DNA of 64,000 nt from Bacteroidota bacterium (GTDB lineage: Bacteria > Bacteroidota > Ignavibacteria > UBA10030 > UBA6906): contig JAHBUR010000009.1 in the NCBI GenBank assembly GCA_019637975.1, positions 62,001 to 126,000 on the forward strand, written 5' to 3'. The notes beneath the pieces are model-generated. The model was not told the origin of the DNA and did not search any database. It was given only the letters and a program-made list of their open reading frames with translations. Shown here piece after piece: positions 1-64,000 of the stretch (position 1 is its first letter; every line of letters starts with the position of its first letter). A program made the position numbers and the translations under genes.

Positions 1-1239
1 ATCCGTTACAGTCACATCCGAGAAGAACGGAACCACGATTTCCTCCGCCTCTCCTGTATAAACCCGTCGCATGCCGCCGGAAACCGGGCTCGGTTCCATT
101 CTGGATTTGATTCCGAGGAACTTCCTCATTTCACTTTTTTCCGACAGGCCGAATGTCAACGGAAGCATTGTTGCAGCATTGCTTCCCGCATTGATTACCG
201 CCCGGTCGGCTTCCTGAACGACATGGCGAAGCGCTTTCGCATCAGCGTTCACACATTCAATCATTGCCTTGAGGAAATGGTACGTCGCCTCCACCCTGAC
301 TTTGTAGGGCTTCAACATATGCGTTTCAATCAGCATTGTTGGGCGGTTATGCAGAGCGCCGTAGCCTGTGGAAAACCGTGGCGGAGCGGCACCCGCCGTC
401 AGGCCTTTGCTTAGATCATTATCCTCGCGGGGGAACACGTAATAGAAAATCTTGTGCCCGGCAGCTTCGACCTTCGGCAGCGATTCGGGAAGGAGTTTCT
501 GGTTAATCCATTGCGCCACGCTCGGGTCGATATTTTGCGCCGTTTCAATCGCGTACGTGATGTCGTACTGACAATCAATGCCGTCCGTTACGTGACAATC
601 AACATACAAATCGGGGAGCCAGGCAGAGAACAGCCGGAGCATGGCCCGCATTTCAGGCGTGTCGGCCTTCAGATAGTCGCGGTTAAGATTGAGATTCTGT
701 GCATTGACACGCCATCCCATTTCCTCCGGTCCGTTCTGATTGATGCGATTGTACGGGCCCGAACGTTCATGGGCATCGACACTGAATATGGGCACGAAGA
801 GAAGAATCGTATTGTCAAGCAGGCTTCCATACTTCTTGGTAATGGCAATGTCACGCATCAACATCAGGCTCGCGTCTTTGCCGTCAATCTCGCCCGAGTG
901 AATGCCGCTTTGAATGAGAATGATCGCCTTGCCGCTCGCCCGCGCTTTGGCAGGATCGAAAATCTTTCCCTTGGAAAGGACAACAAGAGGCAGTTCCCTC
1001 CCTTGCGGGCTTTTTCCGAACGACGTGTACTTCACCCACGGTGAAGCCGATGCAAGACGTTTGCAGTACTCAATCGTCTCGGCATAGGGCGGAGTTCGTT
1101 TGCCGCCGCTTTTCTCGAAGTAGGTCTCCCATGCGTCCGTACCGGCTGATTGCGCGAACGCTTCGCCTGACATCAGAATACAGATCCCTGCGACAAGCAG
1201 TCCAATCCGGAATCCGAAATTCACAATCCGTAATTCCAT
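1..1239 (-). CDS. M14-family zinc carboxypeptidase, C-terminus cut by window edge
   Basis: Secreted metallopeptidase; 413 codons are visible and the reading frame is still open at base 1. An N-terminal hydrophobic signal ending in AFAQ (about residues 13-30) predicts export. Zinc ligands follow the M14 pattern: HSGE at residues 114-117 and DCH with His216. The substrate-binding NLNRD lies at 184-188 and the catalytic Glu305 sits in IETH. The ATG at 1239 overlaps the TGA of the upstream 66-residue gene (TGATG) and has an AAGGAG ribosome site just before it, so the two are translationally coupled. Family is secure; peptide substrate is unknown. Confidence 0.9.
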   Translation of the reverse strand, partial: MELRIVNFGFRIGLLVAGICILMSGEAFAQSAGTDAWETYFEKSGGKRTPPYAETIEYCKRLASASPWVKYTSFGKSPQGRELPLVVLSKGKIFDPAKARASGKAIILIQSGIHSGEIDGKDASLMLMRDIAITKKYGSLLDNTILLFVPIFSVDAHERSGPYNRINQNGPEEMGWRVNAQNLNLNRDYLKADTPEMRAMLRLFSAWLPDLYVDCHVTDGIDCQYDITYAIETAQNIDPSVAQWINQKLLPESLPKVEAAGHKIFYYVFPREDNDLSKGLTAGAAPPRFSTGYGALHNRPTMLIETHMLKPYKVRVEATYHFLKAMIECVNADAKALRHVVQEADRAVINAGSNAATMLPLTFGLSEKSEMRKFLGIKSRMEPSPVSGGMRRVYTGEAEEIVVPFFSDVTVTD

Positions 1240-1439
1240 CAATCTCCTTCGTGTTTGTAGAAATAGTGAGAATCTTCAACCACTTCGTACGTCAATCCCC
1301 TGCGTTCGCATGCGCGAATAGCCTCTTCAAGTCGCAGAAATTGCGTTCGCCCGATATACCAGTGTTCTCCTCCCCGCCAACTCACAATCTTGACAGGAGA
1401 AGTCCGCGGATCGTCACACCGAGTTGAAGCGTTGTCCAT
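1239..1439 (-). CDS. Small conserved-looking protein (66 aa), coupled to M14 peptidase
   Basis: Not recognised as a known family. It has no signal peptide or membrane segment, and its middle is rich in aromatic and charged residues (WRGGEHWYIGR, then HYFYKH near the C-terminus). A GAGGTAAAG ribosome site precedes the ATG, and its stop codon overlaps the start of the M14 peptidase gene by one base, which argues that it is translated. A strong terminator hairpin lies only about 15 bases upstream of the ATG, leaving no room for a separate promoter. Its function cannot be inferred beyond co-expression with the peptidase. Confidence 0.65.
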   Translation of the reverse strand: MDNASTRCDDPRTSPVKIVSWRGGEHWYIGRTQFLRLEEAIRACERRGLTYEVVEDSHYFYKHEGD

Positions 1440-1452
1440 CTCTTTACCTCAA

Positions 1453-1490
1453 TAAAAAACGGGGCATGTCGAGAACTTCGATATGCCCCG
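1453..1490 (-). terminator. Intrinsic terminator after TonB receptor gene
   Basis: On the minus strand CGGGGCATATCGA pairs with a near-complementary arm ending ATGCCCCG and is followed by TTTTTTATT. It lies about 20 bases past the TonB receptor stop and directly in front of the ribosome site of the 66-residue gene. Confidence 0.85.
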
Positions 1491-1510
1491 TGAAACAAAC
1501 GCCCGAAGGG

Positions 1511-4030
1511 TTAGAATGTAGCCGTGATTGTTCCGATCGCCTGCCGTCCGATAATGGAACCGCCAAACAGTTGGTAGACACGGTTATCGAACATGTTGCT
1601 TACGGTAATACCGACCCGGTAATTCTTTGAGAGCCGGTAGCCGACTGAACCGTTTACAATCGTGTACGCAGGAATTTTCCCTGAGAAAACACCGGCCGAC
1701 CAGGTAAACGGCTGCACGTTGCGCATCTGAATCGACATGTCGATGCCATCTGTACGTGTCCAGTTGAACGCCGCGGCGAACTTGTGTTTCGGCGCGTTCG
1801 GCAGAAGTATATCGCCCGCCTGTTGTTCCTTCACTTTGAAGTCATACCACGTCCAGTTGCCGCTGATCATGACTTCGTCGTCGATGTAATAGTTGACGCC
1901 GACTTCCACGCCGGTTTCATCGACTTTGCCTGCGTTGGTGTACGACACAACGCCCGCCCGCTCGCCGTTTTCAACTGTCGCAAGAAGCGGCCCGAGCTGC
2001 GCCGCAAGTTGATTGTATCCGGCGCGAAGCACTGCGAGATTTTGTCGCAACGGGTGGGCCGCAGGAAGTCCGAGCTGGTTGTACAGCGCATTCAAATCAT
2101 CAAGATTTTTGGGAACGTTCGTGCCGCCATCCATCAGACTGTACCGGGGATAATTCGCATTCACGCCGGGTAACAAGTCGGTAATGAAGTCCTCGGCGCG
2201 GTTGTAATATCCGTCAACCGTAACAAACACCTTCTTGTCGAAGAAGACACCTTTGTAGCCAATTTCAAACCCGTTGATTTTTTCGACTTTGAGATCTTTG
2301 TTGCCGAGCGCATAAACTCGTGTCGCCTGGTTAAAATTCCACGGCAGATTGGTGGGAAGGTTCAAAGGATCAACAAACTGAGCCGGGAGCGAAGCTTTTA
2401 CCGCAGCATAGTAGCCTTCGAGTCCGGCTTCGAGCGTTCTCGGACTTGTTGAAGGGGCTGCGGCGTCGACACGAAGGAAAAACTCCGAGTAGTTCGGAAC
2501 CTGGAATGCCTTGTTGAATGTACCGCGGAATGAATGATCGGGGGAAGGCGACCAAACGATGCCCGCTTTGGGCGAGAACTGACTCTCGTGAAGCGTACTG
2601 CGATCCCAGCGTGCAGCGCCCACGAACTTGATTCCCTCGACGGGCGTGTACTCAAGCTGCCCGAAAATGCCGCTTGTGTTATCATCCCGCTGTTGCAGCA
2701 TCAACGTTCCTCTGGTGTTCACATGATAATAGCGGTGTGAAGCACCGAGGACAACGCGCAAAGCGTCATCGAGCGCATCGAAATTGTACTGGATTTCGCC
2801 GTTGACAATGCCGGAACGTTCGGTAAGCGGAGCACCCGAGGCAAGTGAATATTGGGGCTCGACGCTCTTTCGCCCCTGCACCCACGCCATGACATTCAGG
2901 TTCGGGCTGCTGAAGTTGATTCGTCCCCAGGGTTTGTGGGCTTTCGTCACCTGTACACGGCCGATGCCTGTTATCAGCACCTCATTCTGCACCTCTGAAA
3001 ATCCCCCTTCAGCGGTCGCGACATTTTCATCCATAGTATAGTCAACACGCCCTGAGAAATAATGGGATGACACGTCCCCCGCATTCAGCCGCCGTGCTTC
3101 AGGTGCAAGCCCCGGATACTCGAACGGCCCCGGCCCAACCCGTGATCGCGTCCATGTGTCGCTTTGTACGCGGCCAACGTTTGCCTTGTAGCTCCAGTTT
3201 TCGTCAATAACGGCCGCCTGGCGGAAATCGCCGCGCAGGGTTCCCAATTCGCCCATTGAATAGCTGAGCTTCGAACCCGCTATATCCTTCGGGGCCGGAG
3301 TCGAAATGTTGATGACGCCATTGAATGCATTCGGCCCGTACAATGCAGAACCGGGGCCCCTGACAAGTTCCAGCCTGCCGATATCTTCAAGTGGAACCGG
3401 TAGGCTATACCATTCCTGCGATCCAAGAAATGCGACTGCCAAATCACGTCCATCCATCAAAACAAGTAAGCGGCGATTGAGGGAGCTGTTGAATCCCCTT
3501 GTGTTGATATTGAAATCCTGGACACCACTTTGGACGATATCCACGCCGGGCTCCCCCTCTAACAATCTGGGCAATTGGCCGGAACCTGCCTTCATTTCTA
3601 TTTCTTTTGGTGCAACAGTTGAAATAGCGGCGGGCGCTTCAACAATACGTTCCGCCTTGCGGGAGGCACCGAACACCGTCATTTCGGACATTTGTACCGA
3701 GGTTTCTGTTAATCGAATGTTGCGGGTAGCGGTTCCGCCTGCTGCGACCAGAACTCCCGAGATTTCCAGCGTTTCAAACCCGACGAGGCGTACCACGAGC
3801 GCGTACGTGCCGGGAACGAGATTGGTAATCTCATACTTGCCGTCGACGTCCGTTGCGGCTCCCGTGTTCGTTCCTTTCACCACAATATTCACAAACGGAA
3901 GCGGATCGCCGGTACGCTGATCCGTGACCCTTCCGTTGATCGTTCCGGTTTGGGCAAACGCTACGGCAGCAGTGCTTGCCACCAGCAGAAAGATGCCGCC
4001 AGCGACAAATAGTAGCTTTGCGAGCTTCAT
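1511..4030 (-). CDS. TonB-dependent outer-membrane receptor with carboxypeptidase-regulatory-like domain
   Basis: Outer-membrane beta-barrel that imports a ligand using TonB energy. The 839 residues comprise a signal peptide (1-26, ending VAFAQ), a carboxypeptidase-regulatory-like beta-sandwich (about 30-112), a plug domain (about 125-230, with the GPGSALYGPNAFNGVINI stretch typical of plugs) and a barrel ending in a terminal Phe (TITATF). An AGGAG ribosome site precedes the ATG. It is shorter than SusC-type receptors and no SusD partner is nearby. The neighbouring pectin-type genes suggest an oligosaccharide ligand, but vitamin or metal-chelate transport is also possible. Confidence 0.88.
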   Translation of the reverse strand: MKLAKLLFVAGGIFLLVASTAAVAFAQTGTINGRVTDQRTGDPLPFVNIVVKGTNTGAATDVDGKYEITNLVPGTYALVVRLVGFETLEISGVLVAAGGTATRNIRLTETSVQMSEMTVFGASRKAERIVEAPAAISTVAPKEIEMKAGSGQLPRLLEGEPGVDIVQSGVQDFNINTRGFNSSLNRRLLVLMDGRDLAVAFLGSQEWYSLPVPLEDIGRLELVRGPGSALYGPNAFNGVINISTPAPKDIAGSKLSYSMGELGTLRGDFRQAAVIDENWSYKANVGRVQSDTWTRSRVGPGPFEYPGLAPEARRLNAGDVSSHYFSGRVDYTMDENVATAEGGFSEVQNEVLITGIGRVQVTKAHKPWGRINFSSPNLNVMAWVQGRKSVEPQYSLASGAPLTERSGIVNGEIQYNFDALDDALRVVLGASHRYYHVNTRGTLMLQQRDDNTSGIFGQLEYTPVEGIKFVGAARWDRSTLHESQFSPKAGIVWSPSPDHSFRGTFNKAFQVPNYSEFFLRVDAAAPSTSPRTLEAGLEGYYAAVKASLPAQFVDPLNLPTNLPWNFNQATRVYALGNKDLKVEKINGFEIGYKGVFFDKKVFVTVDGYYNRAEDFITDLLPGVNANYPRYSLMDGGTNVPKNLDDLNALYNQLGLPAAHPLRQNLAVLRAGYNQLAAQLGPLLATVENGERAGVVSYTNAGKVDETGVEVGVNYYIDDEVMISGNWTWYDFKVKEQQAGDILLPNAPKHKFAAAFNWTRTDGIDMSIQMRNVQPFTWSAGVFSGKIPAYTIVNGSVGYRLSKNYRVGITVSNMFDNRVYQLFGGSIIGRQAIGTITATF

Positions 4031-4392
4031 AGGTACTCCTGAAGTATGTTGGGGATTGGTTAGATCCGTCTTTCGACGGATTATGCCTGCGGGAATGCGG
4101 GCATGAGATGCTGGGTTGAAGATACGTCAGTTGTGTATAATAATCAAACATCAAAGGGGAAATTGACACCTATCTGTTGGTTACGCGACAATCCCACCCC
4201 TCTATCCGCATTAAGCCGTTTTCCCTGACTGCCGGCACCGAGCCAAGGCGGCCGAGATGGTCAAACTTCATGATTTCCGCCAGAAAGAACCCTTCCGAAA
4301 GTCCGAGGGGAAGGTCCCGGCTGCCTCTCACCCGCTGAGTTTCCGGGACAGGCCGGGCATGTACCTCCTTCGGACGGTCCGCTCCGCGGTAG
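4031..4392 (-). other. 362-bp non-coding, highly structured region before TonB receptor gene
   Basis: No convincing gene. Read on the minus strand, the half nearer ThuA (4260-4380) is GC-rich and holds nested inverted repeats: GTCCCGG pairs with CCGGGAC around an inner CTCA/TGAG, then CCTTCC with GGAAGG. It also has a strong AAGGAGGT at 4370-4363 followed two bases later by an ATG that opens a 10-codon frame (4360-4328). The half nearer the receptor has an AT-rich patch (about 4130-4150) and two back-to-back hairpins (4064-4104). I could not match it to cobalamin, TPP, SAM or other riboswitch consensus sequences. Confidence 0.45.
4064..4104. repeat. Twin hairpin, REP-like element
   Basis: ATCCGTC and GACGGAT form a 7-bp perfect stem with a four-base loop. 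Next to it ATGCCTGC and GCGGGCAT form an 8-bp stem with one wobble and a six-base loop. Two adjacent compact hairpins in an intergenic region resemble dispersed REP-type elements, but only one copy is present here. It could instead be part of the receptor leader RNA. Confidence 0.45.
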
Positions 4393-5124
4393 TTATTCCT
4401 TGGAGACCCAATCAATGGCATTACGAACCAAGCGTCGATACGATGGATTCTCGAATGCGAATCTGTCGTGCCCGGGCTGCAGATAGACGATCTTCGATCT
4501 CACATACTTGTGAGCCCATCCGATATATTCTCCAGTTTCACAATTATCGGATGTTAACAACGGCGTAACCTCGCTCCGAACCGAGAAGTTGAGGTAGGTT
4601 TCGTCGTGTATGGAGAAATCCTGAACATCGCGTGTAACGGGGTGATTTCGATCCGGTATCTTCACCGTGAAATCCTGATCGTGTTTGTAGGTGGATGGTC
4701 CGTATTTCTTTCCTTCGTGCATGTAGGGTTGGTGATGGTATTTCCCCCCGATAATCTTCTCGTACTCATCCCACTCCTGATGTGACACGAGGGCATGATG
4801 CAGAAATACGCAGCCGACACCCGCTTTGAAAAGCCCCAGAAATGCTTCCTTTTCCGGCTGCGAGATCGGTTGGTACGTGTCAAAAAAGACCACCGCGGCA
4901 TAGCGTGAATCAAAACCGACTTCTGCAAAGCGCGCAAACGCCGCGGGCTTTGAAATCGTGTCATGCTCAATGCCGCTGAACATTTCGAAGAACGCCTCCT
5001 TTTCAAAATCCTTCCCTCCCGTCACGATAAGCACACGCTTCGGTTGTGCATACAGGTCAAACAGCGCCACGCATAACGCAACCAGCAATATGTTGATGTG
5101 CCGGAATAGAACAATCGTCCTCAT
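4393..5124 (-). CDS. ThuA-domain protein, exported
   Basis: ThuA-like flavodoxin/glutamine-amidotransferase-fold protein of 243 residues. A signal peptide (1-26, ending LYAQ) places it outside the cytoplasm. The ThuA domain (28-243) shows the start KRVLIVTGG, the VGCVFLHHAL core, HPVTRDV and the closing YLQPGHD motif. In other bacteria ThuA-like proteins accompany carbohydrate-utilisation genes, with trehalose or sugar isomer turnover proposed; the reaction is not established. It follows the esterase by about 20 bases and probably belongs to the cupin-pectate lyase-esterase transcript. Confidence 0.85.
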   Translation of the reverse strand: MRTIVLFRHINILLVALCVALFDLYAQPKRVLIVTGGKDFEKEAFFEMFSGIEHDTISKPAAFARFAEVGFDSRYAAVVFFDTYQPISQPEKEAFLGLFKAGVGCVFLHHALVSHQEWDEYEKIIGGKYHHQPYMHEGKKYGPSTYKHDQDFTVKIPDRNHPVTRDVQDFSIHDETYLNFSVRSEVTPLLTSDNCETGEYIGWAHKYVRSKIVYLQPGHDRFAFENPSYRRLVRNAIDWVSKE

Positions 5125-5145
5125 AATACACTCTCTTTTCTGAGC

Positions 5146-6114
5146 CTACTTTTTCAAGATAGCATTAAGAAATGAAACAGCCCGCTCGGCCGTCTCTTCA
5201 AACCACGGGTGAAACATCCAGAACGAATGGGGCGTGCCGGGGATTGTATGAACTTCGGAGTAGATGCCGAACCCGTTCAGCCTCTCAATCATCTCATCCC
5301 GTCCTGCGTGAAACCGGGCGACGGAACTGTTGAGAAACAAAACCGGCGGAGTATTGTGCGAAACATGATTCAGCGGGGAAGCCTCACGCCACAGTTCCGG
5401 CTTCTCCCTGTAGGTCGCCCCGAAAAATAGCGCCCCGGCGGAAGGTTGGGCCGAACCGGTATCCTTTCCGCTTTCGGCGGGATGCGTGAAGTCGAGTATC
5501 CCGTCAACATCGACAATCGCCTGAACAGAAGTCGGAACGCCCGGATTGCTCCCTTCGCCGTCGAACTCAAGAACATCTCCCGTTGTACCTAACAATGCCG
5601 CGAGGGTACCGCCGGCCGAATTTCCGTACAAGAAAATTTTGGCGGGATCGATATTCTGCGCCGACGCATTCACTCTCAGCCAGCGAATTGCCGCTTTAAG
5701 ATCGTGAACCGCGGCGGGATACTGCGCTTCTGTTGAGAGTCGGTATTCAACCGGAACAGCAGCAAAACCCCGCATTGCGAAATAGCCCGCCATGGCATGT
5801 TCCATCTCTTTGTTTCCCGAACGCCAGCCGCCTCCGTGAATCATCAGCACAACCGGGTGAACGACGTCATCGTCCGGCCGGAAGATGTCAAGATGCAGCC
5901 GGCGGTTGCCGTATGAAGCATAGATGATGTTTTCATCAACTCGAACCCCGTCTTGTCCACGAAACTCAACCGGAGTAATGTGAGGATATTCTTCTCTCAA
6001 CTTCATCCACGTTGAGTAGATTGTGTAGGATGTGTCGCGGGGAGTTTCAGTCTGTGCCGCGAGGGGCACTGCAGCAAACAACAAAAGAACAGGAACTCTA
6101 CTCAACCGATTCAC
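5146..6114 (-). CDS. Secreted alpha/beta-hydrolase, esterase/lipase type
   Basis: Exported serine esterase of 322 residues. I choose the GTG at 6114 because it overlaps the TGA of the pectate lyase gene in a GTGA junction and gives a compact signal peptide ending PLAAQ. An upstream in-frame start at 6141 would put nine extra residues before it. The oxyanion motif HGGGW is at about 93-97 and the nucleophile elbow GNSAGG places the serine near 166. The likely acid is in the GRDEM region and the base His in TPHSFW. Next to a pectate lyase, a role in removing acetyl or other ester groups from pectin is plausible but inferred. Confidence 0.82.
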   Translation of the reverse strand: MNRLSRVPVLLLFAAVPLAAQTETPRDTSYTIYSTWMKLREEYPHITPVEFRGQDGVRVDENIIYASYGNRRLHLDIFRPDDDVVHPVVLMIHGGGWRSGNKEMEHAMAGYFAMRGFAAVPVEYRLSTEAQYPAAVHDLKAAIRWLRVNASAQNIDPAKIFLYGNSAGGTLAALLGTTGDVLEFDGEGSNPGVPTSVQAIVDVDGILDFTHPAESGKDTGSAQPSAGALFFGATYREKPELWREASPLNHVSHNTPPVLFLNSSVARFHAGRDEMIERLNGFGIYSEVHTIPGTPHSFWMFHPWFEETAERAVSFLNAILKK

Positions 6115-7277
6115 TTGGTTTCGCTCGCCCGTTTGAACCATTCCGGAAACCTGTCGAGAACTTTCTGCGGCTCGTGGGTGTACCAGGCGTAGCCGACTCT
6201 TCTCTCACGCTCGACCTCGGCAAGAGAATAGACCGGCTTGCCGTCTCTGTTGCAGAAAAGAGGCCTGTGTGTGTTCAATTCAGAGAACCGTGGCCAAATC
6301 GGCGGGGCGGACGAATCGGCAACGGCAATGCGGTCGTCGCTTGACTTCCGATAGATGAACTCAGTTGCGGGGGCGGACACGGTTTGAACACGTAATCCGT
6401 GGATCACGGATTTCCTGAACCATTCGACGGCGCTTTGCACGGCCGCTGTTACAGCAGGGCCCGGCTCTGTGAGCTTCATGAGAAACAAGATGATCTCGGC
6501 GCTTTCCTGATTACAGATGGCTGCCGGCTCGAACGACCGGGCAGCTTGAGGCCGGAAATCAACATCATCATGCTGCTGACACCACACCGACTTCACGCCA
6601 TCTTCTTCAATCTGGCATTTCAGAATACAGTCGATGCCCTTCCCGAATGCGTTACGAACTCTGCTGCGCCGAACCTCGTCAACGAAAGCATACTCCGGCT
6701 CATGATTGACAATCTCTCGCAACAGATTCATCACGCCAATCATCGCGCCGTCGTTGAAGGTGATGTACTTCCTGTAGCCCCGTGTGTCGGGGTGGAATTG
6801 CGGCCAGCCGCCGTTGTCATATTGAGCCGTGAGGATGAAATCAATCCCGCGCAGGCAACCATCCTTGTACCGGTCATTTTGGGTCAGTGAGAACACCTTC
6901 GCCAGGTACTCAACCTGCGTGTAGGTGGCCCCGTTGTCAAATGTCGTATTGGTTTCGTTTCTCGACTTCTCAACAGCTTCTCTCTGCTCATCCGTGAGAA
7001 TTGCCCGCATGTCGTAGTTCTTCGGCCAGCCGCCGTTAGATTTCTGGAAGAGAAGAACATTGTCCGCTATTTTCGCTATCTCGGACGATAGGTATCGGGG
7101 TTTGTCGGGCAGAGGTGTGATGATCTTGTCATCATCATTGATGTCGTACCACTGATGGGAAGTTTCCCAGAAGCGGCTGAGATCGGCGGCATCATTTCGC
7201 TGTTGCGCCGTCGAGCAACTTGACAGCACGAGCAGCAAGAATAGAAGCATCAGTATATCGTATTTACTTCCCTTCAT
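6111..7277 (-). CDS. Pectate lyase, PL10-like lipoprotein
   Basis: Polysaccharide lyase that cleaves polygalacturonate by beta-elimination. The 388-residue protein begins with a lipoprotein signal (LLVLSSCS, Cys near 21), so it is probably membrane-anchored. Family motifs include KSNGGWPKNYD, TTFDNGATYTQ, a second NGGWPQFHPDT and ITFNDGAMIG, matching the PelA/PL10 alpha-toroid fold. Its start overlaps the end of the cupin gene by 14 bases and its stop overlaps the esterase GTG, which indicates tight coupling. The family call is good; the fine substrate (pectate versus methylated pectin) is not resolved. Confidence 0.87.
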   Translation of the reverse strand: MKGSKYDILMLLFLLLVLSSCSTAQQRNDAADLSRFWETSHQWYDINDDDKIITPLPDKPRYLSSEIAKIADNVLLFQKSNGGWPKNYDMRAILTDEQREAVEKSRNETNTTFDNGATYTQVEYLAKVFSLTQNDRYKDGCLRGIDFILTAQYDNGGWPQFHPDTRGYRKYITFNDGAMIGVMNLLREIVNHEPEYAFVDEVRRSRVRNAFGKGIDCILKCQIEEDGVKSVWCQQHDDVDFRPQAARSFEPAAICNQESAEIILFLMKLTEPGPAVTAAVQSAVEWFRKSVIHGLRVQTVSAPATEFIYRKSSDDRIAVADSSAPPIWPRFSELNTHRPLFCNRDGKPVYSLAEVERERRVGYAWYTHEPQKVLDRFPEWFKRASETK

Positions 7278-7683
7278 ACTTCTTGATCACGAGATACTTC
7301 AATTCCGTGTCGCCTATATTCCGGATGCCGTGCTCGCTGTTTGACGGACAGTAGAAACTCGCATACGGCCCCGCAATTTTCGTTTTGCCGTCGAGATAGA
7401 ATTCAGCAGTTCCCTCCAACACAAAAAAGAACTCGTCTTCAGCATGTTTATGGGGAGGATGCGTTGCTTCATGCGGCTTAACCACACTCATCTTCAGCGT
7501 CCGTCCATCCAGAAACTTCTTGTCCGCAAACCAGTATTGATAACCGACTTTCGTCGACTCAACTTTTGCCGGATCGAAGATGTTGACGCAGTTGTTGATT
7601 GTGTAGGATTTTCCGGGTGGCGTTTGTGGTTCCGAGCGAAAAATGGCCACGACAACGATCAACACGACAATGAATATTTTCAT
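7264..7683 (-). CDS. Exported single-domain cupin
   Basis: Small cupin of 139 residues with an N-terminal hydrophobic segment (IVVLIVVVAIF) that is a signal or membrane anchor. The metal-binding motif reads HPPHKHAEDEFFFVLEG, with a second His in SEHGIRN. I prefer the ATG at 7683 over the one at 7689 because AAGG then has a six-base spacer. As first gene of the pectate lyase set it could act like KdgF, the cupin that processes unsaturated uronates, but KdgF is normally cytoplasmic, so this assignment is tentative. Confidence 0.8.
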   Translation of the reverse strand: MKIFIVVLIVVVAIFRSEPQTPPGKSYTINNCVNIFDPAKVESTKVGYQYWFADKKFLDGRTLKMSVVKPHEATHPPHKHAEDEFFFVLEGTAEFYLDGKTKIAGPYASFYCPSNSEHGIRNIGDTELKYLVIKKYEGK

Positions 7684-7783
7684 GATCATCCTTCGGGATA
7701 GTTTCTCAGTACCCTCAAGTTACCAAAGAGATGCACGGGAGACAATGCTTTTCCCTATTGCGGCAAGAAACGAGGAACGTGAA

Positions 7784-9283
7784 CTAAGAATCAGCCTTGC
7801 TCTTTGCTTCCCGCGCAAACCTCACCAATTCCCAAAATGGCGGAACATAGCCGAGTTCCTTTTCGAATTGCCGCACGCGTTCCGATACCATTGCAGTCAT
7901 GCGGGCGTGCCGTTCGGTGAACTTCTTGTTGCGCAGCGCTGCTGTTGAGCTCATCCCTTCAGGCACAGGTCCGACACCGCCGAATGCATTCAGGGCAACG
8001 CTGTAGGCTTTTACGACGCGTACTACCGGTAGCAAATACCAATCGTACTCCAGTCGTTCTCCTTTTTCCGCTCCCTCCAACATCACATCAATCACGGCGT
8101 TGTCGATGTGATCTTTGAGCAATACTTCAGGGTCACGCCATTCGGCAACGACGCGGAGCTGCGGGTCGTATTCAAGATCGGCAGGCTCCTGCGTCTCGAA
8201 ATGTTCGACGCCAAATGCAGCAAGCCATGATGAAACACCCGCCGTCGAGATGCTCGAAAGTCCCATCCACAACGGAATGCCAACTTGCTTGTATGCATGC
8301 GATGCAACTTCTGAACAGAAGAACTCCGAGTTGTCGCGGAAGTTCATTTTGAAATCGTACGGAATCCGTCTCGTCCGGGCGTCCTGCAAGGCAAATGCCG
8401 CCGCGTTGTGCGGTTGCATCGGGTCTGCAAGAAGATCGGCTCGCAGCCGAAGCACCATCACCCGGAGTTTTGTATCGCGTAAATATTCATCTATGCTTGC
8501 GACAGCGACTCCTTTCTCGATATGAGCCTCAATGATGGATGCGTGTCCGGAAGAATCAACATGCACAAGCGCAACATGCGAGAAGTTGCCGGGATAATCA
8601 TTGCCCCGCGCAATAAATGCCGACGTTGCGGCTCCGCCCCGTGAAACGAGGATATCCCCGCTGTGAACACGTACACTGAAGATCTCCGCCGAGGGAGTTG
8701 CCGATGGCTCATCATAACACACAACACCCGGCGGCAATGAGGAGGGCGACGCCTGAAGTATCACTTCCTCCATCGCTGCCCTGCTTCCGTACAACAACCG
8801 GTAGAGCCTGTCACGCACCGGTTGCGCTTGCATGTCCCAGTTGCGTGACTGTTCTTTCACGGCCGTTCGCGTTGCAATAATGGCGGCGGCATAGTCGTTC
8901 AGGTATTGCGGGCACGCGGCAACCATCGGAGCAAGAGTGAAGATGTTGCGCTCAATTGCATCGAGCAGCGTATCCTCCGCCGGAAGCGCTGTTTCATGAA
9001 GAGTATTTGTCACACTTGAGCTCTGCCCGATACCCGCATGAATCAGACTGTCAAGATTCTCGCAACCGAGCTTGCGTGCAGCTACGTAACTCGATTCCAG
9101 TGCAGACCAGTAATGGTCCTGATTCCACGCAAATGCTTTCCGGGCGGCGGGTTTCGGCGGTGCCGGCTCGGGATCGGGTATCAAGAGTACAAGATATACG
9201 GCCGCGATTGTTGTTATGAATGCGGCCAGACGCTTCAACTGGCGCGGGACTGTATTCCCGGAGGAGATTTGTGCTGGAGACAT
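7784..9283 (-). CDS. YiiX/YebB-type permuted papain-fold protein
   Basis: Membrane-anchored protein of 499 residues with one transmembrane segment (about 18-35). The central region (about 205-345) matches the circularly permuted NlpC/P60-like YiiX group: SGDILVSRGG, then NFSHVALVHVD with His236, then the catalytic Cys323 in EFFCSEVASHAY, which is preceded by PYDF. The N-terminal 170 residues are helical and unassigned, and a C-terminal 150-residue helical extension follows. Related enzymes hydrolyse amides or thioesters of peptides or lipids; the substrate is unknown. It is co-directional with the cupin operon 100 bases downstream, but no link is evident. Confidence 0.75.
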   Translation of the reverse strand: MSPAQISSGNTVPRQLKRLAAFITTIAAVYLVLLIPDPEPAPPKPAARKAFAWNQDHYWSALESSYVAARKLGCENLDSLIHAGIGQSSSVTNTLHETALPAEDTLLDAIERNIFTLAPMVAACPQYLNDYAAAIIATRTAVKEQSRNWDMQAQPVRDRLYRLLYGSRAAMEEVILQASPSSLPPGVVCYDEPSATPSAEIFSVRVHSGDILVSRGGAATSAFIARGNDYPGNFSHVALVHVDSSGHASIIEAHIEKGVAVASIDEYLRDTKLRVMVLRLRADLLADPMQPHNAAAFALQDARTRRIPYDFKMNFRDNSEFFCSEVASHAYKQVGIPLWMGLSSISTAGVSSWLAAFGVEHFETQEPADLEYDPQLRVVAEWRDPEVLLKDHIDNAVIDVMLEGAEKGERLEYDWYLLPVVRVVKAYSVALNAFGGVGPVPEGMSSTAALRNKKFTERHARMTAMVSERVRQFEKELGYVPPFWELVRFAREAKSKADS

Positions 9284-9425
9284 CGACCGATAGAGGTGTT
9301 GAGATTTGAATCAGCATGAAGATAGCGAGAAAGATGCAGAATTGAAAATCCACCCGCCGCAACTTTCCCGTTTCAACCCGTACTATTATGCAACAAACCC
9401 GCATGTTCATTTCCAAAAGGCCAAC

Positions 9426-9965
9426 ATGAAAACTTTACAGGCAATAGGCATGGTATTGCTGTGTCTGCTCTCCATCTCCTGCGCATCGCAAAAGGCACTC
9501 TGGATCGACGTGAAAGGAGACCACAAGCAAACATCAATCGCGGTGACAGAGGCGATAGCCCGAAAACTCCTTGACACGAGAGAACCTCACATCAACTTCA
9601 TGAAGCAGAGCGACGGAGGGCCTATCACAAGAGAAATGTTGCAGTCTGTGCTGGATGGCCGTGAGCAATCGATTACCGCTCGCGGCGAACGCGGCTCGGA
9701 AGTAACGATGTCCATGAAGCCGCTGACCACTCCCGGCGGGAAGGGAAACAACAACCGGCTCGTCCTTGAAACCCGCAAGGCCGGCGAACAGAAGTTCCGC
9801 ATCGCCCTCCCCGAACTCGACATTGAGCTCGCTGGCGAAGACAAAGTTTCCGTCACCGCCAACCTTGACTGGAAGTCCTGGCTCCCATTCCTCGCAAAAG
9901 AGGGAGGAGCCGTGTACATCAAAGACCACAAGGATGATACGGAAGTGTGGGTGTATGTGGAGTGA
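9426..9965 (+). CDS. Hypothetical lipoprotein (179 aa)
   Basis: Unrecognised lipoprotein. The ATG at 9426 gives a textbook lipoprotein signal (LLCLLSISCAS, Cys19) and has AAAAGG upstream. A longer in-frame extension to 9306 would bury that signal, so I reject it. The mature part alternates charged and beta-forming segments (about 30-170), with a central region rich in Gly, Arg and Thr and a C-terminus ending EVWVYVE. It is divergent from the YiiX-type gene and convergent with mrr, and probably monocistronic. Confidence 0.75.
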   Translation: MKTLQAIGMVLLCLLSISCASQKALWIDVKGDHKQTSIAVTEAIARKLLDTREPHINFMKQSDGGPITREMLQSVLDGREQSITARGERGSEVTMSMKPLTTPGGKGNNNRLVLETRKAGEQKFRIALPELDIELAGEDKVSVTANLDWKSWLPFLAKEGGAVYIKDHKDDTEVWVYVE

Positions 9966-9989
9966 AGTAAGCCATCTATGAGTAGGGAT

Positions 9990-10054
9990 ATGCCTCCGGC
10001 ATGTCCTATTGTGTATTGATGTAAAATCCCACTAATGAAGCGGGGTTTTGTTTT
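9990..10054 (+). terminator. Terminator region after hypothetical lipoprotein
   Basis: Two hairpins lie in the convergent gap: GGATATGCC with GGCATGTCC (9-bp stem, one wobble), then AAAATCCC with GGGGTTTT followed by GTTTT. The second, with its U-run, is the more likely intrinsic terminator. Confidence 0.55.
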
Positions 10055-10079
10055 AAAGAGTCCTCAATGGCTGAGATAA

Positions 10080-10958
10080 TTACACTTTCTTGAACCAACT
10101 ATCATCGATTTCCACGTTTTCAATCTGCTTCGTTACCACTCCTAACTTCAGTTCTTTGAGCTTGTCACACAGGAGTTCTCCATCAACGAGGTCAATCGGG
10201 GGAGCGCCATCCCGAGTCGCCTCCTTCATAGCTTCTCTCGTGAAAGAACCTGTAGTAATGAATAGCCCTTTGTCAGCACGACCTTGCATCGCACCACGGA
10301 AATCCCGAATTAGATTTGGCCCGATGGAGTATTTGTACCGCTTACACTGGAATATGACATGAAAACTCAGGAATCCGCCTACTCTTACAATCCCTTTCCC
10401 GTCAATACCACCATCGCCTGCTTTACCAGTAACTTCAACTTGGACAAATCCGCTTTCACGAAGGATTCGTTGTGAAAGACGCTCAAATGAGCTTGGAGAG
10501 ATTTCGTACAGGGTGCTCAGTAAGCGTTGCTTCCACTCAATCTCATTGTCAGATGGTTCTATAAGCTTCTCAACCGATCCTCCGGCGCTCTTGGTCTTGT
10601 CTGCTTTCTCTGATTCCTTTGCTAATTGCATTCGAACGATCTTGACAACCTCGCTTGGGTCAACATTATCAATATCCGTGTCGGGCATTGTCAATGACCA
10701 TATCCCTCTTTCGGAATTGTCTATGAGGCCGGCCTTCTTAAGATAAGTTCGCGTCCAGTATAGTCTGTATTCAACCTCCGTTTTCGTTTCCTCTTTCCCG
10801 TGCGGTATTTGTAGAATCTCATCGCTAAGGCCCACAATCTCGTAAACCTTGTTATTGATCTCTTCGTTCGAGCCCGATCCGCCCAGGCTAATCAATGCTT
10901 GAATCACAGGCTTGATGAACTGGTCATACGTTGGAACCAGAGATTTCTTTCGTGCCAT
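10080..10958 (-). CDS. mrr: Mrr-like type IV restriction endonuclease
   Basis: Restriction endonuclease-like protein of 292 residues. The N-terminal winged-helix Mrr domain (about 10-95) contains YWTRTYLKKAGLIDNSERGIW. The C-terminal Mrr catalytic domain (about 150-275) starts SFERLSQRILRESGF and carries the PD-(D/E)xK signature as GDGGIDG with Asp186 and QCK with Gln204 and Lys206. Mrr proteins cut DNA bearing foreign methylation. No methyltransferase or specificity subunit is adjacent, as expected for a stand-alone type IV enzyme. Its own promoter is readable at 11008-11036. Confidence 0.88.
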   Translation of the reverse strand: MARKKSLVPTYDQFIKPVIQALISLGGSGSNEEINNKVYEIVGLSDEILQIPHGKEETKTEVEYRLYWTRTYLKKAGLIDNSERGIWSLTMPDTDIDNVDPSEVVKIVRMQLAKESEKADKTKSAGGSVEKLIEPSDNEIEWKQRLLSTLYEISPSSFERLSQRILRESGFVQVEVTGKAGDGGIDGKGIVRVGGFLSFHVIFQCKRYKYSIGPNLIRDFRGAMQGRADKGLFITTGSFTREAMKEATRDGAPPIDLVDGELLCDKLKELKLGVVTKQIENVEIDDSWFKKV

Positions 10959-11007
10959 TACAACTCCTGAGAACGTTGTTCTACGAAAACGGATCTATAT
11001 CAAGCAC

Positions 11008-11036
11008 ATTATATTTCAATGACACAAGATACGCAA
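11008..11036 (-). promoter_or_regulatory. Promoter of mrr
   Basis: TTGCGT and a perfect TATAAT separated by 17 bases on the minus strand. The predicted transcription start is about 40 bases before the mrr ATG. Confidence 0.7.
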
Positions 11037-11236
11037 TGAATCGACAATTCGCATCTCTGCGTAACGGCTCTCAATTTTTATGAGACTTGCTGTCTTGCTA
11101 TATTCCCCGCCTGCAATCCCGAACCCACGACCGCCAAACTTCTCTTGGGGATCAAATCTTCAGCCGCTTCCGCAGCTTTTCGTGGGGGACAAAGTGTAAA
11201 AGGCTGAGCCGAACACTAACCACTAATTTGTGAAGG

Positions 11237-11256
11237 ATTAGTAATTATTAGTAATT
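11237..11256. repeat. Perfect tandem 10-bp repeat
   Basis: ATTAGTAATT occurs twice head to tail, about 50 bases past the exporter stop codon. It may be a protein-binding site or simple chance in an AT-rich patch. Confidence 0.5.
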
Positions 11257-11305
11257 GCCCCCCGAACTCCCATAAGTCTCGCCCCTAGCAAATTACCATA
11301 GCATC

Positions 11306-12517
11306 CTATAGAATCCTGACAGCCCTCTTCTCACCAACCCTACTCCCCGCCTGCATCCCCAAACTCACCACCGCCGAAAGCAGCAGCATCCCCGCCATCG
11401 GCATGGCGGTGCCGGTGTGAAAAACGCTGACGAGTGATGAGCCGATTGCTCCGGCGGCCATCTGCATGCTGCCCATGAGAGCGGAGGCGGTGCCTGCGTT
11501 GCGTGTGAACGGCTCGATGGCAATCGCCGTTGTGTTCGGGCCGAGGAAACCTTGTCCCACGAGATAGCCGAAGATCATCAGCATAACAGCCCACGGTGGA
11601 ACGCCCGCCAGAACTCCCGCAACAAACAGCGCGCTGACGACAGTCTGTGCTGTCGCGGCAACCAATGCAATTTCCCTGCTTCCCCGTTTCCGAAGAACGA
11701 ACCTGTTCACCTGGCTTGCGCCGATCACGCCGCACGCGCTCAGTCCGAACACCCACGCGAACTGCTGCTCGCTAAAGCCGAAGAGGTTCATGAACACAAA
11801 CGGCGCGTCGGAGATATAGGCGAACAATCCGCCCGAAGCCGCCGCACTGGCAAAGCCGTACGCAATGAATGTCGGATTCTTCATGATGCCTGCATACTCG
11901 CGCACAATCTTGAAGGGATGAAGTGAGAGCGATGTGTCGCCGGCACGGCTCTCCGGCAGGTAGCGCACAACGACGAGAAGAATCAGCGCTGCTATTGCGG
12001 CAAGAATAACAAAGATGATGCGCCAACTCCAAACGGCGGCAACGTACGCGCCGACGGTCGGCGCGATAATCGGCGACACGCCGAGAATGAGCATGAGTGT
12101 GGAGAAAATGCGGGCAATTTCATTCAGTGGAAACAAGTCCCGCACGATTGCCCTCGCCGCGACAATCCCCACACAACTGCCGATGGCGAGAAGAAAGCGC
12201 AGCACCACCAACGCTTCAACGGTCGGTGCAAGGCTGCAGCCGATGGCGGCAACAATGTAGATGAACATCCCGGCAATAAGAGGCTTCTTCCTTCCGTACC
12301 GGTCGAGCAGCGGGCCGTACGCAAGTTGTCCGATGGAGATGCCGATGAAGTAGCTGGTCAGTGTCAGCGCTACGTGTGAGATGTCGGTGCGCAAGTCCTG
12401 TGCAATCGCGGGAAACCCCGGCAGGTACATGTCGATGGAAAACGGGCCGATGGCCGTGAGAGAGCCAAGAACGAGGATGAGGATGTTATGCTGTTTGCGG
12501 TTCATCATACCGGACAT
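11306..12517 (-). CDS. Bcr/CflA-type MFS drug exporter
   Basis: Twelve-helix inner-membrane proton-driven exporter of 403 residues. The N-terminal GPFSIDMYLPGFPAIAQDL and loop 2-3 GPLLDRYGRKKPL are diagnostic of the Bcr/CflA branch of drug:H+ antiporters, which export bicyclomycin, chloramphenicol or sulfonamides in other species. GVSPIIAPTVGA carries the helix-5 motif C. Translation may begin at 12517 or at either of two ATGs four and five codons later; none has a strong ribosome site. A terminator hairpin of the upstream TPR gene lies only about 15 bases away, so expression may rely on readthrough. Confidence 0.87.
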   Translation of the reverse strand: MSGMMNRKQHNILILVLGSLTAIGPFSIDMYLPGFPAIAQDLRTDISHVALTLTSYFIGISIGQLAYGPLLDRYGRKKPLIAGMFIYIVAAIGCSLAPTVEALVVLRFLLAIGSCVGIVAARAIVRDLFPLNEIARIFSTLMLILGVSPIIAPTVGAYVAAVWSWRIIFVILAAIAALILLVVVRYLPESRAGDTSLSLHPFKIVREYAGIMKNPTFIAYGFASAAASGGLFAYISDAPFVFMNLFGFSEQQFAWVFGLSACGVIGASQVNRFVLRKRGSREIALVAATAQTVVSALFVAGVLAGVPPWAVMLMIFGYLVGQGFLGPNTTAIAIEPFTRNAGTASALMGSMQMAAGAIGSSLVSVFHTGTAMPMAGMLLLSAVVSLGMQAGSRVGEKRAVRIL

Positions 12518-12532
12518 TCAGGCTGAAAAGCG

Positions 12533-12567
12533 AAAACCGCAGAGATTGTTGCGCTCCCTGCGGTTTT
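12533..12567. terminator. Terminator hairpin between TPR gene and exporter
   Basis: AAAACCGCAG and CTGCGGTTTT form a perfect 10-bp stem with a 15-base loop, U-rich on both strands. It probably ends the TPR lipoprotein transcript. Confidence 0.75.
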
Positions 12568-12589
12568 ACAGGCACTGAAGGAAGAAGTT

Positions 12590-14032
12590 CTACGAAACGG
12601 ATACCTGCTGTGGACTGCCCCCAGAAATCAGCTTTTTCAGCTCGAGAAGAGGCTGAAAATCGGGGTCCGCATTCTTCCACAGATCATACAAGCGCCCCGC
12701 AATTTCCTGGACCATTTGTTTATCTCCGAGAGCCTTGTACACTTTGGCAAGCGTAAGCAGGGAACTTGGAGCGTTGGTGTTGTAGCGCAGGGCCTCTTCC
12801 AACGCATCCAGTGCTGATTCGTAGTCCTTCTCCGTCAAATGAATTTCCGCAAGCTCGTGATAGATATCGGCCCGCGTAAGTTCGGAACCGTACTCCATTG
12901 CGCTGTCACATGCCGCGATCGCTTCTTCCACCTGCCCCTGATAGCGGTACAATTGCGCGCGCAATGCGTGAAATTCAAGCATTGCCATCGACTCGCCGAG
13001 ATTTCTCCGTGTGATTTCGTATCTAATGAAGTCAATATACCGTTCCGCTTCGTCGAACTTGCCGAGTCGTGCAAACGCCCTGACCTTGATGTATGCTGCC
13101 CGGATGTTCAGCGAATCGAGTGCAAGAGATTGTTCGCATAGACGTACTGCGTCGTTGTATTCGCCGCGGCGCATCTGCAAAATGGCCTTTGTTGCAAGAT
13201 GGGAAGCGCGAATCTGGTTGTTCAGAACCATCTTTGTCAAAGCAAGATTGAACTGCTGTTCAGCATCCTTCAGTTTTCCCATAACCATGTACACATCACC
13301 GACGCGATTAATGGAGTACCAATAGTCGGGCTTCAACTCCAGCGAGCGTTTGTATTGTTCGAGCGCTTCCTCATACCGTCCTGCTCGAAGCAACACGTCG
13401 GCAAAGCTTGCCCGCGGATCGGCCGCATTCGGCGAGAGACGTATATACCGTTCCATCTCCTGAATTGCACGGTCAAAATCCCCCTGGCCCGAATATGCGT
13501 AGCCGAGCGACATAGCCGCCGGACCGTATGATGTATCTGTTCGAACAGCCCGCTGGTACAATTCCAGCGCCCTGTCGTGACGCTTGTTCAATTCACACAG
13601 ATTGCCCCGGAGAACGAATATCTCCGCATCCTTCGGGTAGCGCTCGATCAGGGTATCAGCTACCGCCGCTGCTTCGGCATTTCGGAAATGTATGATGTGG
13701 TCGAGCAGGCGGATGAACAATCGTTCCCGTTTTGTCGCGTTCACCGATGCATGAAGCGCCCGCGCTATTTCAGCTCTTGCATCCGATTCATTGCCGTTGC
13801 GAACATGCAGGTACGCAAGACGTGCCGAGGCCATCGCGAAGTTGGAATCCAGCCGGAGTGCCTGATCAAACGAGTTCTTCGCTTCCACGTAATAGAAATT
13901 CTCGAACTGATGAACACCCTCGCTGTACCATTTCAATGCTTCGGGGGAGTTCGTGGTCAGCTTTGGCGATTCGGTGCAGGAGGAGAGCAAGAATATCACC
14001 AACCAGGCTGCTGAACGGGAATATGTTCTCAT
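12590..14032 (-). CDS. TPR-repeat lipoprotein
   Basis: Periplasmic or membrane-anchored scaffold of 480 residues. It has a lipoprotein signal (IFLLSSCTES, Cys near 19) followed by roughly ten tetratricopeptide repeats spread over residues 30-460, for example AAMSLGYAYSGQGDFDRAIQEMERYIRLSPN and PSSLLTLAKVYKALGDK. TPR proteins mediate protein-protein contacts; the partner is not visible. It lies about 75 bases downstream of the stand-alone DHp gene in the same direction and could share that transcript, which would link it to signalling, but this is not shown. Confidence 0.85.
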   Translation of the reverse strand: MRTYSRSAAWLVIFLLSSCTESPKLTTNSPEALKWYSEGVHQFENFYYVEAKNSFDQALRLDSNFAMASARLAYLHVRNGNESDARAEIARALHASVNATKRERLFIRLLDHIIHFRNAEAAAVADTLIERYPKDAEIFVLRGNLCELNKRHDRALELYQRAVRTDTSYGPAAMSLGYAYSGQGDFDRAIQEMERYIRLSPNAADPRASFADVLLRAGRYEEALEQYKRSLELKPDYWYSINRVGDVYMVMGKLKDAEQQFNLALTKMVLNNQIRASHLATKAILQMRRGEYNDAVRLCEQSLALDSLNIRAAYIKVRAFARLGKFDEAERYIDFIRYEITRRNLGESMAMLEFHALRAQLYRYQGQVEEAIAACDSAMEYGSELTRADIYHELAEIHLTEKDYESALDALEEALRYNTNAPSSLLTLAKVYKALGDKQMVQEIAGRLYDLWKNADPDFQPLLELKKLISGGSPQQVSVS

Positions 14033-14106
14033 AAGTAACTCAAACTAAAGGGGATCCGAAATCCATCCTCTATGTCCGACACAGGTTCTTATACGAAAAG
14101 ACCCGG

Positions 14107-14397
14107 CTATGGTTTCTTGTCAAGGGCAGAGGGAATAGGCATTGAGGGATTATCCCGAAGGGCCCTCAAACGCTTGAGCCCGGTTTCTATCCTGTCAATG
14201 CTTGTGTTGATCAAGTTGACGTAATGCAGGCGCTTTTCGTTGTCGGGAGTTGTCGTTTCAAGCAAATAGGCAGCCATCCGCAAGACGCCCAACGGGTTGT
14301 TGATCTCGTGGGCAATTTCACGGATTCCCGACTTCATGTTTGTCACCTGTCCCTGCAACTCTTCCAATTCTGTTTGTTGTGAAGGTGTCATACGCAC
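14107..14397 (-). CDS. Stand-alone histidine-kinase DHp (HisKA-like) domain, no ATPase
   Basis: A 96-residue protein consisting of one dimerisation/histidine-phosphotransfer hairpin. The H-box reads EIAHEINNPLGVLRMAAYLLE with His30, as in NtrB-like kinases, followed by the second helix (LINTSIDRIETGLKRLRAL). It ends at residue 96 with no N, G1 or G2 boxes, so it cannot bind ATP itself. It lies 18 bases after the HTH-receiver gene in the same direction. It may relay phosphate from another kinase, dimerise with one, or act as phosphatase. The track start is a GTG; an ATG two codons later is equally possible. Confidence 0.72.
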   Translation of the reverse strand: MRMTPSQQTELEELQGQVTNMKSGIREIAHEINNPLGVLRMAAYLLETTTPDNEKRLHYVNLINTSIDRIETGLKRLRALRDNPSMPIPSALDKKP

Positions 14398-14415
14398 CGG
14401 GCTGAATAGTTGAAC

Positions 14416-15036
14416 TTAGCGGACGAGTTCTTCCTGAAGCGACATGGCATCCGATCTGATCAGGGCCGCAACCGCTTTTACCAATTCACTGATATCTGAA
14501 AGCTTGTCAACGACGGCGTCGGCACAAGTCTTTGCCAGTTCTTCTTTGAAGTCAGGATTCAGAAATCCTGAAATCACCATGATTTTCATGTTGTATTGGG
14601 ATTTGCGCGATTTCAGAAGTTCGAGTATCCGGAACCCGTCAATTTTCGGCATTTTTACGTCAAGAATGAGAAGGTGGGGTTTCTTCTCTCCGATAAGAAG
14701 AAGTCCCTCAAAGCCGTCATCGGTTGTGGTAATTTCAACACTTGGCAACTCTGCTGAAATGACACTTTTCAACATTTGAGCATACGGCTTCTCGTCATCA
14801 ATAATCAGAACGTTGGTTGACGTCTCGTCAATGTACTCAAACGGGATGTCCATTCCGGACGTATCAAGGAACTTCTTGAGGTTTACCGGCCAAACACGAT
14901 AGTGGCCACCATAGGTTGTAAACGCCTTGAGGGCTCCTTCATAAATCCAATTCAGAACGGTTTTTTTGCTTACGGTACAAATGGACGCAACCTGACCAAC
15001 CCCCAACGGCTTTCTGTAAGTTACCTTTGAAGACAT
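14416..15036 (-). CDS. HTH-receiver protein: excisionase/MerR-like HTH followed by REC domain
   Basis: Response regulator of 206 residues in inverted order. Residues 8-62 form an excisionase-like winged HTH (LGVGQVASICTVSKKTVLNWIYEGALKAFTTYGGHYRV), and 74-195 a receiver domain with acidic pair DD (79-80), phospho-acceptor Asp126 in LLILDVKMP, a conserved Ser (VISGF) and a Lys near VVDKLSD. Most regulators carry the receiver first. It leads a transcript with the DHp-only gene and has its own TTGACA/TATATT promoter, with GTGATTT repeats at the start site suggesting autoregulation. Confidence 0.85.
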   Translation of the reverse strand: MSSKVTYRKPLGVGQVASICTVSKKTVLNWIYEGALKAFTTYGGHYRVWPVNLKKFLDTSGMDIPFEYIDETSTNVLIIDDEKPYAQMLKSVISAELPSVEITTTDDGFEGLLLIGEKKPHLLILDVKMPKIDGFRILELLKSRKSQYNMKIMVISGFLNPDFKEELAKTCADAVVDKLSDISELVKAVAALIRSDAMSLQEELVR

Positions 15037-15052
15037 CCGATGCTCGATAGAA

Positions 15053-15070
15053 GTGATTTGCGTGATTTAC
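15053..15070 (-). promoter_or_regulatory. Possible operator: tandem GTGATTT(G/A)C
   Basis: Two 9-bp near-identical units (GTGATTTGC, GTGATTTAC) directly follow the -10 box, at about +1 to +18 of the HTH-receiver transcript. This position suits autorepression by the encoded excisionase-type HTH; that is inference. Confidence 0.4.
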
Positions 15071-15076
15071 GCATTC

Positions 15077-15105
15077 AATATAGTGAGGATTGGCAGCGAT
15101 GTCAA
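15077..15105 (-). promoter_or_regulatory. Promoter of HTH-receiver/DHp operon
   Basis: Perfect TTGACA, 17-base spacer and TATATT on the minus strand, about 40 bases before the gene start. Confidence 0.8.
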
Positions 15106-15187
15106 TCCAATCACGGGCCGGTTTGAGGAAAGGCGATGGAAATGAGACCCCGATCACCGGGCATGCGAACGTGCCTTCGGAGGAACC

Positions 15188-17614
15188 TTAGCGGACAGAT
15201 TCGATGCCGCCGATTTCACGGAGGAGATCCTTCTTCGTGAATTGCGATTTGCTCATCAAACCCGAAACATAACTCCCCAGTTGCTCGCGGGTTTCCTGGT
15301 CGATATCCATCGACGTAAGGACGATAATGGGAATGGAACGCGTTGCAGGAATCTGCCGTAGTTGGTACGCGACATTAAGACCCGACATTTCGGGCATGAT
15401 AAGATCGAGAATGATGACATCGGGGCGTTCTTTCGCGGCAATCTGCAAACCTTCTTTCCCGTGAAATGCCTTCAACACATGATAGCCTTCACTTTCGAGA
15501 ATCACTTCAATCAAATCAGTCGCCGCCCGATCGTCATCAATTACGAGGACTTTCGGGACTTGCGAATCCGCTGCTGTGTGAAGGCGAACCCGGTCCATTG
15601 CGGAGAGAAGATCTTCCTTGTTCACCGGTTTCACGAAATAATCCACGGCCCCGAGACTGAATCCGAGATTCTTCTCATCAACAATAGAAACGATGATAAT
15701 CGGGATATGCTTGCACAGCGGATGCCGTTTCAACTCCTTCATTACCTGCCAGCCGTCTTTCACAGGCAGCATCAGGTCGAGCGTGATAATATTGGGATGC
15801 AGGCGCTTTGCCTTCTCGATTGCTTCAACACCGTCGTGGGCAACTTCGACGCGATAGCCCGCCGCCTCAATGTGAATGCGGAGAAGTTCGCTTGCCTGGG
15901 CCGAATCTTCCACAATCAGCGCAAGGGGTTTCTCACCGCTTTCCGACGGGCGGTTCTCACGATTGAGCGCATCCATCAACATCTCGGCCTGCTTCAGTTG
16001 CTCGGAGGTTGCATCAATCACCAGCGGAATGCGGAAGCGAACGCTTGTTCCTTTTCCATACTCACTCTCGATCCAGATTTTGCCCCCGTGCAGTTCAATC
16101 AGCTTCTTCGTGATGGCCAGGCCCAACCCGATGCCCTGCCGGTTCAGCGCTTTTCCGCTTGCCGCCTGCTTGAACGGCTTGAACAATCCGGCGACTTCCT
16201 CAGGCTTGATGCCCGTTCCCTCGTCACGTACTTCAAACTGCAGATCATTTCCCACACGCTCAGACGAGACCGCAACAGAACCATTTTTGCGACTGAACTT
16301 GATTGCGTTGGAAACAAGATTGATGAGAATCTGCCTGAAGCGTGTCTGATCGACAACAATTTCCTCGAATTCAGGAGAAAGGGTAAAATCGAGCCGGATA
16401 CCCTTTTCCACAATGGCTGCTGCAAGCACACGCCGCACGCTTTCCTCGAAATAATTGACGGGGTAGCTGGCAATGTGCAACTCCATTTTGCCGGCCTCGA
16501 TCTTCGACAAATCGAGAATATCGTTAATTATCTGCTGAAGATGCTTGCCGCTGGCATTGATATTCTTCATGAAATCCTGAACGGCTTCCGGCGAAAGCCC
16601 CTCGAACTGTGTTGCCAGCAGATCGGAAAAGCCGATAATGGAGTTCAACGGCGAACGGAGTTCATGACTGAACGTGGCAAGAAACTTCTTCAGCGTGTCG
16701 CTTGCTTCCTGTGTTTTCTGCGTCTGGTTTTCGAGAGCTACGTTCTTCGAGCGAAGTTCATCAATGAGGCGCTTGCGGCTCATGCCGCTTGCAAGTTCGT
16801 TCGCAACCACCGAAAGCAGTTCCAATTCTCCGCTCACGAACTTCTGATCCTTGATCGTCAGCACTTCCAGCACGCCCTGCACTTCATCCTGCACAATGAG
16901 AGGCGTAACAATCAGCGTCTTGAGTTGCAGTTCATTCATTTCACGCGCAAAAAGGTCGGCGGTTGTGCTTTCGCCGATTTCATCCGTGACGATTATATGC
17001 TTCTGAAATGCTGCACGCGCCGGAAGGAAGTACGCATCCTCGCCAACCCGCTGGTGAACCATTTCCTGTGAAAACTCCATGTCGAATAGCGCGGGCGCGA
17101 CGAGCCGAACTTCCTGTCCGTTGGAGTCATAGAGATAAATGCATACGAACTTGGCAGGGATTTCAAACAGAAGGGCGATCTTTTCGGCGGCCTGTACGCA
17201 CAATTCGTCGAGATGCTTGGACGAGTTGATTGCTTTCGAGATTTCGACCAACGTCTCCTTTTGACGCTGATCACGTTTCTTCTCGGTAATATCCTGGAAA
17301 AAAACCGAGAGGCCGTTTGCAGCCGGATAGATCCGGATATCGTACCACGCCTCAAACCTGTCGTCTTTGTAGGCGGTTTCAAGACTCTGAAACGTTTTCG
17401 TGTCCATTGCTAACTGGTACTTATCGCCGAGCAACGCCCCCTTGGCATTCGGAAAAATCTCGTACACATTCTTGCCCAACACTTCTTCGGACTTCAGCCC
17501 AGTTCCGTTTTCCGCAGCTTGGTTCCAGTATGTAATTCTGTATTCGTTGTCCAGTGCAAAGAAACCACCGCTAATGCTCTCAAGAATATTCTCATACTGA
17601 CTGTAGTCAAGCAT
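15188..17614 (-). CDS. Hybrid histidine kinase: PAS-GAF-HisKA-HATPase-REC-REC
   Basis: Cytoplasmic sensor of 808 residues with no membrane segment. From the ATG at 17614 (GGGGA ribosome site) come PAS (about 5-110), GAF (about 130-280), HisKA with FSHELRSPLNS and His317, HATPase with DEGTGIKPEE and QGIGLGLAI, then two receivers with Asp613 (TLDLMLP) and Asp737 (ILDLIMP). An upstream GTG at 17650 lacks a ribosome site. With two C-terminal receivers it probably feeds a phosphorelay; the adjacent DHp-only protein is a candidate relay partner. Confidence 0.9.
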   Translation of the reverse strand: MLDYSQYENILESISGGFFALDNEYRITYWNQAAENGTGLKSEEVLGKNVYEIFPNAKGALLGDKYQLAMDTKTFQSLETAYKDDRFEAWYDIRIYPAANGLSVFFQDITEKKRDQRQKETLVEISKAINSSKHLDELCVQAAEKIALLFEIPAKFVCIYLYDSNGQEVRLVAPALFDMEFSQEMVHQRVGEDAYFLPARAAFQKHIIVTDEIGESTTADLFAREMNELQLKTLIVTPLIVQDEVQGVLEVLTIKDQKFVSGELELLSVVANELASGMSRKRLIDELRSKNVALENQTQKTQEASDTLKKFLATFSHELRSPLNSIIGFSDLLATQFEGLSPEAVQDFMKNINASGKHLQQIINDILDLSKIEAGKMELHIASYPVNYFEESVRRVLAAAIVEKGIRLDFTLSPEFEEIVVDQTRFRQILINLVSNAIKFSRKNGSVAVSSERVGNDLQFEVRDEGTGIKPEEVAGLFKPFKQAASGKALNRQGIGLGLAITKKLIELHGGKIWIESEYGKGTSVRFRIPLVIDATSEQLKQAEMLMDALNRENRPSESGEKPLALIVEDSAQASELLRIHIEAAGYRVEVAHDGVEAIEKAKRLHPNIITLDLMLPVKDGWQVMKELKRHPLCKHIPIIIVSIVDEKNLGFSLGAVDYFVKPVNKEDLLSAMDRVRLHTAADSQVPKVLVIDDDRAATDLIEVILESEGYHVLKAFHGKEGLQIAAKERPDVIILDLIMPEMSGLNVAYQLRQIPATRSIPIIVLTSMDIDQETREQLGSYVSGLMSKSQFTKKDLLREIGGIESVR

Positions 17615-17665
17615 GAATTTCCCCAAATTCTGTGTAAGAAGTCGGAACACGCTAAGTCTTTGAAA

Positions 17666-17694
17666 TAAATAGGGAAAACAAACAAGAAATGCAA
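17666..17694 (-). promoter_or_regulatory. Promoter of hybrid histidine kinase
   Basis: TTGCAT and TATTTA separated by 17 bases on the minus strand, about 50 bases before the chosen ATG. Confidence 0.55.
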
Positions 17695-17799
17695 GCAGTT
17701 TATTTGGTTGAGGCAGGTAACTTCTTATTTTATAAGAGAGTCTACTAATTCAACTGAGGTATCCGATCTCGAAGGGAGCATAACTACTTTAGAAGATGG

Positions 17800-20700
17800 T
17801 CACGAAAAAAGTGCGGAACAGCCATTTGGAAGAAACGGGCAACCGGAGCACGGAATTCTTCCATCAGGAGTGAACTCTCTTGCGTGGATTTTTTGAATGA
17901 TGGACGACAGTTCATTCTCGAATTCAGCAAGGGCAAATTCGCCGTATGAGAAGTCAACGGGTGCCTCCGGGCGTTCAGCGAAAAGAAGATGCGCGTGAAC
18001 TTTGGAGGAGGAAGAATGCCTGCTGACAAGCAGCGAGTAGAATTTCACTTGTGGTTCGTACTGCGCCGCTTTCTGCTGAACTGTGTGGTTGGAAAGAGAA
18101 TCAGTCTTGTAATCGAGAACGTGCCATATGCCCTGCGAGTCGCGGAAAATGCGATCAAGAGTCCCGACAAGAAAGTCCTTGCCGAACGCCGCCATGATGG
18201 TGAACTCCGTACGGGTCTCCGCCCCGCTCTTCACCGAATTCCAGAAGTCTGTGCCGATAACTTTGAGCGCGGTTTCCGCCAGCGACTCAAGTTCGATTGA
18301 CGGTTCGGAGAGGATGGAATACGAGTCGCGCGCAATGAAGTCTTTCAACAATGTCACTGCCGACTTCTTATCTGTGCCCATGTCGTCAATGTACTGCATG
18401 AGATGATGGAACGCCCGGCCGCGCAAGTCGGCGGGAATCTCGGTATCAAGTTCCTCGTCACTCTGATCAGTGTACAATCGCGTCGGTGCAGCAGGAAGTC
18501 CGGCAACATAACGTAAGTAGTACTTCGACGGACAATCGACGTACGTCCGGATTTTGCTTGCTGAAAAAATCTCACCCTGAACTCCCGGCGGCAACGGGTC
18601 AATCATCAGCCGTTCCGCTTTTGCCGGAGCCGGGCGGGCAAATCCGGCTGCGCTTTGCCGCGCCAAATCCGCGGGCCTCAGAACATGAATGTCAAGTTTG
18701 TGCCTTTGTGAAGATCGTTTGAAACCGTTAGCTGTTGCATGCAGGTATTCCGTTACCCGATCAAAAGAGATCTTTCGCTTCGGAACAACATCCCCTACCC
18801 CGATCCCGTTCAGCAGCCAGTTCATGTAATGGTCTGTGGAACGGTTACCTTCCACAGCCCCGGACAGGATCAGCATATCCCGTGCACGGGTGCATGCAAC
18901 GTAGAAAATCCGTTTTTCTTCCGCGATCATTTTCGCACGGGAGTTTCTCTTCAGAAATTCCGCAATCGGCACAATGCGGTCATCGCCGGTTTTTGCCTGC
19001 TGCGTGAAGCCCAGTCCCAACTCGTCATCAAGAAACGGCTCATTGTCGTAGCGAAATGTCCGATCAAGGCCCGGCACAATGACTATGGGAAATTCGAGGC
19101 CTTTCGCAGCGTGAATAGTCATGATTCTCACGGCATCGGCCAGCACATCAACGGACGCCTGGCCTTCCTTTTCCTCCTGTTCGATCAATCGTTTCAGCCT
19201 TCCGACAAAATCGTACAGCGTCGTGAAGCCCTGTTGTTCGTAGCTTCGTGCAAAACGTTTGAGCTTTTCAAGATTGGCAAATGTCTGCTCGGCGCGCGGT
19301 GTTCCTGCAACAAAACCTGCATAGGCGGTATCGTTTACAATGCGGTTGACTATTTCGGGAACGGGAAGCCGCGTTGCAACAGTCGTATGCTCAGCGAGAA
19401 TTGAGACAGCCCGGACAACCGATGTGAACTGTTTCGCCTTGCCTTTGCCCGAAGCAATCAGGTTCCAGAAACTTCCTCCGCGTCTATCCAGCGAAAGTTC
19501 GTACAACTCGGCATCAGAAACATTGTAGAAGGGAGATCGAAGAATTCCGGCAAGAGCCACGTCATCATCCGTGTTCAACAGAAACCGGAAATAGTTGTAG
19601 AAGTCATAGATGCCCTGCGTCTGAAAATATCCGACTCCGCTGCTGACAAGATAGGGAATGCCGTGGCGAATCAGCGCATCTTCAAGATCGGAAAGACCCG
19701 TCCGGCTGCGCAGAAGAATCGCAAAATCACTGAAACCGGCGGAACGGGAGTTCTCCTCTTTCGAAAATACCTGACAGGGTTCGGATCGCAACTGAATGAT
19801 GCGTCTCGCAATCAACTCCCCTTCCGATATTTTATTCTCCTCTTCATCGATCGAGGGCTCACGCACAATCAGTTCAACTCTTCCCGGAGCCTTGTTTTGC
19901 CGCCCCTGGACCAGCGGTTCATACGAGACTTCGTATTTGCCGTTCTCCCCCTTCATCAACGGTTCGAACATAAGGTTGACGAAGGCGGCAATATCACGCA
20001 GCAACCGGAAGCTGTCCGCCAGCACAACCGATGCCGGATGGCCGGCACTCTCTTCAATTTCCCTTTTCGTCTGATTGAATACCGCCACATCGGCGTTACG
20101 GAAACCGTAAATCGACTGTTTCGGATCTCCTACTATGAACAGATTGCCACCCGACAGGTTGTCCATCAACGGCAGGAGAATTTCGTACTGAAGGGTGTTC
20201 GTATCCTGATATTCATCAACCATGATGAATCTGTAGCGTTGAGAAAGCTTGCGACGAATCCTCTCGTCGCGCAGAAGGTTCTTGGTCCGGATTTGGAGAT
20301 CCTCGAAATCCAGGTAGGCGTTTTCGAGCTTTGCTCCCTCGTAGTGTTCAACCGCATTCTGATACAATTCCAGCAATACACGCGAGTGCTGCAGAAGTAT
20401 CCGGTGAACCGAGTCGTCACCGTGTGTTACAAAATCGATGAGAGGTGACAGTGATTTGAACTTCTTCCTCAATCGTTCCGCTTGCTCACCGATGTTGCTG
20501 TTGTCACCGAATACTTTTTTCCGCAACTCACCCTTCTGAGTGAGCATTGCTTCGAGCAGTTCCGCGAACAACTGCAACCGTTCGTGAAGTGCCGTGGCGT
20601 GTTTGAATGTGCTGAAGCGCGGACGCAGGCTCATCATCGAGTTCGGCGTTGCAGCATTGACCAGCGCTTGAAGGTCACGTAATACGAGCGGATCCTCGAA

Positions 20701-21345
20701 TTCATGCTTCACAAATGCAGACAAATACGAACGCCAGAATGCCAGCACATCGTCGTCTGTCCGCTCGTACAATCCTCCGGGGAGTATCCACCGCTCCACT
20801 TGTTCGCGCTTGAGCGCGAGAGTGTGAACAATGTCCAACACTTTGAATTTTCCGAGAGCACGCAGTACCTCAAACAACCGCTGACGTCCGGCATGGGATT
20901 CCCCTTCTTTCAAGATACTGTCAAATGTTTCTTTGATCGCGGCCTCAAGCAGCACCTGCTGGTCGACCACTTCCAACACCGTAAACGCAGCGTCAACACC
21001 TGCTTCAACGGGGTATTCACGCAGGATTTTCGAGCAGAATGAATGGATCGTATCAACAACGGCACCGGAGAGTTGCTCACGAATTTCTTCCAGCGTATTT
21101 CTTGTTTGGCGATCAGGCGATGACGCAATTCTCTTGCCGATACCGTCTGCGATTTTGCGCTTAAGCTCGCCAGCGGCCTTTTCCGTGAACGTAATCGCAA
21201 CAACTTCTTTCACTCGTGCTTTGCCCGAGACGAGAATGTCGATGTACCGCTCCACCAACACAAGCGTCTTGCCTGAACCGGCATTCGCGGTAACGGAGAG
21301 ATGGTGTGAAGTCGTGAGGGCTCTTTCCTGAGATTGTGTCAGCAT
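17800..21345 (-). CDS. AddA-like UvrD/Rep helicase with Fe-S PD-(D/E)XK nuclease
   Basis: Helicase-nuclease of 1181 residues for double-strand break processing. It has a Q motif (LTQSQERAL), Walker A AGSGKT (about 22-27), the motif II region MVDEYQDTN, a GDPKQSIYGFR motif, TIHAAKGLEFP and VACTRARD. The C-terminal nuclease domain holds LDYKTD plus four cysteines: one in VDCPSKYYLRY and three in CSGCPFLPNGC, the spacing of an iron-sulfur nuclease. The in-frame ATG at 21345 is preferred to a TTG nine codons upstream. The partner AddB-like gene lies 9 kb away on the same strand. Confidence 0.87.
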   Translation of the reverse strand: MLTQSQERALTTSHHLSVTANAGSGKTLVLVERYIDILVSGKARVKEVVAITFTEKAAGELKRKIADGIGKRIASSPDRQTRNTLEEIREQLSGAVVDTIHSFCSKILREYPVEAGVDAAFTVLEVVDQQVLLEAAIKETFDSILKEGESHAGRQRLFEVLRALGKFKVLDIVHTLALKREQVERWILPGGLYERTDDDVLAFWRSYLSAFVKHEFEDPLVLRDLQALVNAATPNSMMSLRPRFSTFKHATALHERLQLFAELLEAMLTQKGELRKKVFGDNSNIGEQAERLRKKFKSLSPLIDFVTHGDDSVHRILLQHSRVLLELYQNAVEHYEGAKLENAYLDFEDLQIRTKNLLRDERIRRKLSQRYRFIMVDEYQDTNTLQYEILLPLMDNLSGGNLFIVGDPKQSIYGFRNADVAVFNQTKREIEESAGHPASVVLADSFRLLRDIAAFVNLMFEPLMKGENGKYEVSYEPLVQGRQNKAPGRVELIVREPSIDEEENKISEGELIARRIIQLRSEPCQVFSKEENSRSAGFSDFAILLRSRTGLSDLEDALIRHGIPYLVSSGVGYFQTQGIYDFYNYFRFLLNTDDDVALAGILRSPFYNVSDAELYELSLDRRGGSFWNLIASGKGKAKQFTSVVRAVSILAEHTTVATRLPVPEIVNRIVNDTAYAGFVAGTPRAEQTFANLEKLKRFARSYEQQGFTTLYDFVGRLKRLIEQEEKEGQASVDVLADAVRIMTIHAAKGLEFPIVIVPGLDRTFRYDNEPFLDDELGLGFTQQAKTGDDRIVPIAEFLKRNSRAKMIAEEKRIFYVACTRARDMLILSGAVEGNRSTDHYMNWLLNGIGVGDVVPKRKISFDRVTEYLHATANGFKRSSQRHKLDIHVLRPADLARQSAAGFARPAPAKAERLMIDPLPPGVQGEIFSASKIRTYVDCPSKYYLRYVAGLPAAPTRLYTDQSDEELDTEIPADLRGRAFHHLMQYIDDMGTDKKSAVTLLKDFIARDSYSILSEPSIELESLAETALKVIGTDFWNSVKSGAETRTEFTIMAAFGKDFLVGTLDRIFRDSQGIWHVLDYKTDSLSNHTVQQKAAQYEPQVKFYSLLVSRHSSSSKVHAHLLFAERPEAPVDFSYGEFALAEFENELSSIIQKIHAREFTPDGRIPCSGCPFLPNGCSALFS

Positions 21346-21453
21346 GATCGGTTCGTGTGGTCGGGATGACAAGCATACTTCGTTGTCAAGTCGTGGGACG
21401 ATGCTCGTGTTCGTCTATGTTGCATCGGTCGCCCTCGCTCGGAAGCGCTATGC

Positions 21454-21654
21454 ATGAGAAATAAACTGAAAATGTTCAGAGAAGCAAAGGGATTCTCACA
21501 GGAGGAACTCGGCGAGCGGCCCGGCGCTTCACGTCAAACCATCACTGCAATCGAGAGAGAGAAGTATGATCCGAGCCTGCCGCTGGCGCTGGAAATCGGC
21601 GCATTGATTCGGAAACCCGTTGAGCAGATTTTCGTTGATACGGATGAGAAGTGA
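21454..21654 (+). CDS. Cro/CI-type HTH regulator (66 aa)
   Basis: Small DNA-binding protein of the family usually reading SQEELA-KLG-SRQTI-AIE-KYDPSLPLA. Here it reads FSQEELGERPGASRQTITAIEREKYDPSLPLALEIGAL. A proline replaces the usual leucine/valine near the end of the second helix, and such genes are normally paired with a small membrane protein that is missing here. It may be functional or in early decay. It is the only plus-strand gene in this region and is followed by a hairpin terminator. Confidence 0.78.
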   Translation: MRNKLKMFREAKGFSQEELGERPGASRQTITAIEREKYDPSLPLALEIGALIRKPVEQIFVDTDEK

Positions 21655-21672
21655 AACGCGCATTAAACACAT

Positions 21673-21697
21673 AAGGTGGGCCGTGCGACCCACCTTT
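21673..21697. terminator. Hairpin between convergent HTH gene and M16 gene
   Basis: AAGGTGGG and CCCACCTT form an 8-bp perfect stem with an eight-base loop. U-runs are short on both sides, so termination may be inefficient. Confidence 0.55.
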
Positions 21698-21744
21698 GTC
21701 AACTGTGTACACCTGCGGATTCATCCCGCATTGATTGATACGAG

Positions 21745-23286
21745 CTACCGGAACCTTTCTACGTCCTTTCTTTCCAACACTCTTCCCGGGCTCTCGTTCT
21801 CAAACAATTCCCCGACAGGAACAACGCGTGATTTCGTCTTGTTGATGCCGAGCGGAAGCATGGCAATGACTTTGTCTTCTTCAAGAATTCGTTCGGAAAC
21901 CGGCGATGCATACGTTATAGGCGACGGCTCGTTCTTCGCCATCTTTTCCATCAAGTCTTGAGCGTCGTTCGCCACGATGGCTACCTTCATGTTCTTCGGA
22001 TCGATGTACTTCTTGATGGCAGTGTTGACGTCTGAAACCTTCAGTGTCTTCAGCTCTTTCTCAATCCGATCTATGAAATACTCCGTGCCGTAGAACTCGG
22101 AATCCATTTTGTATCCGAGTCTCCGGTCAAGTGTTTGTGCCCAGAGTTTTGAATAGTTCGTCACGAATTTGCGTGTCGCCTCGAAGTCCTTTTCCGAAAG
22201 CCCCTTGTCAACGAATTTCTCCAGTTCATACATCGCTGCACGTACGGCAAAATGTGCATTTTCGGGCTGTACCGGTCGCAGCCACACACTGAAGTATTGT
22301 TGCCGAAGCGGCGTGTTGACATTCGGGAATGTTGTGCCGGAAGTTCCGCCCGTGAAACGCTCGATGTACGAGTAGTCGCCGTAGTTCAATCCCCTGTCTC
22401 CGCGCAAGCGGTTCATCAGAACGCCGTTGAACGTTCGATGTTCGCCGAGGTACGAGTTAGCAACCATCAGGGCGTAGAAGTCCTTGTCCTTGCGAGTTAT
22501 CGGCAACGGATGCCCCATGGAAATTGCAGTTCCGCGGGCGGGCTTCTGGACAAAGTCGATTTCCAGCCCCTCGATCTTGCGGGGGGCGGGAAGCTGTACC
22601 GGCTCGAACTTGCCCTCGGGAAGCTTACTGAAATCGCTTCTCATTGTGGCAACAAGCGACGCCGGATAGCCGCCGGCAATTCCGATCCAGATTCTTCCCG
22701 TCGTATACATATTCTTGTAATACGCTTTGACATCGTCGAGCGTAATGGATGTCAAGCCCTGCACTGTTGCGCCGGCCGTTCCATACGGATGGTCTTTGAA
22801 GAGAGAAATCAGAAAAGCCTCTTTGCCCAGGTTTTCATCATCTGTTCCGCGAAGGTTCTTTTCAAGATAACTCAACAGGAGATCCTTGTTCCGCGTGAAG
22901 TCATCCGGATCGAACCGCGGACTTAGCAACAAATCGGAGAACAACTTGTAATATGCATCGAGATGATCGCGATGAACCTGACCAACAAATGTCGTGATTT
23001 CGTTTTCCGGCTGGACGTTGACATTGGCAGCCCAGGGATACATCGTCGCAACCACTTCCTGATATTTCAAATCCTTAGTCCCGCCCTGTGCAATCATGAA
23101 CGCGGTTAAGGCGTTGATGCCTTCCTTACCCTTCCAGTCGTTGATGGAGCCTGCCCGAAGGATAATACGGAACGTAATCAGCGGGGAATTCTGACTCCGG
23201 ATTTCGGTTACTTTGATGGGTGTTTTGGCAACCGCCGTTGTCGAGAGCAGCACGCCGAAAATGATACCGAGTGTAAGTGATCTCAT
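21745..23286 (-). CDS. M16-family protease subunit, catalytically inactive type
   Basis: Exported M16-like protein of 513 residues with a signal peptide (ending TAVAK). The expected HxxEH zinc motif near residue 60 is replaced by INALTAFMIAQGG, so it cannot bind zinc. The C-terminal M16 domain keeps the R/Y pair (NRLRGDRGLNYGDYSY) used to hold substrate. It starts one base after the stop of the active subunit, as in two-component M16B proteases where an active and an inactive chain form a heterodimer. Target peptides are unknown. Confidence 0.87.
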   Translation of the reverse strand: MRSLTLGIIFGVLLSTTAVAKTPIKVTEIRSQNSPLITFRIILRAGSINDWKGKEGINALTAFMIAQGGTKDLKYQEVVATMYPWAANVNVQPENEITTFVGQVHRDHLDAYYKLFSDLLLSPRFDPDDFTRNKDLLLSYLEKNLRGTDDENLGKEAFLISLFKDHPYGTAGATVQGLTSITLDDVKAYYKNMYTTGRIWIGIAGGYPASLVATMRSDFSKLPEGKFEPVQLPAPRKIEGLEIDFVQKPARGTAISMGHPLPITRKDKDFYALMVANSYLGEHRTFNGVLMNRLRGDRGLNYGDYSYIERFTGGTSGTTFPNVNTPLRQQYFSVWLRPVQPENAHFAVRAAMYELEKFVDKGLSEKDFEATRKFVTNYSKLWAQTLDRRLGYKMDSEFYGTEYFIDRIEKELKTLKVSDVNTAIKKYIDPKNMKVAIVANDAQDLMEKMAKNEPSPITYASPVSERILEEDKVIAMLPLGINKTKSRVVPVGELFENESPGRVLERKDVERFR

Positions 23287-23287
23287 G

Positions 23288-24643
23288 TCAGTTCGCTCCT
23301 TCCTGTGTCAGCAGAACAATCGTGCGGTTGTTGGCGCCGAAATATTTGTTCGCCACCATCATCAAGTCATCCGGCGTTACTTTGTCGTACAAGGCATACA
23401 CACGGTTGACGCTTTCCGGGTCGCCGGTCATCGAAATGTAGTGGGCGATGCTGTTGGCAATCGAGTTCGCATTATCCTGACCCATCGCATAGCTATATTT
23501 CAGGAATGATTTGATATCGGACAGTTGCTTGGCCGAGATGGGCGTTGTCTTCGCCTTTTCAATTGCCGCAAAGATCTCCTTCTTCACCATATCAATATTC
23601 TTCGGATCTTTGATTCGGGTAAAGATGTTGAACATGCCGGGGTCGCGTGAATCCCCCTGCCCGCCCTGCACAAACTCGACTGCCTGCTCTTCAACAACAA
23701 GCTTCCGGAACAGTTCCGATTGCTGCGAAAACACGTACTGCGAAAGCAGGTCTATCGCAGGCATATCAATGTGCTTGTCGCTGAACGCCGGACCGTGGTA
23801 CCCGATGGCTAGAATCGGCAGAGTCTGCGCTTTCCATTTCAATTCAAAGTACTTCTCTTGAGTCTGCGGAGGTTCCTGCGGTACTTCCAACACATAACTT
23901 CCGCGCTTCCAGCCTCCATAGTATTTCTTTGCCAGCGTAACAAACTTGTCGTGCTTGACGTCGCCAACGACGAGAATCGCGCAGTACTCGGGCCTGTACC
24001 ATCTGTCGAAGAACTTCAGGCTGTACTCGTATTGGTTCGGCATGTCCTGAATATCTTTCAGGAAGCCCATTGTTGTGTGCTTGTACGTGTGATGCTGGTA
24101 AGCGTTGTCGTACAACTTCTCGAAGATGGAAAGAAACGGACTTGAATAGTTCTTATTGTACTCACCGAGAATTGCCCCTGCCTCGGTTTTGAAATCTTCT
24201 TCCGTGTATTTCAGATTCATGAACCTGTCAGATTCGACATCCATGATCGTTTCCAACGCGTCGGCGCTTGCGAGTGTGTGATACACCGTTGCATCGTTGT
24301 TCGTGAACGCATTATTGTCGGCACCAATGGATTTGAGAACGTTGTTAAACGCGTCTTTGTTATATTTGTCCGTTCCGCGAAACATCATATGCTCGAAGAA
24401 ATGCGCAAAACCGGAGAGCCCGGGCTCGATTTCGTTGCGCGACCCGGCCCGAACCACTGTGTAATACGCAATAATGCCGGGGCTGTCAAACGGAATAGAA
24501 ATGATGTTCAGCCCGTTATCCAGCATCGTTTGATGAATCGGATACGGAAAGACTTTAGCGTCCTTCTTCACATCCGGCGGACCCGCGATCATTGCCGCAA
24601 CAACAAGCGGCACGAGCGCGAATGCGAGCATGTTCTTGCTCAT
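23288..24643 (-). CDS. M16-family zinc protease, active subunit
   Basis: Exported metalloprotease of 451 residues. The inverted zinc motif HFFEH (in GFAHFFEHMMFRGT) and the downstream Glu in FKTEAGAILGEYNKN form the metal site. A short hydrophobic signal precedes the catalytic domain, and GGAGG ahead of the ATG is a strong ribosome site. The gene leads a two-gene operon with the inactive M16 partner and has its own promoter at 24752-24780. Confidence 0.9.
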   Translation of the reverse strand: MSKNMLAFALVPLVVAAMIAGPPDVKKDAKVFPYPIHQTMLDNGLNIISIPFDSPGIIAYYTVVRAGSRNEIEPGLSGFAHFFEHMMFRGTDKYNKDAFNNVLKSIGADNNAFTNNDATVYHTLASADALETIMDVESDRFMNLKYTEEDFKTEAGAILGEYNKNYSSPFLSIFEKLYDNAYQHHTYKHTTMGFLKDIQDMPNQYEYSLKFFDRWYRPEYCAILVVGDVKHDKFVTLAKKYYGGWKRGSYVLEVPQEPPQTQEKYFELKWKAQTLPILAIGYHGPAFSDKHIDMPAIDLLSQYVFSQQSELFRKLVVEEQAVEFVQGGQGDSRDPGMFNIFTRIKDPKNIDMVKKEIFAAIEKAKTTPISAKQLSDIKSFLKYSYAMGQDNANSIANSIAHYISMTGDPESVNRVYALYDKVTPDDLMMVANKYFGANNRTIVLLTQEGAN

Positions 24644-24751
24644 GTAACCTCCTTATTAAGTGATTTGTTGGTAGAAATGCTCCTTCACACAAAACGCATC
24701 AGATATCTAGTGAACGATGGAGAGTGTAGTAAAAACCTCATACTTGTACGA

Positions 24752-24780
24752 AATTGTACCGAAAAGTTGCATGTCTGTCG
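24752..24780 (-). promoter_or_regulatory. Promoter of M16 protease operon
   Basis: TCGACA and TACAAT with a 17-base spacer on the minus strand, roughly 100 bases before the ATG. Confidence 0.6.
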
Positions 24781-24784
24781 ACAC

Positions 24785-25084
24785 TCACTGCAGGCCGTCA
24801 AGATTTCTCAGATACTCCCACGTATAAATTCCCGTCTTGTGCCCGTCGCCCCACGTGATGACAATAGCGTTGCGTCCGGAAAGTTCGAGAGAACGCAACT
24901 CAGTTTGATTGGCAATGGGCAGACTGAACAGACCCTGACGCCGGTTTTCCTCCTGTTCATGGAGGCACGTTGCACACGGACAATGCCCGCGCAAAAAATC
25001 AGTCGTGAATATCGATTCACGATCGTCATCCCAGATAAATGTGATTTCGTTGGGAGATGTGCGTTTGATCTGTTTGGGCTGCAT
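24785..25084 (-). CDS. DUF971 (GBBH-like N-terminal) protein
   Basis: Small protein of 99 residues matching DUF971, the zinc-binding domain also found at the N-terminus of gamma-butyrobetaine hydroxylase. Diagnostic parts are FLRGHCPCATC, ITWGDGHKTGIYTWEYLRNL and an early ITFIWDDDRES. Related small proteins occur near iron-sulfur and Mrp/ApbC genes; the biochemical role is unclear. It starts four bases after the kinase-like gene, suggesting one transcript purC-kinase-DUF971. Confidence 0.83.
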   Translation of the reverse strand: MQPKQIKRTSPNEITFIWDDDRESIFTTDFLRGHCPCATCLHEQEENRRQGLFSLPIANQTELRSLELSGRNAIVITWGDGHKTGIYTWEYLRNLDGLQ

Positions 25085-25088
25085 ATTG

Positions 25089-26339
25089 TCAGGAATAGAT
25101 CAGCTGCAAAGCAGGAGGAAGACGTTTGAATAATGCCCTCAACTCCCTGATGATGGAACGAAGAATTGGCTGCGGCAGTTTTCGTGTTGCCTTGTTCTTC
25201 ACAAAATCACGTGCAGCCACGATCAATCCGACATCCTTACCCGCCTTTTCGCTGAGAAGATATTTGTGTTCCATAATTTCGACGTAGAGACTTGCCGCTG
25301 TTTTCTCCGGAAAAAAATCGGCGACATCGTACTGCAGAAACACTTTGCATACAGGCTGAAACACATCCCTGTACCACTCTTCTGCCGCATCAACAAGCGG
25401 TACTTCACGGCCGAGCCGTTCGCTGACGTACCATTTGTGTTCACTGATATGTTTCAATAATACCTTCGCATACCCCTTCACGTCGAAATCACCAAGCAGT
25501 TTGTCAACATCAATGTGCGTCATCAGCTCGAACGACCGCATTTCCTGCTCAACCGCGTACCGTTTGTGATATGAGTCGAGAATGAACCGATAGTCTTCGT
25601 CGGTCATGACGGCGTCACGCACAATGCCGCTTGCGCGCAAGTCCGCTTCAGTCCATTGCATCGACTCAAGAAAGAACTCAACATCAGCATGGCGCAGTGA
25701 ATCGGTAATCGAGCGGTGGATTTCGACTGTTTCGGCATCGGCAAGTACGGCGCGCAATCGAGTGCGAGGGCCAAGTTCGGGCTCGGCCTCGTTGCTGAAG
25801 TTGATCAACATGTTGGCAAGCGACGCATCACCCCAGTACACACCTTGAGAGTGCATTTCTACAAACAATCGAATTACGGCATCCCAGATTCTTCTTCTGC
25901 TTTCCTTTGAGAAGCCTCTCCTGAACAGGAACGAATCCGGGACTACTTTCTCCATTAACTCCGTAATGAGAAAGCCGGTATGGCGTTCTTGCGGCAACCG
26001 TCCGACTTTCGTCTCGATGATTGTTGTACCGTCATTCCTCGCTACGAAGCCGACAGGCCACAGAGTATGAATTTCCATTTCGCGAAGCCGGATATACGTT
26101 GCATATTCCCGCCTGGCGCTTTCCAGCGACGTTTCCTTGATGGCATACCGATGGCTGTTCGATTCTACAAAGCGCACAACGTGACGCGAGAGCCCGCTTT
26201 TCACTTCGAGAAGTCTGATGCCGTGTTCCTCCCATTGTTCAAGGGACTCTTGCCAGGGGAGGTTGAAGAGTACCGGCAGGGATTCGCCGGGAACAAAGAA
26301 CTGCAGATTCCCGTCGAGCTTTGAAGGAGAGGCAATCAT
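25089..26339 (-). CDS. DUF4032 protein with LPS-kinase-like domain
   Basis: Protein of 416 residues with a kinase-like N-terminal half: RYAIKETS (ATP-lysine), a catalytic loop HSQGVYWGDASLANML (Asp and Asn) and LADAETVE in the place of the DFG metal site. The C-terminal half (about 225-385) fits DUF4032, including a repeated EHKWYVSERLGREVPLVDAAEEWY / EHKYLLSEKAGKDVGLIVAARDF unit. The lipopolysaccharide-kinase resemblance suggests a small-molecule or sugar kinase; no substrate is known. It sits between purC and DUF971. Confidence 0.75.
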   Translation of the reverse strand: MIASPSKLDGNLQFFVPGESLPVLFNLPWQESLEQWEEHGIRLLEVKSGLSRHVVRFVESNSHRYAIKETSLESARREYATYIRLREMEIHTLWPVGFVARNDGTTIIETKVGRLPQERHTGFLITELMEKVVPDSFLFRRGFSKESRRRIWDAVIRLFVEMHSQGVYWGDASLANMLINFSNEAEPELGPRTRLRAVLADAETVEIHRSITDSLRHADVEFFLESMQWTEADLRASGIVRDAVMTDEDYRFILDSYHKRYAVEQEMRSFELMTHIDVDKLLGDFDVKGYAKVLLKHISEHKWYVSERLGREVPLVDAAEEWYRDVFQPVCKVFLQYDVADFFPEKTAASLYVEIMEHKYLLSEKAGKDVGLIVAARDFVKNKATRKLPQPILRSIIRELRALFKRLPPALQLIYS

Positions 26340-26373
26340 ATCGACCCTCGTCCGTTACATGACAACGTGCACG

Positions 26374-27273
26374 TCACGCCACCGGCTTGCCCGTGAGAAG
26401 TTTCAACGCCTCTTCGTATTTTCTGCTTGTTGTGCGGATAATCTCTTCGGGAAGCTTCGGCGGAGGCGGTTGTTTATTCCACTGAATGGAGAGAAGGTAG
26501 TCGCGGACAAACTGCTTGTCGAAACTTGGTTGGGCGCTGCCGGGCTTGTAGCGATCCATCGGCCAGAAGCGCGAAGAGTCGGGCGTCAAGGCTTCATCAA
26601 TCCATACAACCTCGCCGTTCTCATCCAAACCGAACTCAAATTTTGTGTCGGCGATGATGATGCCTTTGCCTGCCGCGTACTCCGCCCCTTTTGTGTACAG
26701 TCCTATTGTCAGGTCGCGCAATTTCGTTGCAAGCTCTTTTCCGACAAGGTTCACAACATCGTCAAACGAGATGTTCTCGTCGTGCGTGCCGATGGGGGCT
26801 TTTGTTGTTGGCGTGAAGATCGGCTCGCTGAGTTTGTCCGATTCTCTTAACCCGTCGGGGAGAGTTATTCCGCAAATGGATTTGGACTTCTTGTATTCAC
26901 TCCATCCCGAGCCGGAAATGTAGCCGCGAACGACACATTCGACTTCAATCGGCTTCAGCTTCTTCGTCAGCATGCTTCGGCCGCCGAAGATTTCCGGCGC
27001 CGAGCGGAACGGCTCGGGAAATTCGGTCACCTTTGTCGTAATAATATGATTGCCGACAACAGCGGAAAGATGCCGGAACCAAAATGCCGAAATCTGTGTA
27101 AGAACTCTTCCCTTGTTGGGAATCCCGTCAGGGAGAATCACGTCAAACGCTGAAATCCTGTCGGTTGCAACAATGAGAAGTGAGTCGCTGAGATCATACA
27201 GATCGCGTACTTTTCCTTGTTTCGTCGGCTTGAACCTTTCAGACGAAGTCTGGGTAATAACCGGGTAGGCCAT
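26374..27273 (-). CDS. purC: Phosphoribosylaminoimidazole-succinocarboxamide synthase
   Basis: SAICAR synthetase of 299 residues; it joins aspartate to CAIR with ATP in purine biosynthesis. Motifs are [61 protein letters not shown] and [14 protein letters not shown]. The long form (about 300 residues) is the eukaryote-like/Bacteroidota type rather than the 240-residue type. Other purine genes are not adjacent. The upstream hypothetical gene has a strong terminator only about 45 bases before the purC ATG, so a compact promoter or readthrough must serve it. Confidence 0.95.
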
Positions 27274-27315
27274 TGTGTCTCTCGATTAGGGGATGGATGC
27301 ACGTTTGTGTTGCTC

Positions 27316-27357
27316 CAAAAAACAAAAATGCACCGAGGAAAACAACCTCGGTGCATT
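27316..27357 (-). terminator. Strong intrinsic terminator after 148-aa gene
   Basis: AATGCACCGAGG and CCTCGGTGCATT form a 12-bp perfect stem with a seven-base loop, followed on the minus strand by TTTGTTTTTT. Confidence 0.9.
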
Positions 27358-27377
27358 GGAATCGCGACTCATTGCCG

Positions 27378-27824
27378 CTACGCTTCGAGATTTGCGCCCA
27401 AAATTTCTTCGATCGTGCCCCGGTGGAAGCTCTGATCGGGAGGCGACGCCACCGTTGCCCGGCTGATGTTGCCCAGCTTCAACCCCGACCACTCCGAGTG
27501 GATCTTTGCCTTGACGAAATCTGTAACTGCCTTCTGAATGTCAGTCGGCTGGAGTTTCTTCTTCGATTGCGGATCGACAAATATATCAATCTTGATTTCG
27601 TTACTGGAAATCTTCTTTGGAACGATCATGTAGTCAATTTTCTCAAAATGCCGCCAGCCGTACGTGCGGTTCGTTTTGCTGAATGTTGAGGGAACATGTT
27701 TGAAGCTTCGTTCGTCAGCGGTGGGCAAAAGCGTGATGGTGACACGCTCGAATTTCTGAGAACCACGTGCAGGGACCATGCGGTCAATTCTCCAAGGTTG
27801 TTGTAAAAGGGGGTTGGTGGGCAT
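27378..27824 (-). CDS. Hypothetical protein (148 aa)
   Basis: Not recognised. Soluble, no signal peptide; rich in Lys, Arg and Thr with alternating hydrophobic residues in RVTITLLP and IKIDIFVDP, suggesting a small alpha/beta or beta fold. It is a single-gene unit: a perfect TTGACA/TATATT promoter lies about 25 bases upstream and a strong terminator follows 20 bases downstream, so it is certainly transcribed as a discrete unit. Confidence 0.72.
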   Translation of the reverse strand: MPTNPLLQQPWRIDRMVPARGSQKFERVTITLLPTADERSFKHVPSTFSKTNRTYGWRHFEKIDYMIVPKKISSNEIKIDIFVDPQSKKKLQPTDIQKAVTDFVKAKIHSEWSGLKLGNISRATVASPPDQSFHRGTIEEILGANLEA

Positions 27825-27851
27825 TGTTTCTTATTGCTTGATTGCGGGAGC

Positions 27852-27880
27852 AATATAGCTACAAATTGACGTTGTGTCAA
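27852..27880 (-). promoter_or_regulatory. Promoter of 148-aa gene
   Basis: Perfect TTGACA, 17-base spacer, TATATT on the minus strand. The predicted start is about 20 bases before the ATG. Confidence 0.82.
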
Positions 27881-28063
27881 CTCGGCGAACTCAAAATTAT
27901 CTGCGAAAAGTGCGCTGCGTCAACGGCAATTCGGCATTTCTCAACCCGTTTATTCTGCTCCCTGCCCGAAACGAATATGCACAATCTCTGTATACAAATA
28001 CGTTAGCTCGCTCACTATTTTCTTTAAGTGACTGAGGAAAGCCTAAAAAAGTTTCAAAAAAAT

Positions 28064-28672
28064 CTACTTCCAATCCGAGAACTTGGTTTCGATTGCCAAC
28101 GCCTTCGATAGCAGGTTGAGATATGTGCTTCGCGGAATTTCGATGGCACCGAGACTTCGAAGATGTTCCGTCATGTACTGTGAATCAAGCAAGATGAACT
28201 TGCCGGCTTTCATTCTCTCAACGAGATGAAACAGTGCAACTTTTGACGCGTTTTTCAAGAGGGAAAACATCGATTCGCCGAAGAACGCGCCTCGAATGGC
28301 AACGCCGTAAAGTCCTCCAACCAATGAACCTCTGAACCATGTCTCGACGCTATGCGCAAATCCTGCATCGTTCAACTTGGTATACGCGGCAATGATTTCC
28401 TCCGAAATCCAGGTGTCTTCGCGGTCGGAGCAATAACGCATTACTTCTTCAAATGCCGTGTCGATCCGGATTTCGAACTCTTTCTTCCGAATGTCCTGTT
28501 TCAGGCTTCTTGACACCTTGAAATCATCCAGAGGAATGATTGTCCGGGGATCGGGCGAAAACCACTCAATAGGCCCGTTGCGTGAAGTCGCCATAGGGAA
28601 GTAGCCGTTGCAGTAGGCGACAATGAGAAACTCGGGGTCAAGCGAGGGTTCGTTGATGTTCAGGCCTGTCAT
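28064..28672 (-). CDS. aat: Leucyl/phenylalanyl-tRNA-protein transferase
   Basis: N-end-rule enzyme of 202 residues that adds Leu or Phe from tRNA to proteins with basic N-termini, marking them for ClpS/ClpAP-type degradation. Motifs are AYCNGYFPMA, IEWFSPDPRTIIPLDDFKVSRSL, TWISEEIIAAYTKLNDAGFAHSVE, GLYGVAIRGAFFGESMFS and LLDSQYMTEHLRSLGA. I prefer the ATG at 28672 to a TTG ten codons upstream inside the methyltransferase gene. A ClpC-type unfoldase is encoded at 37300-39798; clpS is not in the window. Confidence 0.93.
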   Translation of the reverse strand: MTGLNINEPSLDPEFLIVAYCNGYFPMATSRNGPIEWFSPDPRTIIPLDDFKVSRSLKQDIRKKEFEIRIDTAFEEVMRYCSDREDTWISEEIIAAYTKLNDAGFAHSVETWFRGSLVGGLYGVAIRGAFFGESMFSLLKNASKVALFHLVERMKAGKFILLDSQYMTEHLRSLGAIEIPRSTYLNLLSKALAIETKFSDWK

Positions 28673-28686
28673 GAGAACACCGTCAA

Positions 28687-29298
28687 TTACAGCTTCCGCC
28701 AAATTGTGAGTATTTCCTTGCCTCTTCGAGGGCTCACCGATCTTTCCGGCGCTTCTACCGATATCAATTCAAGTTTCTTCCCGAACAGCCTGTTAACCTC
28801 GTCCATCGAAACGGAAAACGGCGGACCTCCCGAACGGTTGTCGAGCGGGAAGAACAGCCCGATAAATCTCCCTGCCGGTTTCATGAGAGAAGGAACAACT
28901 GAAGCAAACTCCGGTCTTCGCGAAGGATCAATCGCGCAGAACGTTACATACTCAACAACGTAATCGAACTCTCCGGAAATTCCCAGCGAGTAGTCAAAAA
29001 TATCTTCCTGCACCAATTCGAGGGCAACATGTTTTTCCTCCGCAAGCGAGCGTGTGTGTTTTATGGCTTCGGGGGAAAAATCAATTGCAGTAACCGGAAA
29101 GCCGTGTTGAGCAAAAAGAACTGCATCATACCCCTTGCCGCAACCCAGGACAAGCGTCTTCCCCGGTTCGAATCGACCGGACTCAAGCAAATCCACAAAC
29201 ACCGGAGTGGGAGTTCCCATATCCCAACTATCCTGGTTGTTGCGATACCGTATATCCCAATAGTGAGGTTCATCCACTCCTGTTTCGTCGGTCATCAT
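28687..29298 (-). CDS. TPMT-like SAM-dependent methyltransferase
   Basis: Class I methyltransferase of 203 residues resembling the thiopurine methyltransferase family: an N-terminal HYWDIRYRNNQDSWDMGTPTP, the SAM loop LVLGCGKGYDAVLFAQHG, VTAIDFSPEAI, and VVEYVTFCAIDPSRR. Substrates are probably small thiol, selenium, tellurium or halide compounds in this family; the real one is unknown. The ATG overlaps the stop of the quinone reductase-like gene (ATGA), and aat starts 15 bases after its stop. Confidence 0.87.
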   Translation of the reverse strand: MMTDETGVDEPHYWDIRYRNNQDSWDMGTPTPVFVDLLESGRFEPGKTLVLGCGKGYDAVLFAQHGFPVTAIDFSPEAIKHTRSLAEEKHVALELVQEDIFDYSLGISGEFDYVVEYVTFCAIDPSRRPEFASVVPSLMKPAGRFIGLFFPLDNRSGGPPFSVSMDEVNRLFGKKLELISVEAPERSVSPRRGKEILTIWRKL

Positions 29299-30323
29299 GC
29301 ACCCATCAGCACAACAACCTTGCCGACAGTTTGGCGGGTTTGCAGGGCCCGATGAGCTTCCACAATATCCTTGAACGGAAAGATCTTTCCTATGAGAGGC
29401 TTCAGTACGCCCAAGTCGTACAGCTTCAACAACTCAAGGGCTGCTTCTTTGAAGTACGATTCCTTTCCTTTCAACGTGCCAAGGTTGAAACCGAAGATGG
29501 ATTTATTGGCGCTCATGAGTTGAACGGGAAAAATCGGCTTCATAACCGACATGACGGTGGCGGCCTTCAATTTGTTGAGTGCCCCCTTGCCGGCAACGGC
29601 CGCGAGTCCGTACAGAATGTAGCGACCCATCCCGGCAAGCAGATTCCAGCTTTTGTCGTACACAAGCCCGCCCACTGCATCCATCACCACATCAACCCCA
29701 TAGCCTCCGGTAATACGCTTGATCTCCTCGGCAAAATCAATTGTGTTGTAATTGATGGCATGATGCGCGCCGTTGTTGCGCGCTAATTCAAGCTTTGCTT
29801 CCGTTCCCGCGGTGCCGAATATCTCGGCCCCGAGATGCCTGCCCAATTGCAACGTCGCCAGCCCTGCACCTCCGGCGGCGGCGTGCACAAGAAGCTTCTC
29901 TCCGCGCCTGATGTTCGCAAGCCGGACAATACCATGATACGCCGTCAGGTACACAACCAGAAACGCCGCGCCCTCTTCGTACCCCATAGATGCAGGCAAG
30001 CGCGTTGCAAGTTTTTCGCCCACGCAAACATACTCGGCATGACTTCCGTGACGGCTGTAGCCCATCACTCGCTCTCCCCCTTTGAACTCGGTTACATTTG
30101 CCCCCACTTCAACAACTTCACCCGAAAATTCAAGCCCGAGAATGAATGGCGGTGGCGGGGTTCCGGGATACACGCCAAAACGTCCCATCACGTCTGCGAA
30201 ATTGAGCCCGACTGCCTTCACTTGAATCAAGATCTGGTCGGGTAACGGACGCGGTATCGCCGTTTCCCGGATTTCCAGAACTTCCGGTCCCCCGTATTTT
30301 GTGACAAATGCAGCCTTCATCAT
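29295..30323 (-). CDS. Zinc-free medium-chain dehydrogenase, quinone oxidoreductase type
   Basis: NADPH-dependent reductase of 342 residues in the QOR/VAT-1 branch. It has the N-terminal GroES-like half (GGPEVLEIRE, NFADVMGRFGVYP) and a Rossmann nucleotide site (VHAAAGGAGLATLQLGRHLGAEIFGTAG). The catalytic and structural zinc cysteines of alcohol dehydrogenases are absent. Substrates are likely quinones or conjugated carbonyls. It is first of three overlapping genes with the methyltransferase and aat; AGGAGGA precedes the ATG. Confidence 0.87.
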   Translation of the reverse strand: MMKAAFVTKYGGPEVLEIRETAIPRPLPDQILIQVKAVGLNFADVMGRFGVYPGTPPPPFILGLEFSGEVVEVGANVTEFKGGERVMGYSRHGSHAEYVCVGEKLATRLPASMGYEEGAAFLVVYLTAYHGIVRLANIRRGEKLLVHAAAGGAGLATLQLGRHLGAEIFGTAGTEAKLELARNNGAHHAINYNTIDFAEEIKRITGGYGVDVVMDAVGGLVYDKSWNLLAGMGRYILYGLAAVAGKGALNKLKAATVMSVMKPIFPVQLMSANKSIFGFNLGTLKGKESYFKEAALELLKLYDLGVLKPLIGKIFPFKDIVEAHRALQTRQTVGKVVVLMGA

Positions 30324-30355
30324 TCCTCCTTCAGCAATCCGGCCTCACAGGGAGG

Positions 30356-30583
30356 TTATTGCTCGTAATAATCGCCAAACGGCGACTTGATAGTCCTTTT
30401 GGGTTTGTTGAGAACGTATTTTTCGTGCATCGCAAGGAGTTTCTTTTTTGAGAGATCGTCGAGATCCTCGTCATCTTTGTCACGCTTGACAAACATACGG
30501 AAATCCTCCTGCTCGTTACGGTTCATCTTGCGTTCAAAATCTCTCAACTCGTTGATGACCTTCCGTTGTTCTATATGTGTCAT
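30356..30583 (-). CDS. Small charged protein (75 aa) coupled to AddB-like gene
   Basis: Not recognised. Highly charged and helical (ELRDFERKMNRNEQEDF, then RDKDDEDLDDLSKKKLL), no signal peptide. Its ATG overlaps the stop codon of the AddB-like gene in an ATGA junction, so it is translated with it. A role as a small accessory or regulator of the nuclease is possible but only suggested by position. Confidence 0.65.
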   Translation of the reverse strand: MTHIEQRKVINELRDFERKMNRNEQEDFRMFVKRDKDDEDLDDLSKKKLLAMHEKYVLNKPKRTIKSPFGDYYEQ

Positions 30584-33500
30584 TCTTTCTCCGGATCAGG
30601 CTGTGCTACACGCTGGATTGTTTGTATGCGGCAGATTGTCTTGTAATCGCAATAGGTACAGACCTTGTCGATCTTGTCGTGAGATGTGAGGGGAAATTTC
30701 CCCTGCGTCATCTCATCCACAAACGAGTTTACCAGATTGATTGCCTGCGCTATGAGTTCTTTGAGTTCCGCGTCTGAAGGAAGAAGATTGGCATTGGACC
30801 GGGCTACCTCCAACTCGGTCTTGTGCTCGCCGCTGCCGACGCCGACCTTCAACTCAACGGGACTGCGTAATTTGTAATACAAACCGCCAGCCGGTGTAAT
30901 TTCCCTGCGGAATTGCGCTGCAAGCATCTGTTCAATGGTATAGAGATAAATCGGAAGCTGCAAGCTGATGCCCGACCGAACATCGTCGAGTCGTGCCTGC
31001 ACGTTGCCGGATTTGTAGTCAACAATCACGAAAGCTTCATCCCCGATTTCAACACGATCCACCTTCCCGCTGAGCTGAATATTGCCGGCAACAACCGGCT
31101 CATCCGAAAAGAGTTGCGTGTCGATGCGGTTTCGCGAGCCCGGTTGCGGCCCGAACCCGACTTCGAAGAACCCCGGCTGCAGAGGGGAGTTTCTCTTCCG
31201 CTCGTGTTCAAGAAACTCGCGCAGCGTGCCTTCCCCCCCGGTACTTTTGTTGCCGAGAATGAGTTCCTTTTCCAACTCCCAGAACGCGTCGGGAATATCG
31301 ATTTCATCAAGCTTGCGTTCCGCAATTGCGAGCAACATTTTGTGGGCATCGGAGAATTCCGTGTCCGAGCAGCCAACAAGTGAGGGAAGCTTCTGGTCTC
31401 TCCGTTCAACATAAAATTCGAAGAGTATGTCATGGAGAACAGAACCCTTGTCCAGCGGAGAGAACTCTTCCTCAACATCCTCAACACTGTTCAACCGCAG
31501 AATACGCCGGACAAAGAACTGGTACGGGCACTTGCCGTACGATTCAAGCTGGCTGACGGAGTACACGCGATGCTTCAACTGCATCAGACTCTCTTTGGCT
31601 TCCTCCGAAATATCGTTCAAGATCATCCCCTCGAATTCGGGGAGATTATGAGTCTGCACGCGATTCGATTCTACAAGCAAAGCCTTCTCGACAACCTTCA
31701 CCTTATCACGAAGGATTTCGGGAACATCATCCTCCTTTCTCTTTTCTTCGGAAAGCAAGGCACGTCCGTGATGCCGTAAATAATCGTCCGCCGAGTGAAT
31801 AGTATATTCAAACGGTACATTTCCCGGATATTCCCACTGCTCGACTTCGGCTATGGCCAGCACGGCATCAATAAAACCCGAGCGTACAAGATCGCGCTCG
31901 ACTTCCTGCTCGGGGTATGTCAAGTACAGATGTTCCGACCAGTTTGTGATCGCCTGATAGAACAAGTACCGGTTTTCCCATGTGTGCCGCTGCTCGCGCT
32001 CAGCGAGGCGCTTGTTTCCGAAAAACAATTCCGACTGATAGACGGAAGGGAACTCGCCATCCACCAACCCCGCGACGATCATGACATCGAGCGGAAGCCC
32101 CCGTGTTTCGTCAATTGATGTGACGAGAACTCCCCGGCCGAACTGTTCACGAACGTTGTAGCGTTCCTGTGAAAGGGCAATCTTCAACTGTTCGACATAG
32201 AAGCGGAGAGAATAGCGTTGGTCTTTTCCGGCCTGATACTCCAGCACATGCATTGTCTGCTCAACAACATCGATGAACTTGGCGAATGCCCGTGCATCCT
32301 GTTCCACAAGTTCGGGGCGATTCTTCACGCCTATCGCCACGATGCGTTGCGAAAGATGAAGCGTCTCAAGAAGATGCTGCAAGGACATGAAGAACTGCGC
32401 CGGAGTCTGATCCGGAAGAATATCTGCCAACAGGGATTCAAGCCATTGAATATCCTGTTTGGCCTGTTCAAGCTTGTTGATGTCGCGCTTCGCGCGTTTC
32501 TGCTCCTCTTCTTCGAGAGAGATCAGATGAGTTTGCCGGACTTTCTGAATTTGTCGATCGATTCTGGAAAGCCATGAGCGTGCCCCGCCCACAATACGTA
32601 ACTCCCGCGCTGTCTTCATCAAATTAGAGGAATCGACAGATGTACCGTTGTTCATGCATTCAAAGTACGTTGAGCCGACGGTTCCGAGAACATCTTCACG
32701 ACGGAATCCCCGCACTGCAACTTCCAGCAACCCGACAATGGCAATGACGACCGGGGATTGCGCCAATCGGTTCCGATCGGTTATGTTCACAGGAATGCCG
32801 TATCTCGTGAATTGCTCACGCATGATGTGAGTATACAGCTGCGGCATATACATCGCGACACACACCCGGCTGAGATCCAATGCAGGCTTTTCGGCCACGA
32901 GTTGCTTGATCAGCCTGCAGATGAACTCAACTTCGGCAATACGATCCTTGGCCTTCACCACGGTTACATGATCGGCGCATCGCTCTCTTTCAATCTCTCC
33001 ATCACGTCGAAACATGTTTGCTGCAACATTCCGGAGTGTCTGCGCGACATGGTCGCTCACTTGCGGCCTGTTCAGAATAAGAGTGCCGCTGCCTGTATTG
33101 CGTTCTGCCGCGAACTTCATGTCGAGAAACCTTCTGTAATTCTGTTCCAGATGTCCGAACAGGGCTTCATTGCCCGGTTGGAAATCGAACACGAGTGTTA
33201 CCTCCACATCCATTGAGGAGAGTTTCTGGATGAAGCCGAGTTCGGGTTCCGTGAACTCATCAAATCCGACGATGGACACGCTCTGCACATCGGGGAAAAC
33301 ATCGCGGAACGCGTTTTCGAACTTTGGCTGTGGGCAGGTGTGGTGCAGGGTTTTGAAGACGCCTTCAGGATCGACTGCAGCGAGATTGGAAAGCAAGGAT
33401 TCGTACGTGGAGTAGATTGTGATAATGTCGCGAAGTTTCGGCTGATCACCCTCCTCTTCCGATACCAACTCTTCCGCGAGGTTTTCGGGATATATCCCGT

Positions 33501-33885
33501 ATTCTTTAAGATGACGAATTACTTGAATAACCTTGTCCAGCGTGCCGCGCGGAAGTACATTCCCCCGATCCCTCAGGTGAAAGTAGCGCAAGGTGCCCCG
33601 GGAAGCCACAATTGCCTGCCCAAACAACAGGGTTTGAATCGGGTCCGCAACAACACGGAGATTCTCGAAAGCAGCCTCGAAAAGCCTGAATGCAAGGGAT
33701 TCCAGCGTAAAGATCGGTACTTGGGCCACCGTTTTTCCCCCACCTGACAGCATTTCCCTGACAAGATGCCGGCTCCTGCGCTTTGTGGGAACCACCAGAA
33801 GAGTGTGCTCGACCGAATCAATAGCGGAAAACAGGCCCGGCTGTTGGAGTGAAGGTTTGCTCTTCTGCTTGAGTGTTATGGGCAT
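30580..33885 (-). CDS. AddB-like nuclease with degenerate helicase and Fe-S PD-(D/E)XK domain
   Basis: Protein of 1101 residues resembling AddB/RecC-type partners of AddA. The N-terminus reads LLVVPTKRRSRHLVREML, where a Walker A would be expected in Bacillus AddB; none is visible, so the helicase part is probably inactive. The C-terminal nuclease domain has VIVDYKSGN plus four cysteines, one in YGKCPYQFFVRR and three in CTYCDYKTIC, for an iron-sulfur cluster. Together with the AddA-like protein it should resect DNA ends for recombination. Confidence 0.83.
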   Translation of the reverse strand: MPITLKQKSKPSLQQPGLFSAIDSVEHTLLVVPTKRRSRHLVREMLSGGGKTVAQVPIFTLESLAFRLFEAAFENLRVVADPIQTLLFGQAIVASRGTLRYFHLRDRGNVLPRGTLDKVIQVIRHLKEYGIYPENLAEELVSEEEGDQPKLRDIITIYSTYESLLSNLAAVDPEGVFKTLHHTCPQPKFENAFRDVFPDVQSVSIVGFDEFTEPELGFIQKLSSMDVEVTLVFDFQPGNEALFGHLEQNYRRFLDMKFAAERNTGSGTLILNRPQVSDHVAQTLRNVAANMFRRDGEIERERCADHVTVVKAKDRIAEVEFICRLIKQLVAEKPALDLSRVCVAMYMPQLYTHIMREQFTRYGIPVNITDRNRLAQSPVVIAIVGLLEVAVRGFRREDVLGTVGSTYFECMNNGTSVDSSNLMKTARELRIVGGARSWLSRIDRQIQKVRQTHLISLEEEEQKRAKRDINKLEQAKQDIQWLESLLADILPDQTPAQFFMSLQHLLETLHLSQRIVAIGVKNRPELVEQDARAFAKFIDVVEQTMHVLEYQAGKDQRYSLRFYVEQLKIALSQERYNVREQFGRGVLVTSIDETRGLPLDVMIVAGLVDGEFPSVYQSELFFGNKRLAEREQRHTWENRYLFYQAITNWSEHLYLTYPEQEVERDLVRSGFIDAVLAIAEVEQWEYPGNVPFEYTIHSADDYLRHHGRALLSEEKRKEDDVPEILRDKVKVVEKALLVESNRVQTHNLPEFEGMILNDISEEAKESLMQLKHRVYSVSQLESYGKCPYQFFVRRILRLNSVEDVEEEFSPLDKGSVLHDILFEFYVERRDQKLPSLVGCSDTEFSDAHKMLLAIAERKLDEIDIPDAFWELEKELILGNKSTGGEGTLREFLEHERKRNSPLQPGFFEVGFGPQPGSRNRIDTQLFSDEPVVAGNIQLSGKVDRVEIGDEAFVIVDYKSGNVQARLDDVRSGISLQLPIYLYTIEQMLAAQFRREITPAGGLYYKLRSPVELKVGVGSGEHKTELEVARSNANLLPSDAELKELIAQAINLVNSFVDEMTQGKFPLTSHDKIDKVCTYCDYKTICRIQTIQRVAQPDPEKE

Positions 33886-34315
33886 GACGTCTGTCGCGAC
33901 TCAGGTAATAGGAAATGGAAGATGAACCGAGTTTGAAGCATAGAGTACAAAAAAAACGCTGAACGCGCAATGAATAGCGTGCGGAACGGACATTGGAAAC
34001 AATCTTCAAGGATACTGAATCCCATCTTGCATTTCGGCAACCGTAACATGTATATTTGACTCAACAACACTGGAATTTCAAATACAAACAAGCATTCCGG
34101 CTAGACACGTAGTCGTTTTTGGATCTTTGAAGAAAGGGGGTGGGCTGATTTGTGACGTGTGTCATCAGAAGAAGGGCTGCAATAGAGTATACTTCGAATA
34201 GCTATTGTAACTTTTTTACTCGCTCTGTTTAGTTTGTTCACGGAATACTTACCTGATTCGAAAAGGTAGTGTTTTCCCCGATTGAGAATTGTTCTAATCC
34301 CCCAAGGAGTTCATC
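33886..34315. other. 430-bp intergenic region between divergent addB-like gene and sigma-54 activator
   Basis: No gene seen. It contains TGAC-GTGT-GTCA (34153-34164), an inverted CAATAG/CTATTG (34180-34207) followed by TTTTTT, and a weak TTGTAA-17-TTTAGT on the plus strand. A T8 run lies before the addB-like gene on the minus strand. No convincing -24/-12 (GG/GC) promoter was found. Confidence 0.5.
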
Positions 34316-35692
34316 CTGGCTTCTCTGAAGAATCGACCGGCCATCCTCTTCGCCAACGAGCTAAGAGAATATGCCCAAACCCTCACGACTCATGCAAACG
34401 GGGTCGAGTATCCCATCACTCTGCTCCCCGACTCCGGTGACGTTTTCGAACATATTCAAGCGGCGGAGTACGGACTCATTTTCGTGCCGGCATCCCATCC
34501 TATGGTTGACGACACAAGACTTCTCAAGCACCTTACCGATCGGCAGCAGCTTACCAAAGTGATTGTGCTTTCAGAACGTGCCGACGTTAACAGCGCAGTA
34601 AAGCTGATGAAAGCCGGAGCATTCGACGTGCTCGTGACTCCCCTCGAACCGTTGCGGCTTGTGCAATCCACAGAGGATGCGCTCGCCGAGTTTGTCAAAG
34701 AGAAGACCCAGCGACGGTCCGAAGAACGGAACAGAGCCCTCATCAGCTTCGAGGAAATTGTAGGCGAAAGCCCGTCCATCAGCCTTCTGAAACAAACAAT
34801 CAACACCGTCGCCCCGTCTGATGCCAACGTGTTTGTTTGGGGAGAAAGCGGAACCGGGAAAGAACTTGTGGCGAAGGCTCTGCACTCAAAAAGCAAGCGT
34901 GCATCAAAACCGTTTATCGCCATCAACTGTGCAGCCCTTCCGAAGGACATTCTGGAAAACGAGCTTTTTGGTCACGAAAAAGGAGCGTTCACCGGTGCCC
35001 TCAGTCTGAAACCCGGATGCTTTGAACTGGCGAATGAAGGTACGCTCTTTCTCGACGAAATAGGTGAAATGAGCACAGCAACGCAGGCAAAACTCCTGCG
35101 GGCAATCGAAGAGCAGTCGTTCAGGCGACTGGGCGGAAGAACAGAATTGAAAGTGGATGTACGCGTCATTGCCGCGACAAACCGCGAGGTATCAAGCGCC
35201 TTGGATCAGGGAATTTTGCGCTCCGACTTGTATTACCGCTTGAGTGTTGTTGAAATGGAGTTGCCTCCACTTCGCAGCCGCAAGCAGGATATCGTTCCAT
35301 TGTCTCATCATTTCCTGAAGTTGTTCGGCCTGAAGTACGGCAAGGAGATCCGCGGATTTGCCAGCGACTACCTCGAGATGCTGCAATCCTATCACTGGCC
35401 GGGGAATATCCGGGAGCTGCGCAATGCCATTGAACGCGCCGTCGTCATTTGTCCGGGAGAAGTAATTTCCGTTCTCGATCTCCCGGAGAAAATCCTCAAA
35501 ACGCAGAACGAAATCATGCACATCAGCATCCCGATTGGCAGTTCTGTGGAAGAGGCGGAGAAGAAGCTCATCCTTGAAACACTCGCTTCGGTGGGCAACA
35601 ACAAAGCAAAAGCCGCCCGAATTCTCGGTGTCAGCAGGAAGACCCTGCACAACAAGTTGCACAGCTTCGATTGGCGGCTTGAAGGGAAGTAA
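34316..35692 (+). CDS. Sigma-54-dependent activator with pseudo-receiver, apparent CTG start
   Basis: Enhancer-binding protein of 458 residues. A receiver-fold N-terminus (about 5-125) lacks the acidic pair, and Pro replaces the phospho-acceptor Asp (LIFVPASHP), so phosphorylation is unlikely. The AAA+ domain has Walker A GESGTGKE (about 176-183), sigma-54-contacting GAFTGA (about 223-228) and Walker B TLFLDEIGE. A Fis-type HTH closes it (AARILGVSRKTLHNKL). The frame is open from a stop at 34295, yet no ATG, GTG or TTG occurs before a GTG inside the receiver. AAGGAG at 34304-34309 lies six bases before CTG 34316, which I take as start. Confidence 0.85.
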   Translation: MASLKNRPAILFANELREYAQTLTTHANGVEYPITLLPDSGDVFEHIQAAEYGLIFVPASHPMVDDTRLLKHLTDRQQLTKVIVLSERADVNSAVKLMKAGAFDVLVTPLEPLRLVQSTEDALAEFVKEKTQRRSEERNRALISFEEIVGESPSISLLKQTINTVAPSDANVFVWGESGTGKELVAKALHSKSKRASKPFIAINCAALPKDILENELFGHEKGAFTGALSLKPGCFELANEGTLFLDEIGEMSTATQAKLLRAIEEQSFRRLGGRTELKVDVRVIAATNREVSSALDQGILRSDLYYRLSVVEMELPPLRSRKQDIVPLSHHFLKLFGLKYGKEIRGFASDYLEMLQSYHWPGNIRELRNAIERAVVICPGEVISVLDLPEKILKTQNEIMHISIPIGSSVEEAEKKLILETLASVGNNKAKAARILGVSRKTLHNKLHSFDWRLEGK

Positions 35693-35718
35693 GTCCGCTA
35701 CCTCGATTGTAAAACAGA

Positions 35719-35750
35719 AAAGGCTCCGTTGAACAAACGGAGCCTTTGTT
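35719..35750. terminator. Bidirectional terminator between activator and SGNH gene
   Basis: AAAGGCTCCGTT and AACGGAGCCTTT form a 12-bp perfect stem with a five-base loop, U-rich on both strands, in a convergent gap. Confidence 0.88.
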
Positions 35751-35773
35751 GTTCAGCCCGGCAGTCTCCCGAT

Positions 35774-36997
35774 TCAGAACGATGGCATTTGAGTTGCCGG
35801 GGGTCCTCCACGTTCGCTCAAGAATTGTTCAACGTTACGATACAAGACTTCCGCCACTACTTCATGCCCGGCTGCAACCCAGTGCCCGTTGTTGTCAAGA
35901 AACAGAGGAAACACCGTTTTCGATCTCTCCCGGAAATCGGGACACATGTTGATTGCTTTGATGCCGTTGCCGGATGCCCATTGTTCGAGCTGATCCTGCG
36001 GCCACGTAGAGTACACCGTATCCTGCCGGAATTGCCAATACTCCCTCCCCGACTTCCATTCTTTCGGGTGAACCTGTAATCCGTAGGGATACACGGTCAT
36101 CCAAAAATCAATCCCTTTCACACGAAGCTCGTCACGAATGAGCAGAAGATACTTATGCGTCAACTCCCAGTTCTTGCTGCTGTCAACATACGTTTCCCTG
36201 AGCATAGCATACTTGTCGCGGAAAATATCCCCGTTGAAATCCCCTTGTCTTTTGGCCATTTCAAGCTGCGGGGTGATGCGGATGCGGATGAAGTTATAGA
36301 GCCGGATATTATGCTTGAACCAATCTTTGATGACGGCAAGCGGGCCTGTCAACAGGCCGTCGGGCTCGCCGGATGGACTTACGCCCAATGGAATTCCTTT
36401 CTCATCAAAACGGGCGGTTTTCGTGTACACATAATCGTCATACACATCCGACAAGTCGAAGTTGAGAATAACGAGATCGGGATCGAGTTGAAGGCCGTAA
36501 TGCTTCAAGTAGAGGTATTCCAGCAAGGGAGAATAACTCCCCACGCCCGCGTTTATTACTTCATACGTCATCGGGCCGGCAAGCTTCTTCAGTCTATCTT
36601 CAAGAAGCTTCGAAAACGTTTCATGACTGTGTACGCCGTCACCTTCCGTGTACGAATCTCCTAACATCAAAATGCGATATGTATTATCCGGTTTCCGGAC
36701 GCTGTACTCCTTGTCCCGTAAGCCAAGAGAATTGATGTTGTAATCAGTGTCAAATTCGTTGGTTTTGTAGCGCCCGGTGGCATTCGGTTTGAATTTGTGG
36801 TGGAGAATATCGTCATCTTGTGAATAGAAGTACCTCATTACCTCTTTCGGTTCAGCGAATCGAACCACAACCTCAAGCAAACCTAAGCACACAACTATGG
36901 AAACGGCTGTGAGAAGTATCCCCTTGCCAAACTCACGGAGCTTGGAGCCGGATTTCTTCGAGAAGGCGCCATTTCCCCCGTTTTGCAGATCACTCAT
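35774..36997 (-). CDS. Membrane-anchored SGNH/GDSL hydrolase
   Basis: Protein of 407 residues with one N-terminal transmembrane segment (about 26-44) and a periplasmic SGNH domain. Block I is LGDSYTEGDGV with the nucleophile Ser near 115, block II is NAGVGSYSP, and the DNNGHWVAAGH near the C-terminus carries the Asp/His pair. Block III is not obvious. Such enzymes often add or remove acetyl groups on polysaccharides. It is a single gene convergent with the sigma-54 activator and divergent from clpC. Confidence 0.83.
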   Translation of the reverse strand: MSDLQNGGNGAFSKKSGSKLREFGKGILLTAVSIVVCLGLLEVVVRFAEPKEVMRYFYSQDDDILHHKFKPNATGRYKTNEFDTDYNINSLGLRDKEYSVRKPDNTYRILMLGDSYTEGDGVHSHETFSKLLEDRLKKLAGPMTYEVINAGVGSYSPLLEYLYLKHYGLQLDPDLVILNFDLSDVYDDYVYTKTARFDEKGIPLGVSPSGEPDGLLTGPLAVIKDWFKHNIRLYNFIRIRITPQLEMAKRQGDFNGDIFRDKYAMLRETYVDSSKNWELTHKYLLLIRDELRVKGIDFWMTVYPYGLQVHPKEWKSGREYWQFRQDTVYSTWPQDQLEQWASGNGIKAINMCPDFRERSKTVFPLFLDNNGHWVAAGHEVVAEVLYRNVEQFLSERGGPPATQMPSF

Positions 36998-37052
36998 ACT
37001 GTCCGTTCTTCCCCTGATTATGAATATGTCACTTCAGAAAAAATTTCTGCCA

Positions 37053-37080
37053 AATATACCCGCTTTGTGGAAGAAAACAA
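37053..37080 (-). promoter_or_regulatory. Candidate promoter of SGNH gene
   Basis: TTGTTT and TATATT with a 16-base spacer on the minus strand, about 55 bases before the ATG. A CAGAAA/TTTCTG hairpin lies in the leader. Confidence 0.5.
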
Positions 37081-37134
37081 AGGACACACGTCAAACAGAG
37101 CCGGATATACGTTAGAATCTCAAAATATTCGTAA

Positions 37135-37163
37135 TTGACTTACCCTGCTCATTTACCTATATT
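37135..37163 (+). promoter_or_regulatory. Promoter of clpC
   Basis: TTGACT and TATATT with an exact 17-base spacer. The predicted start leaves a leader of about 130 bases before the ATG. Confidence 0.8.
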
Positions 37164-37299
37164 TCTCGTGGCAAATCACCGAATTTGTGATTCGGAACCA
37201 ATGTCATACTAAGCTGCGTTAGCAAATCTGACGATTACAGTTGAGATAGGGGTTTCAGTACCAGAATAAATCCACTTTTCAGAAGAGCAAAGGAAAAGG

Positions 37300-39798
37300 A
37301 TGGAAGGCAATTTTTCGAACCGTGTGCAGGACGTCATAAGGCTTAGCCGCGAAGAGGCATTGAGGTTGGGGCATGACTACATCGGTACCGAGCACCTCCT
37401 GCTCGGTGTGATTCGAGAGGGAGAAGGTATTGCGGTAAAGATACTCCGCAACCTCGGCGTGGACCTCTACAAGCTAAAGAAGGCGATTGAGGATACAGTC
37501 CGCACGTCGGGCGGCACACTTACCATCGGAAATATCCCTCTGACGAAGCAGGCGGAAAAAGTTCTGAAAATTACTTACCTCGAAGCGAAGCTCTACAAGT
37601 CGGATGTAATAGGAACGGAACATCTCCTCCTTTCTCTTTTGAGAGATGATGACAACATCGCGGCGCAAATCCTTCATCAATTCAATATCCATTACGATGT
37701 GGTTCGCGGAGAACTCGACAATATCATCAGCGGCAAGCCCAGCAGTCCGCCTCACGGTTCACAACAAGAAAAGAAGCCCGAGAAATCCAAGACTCCTGTT
37801 CTCGACAACTTCGGCCACGACCTGACGAAGATGGCCGCCGAAGACAAGCTCGATCCGATTGTCGGACGAGAGAAGGAAATTGAACGCGTTGCGCAAGTGC
37901 TGAGCCGCCGCAAAAAGAACAACCCTGTGCTTATCGGCGAGCCGGGCGTCGGCAAAACGGCAATCGCCGAAGGCCTCGCAATGCGCATTGTTCAGAAGAA
38001 GGTTTCACGCGTTCTGCACAACAAACGGGTCGTCACGCTTGACCTTGCGGCACTTGTCGCCGGAACGAAATATCGCGGCCAGTTTGAAGAACGGATGAAG
38101 GCCGTGATGAATGAGTTGGAGAAGGCGAAGGATGTCATCCTGTTCATCGACGAGTTGCATACGATCGTAGGAGCAGGCGGCGCATCGGGCTCGCTGGATG
38201 CCTCCAACATGTTCAAGCCGGCCCTTTCACGAGGCGAACTGCAATGTATCGGCGCAACAACGCTCGACGAATACCGGCAGTACATCGAAAAAGACGGCGC
38301 CCTTGACCGTCGCTTCCAGAAAATCATGGTCGACCCGACGACCGTTGAAGAGACAATCCAGATTCTCACCAACATCAAACACAAATACGAAGAGCATCAC
38401 GGAGTTCGCTACAGCCCGAAGGCCATCGAGTCTTCTGTAAAGCTGAGTGACCGCTACATCACCGACAGGTATTTGCCCGACAAGGCAATTGATGTAATGG
38501 ATGAATCGGGTTCGCGTGTTCATCTCGCCAATATTCATGTGCCGAAGGAAATTCTTGACCTTGAAGGAGAAGTAGAGAAAATCAAACAATCAAAGAATCA
38601 GGTTGTCAAAAACCAGAACTTTGAAGAAGCCGCACGACTGCGTGATTTGGAGAAGAGATTGTTAAGCGATCTCGAAATTGCGAAGCGCGAGTGGGAGCTG
38701 AAGGCGCAAGATACGGTTCATGAAGTGACCGAGCAGGAAATCGCCGACGTTGTTTCGATGATGACCAGCATTCCGGTGAACAAGGTCGCTCAATCTGAAT
38801 CCGAAAAATTACTGAAGATGGATGTTGCGTTGAAGGATCAGGTGGTTGGACAGGACGAGGCCCTGATCAAGCTGACGAAAGCAATCCGCCGTACACGTGC
38901 CGGTCTGAAAGACCCGAGCCGGCCGATTGGCTCGTTCATCTTCCTCGGACCGACGGGAGTCGGCAAGACCGAAATGGCAAAGGCGTTAGCCCGCTATTTG
39001 TTCGATTCGGAAGAGTCTCTGATCCGCATTGACATGAGCGAGTACATGGAAAAGTTCAGCGTCTCACGCCTCGTCGGCGCCCCGCCCGGATATGTCGGAT
39101 ACGAAGAAGGTGGCCAGCTTACGGAAAAGGTACGCCGCAAACCTTACTCGGTTGTTCTGCTTGATGAAATTGAGAAAGCGCATCCTGATGTGTTCAATAT
39201 TCTCTTGCAGGTGTTCGACGACGGAATTCTGACCGACAGCCTCGGACGCCGCGTGGATTTCAAGAACACAATCATCATCATGACGTCGAACATCGGTACG
39301 CGTGATCTCAAGAAAAGCGGCGGGTTCGGCTTCGGTACAGACTCGGCAAAACACACGGCGGAATCGATCAAATCAACAATCGAAGATGCGCTGAAGCGGG
39401 TGTTCAATCCGGAATTTCTGAACCGCATCGATGACACGATTATCTTCGGATCGTTGACGAAAGAGCATATCATGCAAATAGTTGATATTCAGATGCGCGA
39501 TTTGATGAAGCGCATTGCGACAATGGGTATCACGATTGAATTGACAAAACCGGCGAAGGAATTTCTCGCGGACAAAGGCTACGATCCGGCGTTCGGTGCA
39601 CGCCCTCTGCGACGCGCATTGCAGAAGTACCTCGAAGATCCGATTGCCGAGGAACTGCTGAAGGGCAAATACCCCGAAGGAACAGTGCTGCGGGCAAAAG
39701 TGAACAAGAAGGCCGACGAGCTAAAGTTCTCCGTCGTCACTGCCGGTGAAGTGGATACGCCGGAGGAAGAAGAAGAGAAACCGGCGGACGTGTCATAG
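37300..39798 (+). CDS. clpC: ClpC-type AAA+ unfoldase
   Basis: ATP-driven protein unfoldase of 832 residues that feeds ClpP. Two N-terminal Clp repeats ([17 protein letters not shown] and [17 protein letters not shown]) are followed by AAA-1 with GEPGVGKTA and [13 protein letters not shown], a short middle domain with a UVR-like segment ([16 protein letters not shown]), and AAA-2 with [14 protein letters not shown] and [12 protein letters not shown]. The short middle domain separates it from ClpB. It is a single-gene unit with a strong promoter and terminator. The mcsAB-ctsR genes that accompany clpC in Firmicutes are absent. Confidence 0.95.
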
Positions 39799-39824
39799 TC
39801 GTTGTATGATTCTGCGTTCATAAA

Positions 39825-39864
39825 AAGTCCCGTGAGATCGTCTCTCACGGGACTTCGTGTTTTT
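39825..39864. terminator. Terminator after clpC, bidirectional
   Basis: AAGTCCCGTGAGA and TCTCACGGGACTT form a 13-bp perfect stem with a five-base loop, followed by CGTGTTTTT on the plus strand and TTTTTA on the minus strand. Confidence 0.9.
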
Positions 39865-39930
39865 CAGACGGAAGTATGGATATATCCTTCGCGTTGTCAG
39901 CATATCTGAGATGAGATCCACAAGCTGTTT

Positions 39931-41109
39931 TCACTCTCCCTTCACCCCCCACATCATCCCCGCAGAAACCAACCCTGCAACAAGTGTTGCCGTCCATAAT
40001 GTTGTTGCTCCGAACTGATCGAGGATTGCCGTGCCGACCAATGCGCTGAGTGCGAATGCAAGGCTGAACATCATCTGATACAATCCCATGTACTCGCCGC
40101 GCCGTTCCGCGGGCGCTATCTCGGACATGTACGTTGCTGAAGTCGGGAGAAAAATCATCTCTCCGAATGTCCATACCACCACCGTCGCCGCCAATCCCCA
40201 AAATTCGCTGATGAACACCATCGCTCCGAACCCGACTCCGACAAGCACAGCACCAATCGAAAGCATCTCCCGATGCGGGCGATGCGCTGTTGCAAGGTTC
40301 AGCGGCACTTCAAGGAGAATAATCAACACGGTATTGATCGTAAACATCAACCCGAAATCGGATTCGGGAAGATGCAGGTCGCGTACGAGGAACAACGGCA
40401 CCGCTGCTTCATGCTGAAAGAAGATAACCAGCACCGGCAGACTCGCAAGCAAAAAGAAGAGCAAGCGCATGTCTTTGAATGCGGGGAGTGTCGCTTTTGC
40501 CTGTGCGGTCGCTTGCCGTGCCGCATGATGAGTTGTAAGAAACGGCTTCCACGAGGGCATGAACAACAACGCCGACGCGGCAAGTGCGGTCAGCCCGTCG
40601 GCCCAGAACAACGCCCGATAGGAAACGACGAACAGAAATCCGCCGACGGCCGGACCGATACTCATGCCTAAATTGATGGCGAGACGATTGAGCGCAAACG
40701 CGGCTTTGCGCTGTTCCGGCGGAGTGATGTCGGCAATAAACGCCAACGCCGCCGGACGAAATGCCTCGCTGATAGCCGACCACACCACAACCGCAACAAC
40801 GATTGCAGCGAAGGTGTGCGCCAAGGGAAGAAGGAAAAGCAGAAGCCCGCTCAATCCGAGCGAGTAGCGCATCACCTGCAGCGGCCCGAAGCGGTCGCTG
40901 AGTTTTCCGGCAAACGACGCCGTGACAAGCGCTGCAATGCCGTAACTGGCAACCACAAATCCGGCTTCTTTGACCGTGTAGCCGATCGTTCTGTTCAGAT
41001 AGAGAACAAGAAACGGCAGCACCATCATGCCGGCCCGGTTGATGAACACGGCAAACGACATCAGCCACATTTGCTTCGGCAAATCGCCTATGCCGCGCCA
41101 AGGGTTCAC
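39931..41109 (-). CDS. MFS multidrug-type transporter
   Basis: Twelve-helix inner-membrane transporter of 392 residues resembling MdtH/YttB-type drug exporters. The loop 2-3 motif reads GKLSDRFGPLQVM, and helix 4-5 has EAFRPAALAFIADITPPEQRKAAFALNRLAINLGMSIGP in pieces typical of the group, with GEMIFLPTSATYMSEIAPAERRGEYMG in the second half. The start is a GTG, with ATGs 14 codons further in as the alternative. Substrate is unknown. Confidence 0.82.
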   Translation of the reverse strand: MNPWRGIGDLPKQMWLMSFAVFINRAGMMVLPFLVLYLNRTIGYTVKEAGFVVASYGIAALVTASFAGKLSDRFGPLQVMRYSLGLSGLLLFLLPLAHTFAAIVVAVVVWSAISEAFRPAALAFIADITPPEQRKAAFALNRLAINLGMSIGPAVGGFLFVVSYRALFWADGLTALAASALLFMPSWKPFLTTHHAARQATAQAKATLPAFKDMRLLFFLLASLPVLVIFFQHEAAVPLFLVRDLHLPESDFGLMFTINTVLIILLEVPLNLATAHRPHREMLSIGAVLVGVGFGAMVFISEFWGLAATVVVWTFGEMIFLPTSATYMSEIAPAERRGEYMGLYQMMFSLAFALSALVGTAILDQFGATTLWTATLVAGLVSAGMMWGVKGE

Positions 41110-41185
41110 GACATCGCTCTTGTATGAAGAACACGGTATTGATAGATTGAACTCAATTCATCCACGATAAACATACGAGGCTTTT

Positions 41186-41578
41186 ATGCGATGCAACAGG
41201 ACTTCTCATTGGTCGATTCTGATTATTCTGTTGACCGGAACTCAGGCATACGCGCAGACGCAGGACACGACATCGCCGGCTGTGAAGAAGAACTACTATG
41301 CGGTTCAGTACACAACGGGGACTGCCTGGGATTCTGCCAAGCAACCGAACGAACAGGCGTTTTTCAAAGAACATTCTCAATTGCTGTCAAAGCTCCGAAC
41401 ATCGGGAACGATTGTGATTGGGGCACGATACTCTGATAAGGGACTTCTTGTTGTTCAAGCTGCTTCAGAAGAGGAGGCGCGGACGCATTTTGCCGACGAC
41501 CCTTCAGTGCTGAATAGTGTATTCCGGTTCGAAGTCTTCCGTCTTGGCGTTTTCTACGGCGGATGTGTGGGAAAATAA
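41186..41578 (+). CDS. Exported YciI-like protein
   Basis: Protein of 130 residues with a signal peptide (ending AYAQ near residue 24) and a YciI-like ferredoxin-fold domain (about 37-125). YciI landmarks are EHSQLLSKLRTSGTIVIGARYSDKG, with the conserved His, and SEEEARTHFADDPSVL, with the conserved Asp. YciI proteins are usually cytoplasmic and act as small enzyme-like or regulatory domains, so an exported copy is unusual. It is divergent from the MFS gene and convergent with the UPF0173 gene. Confidence 0.77.
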   Translation: MRCNRTSHWSILIILLTGTQAYAQTQDTTSPAVKKNYYAVQYTTGTAWDSAKQPNEQAFFKEHSQLLSKLRTSGTIVIGARYSDKGLLVVQAASEEEARTHFADDPSVLNSVFRFEVFRLGVFYGGCVGK

Positions 41579-41582
41579 CCCG

Positions 41583-42302
41583 TCAAAACTGCGCTGGCGA
41601 ACCCGGCTCCAACTCGACGAGTCGCTTCTTCATTTTTGTGTGTAGATGTCGCCTCAACAACTGCGGGGTTCCTGTCAGCGCCGGAAACGTCCCGTAATGC
41701 ATGCCGATGACATACTTCGGTTTGATGAGATCGCAGGCAATCGCCGCTTCACGAGGACCCATCGTGTACAAATCGCCGATAGGAAGCAAGGCAATATCAG
41801 GTTGGTAGAGCTTGCCGATGAACTTCATATCGCCAAACAATGCGGTATCGCCGGCATGATAAAGGACAAGTTTGTTCTCGAACTGAATCACAAACCCTGC
41901 CGCCTCACCGCCGCCTGCAACGATCTTTCCGTCCACATCAATATCGCAACTGTGTTTGGCGTCCACCATTGTGACCTTGATGCCGCCGACATCTACCGTG
42001 CCTCCCTTATTCATCCCGATGGCATTTGTTACGCCGAGGGATGTGAGGTAGAGATAGACTTCGAAGATGCCGACAACAGGTGCATTCGTCCGCTTCGCAA
42101 TCTCAACGGCGTTGCCGATATGATCGGAATGGCCATGCGTGATAAGAATAAGATCGACGTGCGGGATGTCTTTCGCTCCGGCAGGGGCTTTGGGGTTCTC
42201 GAGCCAGGGATCAATCAAGATGGTCTTTCCCGAAGGCGATTCACATCTGAACGCCGAATGCCCCAGCCAGGTAATCTGAACGGATTTTTTTGTTGATGTC
42301 AT
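41583..42302 (-). CDS. UPF0173-type metallo-beta-lactamase-fold hydrolase
   Basis: Metal-dependent hydrolase of 239 residues. Motifs are an early WLGHSAFRCES, the zinc motif THGHSDHIGNA, later MVDAKHSC, YHAGDTALFGDM and VIGMHYGTFP. This is the UPF0173/UlaG-related branch, distinct from true beta-lactamases. Substrate unknown; the related UlaG opens ascorbate-6-phosphate lactone. It lies 47 bases downstream-oriented from the XRE regulator and may be read from the same transcript. Confidence 0.87.
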   Translation of the reverse strand: MTSTKKSVQITWLGHSAFRCESPSGKTILIDPWLENPKAPAGAKDIPHVDLILITHGHSDHIGNAVEIAKRTNAPVVGIFEVYLYLTSLGVTNAIGMNKGGTVDVGGIKVTMVDAKHSCDIDVDGKIVAGGGEAAGFVIQFENKLVLYHAGDTALFGDMKFIGKLYQPDIALLPIGDLYTMGPREAAIACDLIKPKYVIGMHYGTFPALTGTPQLLRRHLHTKMKKRLVELEPGSPAQF

Positions 42303-42349
42303 ATCGGTACTACCCTTTCTATGTTATGAGAAAGACCGGGGGAGCACCG

Positions 42350-43855
42350 CTACTCGACGCTTTTCAAGAAGCGTTGAAGGGATGCTTCCCGCTCCTTCTG
42401 CAGTTGATGTTTACGATGGATAAGGGGCGGCACAGCCCGTTCCTTGCACGCCGCCTTCGGAAGAGAACACCGCTCGCATGTCTCATTCACCTCGACAACG
42501 GGAATGGAGGAATCATTCCAGAAACCGACGGTGTTCTTGAAATTGTCGTTCAGCAGGAATCCCAGACTGATACTGGAATTGGTATTCTCCGTTAACGCAA
42601 GCGGCCGCGCCACCGAGATGACGAAGAACTCCGCATCCCCGTCCATGAAACGTGACCGCTGAACGCCCGTAATCGTCGACTCTTTGAGCGTACGTCCCGG
42701 CATTTCGGCAAGCTGCTGCAGAAGGGTAATCGAAAGCCACCTGCGGCAATAATGCTCATTCAACCCGATGGCGTGCGGCACAACGACGCGGGACATATTC
42801 AACTCTTTCGTCAGCACAAAGTCCTTGCTGCCCACCTCATTGTTGAAACGGAGATAGAACATCTCCTGCATTCCGAAGAAGGTCGGGATGATTTGACTGA
42901 GACGATAGAGGAACATCTCAGGCGTTGCCTCGAAACGACGCATGATATTCAAAAACGCATTGCCGTTCCAGGTCGTCCGCTTGAACAGCAGGTCAAGTTC
43001 CTTCCGGAGAACAATGCGGTTGATGAACAACGCTCCTGCGAAGTACGACGCCTTGTAGTTGTTCAGCACTTCCGCGAAAGAACCCACCTCTAACCACGTT
43101 GACGTAATCGGATGCTCTTTCAAACCGAGAGTGCGGAAGCCGATCTCGCGGGCAAGCAAGAATGCCCGTTGTGAGGGAAGCAGTCGGTCGTTAAGAAACA
43201 GCTTCGGCGTCTTGCCTTTGGTGGAGATGGAACGGAACTTCTTCAACTCGGGATATTCGCGAAACGGAATCTCGCCCATCTCGTACCCGAACTCATCTTT
43301 CAAAATGCCGAAAAGCTGATCCTCCCGGACCGGTTGCTCAATCTTCAGTTTGTGCTTGCGTGCAAACTCCTCGGCCGCTGTTTCCAACTCCTCGAAATAG
43401 TTGGAATGCAACTTCTGGTATGAACGGAGAGCAGCAAACAGAAACTGCTCGACACTCATGTCGTAGTTCTGCCCGATCTCCAGCAACGTCTGAATGAATG
43501 CGCCGGCTTCCTGCGGTGACTCTGTAATGAGGCCGACAAGATCACGCGGCTGAATGCCGAATAGCTCGAAGGGAAATTCCTTGATAAGGGGAGATTTCAG
43601 AAATATTGTTAGAGGATCAAGCGAGGCGGACATCTTCGCCGAAACAAGCTCGTCGAATGAAACGCCGATGGCATTTGCAATCTGGATGATCTTGTCCGGA
43701 GTGGGGTACTTCTTTCCCTTCTCGATCTCGCTCAAATAAGAAACCGACAGCCCGGACTTTGCAGCAAGCTCGGACAGGGAAAGGTCCTGCTCGGCGCGAA
43801 GCTGTTTGATCTTCACACCCAAAATCAACCGGAGGTTCTCAGCGTCGATATTCAT
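42350..43855 (-). CDS. XRE-family regulator with IrrE/DUF2083-like C-terminus, RamB/ScfR type
   Basis: Transcription factor of 501 residues. The N-terminal HTH (about 8-65) reads LRAEQDLSLSELAAKSGLSVSYLSEIEKGKKYP. A middle region resembles the IrrE-like part of short-chain-fatty-acid regulators (SQRAFLLAREIGFRTLGL), and the C-terminal part has CERCSLPKAACKERAVPP, which could bind metal. RamB and related proteins of this build control acetate and glyoxylate genes. It is divergent from aceA-aceB, so it is a strong candidate for their regulator. The ATG at 43855 is chosen over a TTG at 43909. Confidence 0.83.
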   Translation of the reverse strand: MNIDAENLRLILGVKIKQLRAEQDLSLSELAAKSGLSVSYLSEIEKGKKYPTPDKIIQIANAIGVSFDELVSAKMSASLDPLTIFLKSPLIKEFPFELFGIQPRDLVGLITESPQEAGAFIQTLLEIGQNYDMSVEQFLFAALRSYQKLHSNYFEELETAAEEFARKHKLKIEQPVREDQLFGILKDEFGYEMGEIPFREYPELKKFRSISTKGKTPKLFLNDRLLPSQRAFLLAREIGFRTLGLKEHPITSTWLEVGSFAEVLNNYKASYFAGALFINRIVLRKELDLLFKRTTWNGNAFLNIMRRFEATPEMFLYRLSQIIPTFFGMQEMFYLRFNNEVGSKDFVLTKELNMSRVVVPHAIGLNEHYCRRWLSITLLQQLAEMPGRTLKESTITGVQRSRFMDGDAEFFVISVARPLALTENTNSSISLGFLLNDNFKNTVGFWNDSSIPVVEVNETCERCSLPKAACKERAVPPLIHRKHQLQKEREASLQRFLKSVE

Positions 43856-43918
43856 TGTTTTGCGCAAAAAGGAACAGGGTTCGGTTCCAATATAAGCCTT
43901 TTCTGCCAAAATCTCTTC

Positions 43919-43967
43919 TCTATTAGCGAAACAATGAGTGACCTAAAACATCATCTAATAGCGAAAC
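43919..43967. promoter_or_regulatory. Candidate operators: two TCTA(T/A)TAGCGAAAC direct repeats
   Basis: TCTATTAGCGAAAC (43919-43932) and TCTAATAGCGAAAC (43954-43967) differ by one base and start 35 bases apart. They lie in the divergent space between the XRE regulator and aceA and share the GCGAAA core with the promoter-overlapping sites. Confidence 0.6.
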
Positions 43968-43975
43968 TTATGTTA

Positions 43976-44018
43976 AAGCGAATTTTCGCTTGACAAACGA
44001 ATTTCGCCAAGCTATATT
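43976..44018 (+). promoter_or_regulatory. Promoter of aceA with overlapping GCGAA operators
   Basis: A perfect TTGACA (43990-43995), 17-base spacer and TATATT (44013-44018). The palindrome AAGCGAA-TT-TTCGCTT (43976-43991) overlaps the -35 box, and a second CGAA/TTCG site lies in the spacer. This arrangement fits repression by the divergent XRE protein; no known consensus was matched. Confidence 0.8.
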
Positions 44019-44071
44019 GTTCCCAGTTTGTTCTTTCACATATCCACAATCATTTCAAGGGAGACCGAGCC

Positions 44072-45358
44072 ATGCCCACCTTCGAGGACGTTCAAACACT
44101 GGGATCAATGAACCATCGATGGGACGGAGTTACCCGCCCATACTCTGAACACGATGTGCAAAAGCTTCGAGGGACGGTCGACATCAAATACACGCTCGCG
44201 GAACTTGGAGCGAAACGATTGTGGAATTTGCTGCATACCGAACCCTATGTCAAGGCTCTTGGCGCGTTGACGGGCAATCAAGCAATGCAGCAAGTGCGTG
44301 CAGGTCTCAAGGCAATTTACCTCAGCGGCTGGCAGGTAGCTGCCGACGCTAACCTCGCCGGACAGATGTATCCCGATCAGAGTTTGTACCCCGCCAACAG
44401 CGTTCCCGAAGTTGTCAGAAAAATTAATCACACGCTGCTCCGTGCCGATCAAATCCATTCCTCCGAAGGATTAAACGGTATTCACTGGCTTGCTCCGATC
44501 GTTGCGGATGCCGAGGCGGGGTTTGGCGGACCATTAAATGCGTTTGAGTTGATGAAGGCGATGATTGAGGCAGGTGCAGCGGGCGTTCACTTCGAGGATC
44601 AACTCGCATCGGAAAAGAAATGCGGACATCTCGGCGGCAAGGTTCTTGTCCCGACGAGCCAGTTCATCCGCACGCTCACAGCGGCCCGTCTCGCTGCCGA
44701 CGTGATGAACGTACCGACACTCATCGTAGCCCGCACCGATGCGGACAGCGCCAATCTTCTGACGAGTGATATTGATCCCCGCGATCACAAGTTTGTTACT
44801 GGAGAACGAACAGCAGAGGGTTTCTTCCGCGTCAGAAGCGGGATTGAAGCGGCAATTGACAGAGCCATCTCCTACGCCCCGTATGCCGATCTCATCTGGT
44901 GTGAAACATCGCATCCCGATCTTGGCGAAGCAAAAGAATTTGCCGATGCCGTTCACGCACGGTTCCCCGGCAAGCTACTCGCGTACAACTGCTCACCCTC
45001 ATTTAACTGGGCAAAGAAACTCGATCCTGAAACGATTGCACAGTTCCAGGATAAGTTGGGCGAAATGGGATACAAGTTCCAGTTCGTCACGCTGGCCGGA
45101 TTTCATGCTCTCAACCACAGCATGTTCACACTGGCCCACGACTACAAAGGGCGAGGAATGGCAGCGTATTCCGAACTTCAGCAGGAAGAATTTGCCAGCG
45201 AAGCAGTGGGTTACACTGCAACGAAGCACCAGCGTGAAGTGGGAACGGGGTACTTCGATCTTGTCACGCAGATTGTCTCCGGCGGAACATCCTCAACGAC
45301 GGCGCTTGCAGGGTCAACCGAACGGGCGCAGTTCTACGCGACAACAGTAGGGCGGTAG
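44072..45358 (+). CDS. aceA: Isocitrate lyase
   Basis: First enzyme of the glyoxylate bypass, 428 residues; splits isocitrate to glyoxylate and succinate. The signature [14 protein letters not shown] carries the catalytic Cys, [17 protein letters not shown] and the early [10 protein letters not shown] are conserved, and [15 protein letters not shown]-like text ([15 protein letters not shown]) is diagnostic. GGGAG precedes the ATG. It is transcribed with aceB (33 bases apart) from the operator-rich promoter. It allows growth on acetate or fatty acids. Confidence 0.97.
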
Positions 45359-45391
45359 AACTCTCTTTGGAAGAATGGCGGAGGGCATTGA

Positions 45392-47062
45392 ATGCCCTCG
45401 CAATTTCATACCACTTGGAATTATGCAGAGGAATCGAAGACTATGCACGAAGTTATCGCAGGCCCAGCCGTTGACGCAATCACGTTACTTGGAACATCGG
45501 TGAACGAATACCCGGATATTCTGACTCCCGAGGCATTGGAATTTGTTGTCACATTGGAACGTGAATTCAGACCTGCCCGGACACAAATTCTCGCAGCTCG
45601 AAAAGACCGTCAGGCACAAATCGATGCCGGTAATCGGCCTGACTTCCTGCCGGCAACACGCGCTGTCAGGGAAAACAGTGTGTGGCGCGTTGGAACCATT
45701 CCCGATGATCTCCAGGATCGTCGTGTTGAAATTACGGGGCCGGTCGAGCGCAAAATGATGATTAACGCTCTGAATTCAGGCGCTAGTGTCTTCATGGCTG
45801 ATTTCGAAGATGCGAACTCTCCAACGTGGGAAAATATCATGAACGGCCACCGCAACTTGCGGGATGCGATCGATCGTTCCATAACATTTACAAGTCCGGA
45901 CGGAAGAAAATACAAACTGAACGATCACGTTGCGACACTGATGGTCCGGCCCCGAGGCTGGCATCTCGAAGAGAAGCACGTTCTTGTCGACGGCAAACCA
46001 ATGTCGGCTTCGTTGTTTGATTTCGGGATGTATTTCTTCCATCAAGCGCAAAATCTTCTTGATCGCGGAACGGGCCCGTACTTTTACCTTCCCAAACTCG
46101 AAAACCATCACGAAGCACATTTATGGAACAGCGTGTTCGAGTTCGCTCAACACGAGCTCGACATTCCGCAGGGTACAATCAAGGTGACGGTGTTGATCGA
46201 GACAATTCTCGCAGCCTTTGAAATGGAGGAGATTCTGTACGAGTTGCGCAATCATATTGTCGGCTTGAATGCAGGGCGTTGGGATTACATGTTCAGCGTT
46301 ATCAAAAAATTTAGAAATAACCCTGACTTTCTTTTGCCCGACCGATCACAACTGACCATGACGGTGCCATTCATGCGTGCCTACACAGAGTTGCTTGTCA
46401 AGACTTGTCACAAGCGAGGAGCTCACGCAATCGGCGGAATGGCGGCGTTCATTCCAAGCAGAAAAGACCCAAAAATCAACGACATCGCGCTCGCAAAGGT
46501 CACTGAGGACAAAATACGTGAGTCAAACGATGGTTTCGATGGAACCTGGGTTGCCCATCCCGATCTCGTTCCCGTTGCCCGAAAACCGTTCGATGCGATT
46601 CTCGGCGCATCCCCCCATCAAAAACACCGGATGCGCGAGGATGTGAACGTTACTGCGGGGGAGTTGCTCAACTTCACAGTTCCGAATGCAACAATAACCG
46701 AAACAGGGTTGCGCAACAACATCAATGTCGGACTGCAATACATCGAATCGTGGTTGAGAGGCGTTGGTGCGGCAGGGATTTTCAATTTGATGGAAGACGC
46801 GGCAACAGCAGAAATCTCCCGCTCGCAAGTGTGGCAGTGGCTGCATCATGAAAGAGCGCAACTTGCTGACGGCAGACTTGTCAATGAGTTTATGTACCAA
46901 ACGCTGCGTGACGAGGAGTTGAAGAAGATCGAAGAAGCAATCGGGCAGGAGGCATTCGCCGCATCCCACTTTGACATTGCCCGAATGCTTTTTGATCAGC
47001 TTGTCACGCGGGATCGTTTCGCCGACTTCCTCACACTTGAAGCGTACAAGTACCTGGACTAG
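45392..47062 (+). CDS. aceB: Malate synthase A
   Basis: Second enzyme of the glyoxylate bypass, 556 residues; condenses glyoxylate with acetyl-CoA to malate. Diagnostic parts are [34 protein letters not shown], the malate-synthase signature [17 protein letters not shown] and [11 protein letters not shown]. Two in-frame ATGs are possible: 45392, with GGAGGG six bases upstream, and 45443, with GAGGAA nine bases upstream; I keep the first. No terminator was recognised before the convergent lptD gene. Confidence 0.96.
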
Positions 47063-47074
47063 AGAAAGCCACGA

Positions 47075-47125
47075 TGGCATAGAGTACACGCGAAAAAGAA
47101 CTCTGTGTCTCCGCGTCTCAGTGGC
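47075..47125. repeat. Dispersed-repeat-like stretch after aceB
   Basis: On the minus strand the gap reads CACTGAGACGCGGAGACACAG, then AGTTCTTTTTCGCG. This GAGACnCGGAGACACAGAG wording resembles a short repeat seen scattered between genes in many environmental genomes. It is present once in this window, so the repeat nature is recalled, not shown. Confidence 0.35.
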
Positions 47126-47133
47126 AGAATAGA

Positions 47134-49794
47134 TCAGAAAATGTTCCGGGCACTCTCCTGCTTCGTCACCTTGATGTCCTGCAACTGCGGAGCCTTCAGG
47201 CGAATCTCCAGTCTGTAATTCCGGTTGGGGCCTGTCGGCACCCAGTTGAACGTCATCTCCCAGCAATGCAAGTCGCGGTAGACACTCACCTGCGGCGCGG
47301 CGAAAATTCTATTCACCAGATCATAATTCGTACTGGCCGAGATCTTCCAATTCTCAGTAAGACTGAAACTGAGCGACGCGGACAGATTCGAGCTGCGAAA
47401 TTTGTTGCGCGGATCCTCTTGGGATTGCGAAAAGTTATAAGAAAGATCAAGCCTCCACGGAATACTAAAATCCGGCACTGGATCATCATACAGCTGGCGA
47501 GTGCCGCTTTGCTGACGCAATGAATCAGCCGCGGAAAGTACCGGGCCGGCTGTCGATTTCTTTTTTTCTCCACTCAACGACGTCGAAAGACTGATATTAA
47601 AATTCGTGAGTTGTGCCAATTGCCCCGTCTCTTTCACGAGGAATTTATTGACACGCCGACCGATTCTCGGATCCAACGGATCGGGCTCGAATTTGTAGAG
47701 ATTAAAGCTCGTACTGCCGCTGATATTCAACAACGTTCCGATATTTGTCCGGTAACCAATACTAATCGGGTCGAACTTCAAGCTGTCTCTGGCAAAGTTG
47801 TAACCTGTTGAGACATCAAAATTAAGAAGCTGGAACTTGTTCTCCTGCCCCGCTGAATCGGACGATTCTGTTTTCATTTCAATCACATTTTCGATGCGAA
47901 GCCCGATCGCCTGCCGTTCTTCACCGGGCGCCCCGCCGAACACTTCGCGATCATAGAATCCGTATTTCTGCACACGTCCAAATTGGTCAACGTATGTTCC
48001 AAAATACCCGAATGACGGTTTCGAGAAATCAGGCTGGTACGTATAACTGAGCGATGGCTTTACTTGATGCCGTATGCCCTTGATGCCAAGAATATTTGGT
48101 TGGACGATGCCGTAGAATTTCGTTCCTGCACTAATTCCCATACTGAAAACCCGAACGGCTTTGAATCTCCTGAATTCCGTATCAATGACACGGTATGTTG
48201 TATCACGATTGCCGCTTGTATCCGGCTCGCCGATGGTTGTCTCCAGTTCGCGGCGTGTCCCCTTCTCGTACCATTTCTCCGTGTAGTTGAAGAAAGGAGT
48301 AATAGTGAAATAGCCGAGTTTCGGCGAAGCGTTGATGGTAACGTTGTGCTGAACTCCGCGCCGCTCTTCAACGCGTTCAACACCGAGCGTGTCGGCCTTG
48401 TACTGATTGCGCGTATTCAGCAGTTGTCCGCCGTACGTGTAGCCAATCAGGTCGTACCATGCAGAAGATGAACCGCCTGAACTGCTCTTTGAACGGAACG
48501 GAAAACTTTGTCCCCGATTGAAACTCAGGTTCGGTAACGCATCGCTGATTTCCAACTGACCCGGCTGTGCAGTGAGGTTCTGCCTTCTGCTCACATTCAA
48601 CGTGAGACTGTTCGGCGTTCCCTCCCATGATTTGGAAAGGGTGGCATTCGAGTATATTTCCTGACGCAAAAGATCATCCAACCTGTAACTGACGTTTTGA
48701 TAATACGATGATCCGCTCGTGAACGTGAAGTCGACGACAAGCCGTGTTGTCGGATTGAATTCCTGGTTATGCCCGACATGAATGTTGAACACTCTCTGAT
48801 TGGAATAGTTGGGATCGCCCCGCTCGCCTGAGATTGTTTTGGCGTACGAAGCATTGATACCGCCGGAGAAATTGTATCGCAATGCGTACCGGAAATTGGA
48901 ATACAACACCCAGCTTCCCTTCGTGTAGCCGTCGCCCGTCACGCTCCAATCCAGATAATCGTTGATTGCCCAATAGTAGCCGAGATGGAGCAAATAGCGT
49001 CCGCGATTGCTTTCGCCGTACGCCGGCCCGATGATGCCCGAGCGCCTTCCTCGCTCCGTCGGAAAAATGCCGAACGGCAGCGCAAAGACAGGCACATCCG
49101 ACACATACAAATAGATCGGCCGGGCAACGATGTTCTGCTTCAGCGAAATTTTCATTTCCGGACTGCCGAAGTAGTAATGCGGATGATCGGCGTCGCATGT
49201 CGTGTACTTGCCGTCGGCCACAAAGAGAACATCCGTTCCTATCTTTTTGATCTCCTCGCCGCGGTAATATCCGCCTTCAAGCTCCGTCTTGCCGACGTCA
49301 ATTTTCCCTTTCTTCGTTTTGAAGTTGTAGGAGATTTTTTGCCCGCGATATGTTTCATTTCCATCAATCAAATCCGGAGCGCCGCGAATGCCAGTTTTCG
49401 ACGTATCCGACGCGTCGGGAACACCTTGCGCATTCAGCACGGAGGTATTCCAATTCACATCAATGTACTCCGCTTTTATGCCCATTTCCTTGTACCTGAT
49501 GCTGCTCGTGCCGTGAAGGTACATCGTTCTGTTGCGCAGCGAGTAGATGATGGAATCCTTCGCAACGTAGGAAACAACGGAGTCAATGCCTGAAGGAGAT
49601 TGTGCTGCGATCAGCGAATCCACGCCGGTGGTGTCCGAAGATTGCTGAGATAGCGTGTCGGGGAAAGATGGGGTTGTAGTGTCGGGTAAGACTGGAATTG
49701 CTTGCGGCAGATCGGGGATTTGAGCCCACGCCGGCGCATGCATTCCTGCAAGAAGGAAAACCAACAGCATGGTTGTAGATGTCGGCTTCTGCAT
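47134..49794 (-). CDS. lptD: LptD-like outer-membrane LPS assembly protein
   Basis: Beta-barrel protein of 886 residues that would insert lipopolysaccharide in the outer leaflet. A signal peptide (ending AWAQ) is followed by an OstA/LptA-like jellyroll (about 65-230: YLHGTSSIRYKEMGIKAEYIDVNW, then GQKISYNFKTKKGKI) and a barrel with the LptD-like LPFGIFPTERGRRSGIIGPAYG. The ATG at 49794 overlaps the TAA of rarA (TAATG). An upstream TTG at 49818 is less likely. This is the Bacteroidota-type putative LptD. Confidence 0.87.
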   Translation of the reverse strand: MQKPTSTTMLLVFLLAGMHAPAWAQIPDLPQAIPVLPDTTTPSFPDTLSQQSSDTTGVDSLIAAQSPSGIDSVVSYVAKDSIIYSLRNRTMYLHGTSSIRYKEMGIKAEYIDVNWNTSVLNAQGVPDASDTSKTGIRGAPDLIDGNETYRGQKISYNFKTKKGKIDVGKTELEGGYYRGEEIKKIGTDVLFVADGKYTTCDADHPHYYFGSPEMKISLKQNIVARPIYLYVSDVPVFALPFGIFPTERGRRSGIIGPAYGESNRGRYLLHLGYYWAINDYLDWSVTGDGYTKGSWVLYSNFRYALRYNFSGGINASYAKTISGERGDPNYSNQRVFNIHVGHNQEFNPTTRLVVDFTFTSGSSYYQNVSYRLDDLLRQEIYSNATLSKSWEGTPNSLTLNVSRRQNLTAQPGQLEISDALPNLSFNRGQSFPFRSKSSSGGSSSAWYDLIGYTYGGQLLNTRNQYKADTLGVERVEERRGVQHNVTINASPKLGYFTITPFFNYTEKWYEKGTRRELETTIGEPDTSGNRDTTYRVIDTEFRRFKAVRVFSMGISAGTKFYGIVQPNILGIKGIRHQVKPSLSYTYQPDFSKPSFGYFGTYVDQFGRVQKYGFYDREVFGGAPGEERQAIGLRIENVIEMKTESSDSAGQENKFQLLNFDVSTGYNFARDSLKFDPISIGYRTNIGTLLNISGSTSFNLYKFEPDPLDPRIGRRVNKFLVKETGQLAQLTNFNISLSTSLSGEKKKSTAGPVLSAADSLRQQSGTRQLYDDPVPDFSIPWRLDLSYNFSQSQEDPRNKFRSSNLSASLSFSLTENWKISASTNYDLVNRIFAAPQVSVYRDLHCWEMTFNWVPTGPNRNYRLEIRLKAPQLQDIKVTKQESARNIF

Positions 49795-51116
49795 TACCGT
49801 TTCTTCGATTTCCACCAACTGAGCAGCCTCTCACGGATCTTCATCTCGCCGCCGAGTTCCGTCGGACGGTAGTAGACGCGGTTCTTCAACCCGTCCGGCA
49901 GATACTGCTGCTCGACGAAATGCGTCTCAAAATCATGACTGTACTTGTAGTCGGCGCCATAGTCGAGATCTTTCATGAGCTTGGTCGGGGCGTTCCGCAA
50001 ATGCAATGGTACAGGTTCATCCGGCTTTGTCTTCACATCACTCATCGCTTCGTTGATGGCCATATACGATGCGTTGCTTTTCAGGCAAGACGCCAGATAC
50101 GCAGCAGTCTGTGCAAGCACGATCCGCGCCTCCGGCATTCCGATGTAATCAACTGCCGTGAAACAAGACGTTGCAAGCGTCAAGGCATACGGATCGGCAT
50201 TCCCGATATCTTCCGACGCAAGGACGATCATCCGGCGCGCAATAAATTTCGGATCTTCTCCCCCTTCGAGCATGCGCGCAAGCCAGTACACGGCAGCATC
50301 GGGATCGCTTCCTCTGACACTCTTGATGAAGGCGGAGATGATGTTGTAATGCTCTTCACCGCCTTTATCGTACTTCACAAATTTTCGTTGAAATGCCTCT
50401 TCGATATGCTTCTTGGCGATAACCCGTCGCTTGTGAACATCAGGCTTCGTCAGGTTGATTGCGGTTTCGAGTCCGTTCAGCAACATGCGCGCATCCCCGC
50501 CCGAAAGATGGATCAGATAGTCACGGTTTTCTATCTGAATATCCAGCTTGCTCAATACGTGATCCGTTTTCAGAGCATGATCAATGATGATTGTGAGATG
50601 TTCTGTCGAGAGGGATTGAAGAACATAGATGCGCGAGCGAGAGAGAAGCGGTGAGATCACTTCGAACGAAGGATTCTCCGTTGTGGCTCCGATCAGCGTG
50701 ATGAGGCCGTCTTCGACGCTATGCAAGAGGGCATCCTGCTGTGCTTTGTTGAAGCGGTGAATCTCATCGATGAACAGAATGGTGTTCCGCTGGAAGTGTT
50801 TCCGGTTCACAGCAGCTTTGTCCAGAACCTCGCGAACATCCTTTACGCCGGACGAAACGGCATTCAGTTGATAGAAGTCGGCTTGCGTATGTCCGGCAAT
50901 TATGCGGGCAAGCGTTGTTTTGCCGCTGCCCGGCGGACCCCAGAAGATCATTGAGGGAAGCCGGTCGCTTTCAATCAGAACGCTCAGCGGTTTTCCTTCT
51001 CCCAACAGATGTTCCTGTCCCACAAACTCGTCCAGTGATTGCGGACGGACGCGTTCGGCAAGCGGGGCATACGTTGATGGTGGGTTGGATTGAGGTGTAG
51101 AGTCGAAGAGTTCCAT
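49794..51116 (-). CDS. rarA: Replication-associated recombination protein RarA/MgsA
   Basis: AAA+ ATPase of 440 residues acting at stalled forks. Motifs are [16 protein letters not shown], Walker [10 protein letters not shown], Walker [20 protein letters not shown], sensor [11 protein letters not shown], and the C-terminal [24 protein letters not shown] and [10 protein letters not shown] prefer the ATG at 51116; the frame also has a TTG at 51161. It lies between ftsB and lptD, and its stop overlaps the lptD start. Confidence 0.94.
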
Positions 51117-51182
51117 TCGGTTCGATCGCAGATTACCGATCAGGATTACGACGGGCCGCAATCTGCAATCCGCAATCTCACA

Positions 51183-51524
51183 TCATTTTCTGTTCACCTT
51201 GTAGACGGTTTCTCCTTCGCGGATCATCCCGTATTTTTCGCGGGCAACCTTCTCGACCGCCCGCGGATCACCTTCGAGCGCCTTTGCTTCGGATTGCAGG
51301 CGCTTTGTCTCTTCTTCCGCCGCCTGAATTTTCGAAACAAGCTCTGCTTTCTGGCTTTGTAAACGGATGCGTTGAACAACTCCATGACTTCCCAACAGCG
51401 CGTAGAGAACAACGGCCGATCCGAGGATGAATCGTACCATAAACCGCTTGTTCTTCAACAAACGAACCAGCTTCGCCTTGACGTTCGAGCTTTTGCTGCT
51501 CTTGCGGTAGAAAAGACTGTCCAT
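51183..51524 (-). CDS. ftsB: FtsB/DivIC-like septum protein
   Basis: Division protein of 113 residues with one transmembrane helix (about 30-45) and a coiled coil (QRIRLQSQKAELVSKIQAAEEETKRLQSEAKALE in register), then GDPRAVEKVAREKYGMIREGE, the FtsB/DivIC signature. It would form the divisome complex with FtsL and FtsQ. A promoter-like TTGCAA-17-TACATT ends only nine bases before the ATG, so the transcript may be almost leaderless, or the true start lies further in (ATG at codon 29). Confidence 0.85.
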   Translation of the reverse strand: MDSLFYRKSSKSSNVKAKLVRLLKNKRFMVRFILGSAVVLYALLGSHGVVQRIRLQSQKAELVSKIQAAEEETKRLQSEAKALEGDPRAVEKVAREKYGMIREGETVYKVNRK

Positions 51525-51533
51525 AGCGCACGC

Positions 51534-51562
51534 AATGTACCAATATTTTCAGGGGTTTGCAA
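51534..51562 (-). promoter_or_regulatory. Candidate promoter of ftsB-rarA-lptD
   Basis: TTGCAA and TACATT with a 17-base spacer on the minus strand, nine bases ahead of the ftsB ATG. Confidence 0.5.
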
Positions 51563-51579
51563 CCGAATGAACTGCCGAT

Positions 51580-51615
51580 AAACAAAGCGGCCGAACCCGT
51601 ATAGGGTCCGGCCGC
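51580..51615 (-). terminator. Terminator after Ig-like lipoprotein gene
   Basis: GCGGCCGGACCC and GGGTTCGGCCGC form a long GC-rich stem with one mismatch and a five-base loop, followed by TTTGTTT on the minus strand. Confidence 0.78.
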
Positions 51616-51634
51616 AAATCAGACGCAAAGACTG

Positions 51635-52771
51635 CTACTGCGCAATCCGTTTAGGCGGCAGAGCAACGGGTCTGAACGATGAATCCGTCGGACTGGAAAC
51701 ACCATCCCGTATGGTGTTTATAACTGATACCGCTTGAGTGGTGCCATTGATATCGTACACGTACCACTGATTGCCGGCAATTCCGCGCACGATGCGATCT
51801 TCACGCACAAGCCCCGCGGAAGTGTACACGCGGACTGTTGCGTCTGAGGAGTCCGACATGAAGTGACTGCCTGTCGAGTTGCGGTTGCTGTAATCATGAA
51901 TCTTGTACCGCAACGTTCCGGGGAAGAACTTGAAAATCGTGATTGTCTCCGGCCCGTACGAGGTGACATCATCGTGATCGAGGAATGCAATGGTATCGCC
52001 GTTCGCCGCCTGGACAACACGGTTCCCGTAGAAAACATGGTACCGTGGTCTTCCCGCGACTGCAGTACTGTCACCTGTCAGATGCGAGTCAAGATCGGAG
52101 GGCTTCAATCCCCAATTTAGCACGATCCGTATTTGGCCGGGCGGAACCGGTTGCGTGACTGTTGTCGTGAATTGCGTTGCAGTCGTATCCGTAACGGATC
52201 GGTTTGCAACCAGCGGCACACGTCCGGCGGCGTGAATCACATACACATAGTTGCCGATCGTGAGTGAAGTAGTGAAACGACCTTGAGAGTCTGTTGTCAG
52301 ATCAGGGAACCGAAACGCGGATGTATCGTTGCCGGATCCGACAAAAAATCGGACTGTCGCGCCGGAAATGGCCGATCCTGTTTGGGCATCATTCACGGTA
52401 CCGGTAATCTGTTGCGCTGCAAGAATTGTTGTCCCCGCCGCAACACTCGTTTGCCCCAAAGGAATAACAACATCGATGTATGCTGTGGGACGCCCGGCCG
52501 CGGAAATCACGACGGTATAGCGTCCCGCGGCATTCACCGCTACTTGCCACACACCCGAAGCGTTGCTCGTTCCCGATGCTGCCGGTGAACCCGCAACTGC
52601 CGTGCCCGCGTAGCACTGAACCGCAGCCCCTGAAATTGCCTGACCGCCAAACGCCTGCACAGTACCCGATACGTTTATGCCTCCTGACGGTTCGGAACCG
52701 GAACCATCTTTCTTGCAACCCGCAATCAACAATGTACAACAGACACCAAAGATGAGAACAGCATTTTTCAT
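51635..52771 (-). CDS. Lipoprotein with carboxypeptidase-regulatory-like repeats
   Basis: Surface or periplasmic lipoprotein of 378 residues. The ATG at 52771 follows GGGGAGG and opens a lipoprotein signal (LLIAGCKKDG, Cys near 19). Two carboxypeptidase-regulatory-like beta-sandwich units follow (about 30-115 and 118-200: GTVQAFGGQAISGAAV, GTVNDAQTGSAISGATV). The last 170 residues have IRIVLNWGLKPSDLDSHLTGD, a pattern seen in YfaP-like domains. Its promoter and leader are unusual: direct repeats and an intrinsic terminator before the gene. Confidence 0.82.
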   Translation of the reverse strand: MKNAVLIFGVCCTLLIAGCKKDGSGSEPSGGINVSGTVQAFGGQAISGAAVQCYAGTAVAGSPAASGTSNASGVWQVAVNAAGRYTVVISAAGRPTAYIDVVIPLGQTSVAAGTTILAAQQITGTVNDAQTGSAISGATVRFFVGSGNDTSAFRFPDLTTDSQGRFTTSLTIGNYVYVIHAAGRVPLVANRSVTDTTATQFTTTVTQPVPPGQIRIVLNWGLKPSDLDSHLTGDSTAVAGRPRYHVFYGNRVVQAANGDTIAFLDHDDVTSYGPETITIFKFFPGTLRYKIHDYSNRNSTGSHFMSDSSDATVRVYTSAGLVREDRIVRGIAGNQWYVYDINGTTQAVSVINTIRDGVSSPTDSSFRPVALPPKRIAQ

Positions 52772-52807
52772 ACTACCTCCCCTGAAAAATTGTTGGTATG
52801 AGAAAAA

Positions 52808-52844
52808 AAAACGCACGAACATTCTGATGAATATTCGTGCGTTT
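52808..52844 (-). terminator. Terminator in leader of lipoprotein gene (attenuator or sRNA end)
   Basis: AAAACGCACGAATATTC and its near-complement, ending GTTCGTGCGTTTT, form a long stem with a TTTTTTTTT run on the minus strand. It lies downstream of the 52882-52910 promoter and about 30 bases before the ATG at 52771. Confidence 0.82.
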
Positions 52845-52881
52845 TTATGAGAACGGTTTTTACTGCGTTGTACGCTGATGC

Positions 52882-52915
52882 AGTATAGTCAAGGTCGACT
52901 TAAGTGTCAAGGTCG
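52882..52915 (-). promoter_or_regulatory. Promoter with two overlapping 10-bp direct repeats
   Basis: Perfect TTGACA (52910-52905), 17-base spacer and TATACT (52887-52882) on the minus strand. The unit CGACCTTGAC occurs twice, separated by the palindrome ACTTAAGT (18-base period). The first copy holds the -35 box and the second abuts the -10 box, so a regulator there would control the promoter directly. Confidence 0.8.
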
Positions 52916-53025
52916 TGTGATGTGTATCTCACCGAAAGCGAGAAAGGATGTTGCAGTATTCAACACTCACCAGCCGCTTGAGCGAAGTAGCGAGAGAACA
53001 GACTTATGATGAATTTCGGTTTGAA

Positions 53026-54162
53026 CTACGAAATGTACCACTCTTCACGCGGACGGTAGGATGTCCGGCTTTTGCTCTTTTCTTTGTAACGGTCCAGTGC
53101 AAGTTGAATGAGCCGGTCAAGAAGTTGTGAGTAAGAGATGCCCGATGCCTCCCACAGTTTCGGATACATGCTGATGGCCGTAAATCCGGGGATGGTATTG
53201 ATTTCGTTCAGATAGATGTTGTTTGTTTTTTTCGTCACAAAGAAATCCACCCGCGCCATCCCGGCACAATCCAATACAGTAAACGCATTGACGGCTAGTC
53301 GACGCAGACGTCTTGCAATTTCTTTCGGCATCTTTGCCGGAATGTCAGCACGAGACTTCCCATCCACGTACTTTGCATCGTAGTCATAGAATTCATTCGA
53401 GGGAATGATTTCACCCGGAACTGAGGCAATGGGCTCGTCATTTCCCAGCACGCTTACTTCAATCTCGCGGGCATTCCTGACGCCTTGTTCGCAAATCACT
53501 TTTCGATCGAATTCCGCTGCGAGTTCAACCGCGACCTGCAGTTCTTTCCTACCGTACGCTTTTGAAATGCCGACACTCGATCCCGTGTTCGCAGGCTTCA
53601 CGAATACCGGATATCGCAGGGTTTTTTCGACGGCGGCAGCCACTTTCTTCGGGTTTTCGCGACAGTTCGACGAGAGGAACCACACATATTTCACAACCGG
53701 AAGCCCGGCCTGTTTGTGGAGCTGTTTCTGAACAATTTTATCCATGCCGACGGCGGAGGCAAGAACGCCGGCACCGACATACGGAATGTTTGCCAACTCC
53801 AACAGTCCCTGCAGCGTTCCATCTTCTCCAAACGTTCCATGAACAACCGGAAACACAACATCAAGCTTCATCTCTGCATACCTTTCCCCGCTGAGAGAAA
53901 CAAGCGACTGCCGGTTCGGTTCCGGCACAAGAAATCGTTCCGGTTCCCGCTCAAGTCCCTCTTTTGATTTGAGCCGTTGCAGAGATTCCCTCGAACTGAT
54001 CCAGCGGCCTCCTTTGGTGATCCCAATCGGAACAACGTCATATTTTGCTGTGTCGAGCGCATTGATAACGGAGGTTGCTGAAACGAGCGAGACTTCGTGC
54101 TCACCTGAACGGCCGCCGAAAATTACCCCGACTCGAAGTTTTCTATCTACAGGGTTTGTCAA
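53026..54162 (-). CDS. ddl: D-alanine-D-alanine ligase
   Basis: ATP-grasp ligase of 378 residues making the D-Ala-D-Ala end of the peptidoglycan stem. Motifs are VIFGGRSGEHEVSLVSA, VFPVVHGTFGEDGTLQGLLE, FVKPANTGSSVGISKA and the metal site YLNEINTIPGFT. The start appears to be TTG (54162), since no ATG or GTG precedes the conserved N-terminus. The protein is longer than E. coli DdlB because of an insert after ITKGGRW, as in VanA/DdlA types. It is last in the wall-synthesis run. Confidence 0.95.
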   Translation of the reverse strand: MTNPVDRKLRVGVIFGGRSGEHEVSLVSATSVINALDTAKYDVVPIGITKGGRWISSRESLQRLKSKEGLEREPERFLVPEPNRQSLVSLSGERYAEMKLDVVFPVVHGTFGEDGTLQGLLELANIPYVGAGVLASAVGMDKIVQKQLHKQAGLPVVKYVWFLSSNCRENPKKVAAAVEKTLRYPVFVKPANTGSSVGISKAYGRKELQVAVELAAEFDRKVICEQGVRNAREIEVSVLGNDEPIASVPGEIIPSNEFYDYDAKYVDGKSRADIPAKMPKEIARRLRRLAVNAFTVLDCAGMARVDFFVTKKTNNIYLNEINTIPGFTAISMYPKLWEASGISYSQLLDRLIQLALDRYKEKSKSRTSYRPREEWYIS

Positions 54163-54197
54163 GACGTTGTCACAATAGGGTTTGTTGAATTGGTGGA

Positions 54198-54953
54198 TTA
54201 GCGGAGTCCGAGTTCTTGAAGCTTCTGTTCAACGTACTTTCGCAACTCCGGTTCGGTCAGTTCAGTTACCGGGGTTGCCGGGATTTCGCATGCGATCTTG
54301 CTGGAAAAATCCTTGCCGTAGCTTTGCACGCTGACAGCCCGCAGTTTGGCGAGCTGCTCTTCCGAGAGTGTTCTTACCCCCCCAAGCATGTGGGCTATAA
54401 ACGTGATATGAGCTGCATGCTCTACCTTTTCCATCTTGAAAAATGCATCATACACATCAGGTCCGAAAGCAACAGCTCCGTGATTGGCAAGGAGAATTGC
54501 GTCGCCCTTTTCGATAAACGGTGCGAGCGACGCGGTCACTTCGGGTGTTGATGGGGTCGCATACTCGGCAAGCGGTATGGCCCCAAGCCCGACAATCACC
54601 TCCGGGAAGGTACAGAGATCAAGCCCGATTCTTGCGGTGGCAAAACCTGTTGCATAAACCGGATGGGCGTGCACTACAGCATTCACATCTCTGCGCTGGC
54701 GGTAAATGAACAGATGCATCCCGACTTCCGTCGAAGGCTTCCCTGCTCCGCTTACTTGGCGGCCGTCGGGCGACACTTCAACAATGTCGTGTCGTGTCAC
54801 CATCCCCTTATTGATTCCCGATCGTGTCGTGAGAATGTTGCCACTTCCCAGCCGTACACTGACATTGCCGTCAGTTGCGGCAACCATCCCTCGTGCGTAC
54901 AAGCGATGGCAGACATCAAGCAATTGCGTAAGAATGTCGGATGATCCGGTCAT
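54198..54953 (-). CDS. Class II aldolase/adducin-family protein
   Basis: Zinc aldolase-like enzyme of 251 residues resembling L-fuculose-phosphate aldolase. It has ATDGNVSVRLG, the zinc motif VHAHPVYATGFA, FPEVIVGLGAIPL, and LLANHGAVAFGPDVYDAF. Enzymes of this family cleave phosphorylated sugars or act as dehydratases in methionine salvage; the actual substrate is not determined. It lies 35 bases before ddl and about 60 bases after tlpA in the same direction. The C-terminal 25 residues are an extension. Confidence 0.87.
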   Translation of the reverse strand: MTGSSDILTQLLDVCHRLYARGMVAATDGNVSVRLGSGNILTTRSGINKGMVTRHDIVEVSPDGRQVSGAGKPSTEVGMHLFIYRQRRDVNAVVHAHPVYATGFATARIGLDLCTFPEVIVGLGAIPLAEYATPSTPEVTASLAPFIEKGDAILLANHGAVAFGPDVYDAFFKMEKVEHAAHITFIAHMLGGVRTLSEEQLAKLRAVSVQSYGKDFSSKIACEIPATPVTELTEPELRKYVEQKLQELGLR

Positions 54954-55015
54954 TAAAAGGATACGGAATGCTGTTCAATGATAGCGAAAGGCAGGGTGAG
55001 TTTCAAATTGTGTGG

Positions 55016-55519
55016 TCACTTCTGAAGGAGGGGCAGAACAAGGCGCTCCAGTTCCGATTTCTCCAACTCTTCAACCTTCATGGTCACAAGTTCCCCCTTG
55101 CGGTTATAGATGAACGTTGCCGGAACGCCGCCGCTCCACCGGGGATTCATCGCATTGATGAATTTTTCATCGTCATCGGTTTCCTTGATGTATGATGCGT
55201 CCGTAACGTTCAGTCGACGCAGAAAGGAGGTCACCTTCTGTCTGGCTCTTGAGTCGTCATCAATCGATATGAAAACCACGTCAAGCCCCTTCTCTGAATG
55301 TCTCTTCTGCAGTTTGAGGAATTCAGGAAATTCTTCGACACACGGCTTGCACCACGTTGCCCAGAAATTCAAGACAAGGACTCTCCCCTTCGATTTCTCG
55401 CGCAATGCATTGAATCCATTTTCGTCAATGGGCAGCAAAACAGGCCCAAGGCTTGTGCCCTGCGCCTGCCAAGCATTCTGCGTTATCAGACAGATCAGGA
55501 GAGTCGCGATGACGTGCAT
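55016..55519 (-). CDS. TlpA-like exported thioredoxin
   Basis: Exported thiol-disulfide protein of 167 residues. After a signal peptide (about 1-19) comes a thioredoxin fold with the active site FWATWCKPCVEEFPEF and the cis-Pro in GGVPATFIYNRKGE. Its ATG overlaps the stop codon of the redoxin gene (TGATG). Such proteins keep cytochrome c or outer-membrane proteins reduced; two cytochrome genes lie at the right end of the window, but a link is only suggestive. Confidence 0.87.
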   Translation of the reverse strand: MHVIATLLICLITQNAWQAQGTSLGPVLLPIDENGFNALREKSKGRVLVLNFWATWCKPCVEEFPEFLKLQKRHSEKGLDVVFISIDDDSRARQKVTSFLRRLNVTDASYIKETDDDEKFINAMNPRWSGGVPATFIYNRKGELVTMKVEELEKSELERLVLPLLQK

Positions 55520-56124
55520 CAGCTTTCTTTCTTCACGCGCTTGATGGTGCAGCCGAACGCCTTGGTTTCGGCACGCTGAACGGCTTTGCCGGCAAGCAAT
55601 GCATCGAGCGTCTCACGTAAATCATGCGTTTTGATTTTTTCGGGATTGCGCGAATCATCGATCCGGCCATGATACACAACGGTGCCGTTGTCATCCAGAA
55701 CGAAAATTTCCGGTGTTACTTGCGCCCCGTATTCGTCGGCAACGACATTGTTCCAATCCTTCAACACATCAAACTTGAAGCTGTTCTTGGCGGCATGTTC
55801 TTTTACTTCAGCCGCATCCTCTTGTTTGTTCGAGTTAATGCCGACGAAGGAAATTCCCCGGGGGGAATAATCCGCATACAATGTCGCCATCCTTTCGTTG
55901 TAGTCATTGGAAATGGGGCACTGCGTTGCGATGAACATCACCACGGCATATTTGCTTGAGAGATATTCATCAAGTGAATGCTCAACGCCATCGGGATCTT
56001 TAAGGGAGAATGAAGGGGCTTTCTTCCCTATCTCAAGTGACTCTGCATGCGTCGTGTTCGATATCGAGAATACGACCAGCGCACCAAGAACAAGCAAAGC
56101 CGCACCAATGATGTACTTCTTCAT
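55519..56124 (-). CDS. Exported redoxin (AhpC/TSA-like)
   Basis: Exported thioredoxin-fold protein of 201 residues with an N-terminal signal or anchor (LLVLGALVVFSIS) and redoxin domain (about 32-165): APSFSLKDPDGVEHSL, VVMFIATQCPISNDYNERM with the single peroxidatic-type Cys in the place of CxxC, and VTPEIFVLDDNGTVVYHG with cis-Pro. It differs from TlpA by the lack of a second active-site Cys at +3. Two later Cys are absent except one near the C-terminus. Strong GGAGG ribosome site; coupled to tlpA-like gene. Confidence 0.85.
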   Translation of the reverse strand: MKKYIIGAALLVLGALVVFSISNTTHAESLEIGKKAPSFSLKDPDGVEHSLDEYLSSKYAVVMFIATQCPISNDYNERMATLYADYSPRGISFVGINSNKQEDAAEVKEHAAKNSFKFDVLKDWNNVVADEYGAQVTPEIFVLDDNGTVVYHGRIDDSRNPEKIKTHDLRETLDALLAGKAVQRAETKAFGCTIKRVKKES

Positions 56125-56178
56125 CGCAACTCCTCCGTAAATGATTGTTGTATGTTGATTGTATTGTGTATAAAACGA

Positions 56179-57171
56179 TTATCTACCCTTGATCCACTCT
56201 TCGGCAATCTGGACGGCGTTCGTTGCAGCACCCTTGCGCAGGTTATCGGACACTACCCATAACGTCAGGCCGCTGCCAATAGTTTCATCCCGGCGGATTC
56301 TTCCCACAAACACTTCATCACGGTCCCAGGCGGCAACAGGCATGGGGTAGAGTGATGCGGTCGGATCATCCTGAAGGAGAATGCCCTCGGCGTTCGCCAG
56401 GGCCTCTCGAACTTCATGCATCTCGAATTTCTTTTCAAGTTCTACATTGATCGACTCGCTGTGTCCGCCGTACACAGGAACGCGCACGCATGTTGCATTC
56501 ACTTTGATGGCATCATCGCCCATGATCTTCTTTGTCTCGTTTACCATCTTGTGTTCCTCTTTCGTATATCCGTCAGGGTGGAACACATCGACGTGTGGCA
56601 GGATATTCATGGCAATCTGGTGGGCGAACTTTTTCTCGACCGGCCGGTTAGCAAGTTCGTCTTCAAGCTGGGCAAGTCCCCGTTGTCCCGCTCCGGTCAC
56701 CGATTGATACGTTGAGACAATAACACGCTTAACCTTCCAACGGTCATGCAACGGCTTGAGAGCAACAACCATCTGAATAGTGGAGCAATTCGGGTTTGCG
56801 ATGATTCCTTTGTGGTGGAAGATCATTCTCCGATTTACCTCCGGGACAACAAGAGGAACGTTCGGATCCATCCGGAATGCGCTGCTGTTGTCAATCACCA
56901 GTGTGCCGGCTTTCGCGGCATGTGGAGCCATCTCCTTGCTCACTGTGGCACCTGCTGAAAACAGGGCTATCTCGATTCCTGCAAACGAGCGTTCCGTCAG
57001 TTGCTCGACGGGATGGATGATACCGCCGAATTCCACTTCCTTGCCGATCGATCGCTCGGAGGCAAGGAACTTGATGTTGCCGACAGGGAAGTTCCGTTCC
57101 TCCAAAATCTGAATCATCTTCCTTCCCACTAATCCTGTCGCGCCCACAACTGCTACGTTATACAGACGCAT
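56179..57171 (-). CDS. asd: Aspartate-semialdehyde dehydrogenase
   Basis: Makes aspartate semialdehyde for lysine/DAP, threonine and methionine, 330 residues. Motifs are VVGATGLVGRKMIQILEER, SAGATVSKEMAPHAAKAGTLVIDNSSAFRMD, the catalytic NPNCSTIQM and VRVPVYGGHSESINVELE. An AGGAG site lies before the ATG, 18 bases after the lysA stop. With lysA next to it, the operon supplies diaminopimelate. Confidence 0.96.
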   Translation of the reverse strand: MRLYNVAVVGATGLVGRKMIQILEERNFPVGNIKFLASERSIGKEVEFGGIIHPVEQLTERSFAGIEIALFSAGATVSKEMAPHAAKAGTLVIDNSSAFRMDPNVPLVVPEVNRRMIFHHKGIIANPNCSTIQMVVALKPLHDRWKVKRVIVSTYQSVTGAGQRGLAQLEDELANRPVEKKFAHQIAMNILPHVDVFHPDGYTKEEHKMVNETKKIMGDDAIKVNATCVRVPVYGGHSESINVELEKKFEMHEVREALANAEGILLQDDPTASLYPMPVAAWDRDEVFVGRIRRDETIGSGLTLWVVSDNLRKGAATNAVQIAEEWIKGR

Positions 57172-57189
57172 GTTCAGTATCTCCTAAGT

Positions 57190-58458
57190 TCATGACAATA
57201 AGTCTTCAAGGTTTTCCCGACTGCGAATGGATGTTGCCTGCGATCCATTCACCAGAACCTCTGCGGGCCGGAGACGGGAGTTGTAGTTCGATGAAAGAAC
57301 GTATCCGTACGCGCCGGCACAGAGGACGGCAAGCACATCTCCTCGCGAGACGAGAGGAAGAAGCCGATCCTGTGCAAAAAAATCGCCCGATTCACAACAC
57401 GGCCCCACAACGTCAACCTCTTCGATGATTGTGTTCGAGAGTTGCAGGGGAACTATTTGATGATGCGCCTGATATAAACTCGGGCGAATCAGATCATTCA
57501 TCCCCCCGTCAATAACAACAAAGTTCTTGCCCTCTTGTTCCTTGCGGTACAACACCGTTGTAACGAGAACTCCGGCATCCCCGACAATTGAACGTCCCGG
57601 TTGAATAGTAATTGTACACTCCGTCTTTCTTAATATCGGGAGTACGGTTTTGAGGAATTCCGCTGCAGAAAGAGTCTCAGATTCCATTTTTTCTGCCGGC
57701 AGCCGCGGATGCGTGAGCACACCGTGATATCTGATCCCAAACCCGCCGCCGAAATCCACTTCATGCACGGCGATGTTGTTGTTGCGCAATTCCCCGACCA
57801 CGCGTTCGAGCGCGTGGGCCGCCTCGACAAAAGCCCTCTGACTCAGTATCTGCGAGCCGATATGGCTATGAACGCCCCGGATTTCAACTGATGGAAGATG
57901 TTGCGCCCACCCCAGTATCTCCACTGCTTTGCGTGAAGATATGCCGAACTTGTTGTGCTTTTGCCCTGTTGAGATATATGCGTGCGTCCCGGCATCAATA
58001 TCGAGATTCAGACGAAGGAGGATGCGTGCCGTCTTTCCAAGCCGCGATGCAATCGTGCTGATGACCTCAAGCTCTTGTTTCGATTCGACGTTGAAGGCGT
58101 AGATGTCCTCCTCTAACGCGTATGCAATCTCATCGTCGCGCTTGCCGACCCCGCTGAACGAGATGGAGTCCGGTGGGAAGCCGGCGTTGAGCGCAATGAA
58201 CAGCTCGCCTTTGGAGCCAACGTCGGCGCCCAGACCTTGTTCAGCAATAAGTTTCAGAAGATAAACATTCGCATTCGCCTTGACCGCATACGTTGTACGA
58301 TGGAGATATCCCTCGAAGGCTGCTTCGATGGCGCGGCAGTTTTCGACGATGGCCCTTCTGCTGTAGACATATAATGGAGAGCCGAATTCCGCAATCAGTT
58401 CGGATAGCCTTGCATCTTCGCAGTACAACTCATGGTTCAGGTAGCGGAATGATGTCAT
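57190..58458 (-). CDS. lysA: Diaminopimelate decarboxylase
   Basis: PLP enzyme of 422 residues that converts meso-diaminopimelate to lysine. The PLP Lys is in TYAVKANANVYLLK; ADVGSKGEL, HSHIGSQI, GGFGIRY and the substrate motif GPCCESGDFFAQDR follow. The ATG at 58458 overlaps the TGA of the cysteine desulfurase gene (TGATG). A GTG three codons upstream is the alternative. It forms a unit with asd. Confidence 0.96.
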   Translation of the reverse strand: MTSFRYLNHELYCEDARLSELIAEFGSPLYVYSRRAIVENCRAIEAAFEGYLHRTTYAVKANANVYLLKLIAEQGLGADVGSKGELFIALNAGFPPDSISFSGVGKRDDEIAYALEEDIYAFNVESKQELEVISTIASRLGKTARILLRLNLDIDAGTHAYISTGQKHNKFGISSRKAVEILGWAQHLPSVEIRGVHSHIGSQILSQRAFVEAAHALERVVGELRNNNIAVHEVDFGGGFGIRYHGVLTHPRLPAEKMESETLSAAEFLKTVLPILRKTECTITIQPGRSIVGDAGVLVTTVLYRKEQEGKNFVVIDGGMNDLIRPSLYQAHHQIVPLQLSNTIIEEVDVVGPCCESGDFFAQDRLLPLVSRGDVLAVLCAGAYGYVLSSNYNSRLRPAEVLVNGSQATSIRSRENLEDLLS

Positions 58459-59912
58459 CAGCCCCACGCCGATTCGGAAAACTGCTGCGTCTTGCCCTCC
58501 GCCTGTGAGTCAAACGGGTCGAAATACTCGGCGTAATTGATGTCAAACCCTTCGGCGAAGAATGCCCCCGAATCCTGATCCTGAATGTATGTGCCCTTGT
58601 ACTCCTTACGGCTGATAATCTCCAGCATCCCGACCAATGCGTCTACGTCGTCTTCATTCGAATAGCAACCAAAGCTCGCGCGAACCATCCCCGGGAACGT
58701 ACTGAGGTCGGACGTTACAACGCCGCATCCGGCATCCTCCGCATGATCGGCATCGACGTTCAGCAATTTCTTCGCGTACGGTTGGGCACAGAAGTAACCG
58801 TTTCTGACTCCGATGCCGCCTTCCGTCCCGAGGATTGCGCCGACCAAACCAGGATGCATTCCCTCCATGTTGAACGTTATGACGCCCACTTTGTCGTCAC
58901 GTCGGTCAATTGGCCCGTAATACACCATCCCCGGAATCTTCTTCAATTTCTTCATCGCGTACTCGAGCAGATGTTGCTCGTGCGCTGCAACCGAATCCAT
59001 TCCCATCTCATTCATCACACACACTGCTTCAGCAAGCGCGAGGCCACCGACGACATTCGGGCTGCCTGCCTCGTCGCGATGTGGAGCGGGGTTCCATTCC
59101 ACATGATCCAGTGTCACGATGGCGGCAACGCCGCCGCCAACGCTATCGGGTTCCCCCGCCGCGAAGAAATTCCTCGGACCGACAAGAACGCCGGTTCCGA
59201 ACGGCGCGTAGATCTTGTGTGCTGAGTAGGCAAGAAAGTCAATGTGACGCGGATCGTCATCCGGCAACATGTTTACCGGGCGGTGAGCAACGAGTTGTGC
59301 CGCATCAACAAACACGCGGGCTCCGGCACCGTGCGCCAATTCTGCAATCTCGTGGATAGGAGAGCAGATACCGGTAATGTTCGATGCTCCGTTGACTGCT
59401 ACCAACTTCACGCGGCCTTTGAATCGCTGCAAGATGTCCCGCATTTCATGCACGTCAATGTGGCCGCCATTGAGAACTCCGATGTGAACAACGCTTGCCA
59501 CTTTGCGCCATGGCAAATCATTGGAGTGATGTTCAATCCCGGTCGTCACAACAACATCGTTCTTTGTAAAATTGAACCGATGCGCGAGTTTGTTGATGCA
59601 CTCGGTTGTATTCTTTAGGAACACCACAATGTTCCTATCGAGGTCGGCGCCGACAAATTTGCCGCACACATCGTGGGCACTGTCGTACAATTGTGTCGCA
59701 ATCCTTGATTTGAAACCCGTACCCCGATGGACGCCGGAGTACCATGGCATAAAATCCTCAATTCGCTTCAGCACGCGTTTGAATGCGGGCGTGCTTGCCG
59801 CGTTGTCGAGAAACACATACGGCCGCTTGCTGCCATCAAGCACGGGAACGGCTGTGTCGATTCCGACAATTTCAGAACGGACATTCTCGATCCGTATGGA
59901 CTGGTTGTTCAT
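58458..59912 (-). CDS. SufS-like cysteine desulfurase (class V aminotransferase)
   Basis: PLP enzyme of 484 residues. The N-terminal FLDNAASTPAFKRVLKRI, the EHHSNDLPWR motif, VDAAQLVAHRPV and the PLP Lys in SAHKIYAPFGTGVL match the SufS/CsdA group. GVRNGYFCAQPY carries a Cys where SufS has its persulfide Cys (RTGHHCAMP in E. coli), so sulfur transfer is likely. About 60 residues longer than SufS, with a C-terminal tail ending SESAWG. Not near a suf operon here; it is coupled to lysA. Confidence 0.82.
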   Translation of the reverse strand: MNNQSIRIENVRSEIVGIDTAVPVLDGSKRPYVFLDNAASTPAFKRVLKRIEDFMPWYSGVHRGTGFKSRIATQLYDSAHDVCGKFVGADLDRNIVVFLKNTTECINKLAHRFNFTKNDVVVTTGIEHHSNDLPWRKVASVVHIGVLNGGHIDVHEMRDILQRFKGRVKLVAVNGASNITGICSPIHEIAELAHGAGARVFVDAAQLVAHRPVNMLPDDDPRHIDFLAYSAHKIYAPFGTGVLVGPRNFFAAGEPDSVGGGVAAIVTLDHVEWNPAPHRDEAGSPNVVGGLALAEAVCVMNEMGMDSVAAHEQHLLEYAMKKLKKIPGMVYYGPIDRRDDKVGVITFNMEGMHPGLVGAILGTEGGIGVRNGYFCAQPYAKKLLNVDADHAEDAGCGVVTSDLSTFPGMVRASFGCYSNEDDVDALVGMLEIISRKEYKGTYIQDQDSGAFFAEGFDINYAEYFDPFDSQAEGKTQQFSESAWG

Positions 59913-59949
59913 GGTTCTCTCCGGACGACGATGATATGTATAAGAACAG

Positions 59950-60852
59950 TTACCCGCGAGGGTGGAACGTGCGGTGCACTTCCTTCAGGTACTCGCGGTC
60001 AATATGCGTGTAGATTTGCGTTGTCGAAATATCCGAATGGCCGAGCATCTCCTGCACTGCGCGCAAATCCGCCCCTCCTTCAAGCAGATGTGTCGCGAAC
60101 GAATGACGCAGCGTGTGCGGATGAACATCTTTCTCCAAACCGGCCTGACGCGCATATCGTTGTACGATACTCCATACTGCCATTCTGCTCAACGACGTGC
60201 CCCGGACACTTAAAAACATGGCATCTTCCGACTTATCCCTCCGTGCAAGCAGTATCCTGCATTCTCTTATGTACCGGTCAATCCATCGAAGTGCCGAGCC
60301 GCCAATCGGGACAATGCGCTCCTTCGATCCTTTTCCGAATACTCGGACAAGCATCTCGTCCGCAAGTATGCCTGATTGTTTCAGACCAATCACCTCCGAA
60401 ACTCTCAGTCCGCTTGCGTACAGTGTTTCAAGAACTGCCCTGTCGCGCAGCCACAATTGCTTCTTGTCTTTGGAGGTTGGCGCGGGCTGTGCGAGCATCA
60501 TCTCCACTTCATTCTGGCTCAGCACATCGGGAAGTAAGCGCGAAAGCTTCGGTGCATCGACTTCTTCCGCCGGGTTCCTTCTGGTTACCCCGTCACCGAC
60601 GAGAAACTTGTGGAATCCCTTGATGGCAGAAAGCGCCCTCGTTACCGAACGCGGCGACAACCCATCATGCTTGAGAGAAGAAAGAAATTGAGCCGTGTGT
60701 GATTCACGAATAGCCCGTATATTCCTCACGTTGTGCTCTTCAAGAAATGCAAGGTAGCGCTGGAGATCAAACCTGTACGATGCTATCGTGTTGCGCGATG
60801 CATTCTTCTCCAAGGCGAGATAATGCAGATAACTCTTGCAATGCTCGATCAT
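59950..60852 (-). CDS. xerD: Tyrosine recombinase XerD/XerC type
   Basis: Chromosome-dimer-resolution recombinase of 300 residues. A SAM-like N-terminal domain (about 1-90: YLHYLALEKNASRNTIASYRFDL) is followed by the catalytic domain with Arg in YASGLRVSEVIGL, Lys in GKGSKERIVPI, HTLRHSFATHLLEGGADLR and Tyr in ISTTQIYTHID. The length, and the lack of any phage or transposon context, favour a housekeeping Xer. The ATG overlaps the stop of the HD-domain gene (ATGA). Confidence 0.92.
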   Translation of the reverse strand: MIEHCKSYLHYLALEKNASRNTIASYRFDLQRYLAFLEEHNVRNIRAIRESHTAQFLSSLKHDGLSPRSVTRALSAIKGFHKFLVGDGVTRRNPAEEVDAPKLSRLLPDVLSQNEVEMMLAQPAPTSKDKKQLWLRDRAVLETLYASGLRVSEVIGLKQSGILADEMLVRVFGKGSKERIVPIGGSALRWIDRYIRECRILLARRDKSEDAMFLSVRGTSLSRMAVWSIVQRYARQAGLEKDVHPHTLRHSFATHLLEGGADLRAVQEMLGHSDISTTQIYTHIDREYLKEVHRTFHPRG

Positions 60853-63254
60853 TGCGTGTCGATGGATTTGATCCTTCGTGAAAGGCGTTCCTCTTTCGGA
60901 AACACCGACGCCCTGTTGCCCTCTTCGGCAGGGACATCCGCTGGCTTTGATTCCTCAACCTGTTCCTTGATCCTGCCGCGCTTGTCTGACTCGGATGCAT
61001 CACGCTTCTCCCCGGTACTCTTCTTCTCACTCTCCGGATACTTCACTCGCCCGTGGTATACCCCGATCAACACACCAAGAAACGCCTTCTTGATTCTCGT
61101 GAGATCCTTCAACGTCAATGGGGACTCATCAAGTTCGCCCTCTTCAAACCGCTTCTTGAACAGATCATCAATCAATGACTCCAACTTCTGGGGAGACGGA
61201 TCATCGAGTGTTCGTGCGGCCGCCTCGATTGAATCCGCCAGCATCAGGATGCCGGTTTCCTTCGTTTGAGGCTTCGGGCCCGGATAGCGGTAATCCTGCT
61301 CGTTGATTTCATCAATCTTTGTTTCATCATCGGAGTTTTCTGCCAACTCAATGGCCTTGCGATAGAAGTAATCTATGCGCGTCGTGCCGTGGTGCTGCGG
61401 GATGAAGTCAATTACCTCTTCGGGAAGCGTGTGCTCGCGTGCAAGAGAAACGCCTTTCTTCACGTGGTTCTGAATGATCAGCGAACTCATCCGCGGCGAC
61501 AATTTGTCATGACGATTACGAGTACCCTTCTGGTTTTCGACGAAGTACGTCGGCTTTTCGATCTTCCCGACATCATGAAACAGGGCCCCGACCCGTGCAA
61601 GCACTTCATTTGCTCCGACCACTGAGGCCGCTGCTTCGGCAAGACTCGCCATAGTCATACTGTGATGGTAGGTGCCGGGGGCTTTTTCGGACAACATCTT
61701 GAGCAGAGGATGATTGAAGTGCGACAGTTCGATGAGCGTGAGATCGGTTGTGACGCGGGCGAAGCGTTCGAAGAAGATCAGCAGCCCGAACGTCAGAACA
61801 GGAGAGATGATCGAGTTTGTCAGTGCAAACATCAATGCTTCCAGAATGTTCATCCAAGGCTCGATGCGTTCCATCCCCAGTGCCAGTATCGTCGCGCTGT
61901 ACCCGAGAAAAATATAGCCGAGCGAGCGGATAATCTGGTTTCTGTTTCGTACACCACGGACTGTGTATACGGACAATGCTCCCGCAATGAGCGCTGCAAG
62001 TGCCACCGCGTAATCATTACCTCGTATACCGGCGACGAGAAATGCAATGATCACCGTTCCGTAAAACCCTACCCGCGAATCGAAAATAATCGTCAATAAC
62101 ATCGACGCAACCGGAACAAGAATGAGGTATTCGATTGGCGCTGCGACATCCACGACACGCGTGACGTAGGCGAAGAAGCCCACAAGTACCATCAAGAACG
62201 CAATCAGGCCCAAACGTCTATTGTTGCAGAAAATCCGGCGGCGGAACAAGCGCAGATAAATGCCGAATAACAATACCACAACACCGACATGAAGAAAAAT
62301 GCCGAGATGCTGAAGGGGTCCGGGCGCAACCGTCCCCCGTTCCACTCTTGCTTTGCGTAACGATTCGAGTTTCTGCCTGATATCATATGTGATGCGCTCA
62401 TTCTTGACGACAATACGATCGCCCTCCTGCACAAAACCCGCTGTTTTGGGCACTGATTCGATTGCCGTCCTGATTGATTGCTGTGTCGCCTCCGCATTGA
62501 ACCGGATATTCGGAATTATGTGCAGCACAATGATTTTATGGGCAATATCCGCTGTGTCATTGTCGCGCGAGTATTGCACAATCAGATCGTTGTCCAGTTC
62601 CCCAACAACTTCATTCTCATCGGTGAACACATGAGCAGAGACAATCTCCTCCACTGTTCCTTTTCGCAAGGCTATTTCGGGCCGCGCAAGCGAATTCTTC
62701 TCCACATCCAGAATGCCGCGTTGCAGATGCTTTTCCGCTATACGAAGGATAACATCCCGCATTTCAAGAATGTGTGCGGACGAGAATCTCGAGAGCAAGT
62801 TCCATTCACGTTCGTACAGATTCAGTTGAAGCCGGGAGGAGAGCTCGGCAAACACCGTAGAGTCAGCCGGGGAACCGGAACTCCGGAACTTTGTCCGGGC
62901 GGCCAATGCCGCCTGCAAACGCTCGAAAAAATTCTTCAGGTTGCTCAGTTGTGCATCGACAACCGATTGATCACGCTCAAAAACCGGATAGACGTTCGTC
63001 CTTGCCTGCGCCACTTCCTCTCCGTACTCCTCGGCTTCGCGGGAAATGGGAAACGAAAACGGCGCAAATAAATCCTGCCGTGTCCACACTTGCCCGATCT
63101 TGTATTCCAACTCAAAAGACGAGCCGCGAGGAAACATCATGCCCAGCAGGAGTATCAGTCCGCCGGTTATTGCGCCCTTCTTCGCCAAATCCTTCGTAGG
63201 AATGAGGCGTCGAAGCCGTTGCACGATTGTCTCTTGTAGTTTATGGTCCGGCAT
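60849..63254 (-). CDS. pgpH: Seven-transmembrane HD-domain phosphodiesterase, PgpH/YqfF type
   Basis: Membrane protein of 801 residues; PgpH-type enzymes hydrolyse cyclic di-AMP. One N-terminal helix (about 28-42), an extracytoplasmic 7TMR-HDED domain (about 65-320), seven transmembrane helices (about 325-500) and a cytoplasmic HD domain (about 530-690) with YHHSMTMASLAEAA and VGALFHDVGKIEKPTYF. The C-terminal tail (730-801) is highly charged. A diadenylate cyclase is not in the window. It leads the xerD-lysA-asd-ddl run. Confidence 0.9.
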   Translation of the reverse strand: MPDHKLQETIVQRLRRLIPTKDLAKKGAITGGLILLLGMMFPRGSSFELEYKIGQVWTRQDLFAPFSFPISREAEEYGEEVAQARTNVYPVFERDQSVVDAQLSNLKNFFERLQAALAARTKFRSSGSPADSTVFAELSSRLQLNLYEREWNLLSRFSSAHILEMRDVILRIAEKHLQRGILDVEKNSLARPEIALRKGTVEEIVSAHVFTDENEVVGELDNDLIVQYSRDNDTADIAHKIIVLHIIPNIRFNAEATQQSIRTAIESVPKTAGFVQEGDRIVVKNERITYDIRQKLESLRKARVERGTVAPGPLQHLGIFLHVGVVVLLFGIYLRLFRRRIFCNNRRLGLIAFLMVLVGFFAYVTRVVDVAAPIEYLILVPVASMLLTIIFDSRVGFYGTVIIAFLVAGIRGNDYAVALAALIAGALSVYTVRGVRNRNQIIRSLGYIFLGYSATILALGMERIEPWMNILEALMFALTNSIISPVLTFGLLIFFERFARVTTDLTLIELSHFNHPLLKMLSEKAPGTYHHSMTMASLAEAAASVVGANEVLARVGALFHDVGKIEKPTYFVENQKGTRNRHDKLSPRMSSLIIQNHVKKGVSLAREHTLPEEVIDFIPQHHGTTRIDYFYRKAIELAENSDDETKIDEINEQDYRYPGPKPQTKETGILMLADSIEAAARTLDDPSPQKLESLIDDLFKKRFEEGELDESPLTLKDLTRIKKAFLGVLIGVYHGRVKYPESEKKSTGEKRDASESDKRGRIKEQVEESKPADVPAEEGNRASVFPKEERLSRRIKSIDTQ

Positions 63255-63281
63255 TGGTTATCGGGATGAAGTTTCTGAGGA

Positions 63282-63310
63282 AATATCGGGAGAATGACAT
63301 AGAGAAGCAA
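63282..63310 (-). promoter_or_regulatory. Candidate promoter of pgpH operon
   Basis: TTGCTT and GATATT with a 17-base spacer on the minus strand, about 30 bases ahead of the ATG. Only a moderate match. Confidence 0.4.
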
Positions 63311-63361
63311 CGCAACACACCGGGCTACACACGGCAATTCACGGCTGCCTGTTCGAGAGGC

Positions 63362-63401
63362 GTAAACGAAAGAACCCGAAGCCGGGATGACTTCGGGTTC
63401 C
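63362..63401 (-). terminator. Terminator after cytochrome-like gene
   Basis: GAACCCGAAG and CTTCGGGTTC form a 10-bp perfect stem with a nine-base loop, followed by TTTCGTTT on the minus strand. Confidence 0.8.
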
Positions 63402-63423
63402 AGTGTGTGCTATGCAATGCAGA

Positions 63424-63828
63424 TTAGTTGTTTTTCGCGCCCTGATCGATCCACGTAGCAACAGCCTTCACTTCATCATCGGTAAGCCAGACCGCCTTCC
63501 CTTCCTGAATCCGCCGTTTCGAATTCAACGGCATACGGTCACCGAAAGGCGGCTTCTCCGCAAGCTTCTGAATGAGCAGACTTTCTCCGGACTTGCCAAC
63601 TTTGAAAGGAACACCATGTTTGCCGCCAGCGGCTATCTGATTGTATGAATCCATATTCAGTTCGCTCGGATTGAAATTATCTTCCGCATGACAGGGAAGA
63701 CATTTTGCTTTGATAATCGGGAATACATCATTCTTGAAAGAAATATCTTGCTTCTTGCCGTTCTGGGCAAACAGACTCGCCGACACGAATATCGTCACTG
63801 CAAGAACTGCTGCGGCACGGATTTTCAT
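63424..63828 (-). CDS. Exported c-type-cytochrome-like protein
   Basis: Protein of 134 residues with a signal peptide (ending SLFAQ). One heme-attachment motif CLPCH lies at about 43-47, inside FPIIKAKCLPCHAEDNFNPSELNMDSY, with a methionine candidate ligand in DRMPLNSKRRI. This build is the short planctomycete-type cytochrome domain common in Bacteroidota, ending WIDQGAKNN. A strong GGGAGG site precedes the ATG. It follows a related gene in tandem. Confidence 0.85.
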   Translation of the reverse strand: MKIRAAAVLAVTIFVSASLFAQNGKKQDISFKNDVFPIIKAKCLPCHAEDNFNPSELNMDSYNQIAAGGKHGVPFKVGKSGESLLIQKLAEKPPFGDRMPLNSKRRIQEGKAVWLTDDEVKAVATWIDQGAKNN

Positions 63829-63899
63829 TCTTTTCCTCCCTGATTGTAAGATTCTGCTATCACGAAATTAAACAAACACAACGAACAAATGGTTGCAAA

Positions 63900-64000
63900 T
63901 CAGTTATTCTGCGCACCTTGTGCAATCCAGTCACGAATCAATTGTATTGATGCGGACGGCAGTGCCGAACCTCCCAACGGCATAAGATTGCCGCAATTTC
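63900..64000 (-). CDS. Second cytochrome-c-like protein, C-terminal fragment (window edge)
   Basis: The reading frame enters at the window end and stops at 63900. The visible 32 residues, NCGNLMPLGGSALPSASIQ followed by LIRDWIAQGAQNN, match the tail of the neighbouring cytochrome-like protein (RMPL..., WIDQGAKNN), so this is a tandem paralogue or relative. The heme motif would lie outside the window. Confidence 0.7.
   Translation of the reverse strand, partial: NCGNLMPLGGSALPSASIQLIRDWIAQGAQNN

Follow-up and report, generated by a model that had tools for sequence, protein, structure and literature searches.

A conserved DHp-only protein without an ATPase domain, encoded beside a two-receiver hybrid kinase in Ignavibacteria

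What can a DHp hairpin do when it is encoded as a protein of its own, with no ATPase domain to charge it? The question is raised by a locus in the window (the whole stretch of DNA that was analysed, 64,000 nucleotides), where four genes run in the same direction on the minus strand, from 17650 to 12590. They encode, in this order, a soluble hybrid kinase, a regulator with an N-terminal HTH and a C-terminal receiver (the HTH-receiver protein), a DHp-only protein and a TPR-repeat protein (Table 1). The original prediction had described the regulator as HTH first and receiver second with Asp126, the next protein as a 96-residue DHp hairpin with His30 and no ATP-binding boxes, and the upstream kinase as a soluble hybrid with two receivers; our analysis bears out all three descriptions. 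Coordinates and residue numbering of the regulator were confirmed, with Pfam placing HTH_17 at residues 11-57 and Response_reg at 76-189. Its DD, phospho-Asp, T/S and Lys positions are all kept in 17 aligned orthologues, position 156 alone varying (S/T). The domain order of the kinase was likewise obtained from Pfam. Both of its receivers have all receiver residues intact, and the active-site residues of the kinase and of both receivers are invariant in 17 aligned sequences (one row lacks the His segment).

Table 1. Positions of the signalling genes and their promoter elements in the window
Feature	Position	Strand	Description
TPR-repeat protein, 480 aa	12590..14032	-	7 TPR stretches; N-terminus resembling a lipoprotein signal
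DHp-only protein, 96 aa	14107..14397	-	HisKA, no HATPase; phospho-acceptor His30, motif H-E-I-N-N-P
HTH-receiver protein, 206 aa	14416..15036	-	HTH_17 (excisionase/MerR-like), then receiver with D80/D81, D126, S156, K178
Candidate operator	15055..15070	-	9-bp-period direct repeat GTAAATCAC-GCAAATC(AC); own HTH-receiver promoter
Promoter of the HTH-receiver/DHp operon	15077..15105	-	sigma-70-like, TTGACA-N17-TATATT
Soluble hybrid kinase, 820 aa	15188..17650	-	PAS-GAF-HisKA-HATPase-REC-REC (Pfam); His329, Asp625, Asp749

In the 96-residue protein, HisKA was the only domain above the Pfam cut-off (residues 26-80, E 1.9e-9, 37.9 bits against a cut-off of 26.9). HATPase was absent, with nothing following HisKA; Hpt (PF01627) was not matched at E<=1, and HEF_HK was not matched either. 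The AlphaFold2 model contains two long helices, 5-49 and 53-82, with a mean pLDDT of 89. The protein ends about 14 residues past helix 2, and a degenerate Bergerat-like C-terminal domain is absent. Its candidate start codons, GTG 14397 and ATG 14391, lie 18 and 24 bp past the HTH-receiver stop, and ATG 14391 may be the one used. A sequence search of solved structures returned kinase DHps as the best matches, but at E>=0.033, and a structure search with the hairpin returned the DHps of CpxA, GacS, ZraS and ERS1 at Z 7.8-8.6, values that unrelated coiled coils equalled.

An AddA/RecB-like helicase-nuclease gene lies upstream of the hybrid kinase (17800-21372) and is kept at the same place in seven further genomes. 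On the other side are a Bcr/CflA-family efflux transporter over the NCBIfam cut-off (11306-12517) and a 292-aa protein (10080-10958) without an NCBIfam match, which by eye has the look of an Mrr-type restriction endonuclease.

Conservation of the DHp-only gene was examined in the window's own GTDB family (f1, 21 genomes). Homologues were found as ORFs of 84-105 aa in 14 of these genomes, at 34-97% identity. Across the 14 proteins M1, R26, H30, G37, R40, K55 and Y59 are invariant, and P35, M41, A42, L46 and L77 nearly so. An acid stands at H+1 in every one (H30-E31 in the window, where the E/DxxT/N motif reads E31-x-x-N34). Position H+4 is Asn in 12 and Ser in two (G013 and G015), and the Pro at H+5 is gone from one (G020). 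The reading frame stops soon after the hairpin in all f1 homologues, and in a set of 18 homologues it ends 68-86 residues past the His. Comparison of the window with a congener, G002, gave a dN of 0.019 and a dS of 0.349 (dN/dS about 0.05). Because homologues are present in 13 further genomes and purifying selection acts on the sequence, the DHp-only ORF is a real gene and not a chance frame. A search of genome contigs with the protein returned the congener Chlorobi bacterium CHB1 (NCBI: unclassified Chlorobiota) as its sole match, and among the 391 genomes of the class DHp-only frames were confined to f1 at a profile E<=1e-10.

A frameshifted or truncated kinase, whose close homologues would continue into an ATPase domain, had been named as the finding that would undo the original prediction; no member of the orthologous group carries such a domain, and the 14 intact short ORFs together with the dN/dS rule this origin out. 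The DHp gene is gone from several relatives, as a decaying kinase remnant might be, yet a remnant or an annotation artefact is the least probable of all the readings weighed here, given the same dN/dS, ORFs that stay intact down to 34% identity, and a defined C-terminal end with an ATPase in no close relative. The DHp-only protein is a genuine ATPase-free DHp module.

Its origin is suggested by the group next closest after f1, homologues found in the sister families f2 and f4 at profile E values of 1e-14 to 1e-21. These proteins are mostly 224-232 aa (longer where the start is uncertain) and consist of an N-terminal degenerate receiver and a C-terminal DHp, after which they end; we refer to them as pREC-DHp. 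From their length of ~232 aa the f4 homologues could have been DHp-plus-ATPase kinases, a candidate that sequence, Pfam and alignment ruled out. In the four f4/f2 homologues put through Pfam, HisKA was above the cut-off, Response_reg was below it or absent, and HATPase was absent from all four. In an alignment of 15 pREC-DHp proteins, nearly every sequence has Gly58 at the phospho-Asp position and the region of the Lys is gone, while H155 (equivalent to H30), N158, N159 and P160 are invariant and the Asn of the E/DxxT/N motif is kept in all 15. An invariant His box next to a dead receiver Asp indicates that the box is kept by selection even as the active site of the receiver degenerates. Remoter relatives, in f5, f1 and the window's own genome, combine an intact receiver with a DHp, also without an ATPase.

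In a tree of DHp domains, the ATPase-less DHps all split from nine complete kinases (91/88), and the f1 DHp-only proteins formed one group (97/94) next to the pREC-DHp (82/73, a moderate node from 80 columns). The window's DHp and that of the hybrid kinase are not close in sequence. The grouping with pREC-DHp is supported by shared neighbours: the HTH-receiver gene lies upstream of the DHp in both f1 and f4, and in several genomes a gene for a YchF-like GTPase (named from its sequence by eye) lies downstream, after the pREC-DHp in f4 and after the TPR gene in f1. The relatives suggest that the DHp-only protein arose by shedding a dead receiver and not from a broken kinase. The simplest order is from live receiver-DHp through dead receiver-DHp to DHp alone, a direction read without an independent root.

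Two further ATPase-less DHps were seen in the window's own genome. One is a paralogous intact receiver-DHp of 246 aa on contig C1 (L149, 3323-4063), divergent from genes that encode a single receiver and a regulator of the NtrC type, with close copies in G005 and G003. The other, on contig C3 (L151, 32-373), carries the box HEIANP and has no ATPase at its end; it is cut by the contig start, and its N-terminal part may be missing.

We then compared the partner genes. Two neighbours are constant in f1, the hybrid kinase on the upstream side and the TPR gene on the downstream side: in 14 of 14 DHp genomes the kinase adjoins either the DHp or the HTH-receiver/DHp pair, and a TPR orthologue of 41-90% identity lies beside the DHp. 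The HTH-receiver gene sits between kinase and DHp in only 5 of the 14; the nine other genomes, with hybrid kinase and DHp, contained no HTH-receiver genome-wide at E<=1e-20. The box reads HEINN where the HTH-receiver is present and HD/E-x-S/G/A where it is not, a single clade-level change and so not independent evidence. In G016 and G017 the kinase and HTH-receiver genes stand in tandem, with no trace of a DHp in the gap and no Pfam HPt match in either genome, so the two can persist without a DHp or an HPt. In G007, G009 and G010 the TPR gene follows the kinase directly. The absence calls rest on contiguous loci in these five genomes and on whole-genome thresholds elsewhere; the assemblies are mostly fragmented, and in G003 and G011, which have neither DHp nor HTH-receiver, the locus falls outside the recovered contigs. 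The tree of kinase and TPR sequences implies several independent losses.

The sister families add other partners. An HTH-receiver orthologue (46-56% identity) occurs in 11 of 15 f4 genomes, with a pREC-DHp just downstream in all 11, and this pair does not have the hybrid kinase next door. The remaining four f4 genomes contained no HTH-receiver at E<=1e-20 and no DHp match better than E 5e-7. In f2 a large kinase gene begins no more than about 30 bp after the pREC-DHp; the one scanned encodes a hybrid kinase that has PAS/GAF domains and a receiver. The concern that the HTH-receiver/DHp pair might not be conserved is therefore answered by its retention in two families, f1 and f4.

These distributions bear on an obligate four-step relay, in which phosphate would pass from the kinase His to a receiver Asp, then to DHp His30 and finally to HTH-receiver Asp126, as with Spo0B or ChpT. 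Several features suit such a route, namely a hybrid kinase with two receivers and no HPt, an invariant His30, and an HTH-receiver gene adjoining the DHp in both families. A search of the window's own genome likewise returned no free-standing HPt; its two HPt domains lie inside frames of 752 and 923 aa, and the DHp locus is not among its Hpt matches. We nevertheless consider the obligate relay doubtful, because kinase and DHp occur without any HTH-receiver in nine genomes, because the kinase and the HTH-receiver occur together in G016 and G017 with neither a DHp nor an HPt match, and because the f4 pair lacks this kinase next door. The DHp is always encoded beside intact receivers, but not beside any one fixed receiver. 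This speaks for an accessory role directed at whichever receivers are encoded locally, and against a relay in which transfer to the HTH-receiver is obligatory. Of the proposal that a free DHp module acts between kinase and HTH-receiver, the ATPase-free module stands, and the dedicated go-between is not supported, in view of the independent losses; a fixed kinase-DHp-HTH-receiver relay is unlikely.

The hairpin could instead be a non-catalytic dimerisation or docking partner that binds receivers or the DHp of another kinase, blocking or tethering them. The lone hairpin retains the dimer interface, several of the f1 invariant residues (R26, K55, Y59) lie outside the catalytic box, and dimerisation and protein interaction have been proposed for archaeal REC-PAS-HisKA proteins without an ATPase (Galperin et al., PMC5847659). 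We place this below the relay in probability, since an invariant His with E/D at H+1 in 14 diverged proteins is hard to explain without His chemistry, the box is also kept in pREC-DHp with dead receivers, and the hairpin and the hybrid-kinase DHp are not closely similar in sequence.

Split kinases provide another precedent, one example being the CheA3/CheA4 pair of R. sphaeroides. A separate ATP-binding protein might phosphorylate the retained His30 in trans, and split kinases are known in general (PMC3591291). This is very unlikely at the present locus: no stand-alone HATPase gene was recognised next to the DHp in the loci examined, and its constant neighbours encode a TPR protein and a hybrid kinase that is itself complete.

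Judged from sequence comparison, the DHp-only protein probably takes phosphate off the proteins encoded beside it or passes it on. The reading that we find on balance probable is an accessory phosphatase or reversible phosphoryl-acceptor hairpin that would act on locally encoded receivers; it is favoured because the DHp has been lost from the kinase/HTH-receiver pair and has been kept without the HTH-receiver. We rank it first, followed by the obligate relay, the non-catalytic partner, the split kinase and the remnant. EnvZ without its catalytic domain is reportedly a phosphatase, going by the title of the work of Zhu et al. from 2000. The isolated DHp of HK853 is a phosphatase whose activity depends on the His (PMC5727384), and phosphatase activity of HisKA proteins requires the T/N of the E/DxxT/N motif (PMC3510030). 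Phosphate is also shuttled by the DHp His of ChpT and PhyT (PMC3433190, PMC5898713).

Residues for phosphatase and for phosphotransfer activity are both present in the window's DHp, and a phosphotransferase would retain the same His box, which counts against the phosphatase reading. So do the Ser at H+4 and the lost Pro at H+5 noted above, which show that the motif is not absolute. In HisKA kinases the ATPase domain or linker provides part of the receiver contact, and binding by a hairpin on its own may therefore be weak. Two to three lineages at least have lost the DHp and retained its neighbours, which indicates that it is dispensable.

We propose the following mechanism for the accessory phosphatase or phosphoryl acceptor. 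The free-standing DHp, belonging to a long-standing line of receiver-DHp proteins that lack an ATPase, would pair into a dimeric four-helix bundle. Its putative targets are the phosphorylated neighbouring receivers, chiefly those of the hybrid kinase, plus the HTH-receiver where present. Catalysis would proceed via His30 and the E/D-x-x-N motif, either as a phosphatase or by reversible acceptance of the phosphoryl group. Unable to charge itself, the hairpin would trim or drain the phosphate supplied by the hybrid kinase. The HTH-receiver in turn probably controls its own operon, and hence the dose of DHp, via the direct repeat in its promoter. We also put forward, tentatively, a broader idea: that receiver death and loss, as opposed to ATPase decay, gave rise to a minimal natural phospho-His hairpin that may act as a mobile phosphatase or phosphotransferase, reassigned between partners (the HTH-receiver in f4, a PAS hybrid kinase in f2, the two-receiver hybrid kinase in f1).

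Comparison with described systems shows that ATPase-less HisKA proteins are already known in archaea, and the bacterial hairpin-only gene is a variant of those. The archaeal set comprises kinase-like proteins with HisKA but no HATPase and REC-(PAS/GAF)-HisKA regulators, for which a phosphatase or phosphotransfer role has been proposed (Galperin et al. 2018, PMC5847659). Both they and the window's protein have a HisKA with a conserved His and lack the ATPase domain. The archaeal proteins, however, carry N-terminal PAS, GAF or REC domains, whereas the window's protein is a bacterial hairpin only, encoded at a conserved locus, and among its relatives it is the receiver that dies first. Proteins of the Spo0B, ChpT and PhyT type have a DHp-type hairpin with an active His that cannot autophosphorylate, and are dimeric four-helix bundles (PMC3433190, PMC5898713); the window's DHp resembles them in its predicted hairpin and its invariant His. 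ChpT keeps a C-terminal domain with an atypical Bergerat fold, and PhyT an ATPase domain that has degenerated, while the window's DHp has no C-terminal domain and is most closely related to receiver-DHp proteins and not to kinases. The isolated DHps of EnvZ and HK853 also lack a catalytic domain, and phosphatase activity was shown for that of HK853 (PMC5727384), but these are laboratory fragments and the window's DHp is a natural gene. The HEF_HK-only architecture (PF19191, 3 of 222 sequences; PMC8011034) is likewise a DHp-like domain without another known domain, but from a different DHp family.

In the open-licence literature we found no account of a bacterial gene for a DHp alone at a conserved locus, and none of a dead-receiver intermediate. 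ATPase-less HisKA proteins are commonly dismissed as incomplete kinases. Here a single order holds the series of live receiver-DHp, dead receiver-DHp and DHp alone, with conserved gene neighbours. The series makes the function of a lone DHp testable, offering natural proteins of ~90 residues, named receivers, and genomes without one partner or the other.

For regulators with an N-terminal HTH and a C-terminal receiver, no description of the class was found in the open-licence literature. A Methylomagnum ishizawai plasmid protein is 33% identical over residues 15-162, which span most of the HTH and then much of the receiver. A second HTH-receiver copy, 52% identical, is present in the congener G001 (L099, contig C229), with no adjoining DHp and an ECF-sigma-like gene downstream.

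Lastly, the promoter region of the HTH-receiver/DHp operon was compared among genomes. A similar promoter arrangement was present upstream of all seven f1 HTH-receiver genes, and the direct repeat upstream of six. With no mismatch allowed, the repeat was absent from the ten f1 kinase loci without an HTH-receiver that were scanned; an eleventh such locus, in G014, has one match, with a mismatch. The strict pattern, which was derived from the same promoters, so that the whole-genome count measures rarity elsewhere and not independent discovery, gave one match in each of four genomes, two in the window's own and none in G001, six genomes in all. The copy in G001 deviates at one constrained position. 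In each of the five genomes with strict matches, one match is the HTH-receiver promoter. This pattern suggests that the direct repeat is a candidate operator for autoregulation of the operon by the HTH-receiver. The f1 repeat was not present in the f4 HTH-receiver promoter regions. About 100 bp upstream of the f4 HTH-receiver genes (L092-L103), nearly every promoter region contains a GTGA-N6-TCAC palindrome resembling sites of the CRP/FNR family.
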